From positions 1-46,202 of the forward strand of contig JACOTM010000066.1 of assembly GCA_016178305.1 (NCBI GenBank): 46,202 nucleotides of DNA, written 5' to 3'. How positions within the stretch are numbered: position 1 is the stretch's first letter; each line of letters begins with the position of its first letter. The notes under the pieces are model-generated. The model made no database searches, was not told the DNA's origin, and was given only the letters and a program-made list of their open reading frames with translations. Below are positions 1 through 46,202 of this stretch, in pieces. Origin of the DNA: Flavobacteriia bacterium (GTDB lineage: Bacteria > Bacteroidota > Bacteroidia > Flavobacteriales_D > Crocinitomicaceae). Position numbers and translations under genes: made by a program.

Positions 1-57
1 CAAGAACAAGTTGATTTTAATGTTTCTAAGACCAACTTTTAATACTATATTATTAGT

Positions 58-65
58 TATATTTG
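58..65 (+). promoter_or_regulatory. -7 box for the histidine kinase gene
   Basis: TATATTTG is an exact match to the Bacteroidota sigma-A -7 consensus TAnnTTTG and lies 21 nt before the ATG at 87. Transcription would begin near 71, which excludes the in-frame TTG at 63 as the start codon. No clear -33 TTG is seen at the usual spacing. Confidence 0.5.
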
Positions 66-86
66 TGCTTTAATTACATTTCAAAT

Positions 87-1316
87 ATGAAATTATCAGA
101 AATAGGATTACAAAAAGGAAATAGTCCAAATCGAATAAATAAAATTCGTCTAACCAATACCTTTGCCGTTTTCAGTTTTCTCGTTTTTTCATTCAACGGA
201 ATTGTAAACTATTATTTAAAAGATATATTCTCAGGCATATTGTTAATTTGCTTTGGAATATTTTGCTTATTTACAATTTTATTCAATTACATACACCAAA
301 ATAAAATTGCCGTTTCTTACCTCTTTTCAATAAACAGTTTTGGTATTTTTTACTTTGATTCTTATGCAGGACTAAATTCTGGGACTTATTTGTATTATTT
401 TCTACTCTTATTGGGAATTGCAAATGTATTTGATGTTCGGACAAAAAAAGATAGAAACATTGTTTTTTCACAAGTGTCAATATTAATTATTTTAGCAATT
501 ATTAATTCATTAACAAATCACACTTTATTTGAAAACCATACACTCTCTGAGCAACAGAAATTAGATATGTTAAAATCAAATATCATTATCGCAATCATTT
601 CAATGTCTTATTTCATTTATCTCATTATAAAATCAAATATTTCTAAATTGGAATTACTCGAAAATTTAGTTGGTGAAGAAAATAAATTACACCTTTTAGA
701 AAAAGAAAAAAATCAGGAAAAAGAAATATTACTTGCAGAATTACAACACCGATTAAAAAATAACTTAAGTATCATTGCTTCGATAATTAAACTAAAAAAT
801 GAAAAATTAACGGAAGAAAACATTCTCGAAATACAAAATGAAATAATGCACGCAATCCAAACAATTGCAGCAGCGCATCATTTACAAAAATTCAACCAAA
901 ATTTATTAATCATCCCTATTCAAGATTTCTTAAAAAAAATAATTGAAAACCTCCATTTTAATAATGCTAAAATCCATTTGAGTTGTTCAAATGATAATTT
1001 CGAATTGCAAATAAAACAAGCCTTACCTTTGGGATTATTAATCCATGAAACTATTTTTTTATTTCACACATTAAATAAAAATCAGGACAATCACTTAACG
1101 ATTGAAGTAATAAAATCAAACAATTATGTTCAAATGAACATTGATTGCTCTATACCAAACATGTTAGACAACTCTGTTTCTAAAAATATATTACTTTTTG
1201 ATTTTGCTGATCAAAACGATTGTACGATTCAAAAAATAACTGAACAGAATTATTCAATTTCGTTTAAAACCGCTAACTCTATGAATGTTATTGAAAGTCA
1301 AAAATTATTTACTTAA
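87..1316 (+). CDS. Membrane sensor histidine kinase, HisKA_2 type, with degenerate ATPase domain
   Basis: A 409-residue integral membrane sensor protein. About six hydrophobic segments fill residues 25-190, followed by a short coiled stretch rich in E and K and then a HisKA_2-type dimerisation domain with the phospho-acceptor motif LQHRLKNNLS (His221). The region that should be the HATPase is present in length, but its signatures are missing. After the helix start ALPLGLL the expected N-box NELxTN reads HETIFLF, and neither the DxGxG (G1) nor the GLxL (G2) motif can be found. It may accept or hold phosphate without binding ATP, partner with another kinase, or be decaying. I chose the ATG at 87 because the TTG at 63 lies inside a promoter box. 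No response regulator is adjacent. The 3' end overlaps the convergent ispF by 12 bp. Confidence 0.75.
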   Translation: MKLSEIGLQKGNSPNRINKIRLTNTFAVFSFLVFSFNGIVNYYLKDIFSGILLICFGIFCLFTILFNYIHQNKIAVSYLFSINSFGIFYFDSYAGLNSGTYLYYFLLLLGIANVFDVRTKKDRNIVFSQVSILIILAIINSLTNHTLFENHTLSEQQKLDMLKSNIIIAIISMSYFIYLIIKSNISKLELLENLVGEENKLHLLEKEKNQEKEILLAELQHRLKNNLSIIASIIKLKNEKLTEENILEIQNEIMHAIQTIAAAHHLQKFNQNLLIIPIQDFLKKIIENLHFNNAKIHLSCSNDNFELQIKQALPLGLLIHETIFLFHTLNKNQDNHLTIEVIKSNNYVQMNIDCSIPNMLDNSVSKNILLFDFADQNDCTIQKITEQNYSISFKTANSMNVIESQKLFT

Positions 1317-1781
1317 CAAACATGTGGCGTAAGCTTTTATCGCTTTTCCATCTCCAAAAGAATCAACTTTTTCATGTGTAGTCGCTTTAATAGATACTGC
1401 ATCAATATCTATCTGTAAAATTTGAGCCAATACTTCTTGCATTTCTGGAATATGAGGATTCAATTTAGGCAATTCCAATATAACAGTACAATCAATATTA
1501 ACTACTTTGTAATTTTTTTTATGAATCAACTGAACAACTTCTTTTAATAGTATTTTACTATCAATCCCTTTATAAGCAGGATCTTTATCCGAAAAATGAT
1601 AACCAATATCTCTTAAATTCGCAGCCCCTAATAAAGCATCACAAATTGCATGAATAAGTACATCTGCATCTGAATGTCCTACAGCTCCAAAATCAGATGG
1701 AATTAAAATTCCTCCTATAAATAATTTGTAATCTTTTTTTAATTGATGGACATCTATTCCAAAACCTATTCGAATATTCAT
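1305..1781 (-). CDS. ispF: 2-C-methyl-D-erythritol 2,4-cyclodiphosphate synthase
   Basis: IspF converts CDP-methylerythritol 2-phosphate to the 2,4-cyclodiphosphate with release of CMP, in the non-mevalonate isoprenoid pathway in the cytoplasm. The 158 residues equal the usual family length. The metal-binding D-x-H is seen at the N-terminus in GFGIDVHQL, and the second metal and active-site segment is GHSDADVLIHAICDALLGA, followed by the conserved DIGYHFSD. The ATG overlaps the porV stop by one base, so it is translationally coupled as the last gene of a porU-porV-ispF run. The link of an isoprenoid gene to secretion genes is probably just operon packing. The stop overlaps the convergent kinase gene by 12 bp. 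Confidence 0.97.
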   Translation of the reverse strand: MNIRIGFGIDVHQLKKDYKLFIGGILIPSDFGAVGHSDADVLIHAICDALLGAANLRDIGYHFSDKDPAYKGIDSKILLKEVVQLIHKKNYKVVNIDCTVILELPKLNPHIPEMQEVLAQILQIDIDAVSIKATTHEKVDSFGDGKAIKAYATCLLSK

Positions 1782-3064
1782 TATTCTGGTTTATCTAAAA
1801 CTTTCTTATCTTTTCCTAATGACATTCTTAAAGAGAATCTTAATGTATTCGCTAAAGGACTACTTTTCCCATTAACAGCTAACAGATAAGACATATCGAT
1901 ACTAAATTTATTATATTTTAATCCAATTCCAATATTTGCATACCTTCTATTTCCTTTATTTTTGCTCTCATAGAAAAATCCAGAACGAACAGCAAAAATA
2001 TTATTATACCAATATTCGATACCTGTACAAATATTTATTTCACTTAACTCTTCTTTCAATCGTGAATTTTTCACTATTTGATAAGTCCCATCAGAATTTT
2101 TAATATAATTTCCATTAGCATCTTTCGCTACCACACCAGGCGCATCATAAAAAGATTGCATAATACCAGAAACAATACCGATATTATTATCTTTACCTGC
2201 AATCATTTCAATTGTACTCGTCCCTCCATTTGTAAAAGTTGCGTAAGTTGGTGGAGATGGTACTAATAATTTTTGAGCCTCTAAAGCAAAGGTAAAGCTG
2301 TTATAGTTATCAATTTCTGCTTTAAATGAATTCGCTATTTTTAAATTCATAGGTATAAAATCCAATTGTGTTGAACCTTGTGAATAATTAACTTTATTAC
2401 CAATATTATTGATTGTTGTTGCAAATGTATAAGTTCCTCTTGTAGATCCAATTTTTGCATCTTCATTGAAATACGTAAATGAAATATCTGTAGCTCCTGC
2501 AATTGCGGCCTTTGTACTAACACCTGCAACAGGCAAACCTCCAGTTAAATTAGAATAAGCAAATTTTCCATTGATACCAACACTAAATTTCGGACTTAAT
2601 TTAAAGCCATAACCCGTTGTAATTTCCCATTCGCTCGGTTTATCATGTCTCGTGACTGCTCCTGTAGCATCCGTAAAAGTTATTTCACCCAAAGCAAAAT
2701 ATCTCAATGATCCTCCTATAACATGTTTTTCATTAAATCTTTTATAACCTGATAAATAAGAAATACTCATATCACTTGTTAATTGTCTTAACCAAGGAGT
2801 GTACGATATTCCTATTTCAGAAGATTCTTTTGCAAAATTCAACATAGAAGTGTTCCAATAAATCGAATTAGATGTTGCACTTAAAGCTGTACCAGCCTCT
2901 CCCATTCCTCCTGCTCTTGAATCAGGTGTAATGGACATAAAAGGAAGAGCCGTTGTTATTGTATTTAATTGCAAATCATTCGTAGTAGCACCTGGTTTTG
3001 ATTGTCCAAATAAAATTACAGTGTTTGTCAGAAAAATGAAATATAAAAATATGTGTTTTTTCAT
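1781..3064 (-). CDS. porV: Type IX secretion system outer membrane protein PorV
   Basis: PorV (LptO) is a FadL-like outer-membrane beta-barrel that collects T9SS cargo from the translocon and hands it to the PorU sortase. The 427-residue product starts with a signal peptide ending at about residue 20 (LFGQ). It then shows the PorV hallmark near the mature N-terminus, LPFMSITPDSRAGGMGEAG, followed by NSIYWNTSMLNF and alternating amphipathic strands up to an aromatic/basic C-terminus. It sits directly downstream of porU, 58 bp away, the classical porU-porV pairing, and overlaps ispF by one base. A separate -7 box in the porU-porV gap suggests it can also be transcribed alone. Confidence 0.96.
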   Translation of the reverse strand: MKKHIFLYFIFLTNTVILFGQSKPGATTNDLQLNTITTALPFMSITPDSRAGGMGEAGTALSATSNSIYWNTSMLNFAKESSEIGISYTPWLRQLTSDMSISYLSGYKRFNEKHVIGGSLRYFALGEITFTDATGAVTRHDKPSEWEITTGYGFKLSPKFSVGINGKFAYSNLTGGLPVAGVSTKAAIAGATDISFTYFNEDAKIGSTRGTYTFATTINNIGNKVNYSQGSTQLDFIPMNLKIANSFKAEIDNYNSFTFALEAQKLLVPSPPTYATFTNGGTSTIEMIAGKDNNIGIVSGIMQSFYDAPGVVAKDANGNYIKNSDGTYQIVKNSRLKEELSEINICTGIEYWYNNIFAVRSGFFYESKNKGNRRYANIGIGLKYNKFSIDMSYLLAVNGKSSPLANTLRFSLRMSLGKDKKVLDKPE

Positions 3065-3087
3065 CTTAAAAATATCGTATGAGTTAT

Positions 3088-3095
3088 CAAATATA
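3088..3095 (-). promoter_or_regulatory. -7 box in front of porV
   Basis: On the minus strand this reads TATATTTG, an exact TAnnTTTG match, 23 nt before the porV ATG and inside the 58-bp porU-porV gap. It would allow PorV, which is needed in larger numbers than PorU, to be expressed independently. No convincing -33 TTG accompanies it. Confidence 0.45.
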
Positions 3096-3122
3096 CGTAA
3101 AACATCAAAAAATATTGTCTAT

Positions 3123-6100
3123 TTACTTTAATAAAAATAATTTTTCAATTTTTTCGGCAATTTCGCCTGTTTCAGAACGAACAGAAAGTTTATAAATATA
3201 AACACCTTTTGCTAAATCGTCTCCAAAGTCATCCTTACCATCCCAAGTAATTCCATCAGATCTAAACCCAATTGTTGATACTGTTTTATTAATCGTTTTA
3301 ATGACCTTTCCTGAAACTGTATAAATCTGAATTTGAACATCTAGATTACTACAAACTTGATTATGCTCAAAATAAAAATCAGTTTTAGTTGTAAATGGAT
3401 TCGGATAATTTTGTTCAGCAGAATTATCATTGATGTCCCAAACTTTAAATGTCAAAGTATGCGTTCCTGGTGATAGAATCGGAAATGTGTAATTTACCTC
3501 TCCTTGTTGGTAGGAGTCTAATGCTGCTGAATAATAATTATTTAGTATAATTGGTTTTGAGGTTTCTCCATCTAGTACAACTGTAACATCATGTCCAATA
3601 CCATTCCCCACTGTATTTACACCATAATTATCTTCAATTTTTGCAATTAATGTTGGGGTTTCATTTGTTTCTCCTCCATCAACAAATTTTTCATCGTTTA
3701 GATACATTTTTATGATTGGTGGTTCATGATCGACAACACCATTTGGATCAATACCTCCTACAATAAACCGCTCATCTACCCCACCTGCATCCAATGTATT
3801 TGATAACAATCTATTATCTGCATAATAACTAATTTTACCTGGGCCAAATGAATAATTAATATCTTTTGGAACAATAAAGGAGAAATCAAAGTAACCATTT
3901 TTTACACTTACCATCCCTTTAAACAAAGCATTCTTTTGTAATTCAAATGGAATTAATGGCGCGCCTTGATCTTGACCTAAAGTTGTCAATTGTTTAGGCT
4001 TATCAAAAATTGTAGGAGTCAATACCCCGTTAAAATTAGTTAAAATTGTTCCATTATTATTTACTAAATGTCCTTTAATCGTCACTTTACTTAATGCTCT
4101 CAAAGTGTCCATTATTAATTGCGGTGAAACTGAATTAATACTATCAGTAACAACATTCATTTGAGGCAGTGCTAATCTCAAAGCTGGATCACCAATCAAT
4201 GTAAAACACCGTTTATTTTCCATCGATAATGATTGATTTTTAGTTAATCTAATTATTTCTCCAAATGGCAAGCCTAAATATTGCACATCTCTTTCAAATA
4301 CATTCTTGTAAAATTTATTTAGAATATCTGTATTAACTCCGATATAAATTGCTCGAGTTGTTGTCATTAATGCAATTGCGCCACCTTTTGGATTCAATGA
4401 TACCCATTCACCTGCTGATACTCTACTGGGATCGTCATATTTTGTAAATTCACAAGTAGCGGAAACAAATAAATTTAACTTATTAATATTACTCCAACTT
4501 TGAATTTGTGGTATTGTTATTATTCTTTCAGCAGCCGCACCAACTTCTCCTCCATGTCCGATATAATTCATTAACAAAACACCATTAGCAATTCGATCAT
4601 CAATTTCCTCATTAACTTCAGGATATCTTTGTCCTCCAGCAGTTGAAATTTGAGGATAAGCATCTATGTAAATTTTATCACAATTTAATTCTGGGTGAGA
4701 TAATTTAACACCTAAATAATTGGGTTCAGCATCATCTGGAACAAAATTTCCAGTCGCCTCATAATCATCTGCTATTAACACATATTTTTGTCTCCAATCT
4801 CCATAAGTACTATTACTTTTTGAAGCTCCACAACAATTTGAAGTTGCATAAATATCTGAGCCATTCTTCATATAATGTTCAATTTTATCAACTTGCTCTT
4901 TCGCTATTTGATTGGACGATATTAATAATCTACCAACACCTATATCCAATAAATCACCATCTTCAAAAGACTCATTATCATCTAACAAACCAAAATAATC
5001 ATCAGAAACCAATGCCGAGATATGATCTTCCGAATTTAAGACTTGGTAAGTTGGTACATAGTTATTGTTATTCGCAATTCTATTTTTGGGATCATAAGTT
5101 CCATCTCCAAATAAAAGTAAATATTTTAATTCCAAAGAACTATTTGCTATAGATCGATCATAAAACATTTTTGCAAATCTTTTTATTGCCGTAGGATCTT
5201 TCATTCCAGAACTAAATTCATTATATATCTGTTCCGTTGTTACTACATGAACAATCAAACCATTTCCTCGATGTAAATCCGCTAATCTTTCAGCTTGGCT
5301 TACAAAAGTAACATCTGTTACTATCAGATAATCTGCCTGAGATAAACCATGTAAATTTTGAAAAGACACACCGCCTTCTTTAGTAGGAATGAAATAATTA
5401 ATTCCATCAAAAACGACAAACTCTTTTAAAGAATCAGTAGGTACTCTAAAAACATAAGTCGAATTAGAGAGAGTTCCAATTATTTGCATTGGAACTTGTC
5501 TATTTGATATATCCCATAAAGTAGTATTAGAATTACTATTCAATATTGAAAATTCACTAATATTTGAAAGTCCAACTGAATTAAGATCTCTAAAATTCAT
5601 TTGGCTTCCATAAAAAGTCAATCCTCTTCTACAATTCAACAATATATTATCCAAATAAGTTAATGCTGATGGATTATTTCGATTAATAGTAATATTTAAA
5701 TCAATGGATGACAAGGGATTATTATATGAAAAAGCAACAGGTGATCTTCCATAAGATTCGCTACTTGCTGATGGTAACACTGTGTTATAAAGTGTCGTGC
5801 CATTTACAGAATAAATTTGACTCGTACCCAACGAAGAAGTGGAGTTTGATGCTATAGCTACATTGAAAAGAACTGGAACACTTTGAATAATATTTGGAAT
5901 ATTAAAATTAAATGTTTGACTAAGCTCCGTATCAAATTCCTCACCATACCAACGTTGTCCTCCTTTAATTAAGGATTTACTATCAACTTCGTGCTTTACG
6001 AAATAAGAATATGACGAAACATTATTAGTAACTGCAGAATTAACACTTGCAATGGAATTAATTCTTAATGGAGTATTCAAACTATTGATATTTATAAAAT

Positions 6101-6956
6101 AAACCGAGTAATCCGAGTAAATATTTTGATCAATTGTAAATCCTGTGTTTGTTGAATTTACATTACTCTTAGATGGTCCCCATCCATAAAATAAAATATA
6201 ATCTTGATCATTAAAAACGCCATCTCCATCTCCCGAAATAAAAATAGCATTTTTAGCTAAGTCATCGGTAAAAACCGAATTATTTAATTCCGATAATCTG
6301 CCAGATCCATTACCATAAATATTAATATCATTTGGATTTAAACCTTGAACGCTAATCCCACAACTTTCCAAAAAAGCTTTATCTATTTTATAAACACCAT
6401 CTTGATTTACTTTTATTTTGTACCACAATCCTGAACCAACGTTTAACACCGATGAATTCGCAAAGCTTTTCTGTTTTGGTGATGAAATTTCAGTACCATG
6501 AATTTTATGAAATTCTATTGAATTTACTCTATAAATAATACCACCTTCACTAACATAAGGTAATAAATTCACGGTGATAAACTTCTGTTTTTTTGCATGA
6601 ACAATTTTTATTTGACAATCTAAAACCGAAGGAATAACGATATTTTTAGATTTTAAATAATTAACATCAATAGCTGGTGCGATGGTTTTTTGAATCGATA
6701 TTAAATTACAATTGATAATATTTTTATCTTCTTCTAACCATGAAAAATGAGGAATATTATCTTTATAAGACTGTCCTTCAATCAATGGCAATGAAATTTC
6801 TACTTCATTTAACATAAGCGTTTTTGAATGCCCCCATGGAATTGTAATAACAGTAATGTTTTGTGAAAAAAAACAATTTGTGTTAAAAATTAGAAGGATA
6901 AAAAAAGAAAATAAACAAATTAGTTGTATTTTTATAGAATTATCTTGAATTTTCAT
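3123..6956 (-). CDS. porU: Type IX secretion system sortase PorU (C25 gingipain-like)
   Basis: PorU is the cell-surface cysteine protease/transpeptidase that removes the C-terminal signal of T9SS cargo and attaches it to the surface. The 1277-residue protein has an N-terminal hydrophobic signal (about residues 10-31) and a long beta-rich N-terminal region. The peptidase C25 domain follows at roughly residues 540-930, with the catalytic pair visible as His801 in MNYIGHGGE and Cys835 in VSATCEFT. Ig-like beta regions come next, then a C-terminal sorting-domain-like module from about residue 1195 (GVYIYKLSVRSETGE). Retention of this C-terminal module is known for PorU. Both catalytic residues are present, so the enzyme should be active. 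It is first in the run porU-porV-ispF and divergent from porP. Confidence 0.97.
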   Translation of the reverse strand: MKIQDNSIKIQLICLFSFFILLIFNTNCFFSQNITVITIPWGHSKTLMLNEVEISLPLIEGQSYKDNIPHFSWLEEDKNIINCNLISIQKTIAPAIDVNYLKSKNIVIPSVLDCQIKIVHAKKQKFITVNLLPYVSEGGIIYRVNSIEFHKIHGTEISSPKQKSFANSSVLNVGSGLWYKIKVNQDGVYKIDKAFLESCGISVQGLNPNDINIYGNGSGRLSELNNSVFTDDLAKNAIFISGDGDGVFNDQDYILFYGWGPSKSNVNSTNTGFTIDQNIYSDYSVYFININSLNTPLRINSIASVNSAVTNNVSSYSYFVKHEVDSKSLIKGGQRWYGEEFDTELSQTFNFNIPNIIQSVPVLFNVAIASNSTSSLGTSQIYSVNGTTLYNTVLPSASSESYGRSPVAFSYNNPLSSIDLNITINRNNPSALTYLDNILLNCRRGLTFYGSQMNFRDLNSVGLSNISEFSILNSNSNTTLWDISNRQVPMQIIGTLSNSTYVFRVPTDSLKEFVVFDGINYFIPTKEGGVSFQNLHGLSQADYLIVTDVTFVSQAERLADLHRGNGLIVHVVTTEQIYNEFSSGMKDPTAIKRFAKMFYDRSIANSSLELKYLLLFGDGTYDPKNRIANNNNYVPTYQVLNSEDHISALVSDDYFGLLDDNESFEDGDLLDIGVGRLLISSNQIAKEQVDKIEHYMKNGSDIYATSNCCGASKSNSTYGDWRQKYVLIADDYEATGNFVPDDAEPNYLGVKLSHPELNCDKIYIDAYPQISTAGGQRYPEVNEEIDDRIANGVLLMNYIGHGGEVGAAAERIITIPQIQSWSNINKLNLFVSATCEFTKYDDPSRVSAGEWVSLNPKGGAIALMTTTRAIYIGVNTDILNKFYKNVFERDVQYLGLPFGEIIRLTKNQSLSMENKRCFTLIGDPALRLALPQMNVVTDSINSVSPQLIMDTLRALSKVTIKGHLVNNNGTILTNFNGVLTPTIFDKPKQLTTLGQDQGAPLIPFELQKNALFKGMVSVKNGYFDFSFIVPKDINYSFGPGKISYYADNRLLSNTLDAGGVDERFIVGGIDPNGVVDHEPPIIKMYLNDEKFVDGGETNETPTLIAKIEDNYGVNTVGNGIGHDVTVVLDGETSKPIILNNYYSAALDSYQQGEVNYTFPILSPGTHTLTFKVWDINDNSAEQNYPNPFTTKTDFYFEHNQVCSNLDVQIQIYTVSGKVIKTINKTVSTIGFRSDGITWDGKDDFGDDLAKGVYIYKLSVRSETGEIAEKIEKLFLLK

Positions 6957-7040
6957 AATGCAAATATGTGCAACATTTATAATATTATAAAAATAAAAAC
7001 GTAATAATTCTTTGAATATTTTAATCGTTTTATAATATTT

Positions 7041-7070
7041 GTAACCTTTTAGTGTTAGATAACGTTATAG
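7041..7070 (+). promoter_or_regulatory. Putative ECF-type promoter upstream of porP (shared T9SS element)
   Basis: GTAACCTTTT at 7041-7050, then 17 nt from the C of GTAAC to the CG at 7063-7064 in CGTTATAG. The AAC/CGT pair at this spacing is the signature of ECF sigma promoters. Near-identical arrangements precede gldJ (8093) and the porE-like gene (32358). The -10 part lies in the 10-bp palindrome ATAACGTTAT (7059-7068). No good TAnnTTTG box is present here. The start codon is 37 nt after the palindrome. Confidence 0.5.
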
Positions 7071-7106
7071 TCATTTGAAATTCATTTATTTCTATAAGTC
7101 AATTAG

Positions 7107-8075
7107 ATGAAAAAAATTAATAAAATACTGATAGTTTTTTCTATCGCTTTATTCAGTCATAACATTATGGCTCAAGACCCAACGTTTACACAATTTTATG
7201 CGAATCCTTTGTATTTGAACCCCGCTTTTGCTGGATCGAATGGATGCCCTAGATTTGCAATGAATTACAGGAATGAATGGCCTAATTTATCTGGTAATTA
7301 TGTTACAACAAGTGCTTCTTATGACCAATATTTTAAAAACATATCTGGTGGAATTGGAATATTAGCAACAAATGACCAACAAGGGAAAGGTACTATTCAA
7401 ACTTCAATGCTCGGCTTAATTTATTCGTATCATGTTAAAATTAATAGAAAATTTACAATGATGTTTGGCGCAAGAGCATCGTGGTATCAAAAAACACTTG
7501 ATTGGGACAAATTAACATTTGGCGATATGATTGACGGCCGAAGAGGTTTTATATATCAAACATCAGATCTTCCAAGAGGAGGTAAAAGAGGTTTTTTTGA
7601 TGCTTCAGCTGGCTTTGTAGGTTTCAGTAAAAATTTCTATTTTGGATTTGCTGCGCATCATTTAAATGAACCAAATGAATCAATGATTATAGGTAATTCA
7701 AAATTGCCAATGAGATTTACAGGACACATGGGAGCTGAAATTAAGCTTGGTAAAAAATCAAGATATGCTAATGCTACATCTATTATGCCTAACATTATCT
7801 ATCAGTATCAACAAAGTTTTCAAGAATTATGTATCGGAACTTACGTGAAACATGGTGTTTTTACTGGTGGAATTTGGTTTAGAAATAAAGATGCTTTCAT
7901 TTTATCAATTGGAATTAGTTCTAAAAATTTTAAAATTGGTTACAGTTATGATGTTACTGTTTCAAAATTAAACAATGGAACTTCGCATGGATCTCATGAA
8001 ATTTCATTAGGTTTAAACTTAAATTGTAAAGCAAAACCACAGACTTTTAGAACAATTTCTTGTCCTTCTTTTTAA
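7107..8075 (+). CDS. PorP/SprF family type IX secretion system membrane protein
   Basis: Members of this family are outer-membrane proteins of the T9SS. PorP is part of the core, while SprF-type paralogues work with specific large adhesins such as SprB. The 322-residue protein has a signal peptide ending at about residue 22 (NIMAQ). It is followed by the family's hallmark mature N-terminus DPTFTQFYANPLYLNPAFAG and then the NYRNEWPNLSGNYVTTSASYD block. The remainder alternates polar and aromatic residues as expected of a beta-barrel, and a cysteine-containing tail ends the protein. It lies between divergent porU and co-oriented gldJ. Whether it is the core PorP or a SprF-like paralogue cannot be settled from sequence alone. 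Its upstream element matches that of gldJ, which favours a core role. Confidence 0.93.
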   Translation: MKKINKILIVFSIALFSHNIMAQDPTFTQFYANPLYLNPAFAGSNGCPRFAMNYRNEWPNLSGNYVTTSASYDQYFKNISGGIGILATNDQQGKGTIQTSMLGLIYSYHVKINRKFTMMFGARASWYQKTLDWDKLTFGDMIDGRRGFIYQTSDLPRGGKRGFFDASAGFVGFSKNFYFGFAAHHLNEPNESMIIGNSKLPMRFTGHMGAEIKLGKKSRYANATSIMPNIIYQYQQSFQELCIGTYVKHGVFTGGIWFRNKDAFILSIGISSKNFKIGYSYDVTVSKLNNGTSHGSHEISLGLNLNCKAKPQTFRTISCPSF

Positions 8076-8092
8076 AAAAAATAAAAAAAACT

Positions 8093-8123
8093 GTAACTTT
8101 TATTGTAGTTAACGTTAATATAG
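8093..8123 (+). promoter_or_regulatory. Putative ECF-type promoter upstream of gldJ (shared T9SS element)
   Basis: GTAACTTTTATTGT at 8093-8106 and CGTTAATATAG at 8113-8123, with 15 nt between the C of GTAAC and the CG. The CG sits in the perfect palindrome TTAACGTTAA (8109-8118). The match to the porP element covers the -35-like part, the TAACGTTA core and the following TATAG. Confidence 0.5.
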
Positions 8124-8131
8124 TAAATTTG
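8124..8131 (+). promoter_or_regulatory. -7 box for gldJ
   Basis: TAAATTTG matches TAnnTTTG exactly, and a TTG at 8103-8105 lies 18 nt upstream, close to the expected 19-nt spacing. This is the best full sigma-A-like promoter in the window. It overlaps the putative ECF-type element, so gldJ may have two promoters. Confidence 0.55.
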
Positions 8132-8144
8132 CACACTTGAAATA

Positions 8145-10184
8145 ATGAATAAAAAAACCAATAATATGAAATTACTTCACTATTTTGCAGCCATAATCAT
8201 GGGTACAGTGATTTTAAGTTCTTGTACACGTGAAAGATCTACTTCTACTGGATGGGAGTATAATGATCCAAAAACAGGAGGCTTTCAAAAATTTCCATTC
8301 ATGGATCAAGAAACTGGACCAGGTCTAGTTATGGTTGAAGGTGGTACATTTACCATGGGTAGAGCTGAACAAGATGTTATGTTCGACTGGAACAATCGTC
8401 CTGTTAGAGTTTCTGTATCATCGTTTTACATGGACCAAACAGAAGTAACAAACTTCCATTGGTGCGAGTATTTATATTGGATTTCAAGAGCTTACGAAAC
8501 TTATCCTATCGTTTATAAAAATGCTTTGCCTGACACGAATGCATGGAGATCGCCATTAGGGTTTCAAGAGAAATTTGTTGAATATTATTTAAGACACCCT
8601 GCATATAGAGATTACCCTGTAGTTGGTGTTACTTGGTTACAAGCATCAGACTATTGTAAATGGAGAACGGATCGTGTAAATGAATATATCTTAATCCGCG
8701 AAGGTGTTTTAGATTATAACATTGAACAAAGAGATGAGGCTACATTTAATACGGAATCATATTTGGCAGGTCAGTATGAAGAAAAAGTTTTGGATAATCC
8801 GCAAGATTTGAACCCTTCACATGCAAATGGAAAAAAATTAGGAACTCGTCAAGTAAGAATGGAAGATGGTATTTTGTTACCACGTTATAGACTCCCAACT
8901 GAAGCTGAATGGGAATTTGCTTACTACGGATTAGTTGGAAACTTACAAGAAGGAACCGAATTAATTACTGAAAGAAGATTATTTGCTTGGGATGGACATT
9001 GGGTACGTAATGATGAAGAACAATTTCAAGGTTCTATTCGAGCAAACTTTGTGAGAGGAACTGGTGATTACATGGGGGTTGCAGGTCAGTTAAATGATGC
9101 TGCAGATGTAACGGCACCTGTAGAATCTTATTGGCCAAACGATTACGGTTTATACCACATGGCTGGTAACGTATCAGAATGGGTGTTAGATGTTTACCGT
9201 CCATTATCTTCGGAAGATTTTGATGAGTTTAGACCATTTAGAGGAAATGTATTCAAAACTAAATTATTAAACAACGCTGGTTCTACGGAAATCAAAAATT
9301 CTACAGTTCAGTTTGATGTACATGGAATGAAAGAATATTTAAATGAATTTGAAAGAGTTCGTTACCAAAGAATATCAGCTCAAAAGCACGATCCAAATGA
9401 TAGTATCATTCCTGTTGGAATTTCAAAAAATGTTCAATCTAGAAATCCTGATAGAAAAGGATATGCTCCAGATCCATTTTATGTATCACATGGTAATGTG
9501 AAAGATTCTATCGAATTAGCTTTATTAGCAAAAATAAATCATGTTATAGATTTATCTATTATCGATAAAAACAATAAACATGATAATGAAGCTGCTGCTC
9601 GAATTCAAGATGAATTGTTTGATGGTATATTTGCTGAAGAATTAAGAGTAGGTCCTAGTGGCGAAGAGTATGCATTTGAAATTATCTCTATGTTACGTGA
9701 AGGATTTACAGCTTTTATTACTGACACTCCAGGAAAATTAAAATACAGAAATGTAACTGAAGAAGAAAATATTGGGCGTATCAATTATAGAAAAGATGAT
9801 TATATTGATTATTTAGATGGTGATATTGAAAGTTCTATCTACTATGATAATGACGACCGTAAAAACAAAATTAATCAAGCAAGCCGTGACCCAAATTTAA
9901 TTATGTACCAAAGTCAACACGAAGAATTTGGTTTAGATGGGTTACAAGTTAAACCTGGTGACAGAACTTCATGGCCAACAACTTTAGTTTCTGACAAATC
10001 TAGAGTATATAAAGGTGGTTCTTGGAAAGATCGAGCATATTGGTTAGTTGGTGGTACAAGACGTTTCTTAGATGAAGATAAATCTATGTCAACAATTGGA
10101 TTTAGATGTTGTATGGATAGACTAGGCAGTCCAATAGGAATGGGTGTATCAGGAGACAAACCGAAGAAAAAGAAAAAGAAATAA
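8145..10184 (+). CDS. gldJ: Gliding motility / T9SS lipoprotein GldJ
   Basis: GldJ is an inner-face outer-membrane lipoprotein needed for stability of other Gld proteins, for T9SS secretion and for gliding. The 679-residue product has a lipoprotein signal with lipobox LSSC (Cys27); an internal ATG at 8166 would give an equally good 20-residue leader. A formylglycine-generating-enzyme-like (FGE-sulfatase) fold begins near residue 58 (GLVMVEGGTFTMGR) and includes YMDQTEVTN, RLPTEAEWEFAYYG, MAGNVSEWVLDVY and the terminal block YKGGSWKDRAYWL...TIGFRCC. Between the last two blocks lies a long charged insert (about residues 370-600), which makes it longer than the roughly 560 residues I recall for Flavobacterium GldJ. 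The C-terminus is a run of lysines. GldK is a related alternative, but the porU/porV and murF neighbourhood fits GldJ. Confidence 0.9.
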   Translation: MNKKTNNMKLLHYFAAIIMGTVILSSCTRERSTSTGWEYNDPKTGGFQKFPFMDQETGPGLVMVEGGTFTMGRAEQDVMFDWNNRPVRVSVSSFYMDQTEVTNFHWCEYLYWISRAYETYPIVYKNALPDTNAWRSPLGFQEKFVEYYLRHPAYRDYPVVGVTWLQASDYCKWRTDRVNEYILIREGVLDYNIEQRDEATFNTESYLAGQYEEKVLDNPQDLNPSHANGKKLGTRQVRMEDGILLPRYRLPTEAEWEFAYYGLVGNLQEGTELITERRLFAWDGHWVRNDEEQFQGSIRANFVRGTGDYMGVAGQLNDAADVTAPVESYWPNDYGLYHMAGNVSEWVLDVYRPLSSEDFDEFRPFRGNVFKTKLLNNAGSTEIKNSTVQFDVHGMKEYLNEFERVRYQRISAQKHDPNDSIIPVGISKNVQSRNPDRKGYAPDPFYVSHGNVKDSIELALLAKINHVIDLSIIDKNNKHDNEAAARIQDELFDGIFAEELRVGPSGEEYAFEIISMLREGFTAFITDTPGKLKYRNVTEEENIGRINYRKDDYIDYLDGDIESSIYYDNDDRKNKINQASRDPNLIMYQSQHEEFGLDGLQVKPGDRTSWPTTLVSDKSRVYKGGSWKDRAYWLVGGTRRFLDEDKSMSTIGFRCCMDRLGSPIGMGVSGDKPKKKKKK

Positions 10185-10190
10185 AATAGT

Positions 10191-10217
10191 AAAACCCGTT
10201 GAAAGACGGGTTTTTTT
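10191..10217 (+). terminator. Intrinsic terminator after gldJ
   Basis: The 9-bp stem AAAACCCGT / ACGGGTTTT with loop TGAAAG is followed by a T run. It begins 7 nt after the gldJ stop and ends only 13 nt before the murF ATG. Confidence 0.85.
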
Positions 10218-10230
10218 ATGTGAAAAAGAA

Positions 10231-11511
10231 ATGGAGCAATTATTTAACTTATTTTATGAAACTTCAGGATTAACAACTGATAGTAGAAATATTTTTGAAA
10301 ATTCTATTTTCATTTGTTTAAAAGGTGAAAAATTTGATGGTAATACATTCGCAAACGAAGCCCTTTTAAAAGGAGCTAAATATGTAATTAGTGATAATTA
10401 TGAGAATTGTGATAACATCAAGATTTTTTATGTTGAAAATACTTTAACGTTTCTTCAAAAATTAGCGAATTACCATCGTCGTAAATTTAACATTCCAATC
10501 ATTGGAATAACCGGTAGCAATGGAAAAACCACATCCAAAGAATTAATTAGTTTTGTTTTAGCTACTAAATATAACATTCTTTTTACAGAAGGAAATTTAA
10601 ACAATCATATTGGCGTTCCGTTAACATTATTGAGATTAAATGCTTCTCATCAAATTGCTGTTATAGAAATGGGAGCAAACAAATTGAATGACATTGAAGA
10701 ATTATGTAACATAACTGAACCAACACATGGAATAATTACCAATATTGGAAAAGCACATTTGGAAGGTTTTAAAAATTTTACTGGTGTATTAAATACAAAA
10801 AAAGAATTATTTGATAGTGTTTCTAAATCCAATGGCACAATCATTTATAATAACGACGATGAAAACATAATTAATATACTTCCTAAAGAAACAACAAATA
10901 TTAGTTATGGCACAACTACTAACGCAACAATAAAAGGTGACTTAACTTCTTTAAATCCTTATATTGAAATGGAGTGGAAATTTGATAGTTATATTTCGCC
11001 AAAGATTCAAACAAATTTAGTAGGAAAATATAATTTTTATAATTTTTTAGCAGCTATTACATTTGGAATTCAATTCAATATTAATCCCGAAGAAATAAAC
11101 AAAGCTTTATCTGGGTATATTCCTACAAATAATCGTTCCCAAGTAAAAGAAACAGCAAACAATACGCTTATTTTAGATTGTTATAATGCAAATCCATCGA
11201 GTATGTTTAATGCTATAGAAAGCTTTTCTTTAATCGAAAATAAAGACAAAGTAGCAATTCTTGGAGATATGTTAGAATTAGGCGATGAATCAGTACTTGA
11301 ACATCAAAAAATAATTAATCAAATTAATAGTTTACAAATAAATACTTTTTATGTTGGACCTATTTTTAAAAAAATATTAAACACAAGTAATTGTTTTGAA
11401 AATAGAGAACTTGCTATTGAATATTTCAAAAATAATCCGCTCAATAATATGCTAATTTTACTGAAAGGTTCTCGAGGAATTGGGTTAGAAAAGTTAGATG
11501 ATTTTTTTTAA
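10231..11511 (+). CDS. murF: UDP-N-acetylmuramoyl-tripeptide--D-alanyl-D-alanine ligase
   Basis: MurF adds D-Ala-D-Ala to UDP-MurNAc-tripeptide, the last cytoplasmic step of peptidoglycan precursor synthesis. The 427-residue protein shows the N-terminal substrate domain (TTDSRNIFENSIFICLKG), the ATP-binding loop GITGSNGKTTSKE near residues 91-103, then NNHIGVPLTLLRL, IEMGANKLNDIEEL, NIGKAHLEGF and the C-terminal domain with LDCYNANPSSM and ILGDMLELG. The open frame continues upstream into gldJ, but the ATG at 10231 is the sensible start because the earlier part encodes the terminator hairpin. There is no room for a separate promoter after the gldJ terminator, so expression probably relies on read-through. 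The 3' end overlaps the convergent accC by 71 bp. Confidence 0.95.
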   Translation: MEQLFNLFYETSGLTTDSRNIFENSIFICLKGEKFDGNTFANEALLKGAKYVISDNYENCDNIKIFYVENTLTFLQKLANYHRRKFNIPIIGITGSNGKTTSKELISFVLATKYNILFTEGNLNNHIGVPLTLLRLNASHQIAVIEMGANKLNDIEELCNITEPTHGIITNIGKAHLEGFKNFTGVLNTKKELFDSVSKSNGTIIYNNDDENIINILPKETTNISYGTTTNATIKGDLTSLNPYIEMEWKFDSYISPKIQTNLVGKYNFYNFLAAITFGIQFNINPEEINKALSGYIPTNNRSQVKETANNTLILDCYNANPSSMFNAIESFSLIENKDKVAILGDMLELGDESVLEHQKIINQINSLQINTFYVGPIFKKILNTSNCFENRELAIEYFKNNPLNNMLILLKGSRGIGLEKLDDFF

Positions 11512-12994
11512 TTCTAGAAACGGTATTGTATCCAATTGTGATTTCTCTTGAAGCATATTCTTTCGAATTACGCTTTTTTATTGAATTCCAAATTTCATCA
11601 ATTCCATGCTCTAAAGCTTCTTTTTCTTCTTCCATCGCTGCATGCATGATTTTTGGATCTGAAAAATAATGTTTTACAAAATTTGTATCAAAATTACCAC
11701 TGATAAAAGCTTCATGTTTCAATACATATTTGCCAAAATCAAGCGTTGTTTTAATACCTGATATCTGATAATTATCAATTGCCTGAATTGTTCTTCGAAT
11801 AGCATCTTCCCTTGTTTTTCCCCAAACAACTAGTTTAGCAATCATTGGATCGTAATATATGGGGATATCCATCCCTTCAACAAAAGCATCATCAACGCGA
11901 ACACTTCGCCCTGAAGGAATACGGTATCTTTTTAAATTACCAATATCAGGCGTAAAACCATTCAAAGTATCTTCAGCATACACTCGAACTTCAATAGCAT
12001 GACCTTTAATTTTTATTTCTTCTTGTTTTAATGGTAAATCTTCTCCCCTAGCCACTTTTATTTGCCACTCCACCAAATCAAGACCAGTAATCTCTTCGGT
12101 TACAGGATGTTCAACTTGCAAACGGGTATTCATTTCTAAGAAGTAGTAGTTTAAATCTGCATCTAAAAGAAATTCTACAGTACCTGCTCCTTCATAATTA
12201 CAAGCTTTACATACAGCTACAGCTGACTCCCCCATTTTCTGTCTAATTTCAGGGGTCAAGACAGCGCTTGGGGCTTCTTCAACAACCTTTTGATGTCTTC
12301 TTTGGATGCTACATTCTCTTTCAAAGAGATATACTGTATTTCCTTTTCGATCTGCAAAAACCTGAATTTCAATATGTCTTGGTTTAGTAACAAATTTTTC
12401 TATAAAAACGGCATCATCACCAAAAGATGAACGCGCTTCATTTTGAGCTAATTTCATTTGTTCAGCAAATTCAGCAGAATTTTCTACCAAGCGCATTCCT
12501 TTACCACCACCACCAGCAGATGCTTTAATTAAAATGGGATAACCTACTTCTTCAGCAATTAGTATAGCTTCGTTAACGTCCGTAATTGCGCTATCAACAC
12601 CTGGAACTAAAGGAACATTATAACTTTTAACAGCTTGTTTTGCACTTAATTTATCCCCCATAACTTCCATAGCTTCTGGAGAAGGTCCAATAAAAGTAAT
12701 TCCTGCTTCTTTAACTTTTCTAGCAAAAGTAGCATTTTCAGAAAGAAATCCGTATCCTGGATGAATACCATCGACACCAAGTTCTTTACAATGCTGTAAA
12801 ATCACATCTTGTTTTAAATAGCTTTCAGCAGATGGACTCTCACCTACATAAACAGATTCATCTGCTTCTAGTACATGAGGAGCATTTCGATCTGCGTCAG
12901 AATATATGGCTACAGATGAAATATTCATTTTTTTCAATGTACGAATAATTCGACGAGCTATTTCTCCTCTGTTAGCTACTAATACCTTTTTCAT
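11441..12994 (-). CDS. accC: Biotin carboxylase (acyl-CoA carboxylase alpha subunit)
   Basis: It carboxylates the biotin of a carrier protein using ATP and bicarbonate, feeding acetyl-CoA carboxylase or a propionyl-CoA carboxylase. The order of domains is canonical: N-terminal KKVLVANRGEIARRII, ATP-grasp glycine loop KASAGGGGKGMRLV near residue 160, FIEKFVTKPRHIEIQ, RECSIQRRHQKVVEEAPS, the EMNTRLQVEHPVTE active-site segment near residue 288, and the biotin-carboxylase C-domain with FTPDIGNL and YYDPMIAKLVVWG. At 517 residues it is about 70 longer than E. coli AccC. The last 24 residues are encoded antisense to the murF 3' end. No biotin carrier or carboxyltransferase gene is adjacent, so acetyl- versus propionyl-CoA use is open. 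Confidence 0.94.
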   Translation of the reverse strand: MKKVLVANRGEIARRIIRTLKKMNISSVAIYSDADRNAPHVLEADESVYVGESPSAESYLKQDVILQHCKELGVDGIHPGYGFLSENATFARKVKEAGITFIGPSPEAMEVMGDKLSAKQAVKSYNVPLVPGVDSAITDVNEAILIAEEVGYPILIKASAGGGGKGMRLVENSAEFAEQMKLAQNEARSSFGDDAVFIEKFVTKPRHIEIQVFADRKGNTVYLFERECSIQRRHQKVVEEAPSAVLTPEIRQKMGESAVAVCKACNYEGAGTVEFLLDADLNYYFLEMNTRLQVEHPVTEEITGLDLVEWQIKVARGEDLPLKQEEIKIKGHAIEVRVYAEDTLNGFTPDIGNLKRYRIPSGRSVRVDDAFVEGMDIPIYYDPMIAKLVVWGKTREDAIRRTIQAIDNYQISGIKTTLDFGKYVLKHEAFISGNFDTNFVKHYFSDPKIMHAAMEEEKEALEHGIDEIWNSIKKRNSKEYASREITIGYNTVSRIKKNHLTFLTQFLENLSVKLAYY

Positions 12995-13054
12995 ACAACT
13001 ACCTTTATTATTATTTGTAATTATTTTATTATCTTGAATGCTATTCGATTCTGC

Positions 13055-13062
13055 AAAAATAA
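13055..13062 (-). promoter_or_regulatory. -7 box for accC
   Basis: The minus strand reads TATTTTTG, an exact TAnnTTTG match, 60 nt before the accC ATG. No clear -33 element was seen. Confidence 0.4.
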
Positions 13063-13186
13063 CAAAAAGATTTTAGGGAAAGTAATTGTTTTTAAAGGAT
13101 TCTGAAATATTTTCATCTATCTAAGTTCACAATGCTTTTACTCCAAAAACACTCAAAATAACCTATCTAAAAATTTCTGAAAGCAA

Positions 13187-13204
13187 ACATAGGAGTTTCT
13201 ATGT
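13187..13204 (-). terminator. Small hairpin just after tamB
   Basis: The stem ACATAG / CTATGT with a 6-nt loop begins 1 nt after the tamB stop on the minus strand. It is short and lacks a strong U tract, so termination here is only possible. The rest of the accC-tamB gap (12995-13205) contains no gene that I can see. Confidence 0.25.
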
Positions 13205-13205
13205 G

Positions 13206-16200
13206 TTAAACGAAATAATCTGAGTCAGGTTTAATAAAAAGCGATGAAATTGGTGTATCAACAGGGATAGGAGTTTGTTTTCTTTTCTTTTTATTGGGAT
13301 ATTTTTTCTTTTCTTTTTGCCTAAAAAGATCAAATGTATATTGTATTAGTTTAAAACTATTTAGATCGTTAAAATCTTCTTGATAATGTAATCCAGCACC
13401 TTGCGTAAATAACCCTAATGATTTTTGCTGTATAATTGTATTATCATTTGACTCGTTAAATACATTAATTCTAAATGTACCAGATTCATTTAACAAATAT
13501 TCTAAACTAACATCCCCAATCAATGAACTTTGAGTAGTTGATTTTGTAGTCGTTGTAGAGTTTTCAACGCCAAAACTTCCTGTTAATATCAATCTATTAT
13601 CTAAAAATTGTTTTGATACATCAAGAGCAACTGTTTTATCTCCATTTGCATCAGCATCCAAATCTAATTTTAATTTATACTCTTTTGACACTTGAGAGAG
13701 GATTGCATTTATCTGATTAGCAGCAATATCTAAGGCAGTATTCACTCCTCCCCCACCATTTTCTTGTAAAGATTGAAAATGCCTCAATACTAATAATGAA
13801 ATAAATTGTCTATTTAATTCATCTGGATTACTTTTTATTCCATTTAATAACGATTGTTCTTCATCAGTTGCTTTTGGAGCAATAATATCAAATGCAATTG
13901 CTGGTTTAAATAAAGTTTCTGATAAATTAATATAGCATTGAATATCTTGTGATACAGATGCATTTGTTCCATTAATTTTTTCTTTTGAAATTTCATCCAA
14001 ACTTGCCTTTACATCAAAATAGGTATGTAAATCAATATAAGCATTATAGGGATCACCTGTCCACGTTAACGATCCTTTTTGAATAATTAGAGGTTGTCTA
14101 ACACTTCCCATTACAAAATTATAAAGTCCTTTTTTTACATTAAAAGAACCTTCCATATTGATATCTCCCAAGTTATCTAATTTCACAGCAATATCACCTT
14201 CTCCATTTGCTTTAATTTCATCACCTGTTTTTTCATTAAAAATTATTCTCAAATCAGCATCTGGAGTGACTTTAAAATTAAGATCTAAATCAACACCTGT
14301 AAAATCAATTGCATCATTTTTAACAGTTAATGTATCAAATTCTGGTTTTAACTTATAAGTGATTGGGCTATCTTCATCTTCTTCAATAACAGAAGAACTA
14401 TACATTGGAAAGATTATTTTTGTTTCTTTTTGACTTTTCAAATTCACCGTAATTTCTATGTTTTCTGAATAACCAAAAATATTAGCAAAACCTGTAGCGT
14501 AACCTTTTCCATAATAAACATCTCCTTCTTTAAAAGTCGTATTTAAAACTAAAAACTTTTCAAGCGGAGCTGGTTTCCAAGCAAAAAATGGATCTTTATG
14601 ATAATAATCATCTTCTAAATTAAATAACAAATCAAAATTCCAATCAAAAAAATAATTATGATAGATAGAGCCATTCAAAACACCTGTGTTTCCTTCTTCA
14701 TCATTCACAGGCATATTATCAATATAGAAACCGTATTTATCAGAAGATATTTTTCCATTGAATCCAAAATTCACTCCTAACACATCTAATTTAGCATTTC
14801 CATCAATCAACTTCACTTCTCCTTCAATTTCGGGCTTGTCAAATGTACCTTTGACTTGTAATTTCCCATCAATTAGCCCTTTGACATTTGACATTACAGC
14901 AGGATCCATGAAAGCATTTGTAAATTTAATATCCGTTTTATCAAAATCTAAATAAAAATCAAGATTATCTTTTTTTCTATCCAGATAATAATTCCCTTCA
15001 AAAGCAAATGTCTCAATCGTTTTATAAATTAAATCACCTGTTAAGCCAAAACTATTTGAAGCCTTATTCCATTGTGATTGAAAGAAAATATTTCCAACTT
15101 CATGTTTATCTATATATAAATTTTGAATATTAGCATCTCCAATATAAGTCAAATTTTTATACGGATTTGACAAATACCCCCAGCCATTCATCGTACCTTC
15201 TAATTCAACTGGAACACCTAACAACACACTCAGATCACTCAATGACAGATCATTAATTTTAAAATTCAACTTATCATTATCATTGTTTGAAATTCTCCCA
15301 AATAGGGAAATAAATTGTTGTTTTCGTTCTAATTTAAAATTATCAATATCAATAGTGTTTTCGAAAACAGTAATATTGGATTGCTCTTTTGTAAACCACT
15401 TTTTTTCTTTTAATGCAAAATAGGACGGCGACAAGGTAATATTAAATCTATTAACCCCTAAAACTTTGGTATTCCAACTTATTTTAGAATCATTTTTTGT
15501 ATTCGGATTCCATGTCAAACTAGAATTTAGCTCATCTTTTGTTCCTATAGTTACAAATTTTAAATTTTCAACTTTAATACTATCATTTAAATTAAATTTT
15601 TTAATTGAATAGGTTGCCTCTAAACCGGAAGAAGTCAATTTTTGATTGACATCAATTTCAGACATTTTTAAACCCAGATAATTAATTGATTGAGAATTTA
15701 TTTTCATGAAAAAATTTTCACTTTCTTCAGAATATGAACCATTAATTCTAGTCCCTTTCGTTATTATTAAATCAGGAATAAATATGGCTAACAAATCATT
15801 TATCTCTTTAATTTCAATCGTATATTCAAAATGATTTTTCGGTTTAACAACTTTTTTATGATTCTTTTTTTTCGAATTATTTGACAAATTTTCTTTCGGT
15901 TTAAGTATCGCTGGGAAAACCTTACTAAATTGATTTTCAAATTCAGAAACTACGGTTTCAAAATCAACTTTACCAATGATTGTAGTATTTAAAATATTAC
16001 TATTAATTGATAATATATCTTGATCTAAAGCTCGTTTAATATTCAAAGTTAATTCTGGAATTTCAATTATTTTATCTTGTTCAAAATATTTTAATTCTTC
16101 CATCTTAATTTGGCCTCTTAAATTACTTGATGAATTTCCAATTAAATTAACTCTAAATTTTGAACTAAGATTTGAATTATCGATATGTGTAATGTTTAAT

Positions 16201-17840
16201 TTTGTCAATAATGCTTTAGACAAGTCAACGGTGAAATCCATTTGTTGCTCTCCTTTCAAATCAATAAATCCTTCAAAAATTAAATTTAAATTATTATCTT
16301 TAACTTCAATAATTCCATCGATTCGATCATCAATATACTTTCCTTTTTCAACAAAAACATTTTCATAGACATAATCTAAATATTCCAAATGATGAATATT
16401 CCCTTCAATATCGTTGAATTTAATATCTGAAAGTGACTTTATTTCTCCACTTAAAAAAACAGTTCCATCAACTCTACCAAAAGTCTCATCTTCTAAAAAT
16501 TGATCTAATTGAAAGTTTTCTATTTTAACATCATAATCACTTGCTTGCGATTTTTCAAATAAATAGGAATTATTCTCTCTGTTTTCTGTAAACATGATAC
16601 CATTATCAAACTTTACAGACCCTAAAGCGGTTTTAAGTTGATTTGATGCGACAACAAATTGAGAATAAAACCCATCTAATTTAAAATTTCGAGCTTCAAA
16701 AAAGGATAATCGATCGATGTATTTGTCAAAAGTTAAATAATTTCCACCATTATCTTTAGGCATTTTTATTTTTCTTAAATCTGCTAATGAAATATAGGCG
16801 TAATCTAACTTTTCCTGAAAAAATGCTTGACTAAAATTTCTAAAATCAGGTAAATTCAAAGTTCCTTGTAGAACCGTTTTTTGACCTGTTTTAAAATGTA
16901 ATTTATCTATTTTTAAATCTCTAACTTTTTTAGTTATCACGGCATCAATTTCAATCTGTTGTTCCATCCCCTCAAGCGCTGTAGCAAAATAAGAAATGTC
17001 TTTTAATGAAATTGAACTTGTTTTAATTTTTGAATCAAATGTTACACTATCCTCAAAAGAATAGAAGCATTGATAACGATTCATTAATAAATTCATTTTA
17101 GGAGCTATCACGTTGGAATAAGGCGTTCTAATTGATAAATTTTCCATTAACACACCCTTTTTAGAAATTTTGCAATAAGTACTAAAGGAATTTAAAACAA
17201 ATCCAGATTTATCTATCGCTGCAATTTTAGTGATATTTGCTCGAATTACATCATCAATAACAGTAATGTGCCTCGCATTGATAGTAACATGTTTCAAATG
17301 AATATGGTCATAATCTAAACCAAAAGAAGAATAATATTTTCGATTGTCATCGTAATAAAAAGAAACATCTTCTATATTAATTTCATTCAAATGCATATCA
17401 ATCGCTTTACCACTTTTCTTTTTTTGACTACTTCCAAAATAATCCGTGATAAACCAATAATTGTAATCGCCTGTCTTTTTATCTCTATTTAATTTAATGA
17501 CTCCTTTTTCAATTGCTATTTTATCCAGAATAACTTTGTTATCTTTCAAATTCAATTCATCCAATGTTACATACATCCTTGGAATATAAGCCAATGTATC
17601 GTTTTTCTGATCTTTTACTAATACGCCATCTAAAGCAACTTTATCTAGAAAAATGATTGAAACTTGATCAATTCTGAATGTCGTTTTTAATTCTTTGGAA
17701 AGAAAATCGGTTGCAATTTTAGCCAAATATGATTGAACGGGAGAAGTTCGAATAGCAAAAGCAAAAAACAATACAAAAATAAGAATCCATTCGATGGAAA
17801 TTCCTACTATTCTTCCTATTATTTTAATTATTTTTGTCAT
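13206..17840 (-). CDS. tamB: TamB-like translocation/assembly module, DUF490 protein
   Basis: TamB/AsmA-like proteins are very long periplasm-spanning beta-groove proteins anchored in the inner membrane. They are implicated in lipid transport to the outer membrane and in barrel assembly. The 1544-residue product has one N-terminal transmembrane helix (about residues 8-30) followed by the family signature RTSPVQSYLAKIATDFLSKEL. A very long stretch of beta-strand repeats comes next, and the conserved TamB C-terminal domain covers roughly the last 400 residues (NMEGSFNVKKGLYNFVMGS, LRHFQSLQENGGG, LDVSKQFLDNRLILTGSFGV). A basic KKKKYPNKKKRK segment lies close to the end. It is divergent from tsaD over a 22-bp gap. 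The BamA/TamA-like barrel at 24.4-25.7 kb is not adjacent and need not be its partner. Confidence 0.92.
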   Translation of the reverse strand: MTKIIKIIGRIVGISIEWILIFVLFFAFAIRTSPVQSYLAKIATDFLSKELKTTFRIDQVSIIFLDKVALDGVLVKDQKNDTLAYIPRMYVTLDELNLKDNKVILDKIAIEKGVIKLNRDKKTGDYNYWFITDYFGSSQKKKSGKAIDMHLNEINIEDVSFYYDDNRKYYSSFGLDYDHIHLKHVTINARHITVIDDVIRANITKIAAIDKSGFVLNSFSTYCKISKKGVLMENLSIRTPYSNVIAPKMNLLMNRYQCFYSFEDSVTFDSKIKTSSISLKDISYFATALEGMEQQIEIDAVITKKVRDLKIDKLHFKTGQKTVLQGTLNLPDFRNFSQAFFQEKLDYAYISLADLRKIKMPKDNGGNYLTFDKYIDRLSFFEARNFKLDGFYSQFVVASNQLKTALGSVKFDNGIMFTENRENNSYLFEKSQASDYDVKIENFQLDQFLEDETFGRVDGTVFLSGEIKSLSDIKFNDIEGNIHHLEYLDYVYENVFVEKGKYIDDRIDGIIEVKDNNLNLIFEGFIDLKGEQQMDFTVDLSKALLTKLNITHIDNSNLSSKFRVNLIGNSSSNLRGQIKMEELKYFEQDKIIEIPELTLNIKRALDQDILSINSNILNTTIIGKVDFETVVSEFENQFSKVFPAILKPKENLSNNSKKKNHKKVVKPKNHFEYTIEIKEINDLLAIFIPDLIITKGTRINGSYSEESENFFMKINSQSINYLGLKMSEIDVNQKLTSSGLEATYSIKKFNLNDSIKVENLKFVTIGTKDELNSSLTWNPNTKNDSKISWNTKVLGVNRFNITLSPSYFALKEKKWFTKEQSNITVFENTIDIDNFKLERKQQFISLFGRISNNDNDKLNFKINDLSLSDLSVLLGVPVELEGTMNGWGYLSNPYKNLTYIGDANIQNLYIDKHEVGNIFFQSQWNKASNSFGLTGDLIYKTIETFAFEGNYYLDRKKDNLDFYLDFDKTDIKFTNAFMDPAVMSNVKGLIDGKLQVKGTFDKPEIEGEVKLIDGNAKLDVLGVNFGFNGKISSDKYGFYIDNMPVNDEEGNTGVLNGSIYHNYFFDWNFDLLFNLEDDYYHKDPFFAWKPAPLEKFLVLNTTFKEGDVYYGKGYATGFANIFGYSENIEITVNLKSQKETKIIFPMYSSSVIEEDEDSPITYKLKPEFDTLTVKNDAIDFTGVDLDLNFKVTPDADLRIIFNEKTGDEIKANGEGDIAVKLDNLGDINMEGSFNVKKGLYNFVMGSVRQPLIIQKGSLTWTGDPYNAYIDLHTYFDVKASLDEISKEKINGTNASVSQDIQCYINLSETLFKPAIAFDIIAPKATDEEQSLLNGIKSNPDELNRQFISLLVLRHFQSLQENGGGGVNTALDIAANQINAILSQVSKEYKLKLDLDADANGDKTVALDVSKQFLDNRLILTGSFGVENSTTTTKSTTQSSLIGDVSLEYLLNESGTFRINVFNESNDNTIIQQKSLGLFTQGAGLHYQEDFNDLNSFKLIQYTFDLFRQKEKKKYPNKKKRKQTPIPVDTPISSLFIKPDSDYFV
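17829..17836 (+). promoter_or_regulatory. -7 box for tsaD
   Basis: TATTTTTG is an exact TAnnTTTG match on the plus strand, 26 nt before the tsaD TTG start and lying inside the first codons of the divergent tamB. Confidence 0.4.
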
Positions 17841-17847
17841 TCAGATA

Positions 17848-17855
17848 CAAATTTA
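17848..17855 (-). promoter_or_regulatory. -7 box for tamB
   Basis: The minus strand reads TAAATTTG, an exact TAnnTTTG match, 7 nt before the tamB ATG, so the leader would be only a few bases. It faces the tsaD box at 17829-17836, with both start points predicted near 17842. Confidence 0.4.
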
Positions 17856-17862
17856 ATAAAAG

Positions 17863-18885
17863 TTGAGTCAAAAAGATATAATAATATTAGGTATTGAGTC
17901 ATCTTGTGACGATACATCTGCTGCAATAATCAAAAATGAAACCATTTTATCCAATATTATTGCGGGACAAGAGATTCATCAAATTTATGGCGGAGTAGTT
18001 CCTGAATTAGCGAGTAGAACACATCAACAAAACATTATTCCGGTAGTAGATGCTGCTATTAAAAAGGCAGGGATTTCAATGAATGAAATTGATGCAATCG
18101 CTTTCACAAAAGGACCAGGACTGTTAGGGTCTTTAGTTGTTGGAACTTCATTTTCAAAAGCTTTTGCACTTGCTTTAAATATTCCGATGTTGGATGTGAA
18201 TCACATGCATGGTCATATATTGGCTCATTTCATTGATGATGAAGGAAAAGAAAAACCTTCCTTCCCTTTTATTTGCATGACTGTTTCGGGGGGACATACG
18301 CAAATTGTTTTGGTGAAAGATTTTTTAGAAATGGAAGTTATTGGTCAAACAATCGACGATGCTGCGGGAGAAGCTTTTGATAAAGCCGCTAAAATATTAG
18401 GTTTCCCATATCCTGGAGGTCCATTAATTGATAAACACGCACAATTAGGTGATGCCTCAAAATTTCAATTTTCCAAGCCTCAAATAGCAAATTATAATTA
18501 TAGTTTTAGTGGGTTAAAAACTTCTATCCTCTATTTTATTCAAAAAGAAGTTAAAATAAATCCTGATTTTATTCAAGAAAATTTAAACGATTTGTGTGCT
18601 TCAATCCAGAGAACAATTATCGATATCTTATTTCATAAATTACAAATAGCAGCCAAAGATTTAAATATCAAACAAATTGCAATCGCTGGAGGTGTTTCCG
18701 CAAACTCAGGATTAAGAAATAAACTAACCGAATTAGGGCAAAAAAACAAATGGAAAGTATTTATACCTAAATTTGAGTATTGCACAGATAATGCTGCAAT
18801 GATTGCTATAACAGGAAAATATATGTTTGATAAAAAATTATTTGCTAATCAAGCAATTACTGCAACAGCCAGATTAAAAATTTGA
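17863..18885 (+). CDS. tsaD: tRNA N6-adenosine threonylcarbamoyltransferase
   Basis: TsaD transfers the threonylcarbamoyl group to A37 of ANN-decoding tRNAs, working with TsaB and TsaE in bacteria. The 340-residue length is typical. Visible motifs are GIESSCDDTSAA at the N-terminus, VVPELASRTHQQN, FTKGPGLLGSLVVG, the metal-binding H-x3-H as His114/His118 in NHMHGH, SGGHTQIVLV, DDAAGEAFDKAAKILG and GGVSANSGLR, with the DNAAMIA segment near the end. The start must be the TTG at 17863, because an in-frame TAA lies two codons upstream and no ATG is available before the conserved N-terminus. A weak start codon and a promoter facing that of tamB may keep expression low. Confidence 0.97.
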   Translation: MSQKDIIILGIESSCDDTSAAIIKNETILSNIIAGQEIHQIYGGVVPELASRTHQQNIIPVVDAAIKKAGISMNEIDAIAFTKGPGLLGSLVVGTSFSKAFALALNIPMLDVNHMHGHILAHFIDDEGKEKPSFPFICMTVSGGHTQIVLVKDFLEMEVIGQTIDDAAGEAFDKAAKILGFPYPGGPLIDKHAQLGDASKFQFSKPQIANYNYSFSGLKTSILYFIQKEVKINPDFIQENLNDLCASIQRTIIDILFHKLQIAAKDLNIKQIAIAGGVSANSGLRNKLTELGQKNKWKVFIPKFEYCTDNAAMIAITGKYMFDKKLFANQAITATARLKI

Positions 18886-19037
18886 ATTTGAATAGGTGTT
18901 TTTCTATAATTTGTAAAAAAAACAAACTATTTTTATAAAATTTTAAAAATCTTTCCATATATTTAGATTTTAATCTTGTAAGAGGGATTTTTTTAAAAAA
19001 TAAGAAAAAACATATTGAACACTAAAACCGTTGAGTT

Positions 19038-19322
19038 ATGAAAGAAACGACTATGCCAGAACTTATCGAGAAAGAGCTTGTTGCTTCTTTGTCGTTTCAA
19101 GATACATCTATTTCAATAAAACAACATCCTGAAATAATGAAACAAATTGAGAATGCTACGAGATTAGGAAATGCTCATCACAGCAAGGTTTCAATTATTT
19201 TTCAAGATGATTCGGGATTAAAAAGAGTTGATACTACAATTTGGGCGAATGGCGCGAAATATATTTGTTTAAAAGGTGGTGTTTGGATTCCTATTTCAAG
19301 AATTATTGAAATTAAAATGTAA
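19038..19322 (+). CDS. Small conserved-looking protein of unknown function
   Basis: A 94-residue acidic soluble protein with no signal peptide or membrane segment. I do not recognise a named domain. The second half (about residues 45-94) looks like a small beta-fold with a well-defined pattern: HHSKVSIIFQDDSGLKRVDT, TIWANGAKYICLKGGVWIPI, then SRIIEIKM. It resembles short Bacteroidota proteins of similar pattern that I cannot name. It is transcribed alone: 152 bp separate it from tsaD and a strong terminator follows it 51 nt after the stop. Start choice: ATG at 19038; a second ATG at codon 6 is possible. The coding pattern and the private terminator argue that it is real. Confidence 0.7.
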   Translation: MKETTMPELIEKELVASLSFQDTSISIKQHPEIMKQIENATRLGNAHHSKVSIIFQDDSGLKRVDTTIWANGAKYICLKGGVWIPISRIIEIKM

Positions 19323-19373
19323 TAAATAAAATGTTAGTTAACATCTAAGAGTAAAAATGAACATATTTTAATA

Positions 19374-19400
19374 AAAAAGAGGAAAATTCCTCTTTTTTTT
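19374..19400 (+). terminator. Intrinsic terminator after the 94-residue gene
   Basis: The stem AAAAAGAGG / CCTCTTTTT with a short AAAATT loop is followed by more T residues. The A run on the left makes it potentially bidirectional. Confidence 0.75.
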
Positions 19401-19638
19401 TGCTTATGATTTTCAATATCATTTGGAATAATGGAATATATAAAACAATCGAATAAAAGAGATCATCTACAAATAAAATATTTTACAATCTATTAATAAC
19501 AAACCATCTAGATCCAAATAAGCAAATAATTTGAATTTAATTTCACAGCACTATTTTTCTACAAAAAGAACTTGTTTTAAGCAAATAGGAATACAAGGAT
19601 TTTATTAAAACAAAACAATAGAACCGAAACGATTTACT

Positions 19639-19646
19639 TATTTTTG
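19639..19646 (+). promoter_or_regulatory. -7 box for the dsbD unit
   Basis: TATTTTTG matches TAnnTTTG exactly and lies 18 nt before the first ATG of the two-gene unit. A -33 TTG at the right spacing was not found. Confidence 0.45.
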
Positions 19647-19664
19647 AGTTGAAATTTAGCAAGA

Positions 19665-20102
19665 ATGAAAAAAAGTGTATTAATTGTCTTTTTAGTTTTA
19701 ACTCAAATTCTTTTTTCACAAGAAAAAGTAAATTGGGATTATTCTTACAATGGAAAAACTGGAAATATTGAAATTAAAGCTGAAATAGCTGAAGGATGGC
19801 ATTTGTACAGTCAATATTTAAGTAATCAAATAGGGCCTGTTCCAACGGCTATCGTTTTTAAAGAAAATTCAAGCGTTAAAGTAATAGGTAAAACAGAAGA
19901 ACCTGTTCCTTTTAAAGAATATGATGAAAACTTCGAAGCGACTTTAGATTTTTTTAAAGGAAATGTTTTGTTTAAACAAAAAGTAGAGTTTGAAGGAATC
20001 CAAATTCTTGAAGGAACACTTACATTCATGGTTTGCAATGCAACAATGTGCTTACCTCCAAGTGATGTCACTTTTAAAATAGAATTAAAACCAATTAATT
20101 AA
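19665..20102 (+). CDS. Free-standing DsbD N-terminal (nDsbD) domain protein
   Basis: A 145-residue periplasmic protein made only of the immunoglobulin-like DsbD N-terminal domain, which in DsbD passes electrons to periplasmic partner proteins. The signal peptide runs to about residue 18 (ILFSQ). The domain shows the family's AEGWHLYSQYLSNQ and the redox pair Cys124/Cys129 in VCNATMCLPP. It lacks the membrane and thioredoxin-like domains. It lies 10 bp upstream of a full-length DsbD that has its own copy of this domain, so the two are almost certainly co-transcribed. It may widen the range of substrates or act as a soluble relay, which is inference. The neighbour's domain is similar in layout but clearly diverged, so this is an old duplication. 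Confidence 0.88.
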   Translation: MKKSVLIVFLVLTQILFSQEKVNWDYSYNGKTGNIEIKAEIAEGWHLYSQYLSNQIGPVPTAIVFKENSSVKVIGKTEEPVPFKEYDENFEATLDFFKGNVLFKQKVEFEGIQILEGTLTFMVCNATMCLPPSDVTFKIELKPIN

Positions 20103-20112
20103 TTTCAAAATT

Positions 20113-22203
20113 ATGAAGAAGATGAACTTAAAAAATCAATTCAACTTTTTTAGTTTACTGCTACTATTTTTTGTATTTGTTAGCGCAAAAAGTGTTTCAG
20201 GGCAAATTGAATATCCAGAAGATAAAGTAAAATGGAAATTTTCTGTTGAACAAAAAGGAGAAGATGCCTTCATTATTGCCGAAGTTAAAATGGAAACACA
20301 TTGGCATATTAATTCAATTGTTTTGCCTAAAGGTACATTTGGATACGCTACAAAATTTAATTTAACGCCTGCTAAAACTTTCAAATTAGTTGGTTCTCCC
20401 CTTGAACCTAAACCAATATTGAAACACGATGATGAAGCAGATGAAGATTTAAGTATGCATGAAGGAAAAGTAATTTTCAAGCAAAAAATCAAAGTAATTT
20501 CAGATAAAGATTTTATTATAAAAGGATCTTTTTCATTCCAAACTTGCGATGAAACGCATTGTTTAGCTCCTTATGACGGCTCGTTTAAAGTGGCGGTAAA
20601 AGGATTAAATGCAGGTGTATCGAATCAATTAGTACCGACTACAAATATTTCAAATACAGATGATTCTGTAACAGAAACATTGGAAGGAGAAATCGAAACA
20701 AAAGAAGAAGCAGCAGTTGAACCCAAAGAGAAAATTGTAAAAGTGGCACCAAAAAGCGAAGAAAAAAAATCATTATTGGGGATATTTATTATTTCTTTTA
20801 TTAGTGGATTAGCTGCACTCTTTACACCATGTGTTTTCCCAATGATTCCAATGACCGTAAGTTTTTTCACGAAACAAAGTAAATCAAAAGCTCAAGGAAT
20901 AAAGAACGCTTCTATTTTCGGAATTTCTATCATATTAATTTACATAACTCTAGGAACAGCAGTAACCGCAATTTTCGGAGCAGATGCATTAAATAAAATG
21001 TCCACTAATCCTTGGTTTAATTTTGTGTTTTTTGTACTACTTGTCGTTTTTGCCATTTCATTTCTTGGCGCATTTGAAATTAGAATGCCTAGTTCATGGG
21101 TAAATAAAGCAGATGCTAAAGCAGATAAAGGTGGATTAATTGGTATTTTCTTCATGGCTTTGGCATTGGCTTTAGTATCTTTTTCATGTACGGGTCCAAT
21201 TGTAGGTTCTTTAATTGTAGAAGCAGCAAGTGTTGGAGGGATTACACCTATAATCGGTATGTTTGGATTTTCATTAGCTTTAGCTTTGCCTTTTGCTTTG
21301 TTCGCAATGTTTCCGGGTTGGTTAAATTCAATGCCTAAATCTGGTGGTTGGTTGAATTCTGTGAAAGTTGTTTTAGGATTTTTAGAATTAGCTTTAGCAT
21401 TTAAATTTTTATCAAATGCAGATATGACTTGGAATCTTCACATGTTAGAAAGAGAAATGTTTATAGGTATTTGGATTGCTGTATTTACAGTATTAACACT
21501 TTATTTATTCGGAAAAATTAGAATGCCTCATGATAGTCCTTTAGATAAATTATCTGTAGGACGTGTATTATTAGGAACAACAACTTTGTTGTTTGTAATC
21601 TATATGATTCCAGGAATGTGGGGAGCGCCATTAAAGATTATGAGTGCTTTTCCTCCTCCAATTCAATATAGCGAATCACCTACAGGTTTTGGTGGAGGAA
21701 TTACAGTTGCTCAAAAAGGTGGACCAGAAGGTACGCATTTAGGCCCTCAAAACATCAATGTTTTTCACGATTACGATAAAGCATTGGCTTATGCAAAAGA
21801 AGTTAACAAACCGTTATTCGTTGATTTCACAGGAATTAATTGTGTGAATTGTCGAAAAATGGAACAACAAGTATGGGGAGAAGAAGGTATTTTGGATAAA
21901 TTAACAAATGAAGTTGTAATTGTTTCTTTACACGTAGATGAGCGCGTAGAACTTCCTAAAAATGAGCAAGGTGTTTTCAAAACAATAGATGGTCGTGATA
22001 TGACTGTAAAAACAACTGGAGACAAATGGAAATTGATGCAAATAAATCGATATAATATTTTAGCACAACCTTATTATGTAATGCAGGATGTGAATGGAAA
22101 AGACTTGACAAATGGCTCAGCAGATTATGAGCACACAAGTAAAACGGAGGATTTTAAACAATGGTTAAACAATGGTTTAAAATCATTTCAAAAGAAAAAG
22201 TAG
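20113..22203 (+). CDS. dsbD: Thiol:disulfide interchange protein DsbD
   Basis: DsbD moves electrons from cytoplasmic thioredoxin across the inner membrane to periplasmic reductases such as those for disulfide isomerisation and cytochrome c maturation. In order, the 696-residue product has a signal peptide and an nDsbD domain with Cys145/Cys150 (TCDETHCLAPYDG). A Glu/Lys-rich linker (about 185-215) leads into the CcdA-like membrane domain of about eight helices with redox Cys240 (LFTPCVFPMIPM) and Cys359 (FSCTGPIVGS). A C-terminal thioredoxin-like domain ends it, with Cys577-V-N-Cys580 in FTGINCVNCRKME. All six expected cysteines are present. A second ATG lies at codon 4. A strong terminator ends the two-gene unit. 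Confidence 0.96.
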   Translation: MKKMNLKNQFNFFSLLLLFFVFVSAKSVSGQIEYPEDKVKWKFSVEQKGEDAFIIAEVKMETHWHINSIVLPKGTFGYATKFNLTPAKTFKLVGSPLEPKPILKHDDEADEDLSMHEGKVIFKQKIKVISDKDFIIKGSFSFQTCDETHCLAPYDGSFKVAVKGLNAGVSNQLVPTTNISNTDDSVTETLEGEIETKEEAAVEPKEKIVKVAPKSEEKKSLLGIFIISFISGLAALFTPCVFPMIPMTVSFFTKQSKSKAQGIKNASIFGISIILIYITLGTAVTAIFGADALNKMSTNPWFNFVFFVLLVVFAISFLGAFEIRMPSSWVNKADAKADKGGLIGIFFMALALALVSFSCTGPIVGSLIVEAASVGGITPIIGMFGFSLALALPFALFAMFPGWLNSMPKSGGWLNSVKVVLGFLELALAFKFLSNADMTWNLHMLEREMFIGIWIAVFTVLTLYLFGKIRMPHDSPLDKLSVGRVLLGTTTLLFVIYMIPGMWGAPLKIMSAFPPPIQYSESPTGFGGGITVAQKGGPEGTHLGPQNINVFHDYDKALAYAKEVNKPLFVDFTGINCVNCRKMEQQVWGEEGILDKLTNEVVIVSLHVDERVELPKNEQGVFKTIDGRDMTVKTTGDKWKLMQINRYNILAQPYYVMQDVNGKDLTNGSADYEHTSKTEDFKQWLNNGLKSFQKKK

Positions 22204-22220
22204 TATAGTTTTAGCAAATT

Positions 22221-22256
22221 AAAATCCTGCGATAATTAAATCGCAGGATTTTTTTT
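22221..22256 (+). terminator. Intrinsic terminator after dsbD
   Basis: The 13-bp stem AAAATCCTGCGAT / ATCGCAGGATTTT with loop AATTAA is followed by a T run. It ends 11 nt before the recG ATG, so recG must be read through or started very close by. Confidence 0.9.
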
Positions 22257-22267
22257 ACCTTTACTTT

Positions 22268-24364
22268 ATGAATGATTTTCTTCAAACGCCCATTGAATAT
22301 CTGAAAGGAGTTGGTCCACAACGGGCTGAAATCCTGCGCAAGGAGCTTAGAATAGTTACGTTTGAAGATTTATTGTTTTATTTTCCTTTCCGCTATATTA
22401 ATCGTTCTCAATATCATACGATTGCAGAATTACCTTATTTAGATTCGTATGCTCAAATCAAAGGAAGAATCATACAAATTAATGACAAACCACTTGGCAA
22501 ACAAAATCGGCTAAATGTAAAATTTCAAGATCATACAGGAATTATCGAGTTAGTTTGGTTTCAAGGAGCCAAATGGATCCGGCCGCTTTTAAAAGTGGGT
22601 ACTGAATATCAAATTTTCGGAAAAGCTAAAATATTTGGCACTTCCTGGAATATTCCTCATCCTGAAATTATCGAACTTGAAAAAGTAAAAAATGAAACCG
22701 GATTGCAACCCATTTACTCCAGTTCAGAAAAACTAGGAATGAAAGGTTTTACTTCAAAAGGAATTGAGAAAATAACAAAAGTATTGATTGAACAATTAAA
22801 AAATAGAATCCCTGAAATTATCCCTGATTCAATTTTAAATCAATTTCGAATTATTTCAAGAGAAGAAGCTTTCATTCAGATTCATTGCCCCAATAATGAA
22901 GATAATGCAAATGCAGCACGACTTCGATTAAAATTTGAAGAACTTTTTTTCTTACAACTTGAAATGTTGATGCGGAAGCAAATTACAATGTCAAAATCCA
23001 AAGGACATAAATTTATGGAAGTAGGCAACTATTTTACAGAATTCTATGCGAATTATCTTCCTTTTGAATTAACTAGCGCGCAAAAAAGAGTATTGAAAGA
23101 AATTCGAAAAGATTTTTTAACGGGACATCACATGAATCGTTTACTACAAGGGGATGTGGGAAGCGGAAAAACATTAGTTGCACTACTTACAATGTTATTT
23201 GGTATAGGTAATAATTTTCAAGCAGCTTTGATGGCTCCAACAGAAATATTAGCCAAGCAGCATTACATTACGATTAAAGATTTTTTAAAAGAAATGGATA
23301 TTGATGTCCAACTTCTTACAGGTTCAATTAAAAAGAAAGATCGAAAAATAATATTTGATAAATTAGAATCAGGAAAAACCAATATATTGATCGGCACGCA
23401 TGCTTTATTAGAAGATACGGTCCAATTTAAAAATTTAGGAATTGTTATTATTGATGAACAACATCGTTTTGGCGTTGCACAACGAGCAAAAATGTGGAAA
23501 AAAAACACGATCCCTCCACATGTATTAGTCATGACCGCAACCCCCATTCCACGAACGTTAGCGATGACTTTCTATGGTGATTTAGATGTTTCCATAATCG
23601 ATGAATTACCCCCAGGTCGAAAACCAATTTCAACCTTGCATAAATTTGAAGCTAGCAGATTGGAAGTTTTTGGATTTATTAAAAGAGAAATTGCTTTAGG
23701 CAGACAAATCTATATCGTATATCCATTAATTCAAGAATCAGAATCAATGGATTATAATAATTTAATGGATGGTTATGAAGCTATAACGAGAGCTTTTCCT
23801 TTACCTAATTATCATGTCAGTATTGTGCATGGTAAGATGAAAGCTGAGGACAAAGAATTTGAAATGCAGCGTTTTATCAAAGGAGAAACTCAAATAATGG
23901 TCGCTACAACAGTTATAGAAGTCGGAGTAAATGTACCTAATGCTTCCGTCATGATTATTGAAAGCGCTGAAAGATTTGGTTTATCACAATTGCATCAACT
24001 TCGAGGAAGAGTTGGAAGAGGAGCCGAAAAATCATATTGTGTGTTAATGACTGGAATTAAGCTCTCAAAAGAATCTAAAAAAAGAATGGCAACCATGGTT
24101 CGAACAAATGATGGATTTGAAATAGCAGAAGTCGATTTAGAATTAAGAGGACCGGGAGATTTAATGGGAACACAACAAAGTGGCGAACTGGATTTAAAGA
24201 TTGCTGATTTATCAAAAGATGGACAATTAGTATCTCAAGCAAGGGAAATAGCACGACAATTATTAACAGAAGACCCCTTATTGGAATTGCCTCAAAATCA
24301 TTTTATTCGTGAACAATTACGAAAAATAATGAGAGCAAAACCAAATTGGAGTCAAATTTCATAA
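22268..24364 (+). CDS. recG: ATP-dependent DNA helicase RecG
   Basis: RecG remodels stalled replication forks and Holliday junctions by regression. The 698-residue protein matches family size and layout. The N-terminal wedge domain includes YLKGVGPQRAEILRKEL and LLFYFPFRYINRS with an OB-fold. The helicase core has Walker A GDVGSGKT near residues 294-301, the DEQH box (VIIDEQHRFG) near residue 396, motif III MTATPIPRTLAMT, and the motif V/VI region ATTVIEVGVNVP and QLHQLRGRVGRG. The C-terminal TRG region ends in ELRGPGDLMGTQQSG. It converges on the minus-strand barrel gene with a 6-bp gap and no evident terminator. No promoter box is visible in the 11 nt after the dsbD terminator. Confidence 0.97.
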   Translation: MNDFLQTPIEYLKGVGPQRAEILRKELRIVTFEDLLFYFPFRYINRSQYHTIAELPYLDSYAQIKGRIIQINDKPLGKQNRLNVKFQDHTGIIELVWFQGAKWIRPLLKVGTEYQIFGKAKIFGTSWNIPHPEIIELEKVKNETGLQPIYSSSEKLGMKGFTSKGIEKITKVLIEQLKNRIPEIIPDSILNQFRIISREEAFIQIHCPNNEDNANAARLRLKFEELFFLQLEMLMRKQITMSKSKGHKFMEVGNYFTEFYANYLPFELTSAQKRVLKEIRKDFLTGHHMNRLLQGDVGSGKTLVALLTMLFGIGNNFQAALMAPTEILAKQHYITIKDFLKEMDIDVQLLTGSIKKKDRKIIFDKLESGKTNILIGTHALLEDTVQFKNLGIVIIDEQHRFGVAQRAKMWKKNTIPPHVLVMTATPIPRTLAMTFYGDLDVSIIDELPPGRKPISTLHKFEASRLEVFGFIKREIALGRQIYIVYPLIQESESMDYNNLMDGYEAITRAFPLPNYHVSIVHGKMKAEDKEFEMQRFIKGETQIMVATTVIEVGVNVPNASVMIIESAERFGLSQLHQLRGRVGRGAEKSYCVLMTGIKLSKESKKRMATMVRTNDGFEIAEVDLELRGPGDLMGTQQSGELDLKIADLSKDGQLVSQAREIARQLLTEDPLLELPQNHFIREQLRKIMRAKPNWSQIS

Positions 24365-24370
24365 TAAAAA

Positions 24371-25729
24371 TCAAAAAGCATGTTCCAAGCTAAAGAAGAA
24401 TTGATGATCTTCTTTTGAAATAGCATAATCAAAACGTAAAATGGTATTAACATTCCAAGCAATACGTAAGCCTAAACCTTCATTGTATCTATAATTTTTT
24501 AATTGTTTCGTCATATTGGGGTAATTGTCCCAAACAGCACCGCAATCAAAGAATGGAACGGCACTCAAGGCAAAATGCTGTTTTAAGAGATGAAATTGAG
24601 CAAATCTGTATCTTAATTCAAAATTATTGAACTGCATTACTCGAGCTAAATAGCGACTTTGTTTATAACCTCTCAAAGTTGCTCCTCCCCCTAAACCTTC
24701 GATGCTTCCCTCTGAACTCCATTGATCTTGATATTCATAGAAAGGAGAATTTCCACCGGTATATCCCATAGCAATTCTTCCAGCTAAAACTAATTTTTTG
24801 AATACATTTGGTAATAGTTTGTGGTAATAATTTACATGCCCGAAGGTTTTATTAAAATTATATTGTGAACCAAATGTTTTTAAAGATAATTCATTGGTCA
24901 ATTCTGCAAAAAATCCTTGAGAAGGATCTGTTTCTAAATCACGGGTATCGTAAATCAAACCGACTTGTAGAAAAGCAACATTATTTTTCCCAACGCCAGA
25001 AATTAAACCTTTGTTTGCATCATTTAGAAGCATTGAGTTTCCTGAAAATGGTGTCAATTTTAAAGCTGCATATTCAAATCCAATCAAAGCTCTTAATCTC
25101 CCATCTAAATAAGACCTTTCCATACTTAAATTTATGATCGCTTCTTGTTTTGTATAAGTATTGTAAAAACGATTATTACCAATCATATTATTACTATAAT
25201 TTTGATACGATGCATTTTGAATCATCGTTTGAGAACTATCACTGTTTGGGTAATAATTTAATCCTGGTAAAGTTGATGCTTGATTAATTCCAAAATACAA
25301 TAAATTAGGATTTATTTCAAAAGCAGCCTCCCCTCTTAAACGCCATTTTGTATTTAAAATATAGGGAATGTCAATAGCTACTTTTATTTCTCTTTGTTCT
25401 TTGGTCGTATTAAATAAAACGACATCTAATTTAGCACGATATGCTGTATAATTAAAAAAGGGATCTGATTTTTTGCCATTAAAATAAATAGATCCTTCAA
25501 CTCCATAACCAAACCCATTGATCGGATCTGAGCTCAAATCAGGTACACCAGTAACATAAGTACCTTCTTTTTTATGTGCTAAGTCTTCATCCGATAATTT
25601 TTTTTCATCATGAATTGCAAAAGGTAATTGTTGAACTGAATCCTTAGGTGTTTTATTTTCTTGAGAGAAAATTGAATTTGTAAAAATGTAAATTGAAAAT
25701 GCAATTATTTGAAGAAATATATTTTTCAT
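24371..25729 (-). CDS. BamA/TamA-like outer membrane beta-barrel protein (Omp85 barrel)
   Basis: A 452-residue outer-membrane protein with a signal peptide (to about residue 23, IFSQ) and a short Lys/Asp-rich N-terminal linker. A 16-strand-like barrel of the bacterial surface antigen D15 type follows. Supporting patterns are DLSSDPINGFGYGVEGSIYF at the first strands, VGLIYDTRDLETDPSQGFFA, the loop GGGATLRGYKQSRY (R-x-Y/F-type conserved loop 6), PFFDCGAVWD, and an aromatic C-terminal strand ending in EHAF. No POTRA repeats precede the barrel, so it is not BamA itself. Its role is unknown; transport or insertion of a specific substrate is possible. It ends the minus-strand group that begins with the two-component system, 10 bp after the broken membrane gene. 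Confidence 0.85.
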   Translation of the reverse strand: MKNIFLQIIAFSIYIFTNSIFSQENKTPKDSVQQLPFAIHDEKKLSDEDLAHKKEGTYVTGVPDLSSDPINGFGYGVEGSIYFNGKKSDPFFNYTAYRAKLDVVLFNTTKEQREIKVAIDIPYILNTKWRLRGEAAFEINPNLLYFGINQASTLPGLNYYPNSDSSQTMIQNASYQNYSNNMIGNNRFYNTYTKQEAIINLSMERSYLDGRLRALIGFEYAALKLTPFSGNSMLLNDANKGLISGVGKNNVAFLQVGLIYDTRDLETDPSQGFFAELTNELSLKTFGSQYNFNKTFGHVNYYHKLLPNVFKKLVLAGRIAMGYTGGNSPFYEYQDQWSSEGSIEGLGGGATLRGYKQSRYLARVMQFNNFELRYRFAQFHLLKQHFALSAVPFFDCGAVWDNYPNMTKQLKNYRYNEGLGLRIAWNVNTILRFDYAISKEDHQFFFSLEHAF

Positions 25730-25739
25730 ATTTATTAAT

Positions 25740-26494
25740 TTAATGAATTACTGTTTTTTTCTGGCTTTTATTTGAAAGAAAGATTAACATAAAAAGTAAA
25801 AAAGTAGTTATAATTGTTGCAGGAGCTTACCTAAATCCAAACTACCTTTAGCAATTTTCTTTGTAAGTAGATCACCAAATGTAGCGCCAAAAGGTCTTGT
25901 AAAAATAAAAGCAATCCAGAATAAAAGCAAGTGATTGTTTTTTGTGAAATAATTCAAAATTACAACTATAATAATGATTGAAGCTGTAACAAACGCACCA
26001 TTGATATAACTAAGTCCCATGTTATCACTTAAAAAATCGCCAAAAGCTGTTCCTAAGCTATTTGAAAAAAGTATAGCAATCCAATAGAAAATTTCAGCTC
26101 TTTTCGAAAATACTGGAAAAACAACTATTTCCTTTTCTTTTCTATACCAAATAATTAAAGTTGAAATTAACCCAATAAAAAGGAATGAAGAACCAATAGC
26201 ATATCCAAGACCTAATGTTCTATCAAGATAATCTGAAATTTCAGTTCCAACCGTAGTCGTTCCAATTATTACGAACCAATAAATAGTAGAATTAAAAGTA
26301 TTTGCCCTTATTTGTAGAAATAAAAAGAATAGGAAAAACACCATTGTTATCATTAAACTAATCGAATAACCAAAATTTAGTGTCATAGAAAGTAAATCTC
26401 CGAATGTCTCACCCAGAGTAGTAGCTAAAATTTTCATGATCCAAAACTAAGAAGTAATCATCGCCACCTTATTTTGAAAGTTTAATGCATTCAT
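25740..26494 (-). pseudogene. Broken COG4705-type multi-helix membrane protein
   Basis: An intact frame of 209 codons (26437-25808) encodes a polytopic protein with repeated helix-start motifs, LGETFGDLLS, VGTEISDYLD, LGTAFGDFLS and FGATFGDLLT. I recognise these as the COG4705 family of uncharacterised membrane proteins. Both ends are damaged. Upstream in the same frame, an ATG at 26494 starts NALNFQNKVAMITS, then a TAG, then FWI joined to MKILATTLGET. In the family this reads roughly KVPEITLxFWIIKILATTLGET, so the TAG is an in-frame nonsense codon. At the other end the frame stops after LDLGKLLQQL, while the next frame continues with APATIITTFLLFMLIFLSNK, the expected last helix, to a TAA at 25740; a one-base slip near 25825-25832 would join them. 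The 209-residue remainder could still be translated. Function unknown. Confidence 0.7.
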
Positions 26495-26525
26495 AATAAT
26501 CTAATAATAATCTTTATGGGATTAA

Positions 26526-26945
26526 TTACTGTATTAATTTACCTGAAGCATCGTATAAAAAATCTTTTCCTTTGATTTCAATTTCATATTTAACGACTCC
26601 TTTATTGGTTGTTATTTTAGCAATTTCAGTAATTTTTTCTTTCAAATGATTTTTTCTGAAACTTTCCATAATGTTTTTAGGAAGTTCTTTTTCTGATATT
26701 TCCATTTCAGTTTCAAGAATAATTCCTTCTTTGCTAAGTAAAACAGAATGATCAACTTCTTTTAGCTCAAAGCTAGCTTCAAAATCAGTATTTTCTTTTT
26801 CCCACTTTACTTTTTTCACAGAAGGGTATTTTTTAGCAAATGCATTTTTTACTTCTTTAGGAACTTCACTTTCTTTGATTGTTTGTCCAAATGATGTTAG
26901 AGAAAGCATTATAATTGATACTACTGTTAATGTAATTAATTTCAT
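26526..26945 (-). CDS. PepSY-like periplasmic protein (BLIP-like fold)
   Basis: A 139-residue exported protein with a signal peptide to about residue 20 (SLTSFGQ). It resembles the PepSY-like beta-lactamase-inhibitor-fold proteins common in Bacteroidota: VPKEVKNAFAKKYPSVKKVK with a W following, then a second half-repeat ELPKNIMESFRKNHLKEKIT with VVKYEIEIKG and a final DASGKLIQ. Such proteins are usually encoded beside OmpR-type two-component systems, as here, and are suspected of sensing or buffering something in the periplasm; no activity is established for this one. The frame extends 14 codons upstream, but the ATG at 26945 gives the proper signal peptide and lies just after a -7 box. It is 66 bp from the kinase gene. 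Confidence 0.82.
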   Translation of the reverse strand: MKLITLTVVSIIMLSLTSFGQTIKESEVPKEVKNAFAKKYPSVKKVKWEKENTDFEASFELKEVDHSVLLSKEGIILETEMEISEKELPKNIMESFRKNHLKEKITEIAKITTNKGVVKYEIEIKGKDFLYDASGKLIQ

Positions 26946-26971
26946 ACGTATAAGTTTTAATTTATTTAAGT

Positions 26972-26979
26972 CAAATGTA
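26972..26979 (-). promoter_or_regulatory. -7 box for the PepSY-like gene
   Basis: The minus strand reads TACATTTG, an exact TAnnTTTG match, 26 nt before the ATG at 26945 and overlapping the longer in-frame extension. It supports the shorter start and separate expression from the kinase. Confidence 0.45.
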
Positions 26980-27011
26980 GAACTCAATTTTGAAGAAAAT
27001 CTGAATTTCGC

Positions 27012-28286
27012 TTAATTTTCAAAAATAATTTCAAAAATGTGGTATTGATTTTCAAAATAATATTTTATTTCCCAATGATTTCTATCAATAATTTTTTTGA
27101 TTATAGATAATCCTAAACCGTTTCCGTTTGGATTATTATGTGATTTTGAAAATCTTTCGAATAACTGATTCGTATTTAATTTATTATCATTACTTGAATT
27201 TTTAAATAATAAACGATTTTTTAAAATTTGAATTTCGATACGACCATATTCATGTGTGTGTTTAATTGCATTTTGAAATAAATTATTAATGACTATTTCA
27301 GTTAAAAGCATATTTGAATTTACCTTCATTTGATACTCCTGATGAAAATGAATTGTAATATTTTTTATTTCAGCTTGTTCTGTAAAAAAATCTAAATGTT
27401 TTTTAATTAATTTATTTACAAGAATAGGTTCCATTTTTTCAAACTGATTTGATTCTATTTTGGAAAGCAATAATAGATTCTTATTTAATTTATTAAATTT
27501 AGATACAACTAGATTAATTTTTCCGATATAATTTGCTTGTTCTAAAGTCAAATCAGGTTGTTGAATCAAAGAATCTAAATAGGATTGAATTATAGCTAAA
27601 GGTGTCTGTAATTCATGAGCTGCATTTTCAATAAATTCTTTTTGGCTTTGAAAAATTAGTAGATTATTTTTTATTAATTTAGTTATAGCATCATTTAACC
27701 GATGAAATTCTTCTATTTCAGAAGGCAAAAAATAGGGTTCCTTATGTTTATCTATTTCAAATTGTTCAATCTGTTTTAAGGTGTTATAAAAAGGTTCCCA
27801 AAGTTTTATTGATAATCGCTTTGTTATGAGATACATTCCCGTTAACAAAATTGTCAATGTAAGAGAAAATAAAATTAATACACTTAAAATTAAATCTTCA
27901 GATTCAATCAAATTAATTTTCAACACCAATACATAAGGTGTCTTTTCTATTTTTATTTTAGATTTTAAAACATGATATGGTTCATTTTCATTCGTTATCG
28001 CATCGTATTTGGTGGTAAAAAAAATGTTATTCTCTCTAAAAGTTTTGCTGTAAGGTATTATTTTACCATCCTTACTGATCTTATTCCAAACAACAATATC
28101 TATTTTAGACATTTTAGGCATTGTTAATTTGACAAATTCATTTCTTCTCAAGTACAAAGTCTCGTCAGCGTCTTCTAAATATAATTTTTCAGTTAAAAAA
28201 TAGAAAATTGGCGCGGAAATTATCAATACAATGAATGAGAAAACAAGGTATTTTTGAAGCGTACTTTGTAATAATTTTTTAGTCAT
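27012..28286 (-). CDS. Two-component sensor histidine kinase (HisKA/HATPase_c)
   Basis: A 424-residue sensor kinase with two transmembrane helices (about residues 12-32 and 130-155) enclosing a periplasmic domain of roughly 100 residues. A HisKA domain follows with His224 in the H-box FIENAAHELQTPLAIIQS, then a HATPase_c domain with the N-box NNLFQNAIKHTHEYG. The G1 segment is the reduced form FKNSSNDNKL often found in Bacteroidota kinases of this type, then FERFSKSH and the G2 motif GNGLGLSIIKKI. It partners with the response regulator that overlaps its start by 8 bp. The periplasmic domain has no match I know. The PepSY-like gene next door may produce its ligand or accessory, which is inference. 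Confidence 0.93.
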   Translation of the reverse strand: MTKKLLQSTLQKYLVFSFIVLIISAPIFYFLTEKLYLEDADETLYLRRNEFVKLTMPKMSKIDIVVWNKISKDGKIIPYSKTFRENNIFFTTKYDAITNENEPYHVLKSKIKIEKTPYVLVLKINLIESEDLILSVLILFSLTLTILLTGMYLITKRLSIKLWEPFYNTLKQIEQFEIDKHKEPYFLPSEIEEFHRLNDAITKLIKNNLLIFQSQKEFIENAAHELQTPLAIIQSYLDSLIQQPDLTLEQANYIGKINLVVSKFNKLNKNLLLLSKIESNQFEKMEPILVNKLIKKHLDFFTEQAEIKNITIHFHQEYQMKVNSNMLLTEIVINNLFQNAIKHTHEYGRIEIQILKNRLLFKNSSNDNKLNTNQLFERFSKSHNNPNGNGLGLSIIKKIIDRNHWEIKYYFENQYHIFEIIFEN

Positions 28287-28956
28287 TTTGCCATTTATAT
28301 CCTAATCCATAAACTGTTTTAATGTAATCTGTACAATGAGACTCGTTCAGCTTTTTCTTTAAATTTTTAATGTGTGCATAAATGAAATCATGGTTATCCA
28401 ACATGTCAGCCATATCTCCTGAAAGATGCTCCGCAATAGCACTTTTAGATAAAACTTTATTATTATTTCCGATTAAAAAAAGTAATAATTCAAATTCTTT
28501 CTTGGTTAAATCAATTTCAATCGTATGTACAAAAATACTTTTAGCTAACAGGTCAATTGAAATTTCATTGAATTGAATAATATTTGATCCCTTGAAGTTT
28601 TTACGTCGGATTAAAGCTTGAATTCGAACAAATAATTCCGAAAGATGAAAAGGTTTTGTTAAATAATCATCTGCTCCTTTTTGAAAGCATTCAATTCTAT
28701 TTTCAAGAGTTTCTTTGGCTGAAATGATGATTATACCGTCTGTTTTATGAATTTGTTTTAAATGATTTAATATTTCAATCCCATCACCATCCGGTAAATT
28801 TAAATCCAATAATACACAATCATAGTTATAGAAAGAAACCTTTTCAATTCCTGACTTATAATCATTTGCTATTTCACAAATAAAATCATTGGAAGATAAA
28901 TAGCTAGCAATTGATTTTGCTAATTCTACTTCATCTTCAATAATTAATATTTTCAT
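28279..28956 (-). CDS. OmpR-family response regulator
   Basis: A 225-residue DNA-binding response regulator. The receiver domain (residues 1-115) has acidic residues E7/D8, the phospho-acceptor Asp51 in DCVLLDLNLPDGDG, and the conserved Lys in DDYLTKPFHLSEL. The winged-helix domain (about 130-225) shows EIDLTKKEFELLLFLIGNNN, VLSKSAIAEHL and the C-terminal hairpin IKTVYGLGYKW. The acceptor residue and the lysine are intact, so it should be functional. Its stop overlaps the kinase start by 8 bp. Likely targets are the downstream PepSY-like gene and the barrel gene, judged only by proximity. The 135-bp gap upstream holds no recognisable -7 box of full quality. Confidence 0.95.
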   Translation of the reverse strand: MKILIIEDEVELAKSIASYLSSNDFICEIANDYKSGIEKVSFYNYDCVLLDLNLPDGDGIEILNHLKQIHKTDGIIIISAKETLENRIECFQKGADDYLTKPFHLSELFVRIQALIRRKNFKGSNIIQFNEISIDLLAKSIFVHTIEIDLTKKEFELLLFLIGNNNKVLSKSAIAEHLSGDMADMLDNHDFIYAHIKNLKKKLNESHCTDYIKTVYGLGYKWQND

Positions 28957-29091
28957 TTTGTAAAATTAACTTTCAATTCTGAATAAAATCTGAATTTTAG
29001 CGTTTAGAAACACCTGTGCTTCATAATTTCTACTAGCAAATGAATAGAACACAAAATTTCGCTATTAATGAATTAATCAAGCTTTTTTTAA

Positions 29092-32000
29092 TTAGTCTGC
29101 TTTCCAATTCTGATCGGCACCTTTTATATAAGGTAATTGAATCTCTTGTAATTGTTTTTCAATTTGTTCTATTATTTGAATTTGTTCATTCAATTTGGCT
29201 CTAAAAATAGTCAGTTCCTCTTTTGTAATTGCTATATTGTTACGTTGCGTATTCGTAACAGAAGTTGTTGTTTCAAATAGTTGATATTCAACCGTACCAA
29301 AACGGTTTAAAATACTCGGCGGAGTTTCAAATTCTCGATGCATTACAACTGGGTCACCATAAAGCATAATGGCACATTCTTCTATTTTCTGTTGAATTAC
29401 TTTCGTTTGCTCAATCAACTTTAGAGGTGCATTTGGGTAATTTATTAACGCATAATTTATTAATTCTAATTTCTGTTCTGTTTCCTCCATCAACTTTTCA
29501 CTTCCAGCTAAATTTCTTTTTAATTCTGAAACATCTTTTCTAAAATTCGCTAATTCTTCATTCATCTGTGGAGTTGACATTGCCGGAAACAACGATTTAA
29601 CTTTGAATTTTGTCGGTTCAATTATTTTTTCTGATACACCATTATTTAACAAATATACTTCAACGGTATATTCGCCTTCACTCACTAAAAAACCATCATC
29701 TGCACTTTCATATCTTCCAGGTGTAGATTTTGAAATTTTTATTGCAGATGTTGTTTCTGTTCTTAAATTCCAATTAATTCGAGAAATTCCTTTAGAAGGG
29801 GCAGTCAATAAACGTTTTATTTCTTTATTTGATTTATCTTTAATTATCCAAATTAGTTTTGCCGCTTCTTCATGTTCTTCTTTTCTGATTTCATCAAATG
29901 TTGGATAAAAAACATCTTTCTTTTCACTTTCTAATTTCTGTTCAGTTTCTTGACGTTTTTCTTTTAAAGATTTTTCTATTTCTTTGATATAAATAGAAAA
30001 TGTAGCTCCAAAAACTGGATTTTCAGCAGACCATAAATCAGCACCTTGCGATCCTGTTCCTGTTAAACCTAAAGGTGCAGAAGGAACATAAAGCAGTGCC
30101 TCTTTTACAGGAAATAAATAAACAAATAATAAATTTGGATCAATAAAATCTTGACGAACACAATAAACAGAACCTCTTACAGGTAAATTTCCTGAAATTG
30201 AAACCCAAGTTTTTCCTTTGTCAGAAGTTTTAAATAAATAAGGCTTAAAATCTCCTGAACGGTGATTATTAAATACGGCAAATGCTACATTTTGATCGTG
30301 CAAAGACGTTGAAATCATATTGACTCTCGTATTTGAAGGCACATTCGTAAAAGTTGTATATTTTGTCCATGTAGCACCATCATTTTCTGAAACTTGAATA
30401 CAACCATCATCTGTTCCTGCGTATAGCAATCCTTTCATTTTTGGTGACTCGTCCAAGGCAATAATGTTACCGTAAATAGTTGTAGATGCATTTTTCATTA
30501 CAGCATCCATAGACCATACTTGCCCCATTACTTTTAATTTATTTCGGTCAATTTGTTGCGTCAAATCTGGTGAAATAGTTTTCCAATCATCTCCTTTGTT
30601 AGTACTTTTAAAAACTTTATTTGCAGCGAAATAGATTGTTTTTGAATCATGTGGTGATATTAAAAGAGGAGCATCCCAGTTCCATCTATATCCTACTTCA
30701 TTTTTCCCTGGTAAAGGCTGAATTGTTACTTTCTCTCCTGTAATTGTATTGTAGCGAACTAAACCTCCATATTGAGATTCAGCATAGGCAACAGTTGGAT
30801 CAGTTGGATCAATAGCAGATTCAAATCCATCACCACCATTGGTTATGTACCAATCACTATTCAAAATACCTGCATTGTTGATTGTTGCGGATGGCCCTCC
30901 CATAGAATTATTATCTTGTGTACCACCATAAATGTTATAAAAAGGAGCCTTATTATCCGTTGCAACTTTATAAAATTGAATAATCGGAAGGTTCGCAAAA
31001 TATTTCCAATCTTTTGCATGATTAAATGTTTCATATAAACCACCATCACAACCAACTAACCAATGATCGGAATCATTCGGATTAATCCAAATACAGTGAT
31101 TGTCAACATGTTTTTTATCTTCTCCTGTAGCAACAATTGTTTTCCCTCCATCGACAGTATGATGTAACCATGTATCCATCACAAATACTTTATCTTTATT
31201 GGAATTGTCACAAATAATTTCTTGATAATAATTTCCGCTTGTTGAGAAACCTGACATTTTCGACCAAGATTCGCCTTTGTTTGTTGAACGAAAAAATCCG
31301 CCTTTATCATTCTTTCCTTCGATGATTGCATAAATATAATTTTCATCGACAGGTGAAACAGAAATACCAATTCGACCCATTTCGCCTTTTGGCAAGCCTG
31401 CATTAATTTCTCTCCAAGTTTTACCTCCATCAATTGATTTGTAAATTGTAGATTCAGGTCCTCCGCCAACATAAGTCCATTCATGTCTTCGACGTTGATG
31501 AGTTGCGGCGTATAAAATTGATGGATTTTTAGGGTCAATTGCAATTTCAGACACACCTGTTTCATCCGATATAAATAAAGTTCTCTCCCACGTTTTTCCT
31601 CCATCAGTTGTTTTATAAACCCCTCTTTCGCCACCTTTACTCCAAACAGGACCATAAGCTGCTACCCAAACTGTATTTTCATCTGTAGGGTGTATAATAA
31701 TATTACCAATATGCTCACTTAATTTCAAGCCCATGTTCGTAAAAGATTTCCCTCCATCCAACGATTTATAAACACCATCTCCATAAGAAACTGCACGTTG
31801 GTTATTATTTTCTCCAGAACCTACCCAAACAGTACTCGGGTTTGAAGGAGCTAATTCAACACAAGCAACTGAAAATGAACCATAATTATCAAAAATTGGA
31901 GAAAAACTTGTTCCATGATTTGTTGTTTTCCACACGCCTCCTGAAGCTGCCGCAACATACCAAACATTTTGATTAGACGGATGTACTGCTAAATCAACAA

Positions 32001-32163
32001 TTCTTCCAGAAGTTAACGCTGGACCAACAAGTCTGAAACTAAGTCCATCAGTAAGTGAATTATCAATTTCAGGATTTTTAGGAACTATTGCTTGATTTTT
32101 TTGAGCAGAAACAATACTATTGAATAAGCTTAAACAAACGATAAATACAAGTATATTTTTCAT
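29092..32163 (-). CDS. Large exported Asp-box (BNR/VPS10-like) beta-propeller protein
   Basis: A 1023-residue exported protein with a signal peptide ending near residue 20 (IVSAQ). Residues 40-720 form repeated blades carrying at least seven clear Asp-box motifs (S/T-x-D-x-G-x-T/S-W/F), for example SLDGGKSF, TTDGGKTW, SIDGGKTW, SENDGATW and TSDKGKTW, so a two-propeller, sortilin/VPS10-like arrangement is likely. The final 300 residues contain a beta-domain and a helical, Glu/Lys-rich stretch (about 860-1000). I see no catalytic sialidase arginine triad and no T9SS C-terminal sorting domain, so it is probably a periplasmic or surface-associated binding or assembly protein. Proteins of this type are often annotated as glycosyl hydrolases, which I consider unsupported here. 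Divergent from the porE-like gene. Confidence 0.85.
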   Translation of the reverse strand: MKNILVFIVCLSLFNSIVSAQKNQAIVPKNPEIDNSLTDGLSFRLVGPALTSGRIVDLAVHPSNQNVWYVAAASGGVWKTTNHGTSFSPIFDNYGSFSVACVELAPSNPSTVWVGSGENNNQRAVSYGDGVYKSLDGGKSFTNMGLKLSEHIGNIIIHPTDENTVWVAAYGPVWSKGGERGVYKTTDGGKTWERTLFISDETGVSEIAIDPKNPSILYAATHQRRRHEWTYVGGGPESTIYKSIDGGKTWREINAGLPKGEMGRIGISVSPVDENYIYAIIEGKNDKGGFFRSTNKGESWSKMSGFSTSGNYYQEIICDNSNKDKVFVMDTWLHHTVDGGKTIVATGEDKKHVDNHCIWINPNDSDHWLVGCDGGLYETFNHAKDWKYFANLPIIQFYKVATDNKAPFYNIYGGTQDNNSMGGPSATINNAGILNSDWYITNGGDGFESAIDPTDPTVAYAESQYGGLVRYNTITGEKVTIQPLPGKNEVGYRWNWDAPLLISPHDSKTIYFAANKVFKSTNKGDDWKTISPDLTQQIDRNKLKVMGQVWSMDAVMKNASTTIYGNIIALDESPKMKGLLYAGTDDGCIQVSENDGATWTKYTTFTNVPSNTRVNMISTSLHDQNVAFAVFNNHRSGDFKPYLFKTSDKGKTWVSISGNLPVRGSVYCVRQDFIDPNLLFVYLFPVKEALLYVPSAPLGLTGTGSQGADLWSAENPVFGATFSIYIKEIEKSLKEKRQETEQKLESEKKDVFYPTFDEIRKEEHEEAAKLIWIIKDKSNKEIKRLLTAPSKGISRINWNLRTETTSAIKISKSTPGRYESADDGFLVSEGEYTVEVYLLNNGVSEKIIEPTKFKVKSLFPAMSTPQMNEELANFRKDVSELKRNLAGSEKLMEETEQKLELINYALINYPNAPLKLIEQTKVIQQKIEECAIMLYGDPVVMHREFETPPSILNRFGTVEYQLFETTTSVTNTQRNNIAITKEELTIFRAKLNEQIQIIEQIEKQLQEIQLPYIKGADQNWKAD

Positions 32164-32357
32164 AATTAATTTTGTAAAAAATGAAATTTATAGAAATCAT
32201 TTTAAGGCATCTACAAATTACATGAATTTTATTTGGTACGAATTTACATTTTTATTTGAAAAGAATTCAAAATATCATTTAAAAGGAAAAACGATAAAAA
32301 ATTATAGGAGTTCAATTTTAAGGATACTTTATTCTTAAAATTTGTTCTGAATAAAGT

Positions 32358-32386
32358 GTAACTTTTTACTGTTTTTTTCGATATAG
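32358..32386 (+). promoter_or_regulatory. Putative ECF-type promoter upstream of the porE-like gene (shared T9SS element)
   Basis: GTAACTTTTTACTGT at 32358-32372 and CGATATAG at 32379-32386, with 16 nt between the C of GTAAC and the CG. It matches the elements before porP (GTAACCTTTTAGTGT, CGTTATAG) and gldJ (GTAACTTTTATTGT, CGTTAATATAG). It lies 54 nt before the ATG at 32440. Confidence 0.5.
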
Positions 32387-32439
32387 ATGAATGGGTATGG
32401 TTTTTGTTTATACCTCAAACATTCAACAAATTAGTGTTT

Positions 32440-34650
32440 ATGTCTAAATTTTACATTGTTTTTTTAAGCTTGATGGCGTTTTCAACGACATTAGTAGCTC
32501 AAACAGAAGATGAAGCTTGTTTACATCATAAAAAAAAAATATTAAAACTAATCGAAGCCGGGAAAAATGCTTCAGATGCACCGACAGCAATTGCTAATTT
32601 CAATAAAGCAATCGATGAAAATTCCGACAATGCCACACCGTATTATGAATATGCAATGTATGCATTTGAAAGTGGATCTAAATATTATGAAAAAAATCCA
32701 AACCCTGCTATGGGAGATAAAAGTTTTCAGAAATCTAAAGAAATGTTTTTAAAGACCTTAGAGAAATGTTCTGATTTTCACGCAAATTGCTTTTATTATT
32801 TGGGGGTTATCAATTATTCTCAAAAAAACATGGAGGAAGCTATCAAATGGTTTGGAGAATTTAAAAAATTCAAAAGTTCAAATAACGACAGATACCCAGC
32901 TGATTACGATAAAAAAATTGCTGACATTAATGAAATTCTACCGGACTTAAAAAATGAAGTTGAATTAAAAACAAATCAAGTTCCCTTTAATCCGTCAATG
33001 GTAAAAAATGTAAGTTCCAAAAATGACGAATATTTCCCTATGATTTCTCCTGATAATGAAATTATGTTTTTTACGAGAAAAGATACTGTCGATAAAATGA
33101 ATACTGGTGTAAACACAGTTGTATATGAAAATTTTACCTTATCCTTTCGAACAAATGTCTCTGAATTATTTAGTAATGGAAAAGCATTATCTAAACCTTT
33201 CAATGATGGTAGTTTCTCAAGTTATGGCGCGGCAACAATGTCTGTCGATAATAAAGAAATGATTTTTTGTGCTTGCCAAGAAATAACCGTTCAAACAGCT
33301 ACAGGACCTCAACCTTACAAAAATTGTGATTTATATAGAACTGAATATGAACGAACAGGAGCTGGTGGAAATGATTACACTTGGACACAGCCTGAAAATT
33401 TAGGAACAGGAATTAATACACAAAATGGGTGGGAAGGTCAACCGACATTATCTGCTGATGGACAAACACTTTTTTATACCGTTCTAAGACCCAATAATAC
33501 TACTGATAATGATATTTGGACCGCTCAAAAAATGCCTAATGGAAAATGGGGAAATTTCAAACCTTTTATTCATAATACATCCGGGAAAGATAAAAGCCCT
33601 TTTTTACACCAAGATAGTGAAACTTTGTATTTCGTTTCAGCCGTTTCAGATAAGCGAAAAGGTGTGGGGGGATTAGATATTTTTTATACACGTTGGGATG
33701 CTGAATATAAAAATCCAGATGGTTCTAAAGGAAATTGGGGGACGCCCAAAAACATTGGATACCCTATTAACACAGAAGCAGATGAATTAGGTATTTTTGT
33801 TTCTACTGATGGAACTTTAGCGTATTATTCTTCTCGACAAGGAGGAAATTGGAATATTTATTCTTTTGAATTGTATGAAGAAGCCCGTCCAACAGGTGTA
33901 ACTATTTTGAAAGGTGAACTGAAAGATGAAAATGGTAATCCAATTGAAGGAGCTGAAATTGAAGTAGCTTATGAAGGAACGGGGGAAGTTACCAAAATTA
34001 AAGTGAACGGGAATGATGGTAAATATGCTACCGTTGTAAAAAACAACACGCATCATGATGTCATGGTAACTGTTAAAAAAGAAGGTTATGCATTTGATTC
34101 AAAAGTAATCACTAAAGAAGAATTGGAAAAAACTCAAGCGGTTCCATTAACACCTAAAGTGGAGCCTGTAACTAATAAAACAGAAACAAATCCTACAAAA
34201 ACAAATAATGAGGAAGAAATAGTTGCTACTTTAAGAGAAACAAAAAAACCGAATGATGTTTCAATACGAGCTAATAATTTAGTAGTTAAAGAGATTAAAG
34301 TCGGAGAAGCTTATACTATTAATGATATTCTTTTCGCTACAAACTCATACGCATTAAACGAAAGATCTAAATTTATACTAAAACAATTTGCTTCATTCTT
34401 GAAAGAAAATCCAAATGTAACCATTATGATTCAAGGACATACAGATGATCAAGGAGATGATAAGCAAAATTTATTATTATCCGATGGTCGTGCGAATGCT
34501 GTTAAATTATTTTTGATTGCATGTGGTATAGAATCTTCAAGACTATCTTCTAAAGGTTTTGGAGAAACATTGCCTAAAGTTGAAAATACATCCGAATTAA
34601 ATAGAGCTAAAAACAGACGTACTGATTTTGTAATTGAAAAAATTAATTAA
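32440..34650 (+). CDS. porE: PorE-like T9SS protein: TPR, PD40 propeller, CRD and OmpA domains
   Basis: A 736-residue exported protein with the four-part layout known for Porphyromonas PorE, which anchors the T9SS to peptidoglycan. A signal peptide (to about residue 22, TTLVAQ) is followed by TPR-like helices (about 30-165) and PD40 beta-propeller blades (about 180-480; YFPMISPDNEIMFFTRKD, QPTLSADGQTLFYT, DELGIFVSTDGTLAYYSSRQ). A carboxypeptidase-regulatory-like domain (about 485-560; LKGELKDENGNPIEGAEIEV) and an OmpA C-terminal domain (about 627-736; MIQGHTDDQGDDKQNLLLSD) complete it. The frame extends 12 codons upstream from a TTG, but the ATG at 32440 gives the proper signal peptide. This architecture has several paralogues in most Bacteroidota, so orthology to PorE is likely rather than certain. 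The shared upstream element supports a T9SS role. Confidence 0.78.
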   Translation: MSKFYIVFLSLMAFSTTLVAQTEDEACLHHKKKILKLIEAGKNASDAPTAIANFNKAIDENSDNATPYYEYAMYAFESGSKYYEKNPNPAMGDKSFQKSKEMFLKTLEKCSDFHANCFYYLGVINYSQKNMEEAIKWFGEFKKFKSSNNDRYPADYDKKIADINEILPDLKNEVELKTNQVPFNPSMVKNVSSKNDEYFPMISPDNEIMFFTRKDTVDKMNTGVNTVVYENFTLSFRTNVSELFSNGKALSKPFNDGSFSSYGAATMSVDNKEMIFCACQEITVQTATGPQPYKNCDLYRTEYERTGAGGNDYTWTQPENLGTGINTQNGWEGQPTLSADGQTLFYTVLRPNNTTDNDIWTAQKMPNGKWGNFKPFIHNTSGKDKSPFLHQDSETLYFVSAVSDKRKGVGGLDIFYTRWDAEYKNPDGSKGNWGTPKNIGYPINTEADELGIFVSTDGTLAYYSSRQGGNWNIYSFELYEEARPTGVTILKGELKDENGNPIEGAEIEVAYEGTGEVTKIKVNGNDGKYATVVKNNTHHDVMVTVKKEGYAFDSKVITKEELEKTQAVPLTPKVEPVTNKTETNPTKTNNEEEIVATLRETKKPNDVSIRANNLVVKEIKVGEAYTINDILFATNSYALNERSKFILKQFASFLKENPNVTIMIQGHTDDQGDDKQNLLLSDGRANAVKLFLIACGIESSRLSSKGFGETLPKVENTSELNRAKNRRTDFVIEKIN

Positions 34651-34771
34651 AATAATCCAAAATACATTTTTACATTTGAATTAATTATTTAGTTATCTCT
34701 AAGATTCATTACAAATACGATGAGCTAAAATTTCACTACAAATCTAAGATTTTATATTATTTTCCAATCAA

Positions 34772-35200
34772 TTACAATTTCTTAAACATTTCATAATGTT
34801 GCAATACATCAAATAATTTGTAAGATTCTCTGATCAACGAATAATCTAATTTTTTATAGAATTCTAAGGCATAATCTCTTGCATGTAACACCATTTTGGT
34901 ATATCCTTTTGCCCTTCCCTCCTTTTCTACTTCCGCCATTATTAATTTCCCGTAGCCTTTTCCTTGTGCTTCTTTTGAAACCGCAACAAACCGTACTTGG
35001 CAAGTTGAAAAATCGACCTCATCCAAACGAGCTATTGCCATTAGTTTCATCGTATCGTACAAAGCAAAATGCAAACCTATTAAATCTCCTTCATTTCGTT
35101 CACTACCAAGCGGTTGATTCAATGGTTTTCGAAGTACATCATAACGAAGTGCATAATATGCATTCCACTCAATTTCAGTTTTAGGAGATCTTATTTCCAT
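34772..35200 (-). CDS. GNAT-family N-acetyltransferase
   Basis: A 142-residue cytoplasmic acyl-CoA-dependent acetyltransferase of the GNAT fold. The acetyl-CoA-binding motif A is visible as VRFVAVSKEAQGKGYGKLIM, with the Q-x-K-G-x-G pyrophosphate loop. The N-terminal YYALRYDVLRKPL and the C-terminal DYALEFYKKLDY are also standard for the family. The N-terminal pattern resembles ElaA-like members. The substrate cannot be told. It is the last gene of a four-gene run, and its start overlaps the CoA-transferase stop by 10 bp, so it is translationally coupled. Confidence 0.88.
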   Translation of the reverse strand: MEIRSPKTEIEWNAYYALRYDVLRKPLNQPLGSERNEGDLIGLHFALYDTMKLMAIARLDEVDFSTCQVRFVAVSKEAQGKGYGKLIMAEVEKEGRAKGYTKMVLHARDYALEFYKKLDYSLIRESYKLFDVLQHYEMFKKL

Positions 35201-36255
35201 TTAAAAGCTAATGTTGATAAACGTTTAGTATTGACTCCTTCTATTTCTTCAGTTAAAATTGAATTTTGAACTCTTGAAGACATAAAAACTTCTTCCAAAT
35301 CTTTAATTTTTCCAACAGGGACATTTTCTGATAACATTGTCTCCAAAATTTCATCTGATGTAAATTCTTGAATTTTAAATTGCATCCATTTTTCCAATTC
35401 AATCCTATTGATTACTCGGTTTTGATTTGTACTAAATTTAGAATCGTTTATTAAGTGATTCAATTTTAAAAATGAACATAATTTAGAAAAATGAACATTA
35501 CTTCCAATAGCAAATGTAATTAACTCTTTGTTTTTAGTTGTGAAAATTTCACCATAAGGAGCAATATTTGGATGTAAACTTCCAATTCTTTTAGGAATAT
35601 GTTTATTCATTAAAAAATTAGACGCTTGATTCACTAAACTTGAAACAGCAGCGTCATAAAGTGAAACAGAAACAGTTTTAACTTCCTTTTTTTTCTCCAA
35701 TTGCATCAAAGCTAAAAGTAAACCTTCTTTTAAATGGTGCGCTGCCAAAACATCAATTAAAGCAACAGGCATTTTTACAGGGCCACTTTCAGAAGTTCCA
35801 TTCATAGACATAAAACCTGTTTCCGCTTGAAGAATTAAATCGTAAGCTACCCGATCGCTTTCTTCCCCAAATCCGTTTATTTTACCAATAATTAATTTGG
35901 GATTAATCGATCGTAGAATAGAATCTGTCAGCATTAATTTTTCTTCATCACCAAATTTAAAATTACTAATCAAAACATCTGCTGTTTGAATCAATTTTAA
36001 AAAAGTTTGATAATCATCTGAATCTTTAAAATCTAATGAAAGGTATTTTTTATGATAGTTAATACTTGAAAAATAGGCTGAAATTGTTGAATTTATATCT
36101 TCAGCAGGCAATTTCCAAGATCTTGTAACATCTGGATTTTTTTTATTTTCAATTTTTAAAACTTCAGCACCTAATTCAGCAAAAAAAGTAGCCACTGATG
36201 GTCCTGCCAATACTGTTGAAACATCAATAACTTTTAAATTTGAAAATAATTTCAT
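35191..36255 (-). CDS. CaiB/BaiF-type (family III) CoA-transferase
   Basis: Family III CoA-transferases and acyl-CoA racemases act on CoA thioesters of carboxylic acids in the cytoplasm. The 354-residue protein begins with the family signature LKVIDVSTVLAGPSVATFFAELGAEVLKIE and DVTRSW. It continues with ADVLISNFKFGDEEKL, the block AYDLILQAETGFMSMNG, and the likely catalytic Asp168 in PVALIDVLAAHHLKEGLLLA, which aligns with Asp169 of formyl-CoA transferase. Length fits the short alpha-methylacyl-CoA racemase-like branch rather than the 400-plus residue transferases. The C-terminal third is degraded in similarity but of normal length. Actual substrate unknown. It sits one base after the cytochrome gene and overlaps the GNAT gene. 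Confidence 0.88.
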   Translation of the reverse strand: MKLFSNLKVIDVSTVLAGPSVATFFAELGAEVLKIENKKNPDVTRSWKLPAEDINSTISAYFSSINYHKKYLSLDFKDSDDYQTFLKLIQTADVLISNFKFGDEEKLMLTDSILRSINPKLIIGKINGFGEESDRVAYDLILQAETGFMSMNGTSESGPVKMPVALIDVLAAHHLKEGLLLALMQLEKKKEVKTVSVSLYDAAVSSLVNQASNFLMNKHIPKRIGSLHPNIAPYGEIFTTKNKELITFAIGSNVHFSKLCSFLKLNHLINDSKFSTNQNRVINRIELEKWMQFKIQEFTSDEILETMLSENVPVGKIKDLEEVFMSSRVQNSILTEEIEGVNTKRLSTLAFKWK

Positions 36256-36256
36256 T

Positions 36257-36550
36257 TTATTTCAGTTCCTCTAAAACATAAGATAAAATCAAACTTTGCT
36301 GTTCATCATTTAATTTTGCTTTTTTACACATGTCTGGAACAATTTTTCTCCATTTTGATTCCGAAAACTCATGAATAGGCTCTAGTTTATGACATTTCCC
36401 ACAATGATTCGTATATAAAGTTTGACCTTGCAACGCTTCCGCAGACAATGTTTTTGAAGTTGATTCTACTGGCTGTGTAGATGTTGTAGTTTTTGGTGAA
36501 CAACTTATTAATAAACCAATACAAGCTCCTAAAACAACATGTTTTTTCAT
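36257..36550 (-). CDS. Small monohaem cytochrome c lipoprotein
   Basis: A 97-residue lipoprotein with lipobox LISC (Cys17), a Ser/Thr-rich linker and a single haem-attachment motif CGKCH at residues 50-54. A possible axial Met follows in IVPDMCKKAKL, and a C-terminal helix (DEQQSLILSYVLEEL) ends it, as in class I cytochromes c. It probably carries electrons on the periplasmic side of a membrane. The start overlaps the rlpA-like stop by one base, and the CoA-transferase begins one base after its end. There is no oxidase or reductase next to it, so its partner is unknown. The presence of an upstream DsbD elsewhere in the window is consistent with cytochrome maturation but proves nothing. Confidence 0.88.
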   Translation of the reverse strand: MKKHVVLGACIGLLISCSPKTTTSTQPVESTSKTLSAEALQGQTLYTNHCGKCHKLEPIHEFSESKWRKIVPDMCKKAKLNDEQQSLILSYVLEELK

Positions 36551-36903
36551 TATTCTAATATTTCAATTAATACTTTTGCACTTCCATTTTGAACAAAATT
36601 CAAATGTTCAGCTGCTTTTTTTGTAACATCAATAGTATGGCCAGAAGACTTTCCTAAACGGTCATTTACTTTCAATACAATTGTTGAATCATTTTCCAAA
36701 TTCGTTACTTTGACAAAAGTACCTAATTTTATTTTTTTGTGGGCTGCTGTTAAGTATTCTTGATTAAAGATTTCTCCTGAACTTGTTCTTCGACCGTTGA
36801 ATTTATTGGCATAAAAACTAGCTCTGCCAGTTTCAGAATAAATTGCTTTAAATGAAAAGCCAAACAACGAACAAAAAAGAACACATCCTATAAAATACTT
36901 CAT
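36550..36903 (-). CDS. RlpA-like double-psi beta-barrel protein
   Basis: RlpA proteins are septal or wall-associated lytic transglycosylases with a double-psi beta-barrel (DPBB) fold. This 117-residue version has a signal peptide (to about residue 19), followed directly by the DPBB motifs GRASFYANKFNGRRTSSGE, LTAAHKKIKLGTFVKVTNLE and VNDRLGKSSGHTIDVT, whose Asp in NDR and the final D-V-T are the conserved positions. It lacks a lipobox and the SPOR domain of E. coli RlpA, which is common for the short forms in Bacteroidota. It is the first gene of a four-gene run with the cytochrome, CoA-transferase and GNAT genes. Confidence 0.9.
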   Translation of the reverse strand: MKYFIGCVLFCSLFGFSFKAIYSETGRASFYANKFNGRRTSSGEIFNQEYLTAAHKKIKLGTFVKVTNLENDSTIVLKVNDRLGKSSGHTIDVTKKAAEHLNFVQNGSAKVLIEILE

Positions 36904-36921
36904 ACTTTTTATGTTGGGTTA

Positions 36922-36929
36922 CAAATTTA
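36922..36929 (-). promoter_or_regulatory. -7 box for the rlpA-like operon
   Basis: The minus strand reads TAAATTTG, an exact TAnnTTTG match, 18 nt before the ATG at 36903. It would drive all four tightly packed genes to 34772. Confidence 0.5.
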
Positions 36930-37000
36930 GACATTTTTATCCAAACTTATCTTTTTTTATGATTGATTAACAATTAAATACCTCTATAAAAAGGTGAGAA

Positions 37001-40000
37001 TCATTCAATTTTTGTGACTTCGCCAGCTATTTTAAATGGTGCGCCATCTAATAACACTCCTTCAATTAAGTAAAAATAAACACCTGCAGCAGCCTCTTCT
37101 TCCTTTTGATTTTTACCATTCCAAATATAAATTCCTTTTTCATTTTGATGTTCGTAAACAACATTTCCCCATCTATTTAAAATTGTAGCATTAAACGTTT
37201 CAAATAAATCATAAGGAAACATAAATTGATCATTCACACCATCATTGTTTGATGTAAATACATTGGGTGCTTCCACATTTCCTTGAATGTGAATCAGCAT
37301 TTGATAATCATCAATACACCCATTTGAATCTGTAACTGTAAGTATGACATTGTACGTGTAAGGTAAGCTATACGAAAATATAACATCTGAATTCGTATTA
37401 TTATTGACAATAGTTGAATCAAAATCACCCAGTTGCCAATTCCAATTCATTCCTGGCACATTAAAAATCGATTGATCCGTAAATGTAATGGGAGAATTCG
37501 TTTCCCCATCTATTGTACTTGGCACAAAAAAAGCCATTAATTGATTATTCAAAACTAAAGTGTCCAGCGGATAAATAACTTTACATCCCAAATCATCATA
37601 AACCGTAACTGTTGGATAATAAGTCCCAATATTAGGGAAATTATGAGCAATAATAGTGTCATTTGCAGAAGTACTATCACCAAAATCCCAAATAAATTGA
37701 TACACATTTGAAGTTGAAATCGTATCAAATAAATATTCATTATCACATAAATTTATAGAAGGAATTACAGATGAATTAATTATCGGTCCATCAATTTTAA
37801 GGTAATTGTGAATTATAGTGTCATCTATACATCCATATTCATCTGTCATTGTTAGCTGTACTGAATATATCCCAGCAAATACGTATGTATTAGATGGGTT
37901 TTGCAAAACAGATGAATTTCCATCACCAAATAACCAATTTGACTCAAATGCACCAATGGAAGAGGATTGATTTTCAAAATCTTCAAAAACAGGAGGACAA
38001 GTTGCATAATTATTGTTATTTAAATTTGCACTCGTGGCTGTATAATCAAAACTAGCAAAAGGCATTGAAACGGAAACAGTTTTACTTAAACTATCAATAC
38101 ATCCATTTTCATCAATTGCATATAATGTCAAAATGTGATTTGTACTCAAAATCGTAGAATCAATGCTTTCATTAAACATTAAAGCGATATCCTCTGAATT
38201 CCCTAATGAATCATCATCCAATTCCCAGTAATAATTTAATGCCCCGAAACCTACTGTTTCATTCGTAATTTGAAATTCAGACTGATTACAAACAACTGAA
38301 TCAAAGGAAAAATGAACAATCGGTAGTGTAATACTTGTAACAACCGTAGCTGTATCAGAAGAACATCCAAAACTATCTACGAGTGTTAAACTCGTATTAA
38401 AATTACCTTGTGTCAAAAAAGAATATGAAACATTTTCAGATAGAGCACTCGTTAATTGAGTTGAATTATCTGTGAAAGTCCATTCAAAATGATTTAAGTT
38501 AGTCACCCCATTTCCATTCGCCGTTGAAGTATTACTAAATGTAATTAAAACAGGGGCACATGAAGCATTATCAGATGCAGAAATATTCGCAGTCGGTAAA
38601 TCTAATACTGTAATCGGCATTGTAAATGATGCTGAACACCCTTCTGTGTTACCTGAATATAAAGTGGCATAATAAGTTCCAGTGGTATCAAACAAATATG
38701 TTAACGTTGTTAATATTGTGTCAATATATGTGAAAAACTCCAATCTATTCGTATTAATAGGATTCAATGATGTAGTTGTGGAAATAAATTGTATTTCATC
38801 TCCAAAACAAATCGAATCATTTAACACTGAAAAACCAGGTTCAATATGTGAAATAGAAATCTCATGGATAACGCTATCTGTACATCCCGTTGTATAGTTA
38901 TATACGATTTGTGTAGCTTGATAAACCCCATAATCGTTATATACTTTTTCAATTGAGCCATCATTATCAGCATCCAAATCAGCATCTTCAAAAACATTCG
39001 TAACCCCTAAAGAATCAGACCATTTCCACACAAGCTTCACATCATCTGACACAACTCCTTTAATTGAAATATCATTCATTAACAGATGTAACGGAAAAGA
39101 ATCAGGATTACAAACAACAAATTTACTTGCATCATATCCAATATAAGTAGAATCAAATAAATAGAATCTTGCTATAGGAGCTCTTATATATAATGCACTA
39201 TCAATTACTTTCTCTTTCACACACCCTCTAAAAATCGTTTGATGAATCACATTAAAATATCCCGTATCAACTGCATATCCATGACTTGTATTCATATTAA
39301 TAGAAGTACCTCCATCCCCAAAAAACCATGCATAAACCAATTCTGAAGAATCAAAAGGCACATTAATAACCGTGTAATCATTAAAAAAATAAGGTGCTTT
39401 TGCACATTGAATATAGGGTGAAATTGTAAAATCTACTGTATCAATTTCTCCTACTTGAATATAGTTAGGTCTATTAATTGTTGAAGCACACCCATTTTGT
39501 GTCATTACCGTTAAGGAAACGTCATATAACCCTGTTGAAAAAACATGAGGAGGTGGATTTTGACCATTATAAACACCAACTCCTTCAATGTTCCACAGCC
39601 AAGTTACGATCGGATCATAAGCCAAATAATAACAAAATGATGAATCAAATAAATCAGCTTCAACAGGTGAACATCCATTAGAGTCAATTGCAACAAACTT
39701 TGCAAACAATGGAGCTGTATAAATATAATTATTATAAGTCGCCGAAGCTGAACACCCTAACAATCCAATACAAGAGAGACTCACTGAAAAAGTATCAAAA
39801 TCTGAATATGTATGAATTGGGGGGGTATTTCCGGTAGAAGTACTTCCATCTCCAAATGACCAAAGTGAAGACATCGCTCCTACTGATGTATTATTAAAAG
39901 TAACATGAAAAGGTAAGCAACCATGTTGAGAATTTGAAACAAATGAAACAATTGGCTTAGCGACAATAACTATTTGCTTTGTAATAGAAGAACTACAATT

Positions 40001-40768
40001 CAAATTAGTATTTTCTGAAGATAAAGTAACATTATAAATCCCTGGATTGTTAAAAGTACATGAAGGATTTTGATAGATTGAAGATTGTCCATTTCCAAAA
40101 TTCCAACTCCAATTATTTACACCTAAAGTTGAATTATCAATAAAATTCACCGTACTTCCTTCACAAACAGAGTCTGGAGCGCTAAAATTTGAAGTAAAAT
40201 CTGAAATTGTAATTGGTTTAACTAATGTTGCATGACAACCAGTTGCTGTAAATGTAGCACTTAAACTCACATTGTACGTATTCGCTAAATTATACAAGAC
40301 CGAAGTTGGGTTTTGAAGAGTTGAAGATTGTCCATTTCCAAAATTCCACAAATAAGTACAATTACCTCCTCCTGAAGTTTGATTTGTAAAAGTAGCTTGT
40401 ACAGGTAAAGTACAACTATTTGAATTACCTGTAAATTGAACATTTGGTTTTGGATTTACAGTAATATAACCTGTTTTCACTTCCGCATCTGCAACACCAT
40501 TCAAATCAGTTACAACTAACGTAACAGAAAAAGTACCTGCAAAAGTATAAATATGGGAAGGGTTTTGCAATGTAGAAGTACTACCATCACCAAAATTCCA
40601 CACCCACTGAATAATTGAAGTGTTACCTGCAACAGATTGATTCATAAAAACGATGCTTTCATTTGGGCAAATCACCAATGGTGTTGCTGTAAATTGGGCA
40701 ATAGGAGCTTGCGCTTTACTTAAAAAAGTAAAAAACAGAAAAAACAAAATATAGATTAGCTTTTTCAT
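37001..40768 (-). CDS. Giant PKD-repeat surface protein with T9SS type B sorting domain
   Basis: A 1255-residue secreted protein with a signal peptide to about residue 19 (LSKAQ). Tandem PKD-type immunoglobulin folds cover nearly the whole length; at least eight are visible from their W-x-F-G-D/N-G core, for example WNFGDGSTSTLQNPSHIYTF, WNFGNGQSSTLQNP, WSFGDGSTSTG, WFFGDGGTS, WLFGDGNSSVLQNPS and WDFGDSTSA. The last 85 residues are the gliding-motility-associated/type B T9SS sorting domain (PNVFTSNNDGVNDQFMFPYD, ILNRWGNVVYEH, GIYIWNGKN, AAGVYFYLIEG). It should cross the outer membrane by the T9SS and stay on the surface or be released; an adhesin-like role is typical. No enzymatic domain is seen. 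The gene stands alone, and a palindrome lies in its leader. Confidence 0.92.
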   Translation of the reverse strand: MKKLIYILFFLFFTFLSKAQAPIAQFTATPLVICPNESIVFMNQSVAGNTSIIQWVWNFGDGSTSTLQNPSHIYTFAGTFSVTLVVTDLNGVADAEVKTGYITVNPKPNVQFTGNSNSCTLPVQATFTNQTSGGGNCTYLWNFGNGQSSTLQNPTSVLYNLANTYNVSLSATFTATGCHATLVKPITISDFTSNFSAPDSVCEGSTVNFIDNSTLGVNNWSWNFGNGQSSIYQNPSCTFNNPGIYNVTLSSENTNLNCSSSITKQIVIVAKPIVSFVSNSQHGCLPFHVTFNNTSVGAMSSLWSFGDGSTSTGNTPPIHTYSDFDTFSVSLSCIGLLGCSASATYNNYIYTAPLFAKFVAIDSNGCSPVEADLFDSSFCYYLAYDPIVTWLWNIEGVGVYNGQNPPPHVFSTGLYDVSLTVMTQNGCASTINRPNYIQVGEIDTVDFTISPYIQCAKAPYFFNDYTVINVPFDSSELVYAWFFGDGGTSINMNTSHGYAVDTGYFNVIHQTIFRGCVKEKVIDSALYIRAPIARFYLFDSTYIGYDASKFVVCNPDSFPLHLLMNDISIKGVVSDDVKLVWKWSDSLGVTNVFEDADLDADNDGSIEKVYNDYGVYQATQIVYNYTTGCTDSVIHEISISHIEPGFSVLNDSICFGDEIQFISTTTSLNPINTNRLEFFTYIDTILTTLTYLFDTTGTYYATLYSGNTEGCSASFTMPITVLDLPTANISASDNASCAPVLITFSNTSTANGNGVTNLNHFEWTFTDNSTQLTSALSENVSYSFLTQGNFNTSLTLVDSFGCSSDTATVVTSITLPIVHFSFDSVVCNQSEFQITNETVGFGALNYYWELDDDSLGNSEDIALMFNESIDSTILSTNHILTLYAIDENGCIDSLSKTVSVSMPFASFDYTATSANLNNNNYATCPPVFEDFENQSSSIGAFESNWLFGDGNSSVLQNPSNTYVFAGIYSVQLTMTDEYGCIDDTIIHNYLKIDGPIINSSVIPSINLCDNEYLFDTISTSNVYQFIWDFGDSTSANDTIIAHNFPNIGTYYPTVTVYDDLGCKVIYPLDTLVLNNQLMAFFVPSTIDGETNSPITFTDQSIFNVPGMNWNWQLGDFDSTIVNNNTNSDVIFSYSLPYTYNVILTVTDSNGCIDDYQMLIHIQGNVEAPNVFTSNNDGVNDQFMFPYDLFETFNATILNRWGNVVYEHQNEKGIYIWNGKNQKEEEAAAGVYFYLIEGVLLDGAPFKIAGEVTKIE

Positions 40769-40791
40769 AAATAGTGTTTTAGGTTCGAATT

Positions 40792-40808
40792 TTATCTAAA
40801 ATAGATAA
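40792..40808. repeat. Palindrome in the leader of the PKD protein gene
   Basis: TTATCTA-AAA-TAGATAA is a perfect 7-bp inverted repeat around three A residues, 24 nt upstream of the start codon and downstream of the predicted start point. It could be an operator or an mRNA hairpin; its AT content makes chance occurrence possible. Confidence 0.4.
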
Positions 40809-40831
40809 TTTTTTCAAGAAACCAACTGATT

Positions 40832-40839
40832 CAAATATA
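40832..40839 (-). promoter_or_regulatory. -7 box for the PKD protein gene
   Basis: The minus strand reads TATATTTG, an exact TAnnTTTG match, 63 nt before the ATG at 40768. No convincing -33 element was found. Confidence 0.4.
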
Positions 40840-40897
40840 GAAGTATATTCAATTATTTATCTGAAATACAAAATGAATTTTACCTAAATAAGTAATT

Positions 40898-40971
40898 ACA
40901 CTTAGCTCAGTTATTATGAAATAATTAATCCTGGTAATTAGCGGTTTCTATCCGTTAGAAACACTTAGCTC
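40898..40971. repeat. 11-bp direct repeats flanking a hairpin
   Basis: ACACTTAGCTC occurs at 40898-40908 and again, 63 bp on, at 40961-40971. Just before the second copy, GTTTCTA-TCCGT-TAGAAAC (40944-40962) forms a 7-bp stem. The segment is richer in G and C than its surroundings. It may be a small RNA, a regulator site or the remains of a repeat element. Confidence 0.4.
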
Positions 40972-41141
40972 CTCCCATTAGTAGGTAATAATGATATTTT
41001 AAATGAAATTTCACCCTCTATTTAGAAACATCTAATCTTGAATTTACGCTCTATATCAAGATAATTCAGGTATAAAACTTATTGAAAACAATCCTATAAA
41101 TTTCAAAAATCACTATCTTTACTTTCCAATATCAAAAAATA

Positions 41142-43259
41142 ATGACACAAATAAACTTCATTCAAAACAATACATCAATTGTTGAAAAATCTATTACTCA
41201 AACTTTACAATTATTAAAAGAAGGGGCAACTGTTCCTTTTATTGCCAGGTATCGTAAAGAAATGACACAAGGTTTGGATGAAGTTCAAATAGCTAACATT
41301 CGAGATTTTGCTAAAAAATATGATGAACTTGTTCAACGTCAACAAACAATCATATCTTCAATTGAAGAACAAAATAAATTATCACCCGAACTAAAAGAAA
41401 AAATCCTTTCGACATTTGATTCAACAATTTTAGAAGATATATATTTACCTTTCAAACAAAAAAGACAAACGAAAGGTGATAAAGCAAAAAAATTAGGTTT
41501 AGAACCTCTCGCTAAAATGCTAATGTCTCAACGAGGAGGTGATGCTTTTTCAATGGCTTCAAAGTTTGTAAAAGGAGAAGTTCAGGATGAAGAAGAAGCT
41601 TTATCTGGAGCAAAAGATATTCTTGCAGAATGGATCAATGAAAACGCTTCTGCCAGAGCACGGATTCGTCAGTTATTTCAACGTAAAGCAATTTTACAAT
41701 CCAAACTTTCAAAAGGAAAAGAAATAGAGGCCGAAAAATATAAAGATTATTTTGATTTTTCAGAACCTTTATACAAATGTGCTTCACACCGCTTTCTCGC
41801 ATTATATAGAGCTGATCGTGAAGGATTATTATCAATTAAAGCACAACCACAAACAGAAGATGCTCTTGAAATACTGGAACGTTTTTTTGTAAAATCAAAT
41901 GATAGTTGTGGCAAAATTGTAACAGAAGCCTGTAAAGAATCTTACAAACGTTTGATGTGCCCTTCACTGGAAAATGAATTATTAAATGAAGCCAAAGAGA
42001 AAGCCGACAAAGAAGCAATTAAAGTTTTTTCGTCTAATTTAAGACAATTATTATTAGCGCCACCTTTAGGTTCTAAACGTATATTAGCAATAGACCCAGG
42101 ATATAGAACAGGCTGCAAAGTTGTTTGTTTAGATGAAAATGGCTCATTATTGAATAATGCAACTATTTATCCACATCCACCCCAAAATGAGAGTGCATTA
42201 GCACAAGCAAAATTAGCACAGTTGGTTCAGATGTACAAAATAGATGCAATTGCGATTGGAGATGGAACAGCAGGAAGAGAAACAGAATATATTGTAAAAA
42301 AAACACGCTTTGACAGAGATTTAGATGTCTTTGTGGTTCGTGAAGATGGAGCTTCGATTTATTCTGCTAGCTCAATTGCTCGAAAAGAATTTCCAGATTA
42401 TGATGTTACAGTTCGGGGCGCTGTTTCAATAGGCAGAAGATTAATGGACCCCTTGGCTGAATTAGTGAAAATCGATCCAAAATCGGTGGGAGTTGGTCAG
42501 TATCAGCATGAAGTTCAACAAACTTTATTAAAAGATGCTCTGGATGATGTTGTCGTTTCTTGCGTGAATAATGTGGGGGTTGATTTGAACACTGCATCTT
42601 CATATTTACTTAGTTATGTCTCAGGTTTAGGATCTACTTTAGCTGAAAATATCGTAGAATATAGAAATGAAAAAGGAGGAATATACTCCCGAGATGAATT
42701 GAAAAAAGTAAAACGTTTAGGAGAAAAAGCATTTGAACAAGCAGCAGGATTTCTGAGAATTAGAGATGCAAAAAATCCATTAGACAACTCAGCAATACAT
42801 CCTGAGAACTATAAAACAGTTGAAAAAATTGCTAAACACTTAAATGTTTCCGTTTTAGAAATAATTGGAAATGAGGATTTATTGAAAACGATTCAAAAAA
42901 CTAACTTTCCTGAAATTGATAATTATACATTTGAAGACATTCTCAACGAACTCAAAAAACCAGGAAGAGATCCACGAAAAAAGGCAAAAGTATTAGAATT
43001 TAGTTCAAAAATAAAGTCTATTAGTGATCTAGAAATTGGAATGAAATTAACCGGCATAGTTACCAATGTTACAGCATTCGGAGCTTTCATTAATATCGGC
43101 ATTAAAGAAAATGGACTCATTCACAAATCAAATCTTTCCAATGAATACGTTGAAGACCCATCGAAATACATTGCCCTCCACGAACATGTAGAAGTGGAAG
43201 TATTGGAAGTAGATACTGCAAGAAAAAGAGTTGGATTGAAAAAAGTTTTGGATTCCTAA
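41142..43259 (+). CDS. tex: Tex/YhgF-family RNA-binding transcription accessory protein
   Basis: Tex is a conserved cytoplasmic nucleic-acid-binding protein thought to assist transcription elongation and RNA handling. The 705-residue product has the usual layout: N-terminal helical Tex domain (LLKEGATVPFIARYRKEMTQ, then LEDIYLPFKQKRQTKGDKAK), a YqgF/RNase H-like domain from about residue 313 (RILAIDPGYRTGCKVVCLDE), helix-hairpin-helix motifs near residue 490 (SYVSGLGSTLAENIVEYR), and a C-terminal S1 domain from about residue 630 (GMKLTGIVTNVTAFGAFINI). The C-terminal tail beyond S1 is short. A small lipoprotein gene follows after 13 bp and may be co-transcribed. Confidence 0.97.
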   Translation: MTQINFIQNNTSIVEKSITQTLQLLKEGATVPFIARYRKEMTQGLDEVQIANIRDFAKKYDELVQRQQTIISSIEEQNKLSPELKEKILSTFDSTILEDIYLPFKQKRQTKGDKAKKLGLEPLAKMLMSQRGGDAFSMASKFVKGEVQDEEEALSGAKDILAEWINENASARARIRQLFQRKAILQSKLSKGKEIEAEKYKDYFDFSEPLYKCASHRFLALYRADREGLLSIKAQPQTEDALEILERFFVKSNDSCGKIVTEACKESYKRLMCPSLENELLNEAKEKADKEAIKVFSSNLRQLLLAPPLGSKRILAIDPGYRTGCKVVCLDENGSLLNNATIYPHPPQNESALAQAKLAQLVQMYKIDAIAIGDGTAGRETEYIVKKTRFDRDLDVFVVREDGASIYSASSIARKEFPDYDVTVRGAVSIGRRLMDPLAELVKIDPKSVGVGQYQHEVQQTLLKDALDDVVVSCVNNVGVDLNTASSYLLSYVSGLGSTLAENIVEYRNEKGGIYSRDELKKVKRLGEKAFEQAAGFLRIRDAKNPLDNSAIHPENYKTVEKIAKHLNVSVLEIIGNEDLLKTIQKTNFPEIDNYTFEDILNELKKPGRDPRKKAKVLEFSSKIKSISDLEIGMKLTGIVTNVTAFGAFINIGIKENGLIHKSNLSNEYVEDPSKYIALHEHVEVEVLEVDTARKRVGLKKVLDS

Positions 43260-43272
43260 TTTGAGAAAAGAT

Positions 43273-43671
43273 ATGTTTGTGAAAAGAAATCTAATTTTTA
43301 CAGCCGGGATAATTATGTTATTAATGAGTTGTGATGCTACATTAAGAATGACATACATCGTAGAAAACAAATCAAATTCTGATATAAAATTATTGATTCC
43401 TAATTTCCCAACTGACAGTATCTTCAATGCATATAGTCCTCAGAAAGACACAATCATAATTTTAAAACCTACACAAAAAGTAATGATTGGTAGCCTCGAA
43501 AAAATTGATTTTCCATGGACAACAAAGAAAATATATAAAACAAATCCTGGAATTTGCGGAATTCAATTAATTGAAAATCAGTCAACAAAAATCATTGATT
43601 GCTCTTCAAAAACATGGAAGTATAAAAACAGATATTCAAAACTAAGTATAAAAAACATCTCAAAATATTGA
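43273..43671 (+). CDS. Small lipoprotein of unknown function
   Basis: A 132-residue product with a clear lipoprotein signal: basic MFVKR, a hydrophobic run and the lipobox LMSC (Cys20). I do not recognise the mature part. It is beta-rich (MTYIVENKSNSDIKLLIPNF, DTIIILKPTQKVMIGS) with two later cysteines (GICGIQ and IIDCSS) that could form a disulfide. The pattern of an early strand-rich 'nonspecific' domain suggests an outer-membrane-anchored periplasmic protein. The frame opens at a TTG directly after the tex stop, but the ATG at 43273 gives the better signal peptide. It is 13 bp downstream of tex, so probably read from the same transcript. Confidence 0.6.
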   Translation: MFVKRNLIFTAGIIMLLMSCDATLRMTYIVENKSNSDIKLLIPNFPTDSIFNAYSPQKDTIIILKPTQKVMIGSLEKIDFPWTTKKIYKTNPGICGIQLIENQSTKIIDCSSKTWKYKNRYSKLSIKNISKY

Positions 43672-43823
43672 ACTTGAAATGTAATAACGTATTATATTGG
43701 AAGTATATAAAAAAATATAACACCCAAAACAAACCTTGCAATTCTCATACATAAAGTACTTACAATGAACTTTATCCAAAATACCTCTAAAAAAAAATGT
43801 AACTAAAAATAATTTAGCAGTTA

Positions 43824-43831
43824 TATATTTG
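43824..43831 (+). promoter_or_regulatory. -7 box for the secreted protein gene
   Basis: TATATTTG matches TAnnTTTG exactly, 18 nt before the ATG at 43850, and overlaps the longer in-frame TTG extension. A GTAAC at 43799-43803 lies upstream, but no CG box follows it. Confidence 0.45.
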
Positions 43832-43849
43832 AAACTAAAATCAAAATAT

Positions 43850-44914
43850 ATGAAACTCTTCTTAGTATCACTTTTAACGCTGACAATGCACACACAATTA
43901 TGTTGTCAGTTAATTTTTTTTACTCGAATAAATTACCCTTCAGCTATTCCAAACAACATAGAATTTGGTGTAAATCAAGATACAAGACAACTTTATAATT
44001 ATCGAATTCAACATAAAATCAAAGAGCAAAAAATAACATTTATTAATAAAAAAGGGAAAGGGAGTAAAAATCAAGTGCTTGAAAAATACAATAAAATGGG
44101 ACGTGTCATCTATCAAAAATCAAAATATTATCAGGTCGAAAATCAATATTTATATGATACATTAACCATTCAATCAAAACAAATAATTAAAAATGATACT
44201 ACCTTAATTACTTACGAATACGATCAATGGAATAAACTAAAAATATCTAAAACGTATAAAAATGGTCAGATTCAAAATGAATTATTAATTACTAAAAATT
44301 CGAGTGGAATTATCACAAATCGATTGAATAAATACGGTAAAAAATTAAAACATTCTTCTGAAATGAAGTATTATTTAGATACAGAAAATAAACTTATCAA
44401 AAGCGAACGATATTTAGATAATGAATTGAAAAATGTTTGGAATTATGAATGTAAACCCGAAGGTGAATTAGTTAAAAATAAAAACTTTACAGAAAAAAGC
44501 ATCTGTAAATGGAATGAAACTTCATCTGATGGAGGTTATATTATTTTTTATAGAACAACCGAATACGATAGAACTTATCTCAATAAATCATATTATACAA
44601 AAGATTCTATTTATTACAAATCAGAAAAATTTCAAAACGACACCTTATTAATTCAGTCGTATGAATTAAATGATTTTAGCAAAATTTCCAAAAGATATAA
44701 CCTCAAAAATCAAAAAACTTCAGAAACCATTGAAATATTAAATAAAAACAAGCAAACTTCTAGTTATTATTCAATCCGATATTTCAAAAAAAAAGTACAT
44801 ATTAGTGAACAAATTCACACCTATAATGCTCAAAATTTATTAATTTCTGATATTCATTATTATAATACAAAGAAAAATTTTGAATCACATTATGAATATT
44901 CCTATTTTGAATAA
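43850..44914 (+). CDS. Secreted repeat protein of unknown function
   Basis: A 354-residue exported protein with a signal peptide (MKLFLVSLLTLTMHTQLCCQ; the cysteines at 19-20 are followed by Q and make a lipoprotein reading possible but poor). The mature part is built of short beta-hairpin units with patterns such as YEYDQWNKLKISKTYKNGQI, YYLDTENKLIKSERYLDNEL and YNAQNLLISDIHYYNTK. These resemble YD/RHS-like or MORN-like strand repeats but are too diverged for a firm family call. The composition is very rich in Lys, Asn, Tyr and Ile. No catalytic motif is seen. It stands alone between a 178-bp AT-rich gap and a terminator shared with the convergent hydrolase gene. Confidence 0.6.
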   Translation: MKLFLVSLLTLTMHTQLCCQLIFFTRINYPSAIPNNIEFGVNQDTRQLYNYRIQHKIKEQKITFINKKGKGSKNQVLEKYNKMGRVIYQKSKYYQVENQYLYDTLTIQSKQIIKNDTTLITYEYDQWNKLKISKTYKNGQIQNELLITKNSSGIITNRLNKYGKKLKHSSEMKYYLDTENKLIKSERYLDNELKNVWNYECKPEGELVKNKNFTEKSICKWNETSSDGGYIIFYRTTEYDRTYLNKSYYTKDSIYYKSEKFQNDTLLIQSYELNDFSKISKRYNLKNQKTSETIEILNKNKQTSSYYSIRYFKKKVHISEQIHTYNAQNLLISDIHYYNTKKNFESHYEYSYFE

Positions 44915-44934
44915 TACCTGCCCCCTAAATACAA

Positions 44935-44964
44935 AAAAGCCGATTTCTAAAAAAATCGGCTTTT
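44935..44964. terminator. Bidirectional intrinsic terminator between convergent genes
   Basis: The 12-bp stem AAAAGCCGATTT / AAATCGGCTTTT with loop CTAAAA lies 20 nt after the secreted protein gene and 30 nt after the hydrolase gene on the other strand. Runs of A and T on both sides fit termination in both directions. Confidence 0.85.
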
Positions 44965-44994
44965 AATAGTTTGAATTCTTCTATCTATTAACAA

Positions 44995-45993
44995 TTACCC
45001 AATCACAGGAGTCTCATATTTTTTCACTACTTGGCTAATTTTACCAAAAATTGAACAACCTGCTGTATTTTTCATTTCAATTTCAATTTTATCACCAAAT
45101 TTCATAAATGGCGTACTTGGTTTTCCGTCTTTTATGATTTCTAAACATCTTACTTCTGCTAAACAGCTTGATCCATCTAAACTTCCTTTGTTTGCAACGG
45201 TTCCTGAGCCTATAACCGTTCCCGCCATTAATGAACGAGATTTAGCTGCGTGAGCAATTAATTGTCCAAAATCAAAAGTCATATCAACTCCTGCATTTGG
45301 CGAACCAATTTTTTGATCATTCAATACTGAAATTAATGGTAAATGTAATTTCCCTCCATCCCAAGCATCTTCTAATTCATCTAAAGTTACCGCAACAGGA
45401 GCAAAAGTTGTCCAAGGTTTAGATTGATAAAAACCAAATTGTTTTGCCAATTCATTCGGAATTAAATTTCGCAATGAAACATCATTCACAATTGTCACTA
45501 ATTTAATTCTTTTTTTTGCATCTTCTGCTGAAATTCCTGCTGGAACATCATCTGTAATTACCGCTACTTCAGATTCAAAATCAATTCCCCATTCTTCATT
45601 TTCAATTTCTATTGCGTCATTCGCTCCAATAAAAGCATCTGAAGCTCCCATGTACATTAAAGGATCAGTCCAAAAAGTATCTGGTAAATCTGCATTTCTA
45701 GCTTTACGCACCAACTCAACGTGTGTCACATAAGCGCTTCCATCTGCCCAATGAAAAGCTCGAGGAATTGGCGCCATAGCATTTTTACTTTCAAAAACAA
45801 AGGTATTCTCAATCGTACCATTTTCAATTTTTGAATATACTTCTTGTAATTTTGGTTCGATACTCTTCCAATCATCCAGTGCTTGCTGCATGGTATAAGC
45901 AATTTCAGGAACTGCTACAGCTAATGTTAAATTTTTATTGACAACTACCAACTGACCATCTCTGGTATTATTTTTTATTGAAGCTAATTTCAT
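44995..45993 (-). CDS. Fumarylacetoacetate hydrolase-family protein
   Basis: The FAH superfamily hydrolyses or decarboxylates beta-diketo and related acids using a bound divalent cation. The 332-residue product has an N-terminal cap-like region and a C-terminal FAH domain. The metal ligands are visible as E-x-E in WGIDFESEVAVITDDV and an Asp in VNDVSLRNLIPNE. The lysine-containing KPWTTFAPVAVTLDEL, the MTFDFGQLIAHAAKS block and the GTVIGSGTVANKG turn are typical. The length and the HVELVRKARNADLPDTFWTDP segment fit the group close to true fumarylacetoacetase-like enzymes in Bacteroidota; tyrosine degradation is plausible but not shown by neighbours. Confidence 0.9.
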   Translation of the reverse strand: MKLASIKNNTRDGQLVVVNKNLTLAVAVPEIAYTMQQALDDWKSIEPKLQEVYSKIENGTIENTFVFESKNAMAPIPRAFHWADGSAYVTHVELVRKARNADLPDTFWTDPLMYMGASDAFIGANDAIEIENEEWGIDFESEVAVITDDVPAGISAEDAKKRIKLVTIVNDVSLRNLIPNELAKQFGFYQSKPWTTFAPVAVTLDELEDAWDGGKLHLPLISVLNDQKIGSPNAGVDMTFDFGQLIAHAAKSRSLMAGTVIGSGTVANKGSLDGSSCLAEVRCLEIIKDGKPSTPFMKFGDKIEIEMKNTAGCSIFGKISQVVKKYETPVIG

Positions 45994-46016
45994 TTTGTTT
46001 TGTTGAATTTATCATA

Positions 46017-46024
46017 CAAAATTA
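46017..46024 (-). promoter_or_regulatory. -7 box for the FAH-family gene
   Basis: The minus strand reads TAATTTTG, an exact TAnnTTTG match, 23 nt before the ATG at 45993. Confidence 0.4.
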
Positions 46025-46125
46025 AGCTTTTTTTTAGCATTGTTAATTTTATTAGAAGAATATGGGATAATTTTATTTTGAGGTGCTGGGAGTTTTAAAT
46101 AGAAAAAATTTCTACTTTAGGATTC

Positions 46126-46202
46126 ATGGAAAAAAAGAGTACCGATCAAAGTTCAATACAATCTCATTTGTATAGTTTATTAGTTCCTCAAGAGATATTA
46201 AA
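46126..46202 (+). CDS. 5' end of a gene cut by the window edge, possibly an IS transposase
   Basis: An ATG at 46126 opens a frame that runs off the window after 25 codons. The short product MEKKSTDQSSIQSHLYSLLV followed by PQEIL recalls the N-terminal region of ISAon1-type transposases in Bacteroidota, which carry an 'LL-P-x-x-I/V-L' segment near the start. That similarity is from memory and rests on few residues. A G-rich stretch AGGTGCTGGGAGTTTTAAA (46081-46099), unusual for this AT-rich spacer, lies 27 nt upstream and could be the left inverted repeat of an element. Confidence 0.35.
   Translation, partial: MEKKSTDQSSIQSHLYSLLVPQEIL

Follow-up and report, generated by a model that had tools for sequence, protein, structure and literature searches.

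A predicted ECF sigma-factor promoter element upstream of T9SS and cell-envelope genes in Crocinitomicaceae

Results

Three genes of the window share a two-box upstream element

The stretch of DNA analysed here over its full length of 46,202 nucleotides, hereafter the window, is contig 25 of the 3.60-Mb draft genome (124 contigs) of a Flavobacteriia bacterium of the family Crocinitomicaceae, referred to below as the host. It carries a porP/sprF-family gene, gldJ and, at a distance from these, a PorE-like gene of the OmpA family, each preceded by a GTAAC box and a CG box (Table 1). An initial annotation of the sequence had described this bipartite pattern at the same three genes with a spacing of 15–17 nt, and the sequences lie exactly where it placed them. 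The CG box reads CGT at porP and gldJ, as it does at gldK elsewhere in the genome, and CGA at the PorE-like gene. The last of these genes matched the PorE and CHU_0125 OmpA models only below cut-off (153 bits against 600 and 164 bits against 620, respectively), and for this reason it is named PorE-like only. Its start is likelier to be the in-frame ATG at position 32440, behind which an apparent signal peptide follows, than the TTG from which its length is counted in Table 1. Upstream of porU, which is divergent from porP, the element was not found (best score 2.7 with the weight matrix described below). The porU product matched the long-form model at its N-terminus; at the C-terminus there was a weak match (27.1 bits, cut-off 23) to the sorting domain of type A of the T9SS.

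Table 1. Genes, element copies and a candidate second promoter box in the window.
Feature	Position	Strand	Description
porU	3123..6956	-	NF033707, 1210 bits; divergent from porP; without element upstream
porP element	7041-7067	+	GTAAC-N17-CGTTA, TT directly 5'
porP/sprF-family gene	7107..8075	+	322 aa; TIGR03519 228 bits (above cut-off), PF11751 202 bits; first gene behind the element
gldJ element	8093-8117	+	GTAAC-N15-CGTTA; 17 bp 3' of the porP stop codon
Sigma-A -7 box	8124..8131	+	TAAATTTG = TAnnTTTG; 11 bp 3' of the gldJ CG box; candidate for a second promoter
gldJ	8145..10184	+	679 aa; gliding/T9SS lipoprotein; TIGR03524 475 bits (above cut-off 458.2)
PorE-like element	32358-32383	+	GTAAC-N16-CGATA
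PorE-like gene	32404..34650	+	OmpA family; 748 aa from TTG; family models below cut-off

The pattern GTAACNTTTN{8,14}CGNTA matched the window three times; 100 shuffles gave 0.04 matches on average and never three, a figure that is optimistic because the pattern was derived from the three sites. GTAACN{14,19}CGNTA returned exactly the same three sites (0.37 expected; 2 of 100 shuffles reached three), and the loosest form, GTAACN{14,19}CG, gave 12 matches against 5.28 expected. A weight matrix was then built from 50 gldJ and porP sites of the family, with the porP and gldJ sites of the window included and its PorE-like site left out. It scored the porP, gldJ and PorE-like copies at 25.5, 23.2 and 17.2, and the next best position in the window at 12.8, in agreement with the initial annotation, in which the element was seen at no further gene of the window. 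When one 340-bp region was shuffled 300 times, 99% of the best scores fell below 11.6 and the maximum was 19.0; the score of the PorE-like site alone is therefore within chance, and it is conservation that carries this site.

The element is conserved at orthologous places in the family

A search of 60 family genomes for gldJ gave 30 loci, including that of the host, and the element was present at 28 of them about 50–60 bp upstream of the match (GTAAC-N15-17-CG; 0.09 expected, none with the reversed pattern). Among the 25 loci with enough DNA upstream of porP, again including the host, 22 had the element there (0.08 expected, reversed 0). Elsewhere at the same loci, outside the gldJ and porP windows, 144,507 bases contained 12 forward and 10 reversed matches. 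The spacing was also kept: 15 bp at 24 and 16 bp at 4 of the 28 gldJ sites, and 16 bp in 21 of 25 matches in the porP regions, the 3 matches with a spacer of 15 sitting elsewhere and being dropped later. For the PorE-like gene 30 loci were collected, of which 29 reach the gene start (L304 was left out); the strict pattern was found at 16 of the 29, host included (0.23 expected, reversed 0), many copies reading CGATATA, and several of the 13 misses carried near forms such as GGTATA when inspected by eye. Conservation in relatives, which the initial annotation had proposed as a check, was thus seen at all three genes.

The gldJ copy has a second, candidate sigma-A promoter box at a fixed distance

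The sequence TAnnTTTG is the consensus of the sigma-A -7 box (PMC9723704). At gldJ it stands 11–13 bp behind the CG in 23 of the 28 regions, against 0.92 expected from shuffles. Within 45 bp of the other copies it was seen at 3 of 22 porP sites, 2 of 15 PorE-like sites (15 of the 16 sites were used), none of 7 gldK sites and none of the 12 copies before the BldN-like sigma gene introduced below. The gldJ copy therefore looks like a composite of two overlapping predicted promoters.

The same box could be taken to mean that the element is no promoter itself and serves as a two-part binding site for an activator or repressor upstream of ordinary sigma-A promoters. Besides the fixed phase at gldJ, this reading draws on the observation that TAAC and GTTA form mutually inverted repeats in many sites, and on a palindromic motif reported before some P. 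gingivalis por genes, whose letters are not given in that account (PMC5005315). The porP, PorE-like, gldK and sigma-gene copies, however, are mostly without a -7 box, which argues against an activator site, and the inverted symmetry is not kept, with GAAAC paired with CGTAA at gldK elsewhere and CGATA at the PorE-like gene. We consider this reading improbable. An RNA hairpin or palindromic operator formed by TAAC...GTTA was rejected by sequence comparison, since the symmetry is lost at those same two places.

Position, and not number, distinguishes the element genome-wide

Across the host genome, counts alone carried no signal. The pattern GTAACNTTTN{8,14}CGNTA gave 5 matches and its reversed form 10, TGTAACN{15,17}CGTWA gave 22 and 24, and in six relatives (four of the same genus and two other family members) the figures were 64 and 110. 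As forward matches were no commoner than reversed ones, and 9 of the 22 host matches lay within genes, bulk counts were rejected as proof, and true sites stand out from the background by position and conservation only. By position, 13 of the 22 host matches were intergenic and at most 200 bp upstream of a reading frame on the same strand, whereas 22 of the 24 reversed matches lay within genes, none upstream and 2 elsewhere (Fisher 5e-6; 2e-5 without porP and gldJ). In the six relatives, where the forward matches alone were split by position, 38 of the 64 were upstream of genes, 25 within genes and 1 elsewhere. That the recurrence is due to chance in an A+T-rich genome would fit the similar forward and reversed counts in the host and the deficit of forward matches in the relatives, but this explanation is refuted by the conservation at orthologous places together with the positional contrast, and we give it next to no probability.

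The 13 upstream targets in the host comprise porP, gldJ, gldK, genes for a bactofilin, an OmpA protein, a glucosaminidase-LysM protein, an HU-CCDC81/SPOR protein, a DUF5686 protein, an ECF sigma factor and a repeat protein that is MORN-like by eye, and three further proteins without an assigned family. Over the seven genomes the downstream genes that recurred were gldK (7), porP (6), HU-CCDC81 (4), the BldN-like sigma (4), rhomboid (3) and glucosaminidase (2). The gldK gene, which is unlinked to the window and presumably heads gldKLMN, is thus preceded by the element in the host and in 6 of 6 close relatives. By contrast, the element was found in none of 7 regions upstream of sprA (six relatives and the N-terminal piece present in the host).

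These results divide the expectations raised by the initial annotation. The element can indeed be used to find unlinked members, as gldK demonstrates, and a genome scan does place it before another T9SS gene and one ECF sigma gene; the counts, on the other hand, did not exceed the reversed control in the host, and sprA was without the element. The proposal that the element defines a T9SS regulon is not supported in that form, in that sprA and porU are without it and envelope genes outside the T9SS have it. In the host these envelope genes are the bactofilin, OmpA, glucosaminidase-LysM, HU-CCDC81/SPOR and DUF5686 genes (L060, L061, L069, L073, L004). Separately, a small conserved protein of 65–70 aa and unknown function was observed behind the element in three genomes (L071, L106, L144).

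The element precedes gldK across the order

The distribution at gldK was assessed in three samples: the best 30 GldK matches of 100 genomes searched in the order; 38 further genomes from those 100, excluding the 24 that belong to the family of the host and another 8, most of which gave partial matches only; and 26 genomes with a sigma locus, of which 25 were scored, the match in G081 being without a start. With the matrix, which contains gldJ and porP sites only, a score of at least 12 was obtained upstream of gldK in 19 of the 30 best order matches (0.12 expected) and in 18 of the 25 sigma-locus genomes (0.15 expected), and the generic pattern was found in 21 of the 38 further regions, as opposed to 1 of 38 for its reversed form. 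The -35 box at gldK in the best 30 was GAAAC in 20, GTAAC in 9 and missing in 1. At 11 of 20 loci inspected, a porP-like frame ended 5–19 bp before the gldK site, a placement similar to that of the gldJ site behind porP in the host. Within the sample, the gldK site was not found in three Saprospiraceae-type genomes or in Saccharicrinis, and in 8 genomes without a gldK site the region upstream of the preceding porP was also without the element, as far as the sequence reaches.

A probably autoregulated BldN-like sigma is linked to porG

No sigma-factor gene lies in the window, as had been stated: none of the 20 sigma-70/ECF matches of the host genome falls on its contig. Upstream regions of 17 of these were scored with the matrix, and only one, that of a 188-aa sigma factor (G000:C118:29470-30036, G000 being the host), had the element (score 20.7; next 8.9; maximum of the 300 shuffles 19.0). 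Its best NCBIfam model was the BldN family, at 110 bits against a cut-off of 206. Behind it is a gene for a protein of 538 aa in which a single membrane segment can be seen by eye and for which no Pfam or NCBIfam family was matched; position and the membrane segment suggest the label anti-sigma-like. A PorG-like gene (64.8 bits, cut-off 130) follows 2.6 kb downstream of the sigma gene, and no element was found upstream of it. The BldN-like ECF, 538-aa and PorG-like genes thus form a cluster on this contig (L056:5471-9535).

This arrangement recurs in relatives. Of 80 named sigma loci, 67 contain a relative of the 538-aa protein, and at 32 a PorG relative follows on the same strand, 0.7–3.5 kb downstream of where the sigma match begins. 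Upstream of the sigma gene (78 loci, 2 of the 80 being left out), the strict GTAAC-CG form was found in 18 (1.18 expected) and the form GT[A/T][A/T]C-N15-18-GTTnT in 48 of the named genomes (1.52 expected, reversed 1). The recognition helix varied with the sigma's own -35 box, reading TYR in 18 of 19 rows with GTATC and FRA in 25 of 40 rows with GTAAC, a comparison uncorrected for shared ancestry. The closest named relatives of this sigma are in Flavobacteriales and Crocinitomicaceae bins and Taishania, as expected of a Crocinitomicaceae-like host, along with two bins whose labels are odd. Three bins that bear the names Chryseobacterium gleum, Candidatus Kuenenia stuttgartiensis and Chitinophaga pinensis (L167, L168, L230) carry it at 86, 89 and 48% identity; the first two labels at least are apparently wrong, or the bins mixed.

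The kept autopromoter, the co-change of helix and box, the BldN site and the porG linkage favour autoregulation of the BldN-like sigma and a tie to the T9SS. They could mean that this sigma is a dedicated, autoregulated T9SS factor that reads GTAAC-N15-17-CGTTA and drives its own gene, the anti-sigma-like gene, porP, gldJ, gldK and the PorE-like gene. The Streptomyces namesake of its best model is reported to read CGTAAC-N16-CGTTGA, which likewise has a GTAAC -35 box and a CGTT -10 box (PMC2375139); the host sigma differs in falling below the BldN cut-off. This one ECF gene would regulate itself from the same element, and yet its phylogenetic profile argues that it may not read the T9SS sites.

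That profile was compiled for the two host ECF factors considered here, the BldN-like and a SigW-like one. Among the best 30 order genomes, 15 lack a BldN-like orthologue (best E 8e-18 or weaker, as against 5e-39 or better in the other 15), yet all 15 have a G[A/T]AAC box at gldK, and 8 of them score at least 12, the only level for which an expectation was computed. In 15 genomes where the sigma's own box is GTATC, gldK keeps GTAAC in 12, has GAAAC in 1 and has no box in 2. In 8 genomes with GAAAC at gldK, the promoter of the BldN-like sigma itself never has GAAAC, and in 7 its box belongs to the GTnWC type. GTAAC at gldK was found in 6 of 14 genomes with the sigma and 3 of 15 without it (p 0.18, not significant). 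Joint variation of the -35 box at gldK and the BldN-like sigma was accordingly rejected as supporting evidence. Many BldN-like autopromoters, moreover, are without the C of the -10 box, and the PorG-like gene of the host is among the genes without the element. For these reasons we regard the BldN-like sigma as reader of the T9SS sites only as a tentative alternative, with the balance of probability against it.

A SigW-like sigma is the preferred candidate reader

The preferred candidate is a SigW/RpoE-like ECF factor encoded at G000:C24:79815-80417, for which the best NCBIfam model was SigW (139.8 bits, cut-off 209). Of the 30 order genomes, 26 have an orthologue, in one case a partial one, and so do 8 of 8 others. 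Four results against the BldN-like sigma, the profile of the SigW-like gene and the TGAAAC sites of sigma-W together place this broadly conserved core ECF first as candidate reader; the ranking above the BldN-like sigma is provisional and follows the phylogenetic profile only. In Bacillus subtilis, sigma-W reads TGAAAC-N16,17-CGTA, with the same spacing and CGT -10 box (PMC2375139), and its GAAAC is the commoner box at gldK in the order, as given above. In contrast to sigma-W sites, the host family has T for A at the second base of the -35 box, and the SigW-like gene is below the SigW cut-off.

Some observations speak against this assignment. The upstream region of the gene itself had no element (score 3.0). 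A comparison of its recognition helix was uninformative, since lineages with GAAAC and lineages with GTAAC hardly differ in it. In three genomes where the SigW-like gene was not found (G166, G114 and G125, which are 88, 71 and 81% complete), the gldK box scored 17.2, 9.7 and 13.1. Of the genomes where no SigW-like orthologue was found, only G122 is reasonably complete (97%), and in this single case the gldK site was missing as well.

Discussion

The element described here is present, positioned and conserved upstream of porP, gldJ, a PorE-like gene and gldK. It consists of an AAC-type -35 box and a CG(T)-type -10 box about 16 bp apart, the architecture of ECF promoters, which the initial annotation had recognised. 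That assignment is supported: the boxes lie between the published sigma-W and BldN consensus sequences (PMC2375139), are conserved and are common to T9SS units. We infer with high confidence, from architecture and conservation, that the element is an ECF sigma-factor promoter, whichever sigma reads it.

Control of T9SS genes by ECF factors in Bacteroidota is already known, and the host element widens it (PMC9723704, PMC4800418). In F. psychrophilum, SM6 is a set of promoters with an ECF-type CGT box and mapped starts, located before gldN, porU, a PG0189 homologue, an ECF/anti-sigma pair and others; they are induced in low nutrients, and the account leaves the sigma open (PMC9723704). The host element resembles SM6 in its CGT-type -10 box and in having T9SS genes and an ECF gene among its targets. 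It differs in several respects: the account of SM6 gives the CGT box alone and no -35 box; porP, gldJ and gldK are outside the published selection, although the full SM6 list may differ; the targets agree in part only, in that the host element precedes an ECF gene and gldK, and neither porU nor the PorG-like gene; and starts were mapped in F. psychrophilum, whereas the host element is known from sequence alone (PMC9723704).

In P. gingivalis, SigP is the ECF sigma proposed for T9SS genes in the SigP/PorXY pathway, and it binds upstream of porP, porV, porT and ruvA (PMC4800418); for F. johnsoniae, one homologue of SigP has been reported (PMC10951265). The likeness, which includes porP, could mean that the element is read by a third ECF factor, a true SigP orthologue under PorX/PorY as in P. 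gingivalis. The published SigP motif, C(T)AAA(G/C/T)A(T)A(C)T(A/G)A, nevertheless has no GTAAC or CG box and, compared by eye, is unlike the host element (PMC4800418), and we think such a reader unlikely. Should SigP prove orthologous to the SigW-like gene, this alternative would merge with the preferred explanation.

Under the explanation that we prefer, the promoter would consist of a -35 box TTG[T/A]AAC and a -10 box CG[T/A][T/A]A, 15–17 bp apart, read by an ECF sigma. RNA polymerase with this sigma would start a few bases past the CG box and so switch T9SS parts together, driving porP, gldJ, the PorE-like gene, gldK (which is unlinked) and, more broadly, a set of genes of the cell envelope. 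At gldJ, a basal start probably comes in addition from the sigma-A -7 box at its fixed distance. The BldN-like ECF may itself belong to this network, or may be another reader that overlaps with the first. We lean modestly towards the statement as a whole, that is, an ECF promoter of T9SS units and envelope genes, with a basal sigma-A start at gldJ and a SigW-like reader. The stronger porG linkage of the BldN-like sigma (32/80) lowers our confidence in the SigW-like part and raises it in the BldN-like alternative.

The two candidates might also be related by history. The T9SS promoters may have changed hands, from an ancestral SigW-like sigma reading GAAAC-N16-CGTWA to the autoregulated BldN-like sigma, with a single A-to-T change (to TTGTAAC) in a Crocinitomicaceae-like lineage having put porP, gldJ, gldK and the PorE-like gene under the latter. 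This course of events seems doubtful to us. If true, it would have given the lineage a dedicated sigma for the secretion machine, with an anti-sigma-like membrane protein near porG and a sigma-A promoter laid over the gldJ copy.

No description of a GTAAC/CGTTA T9SS promoter was found in the titles and abstract openings searched, supplements aside. As far as this literature goes, the -35 box, the members porP, gldJ, PorE-like and gldK with their order-wide conservation, the composite gldJ promoter and the two sigma candidates appear to be new. Two earlier reports leave open which sigma serves the T9SS outside Porphyromonas (PMC9723704, PMC10951265), and a conserved promoter that can be searched with a matrix, together with two named sigma candidates, makes that question directly testable. 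For the organism and its relatives, the element would link expression of the T9SS to that of a larger group of envelope genes.
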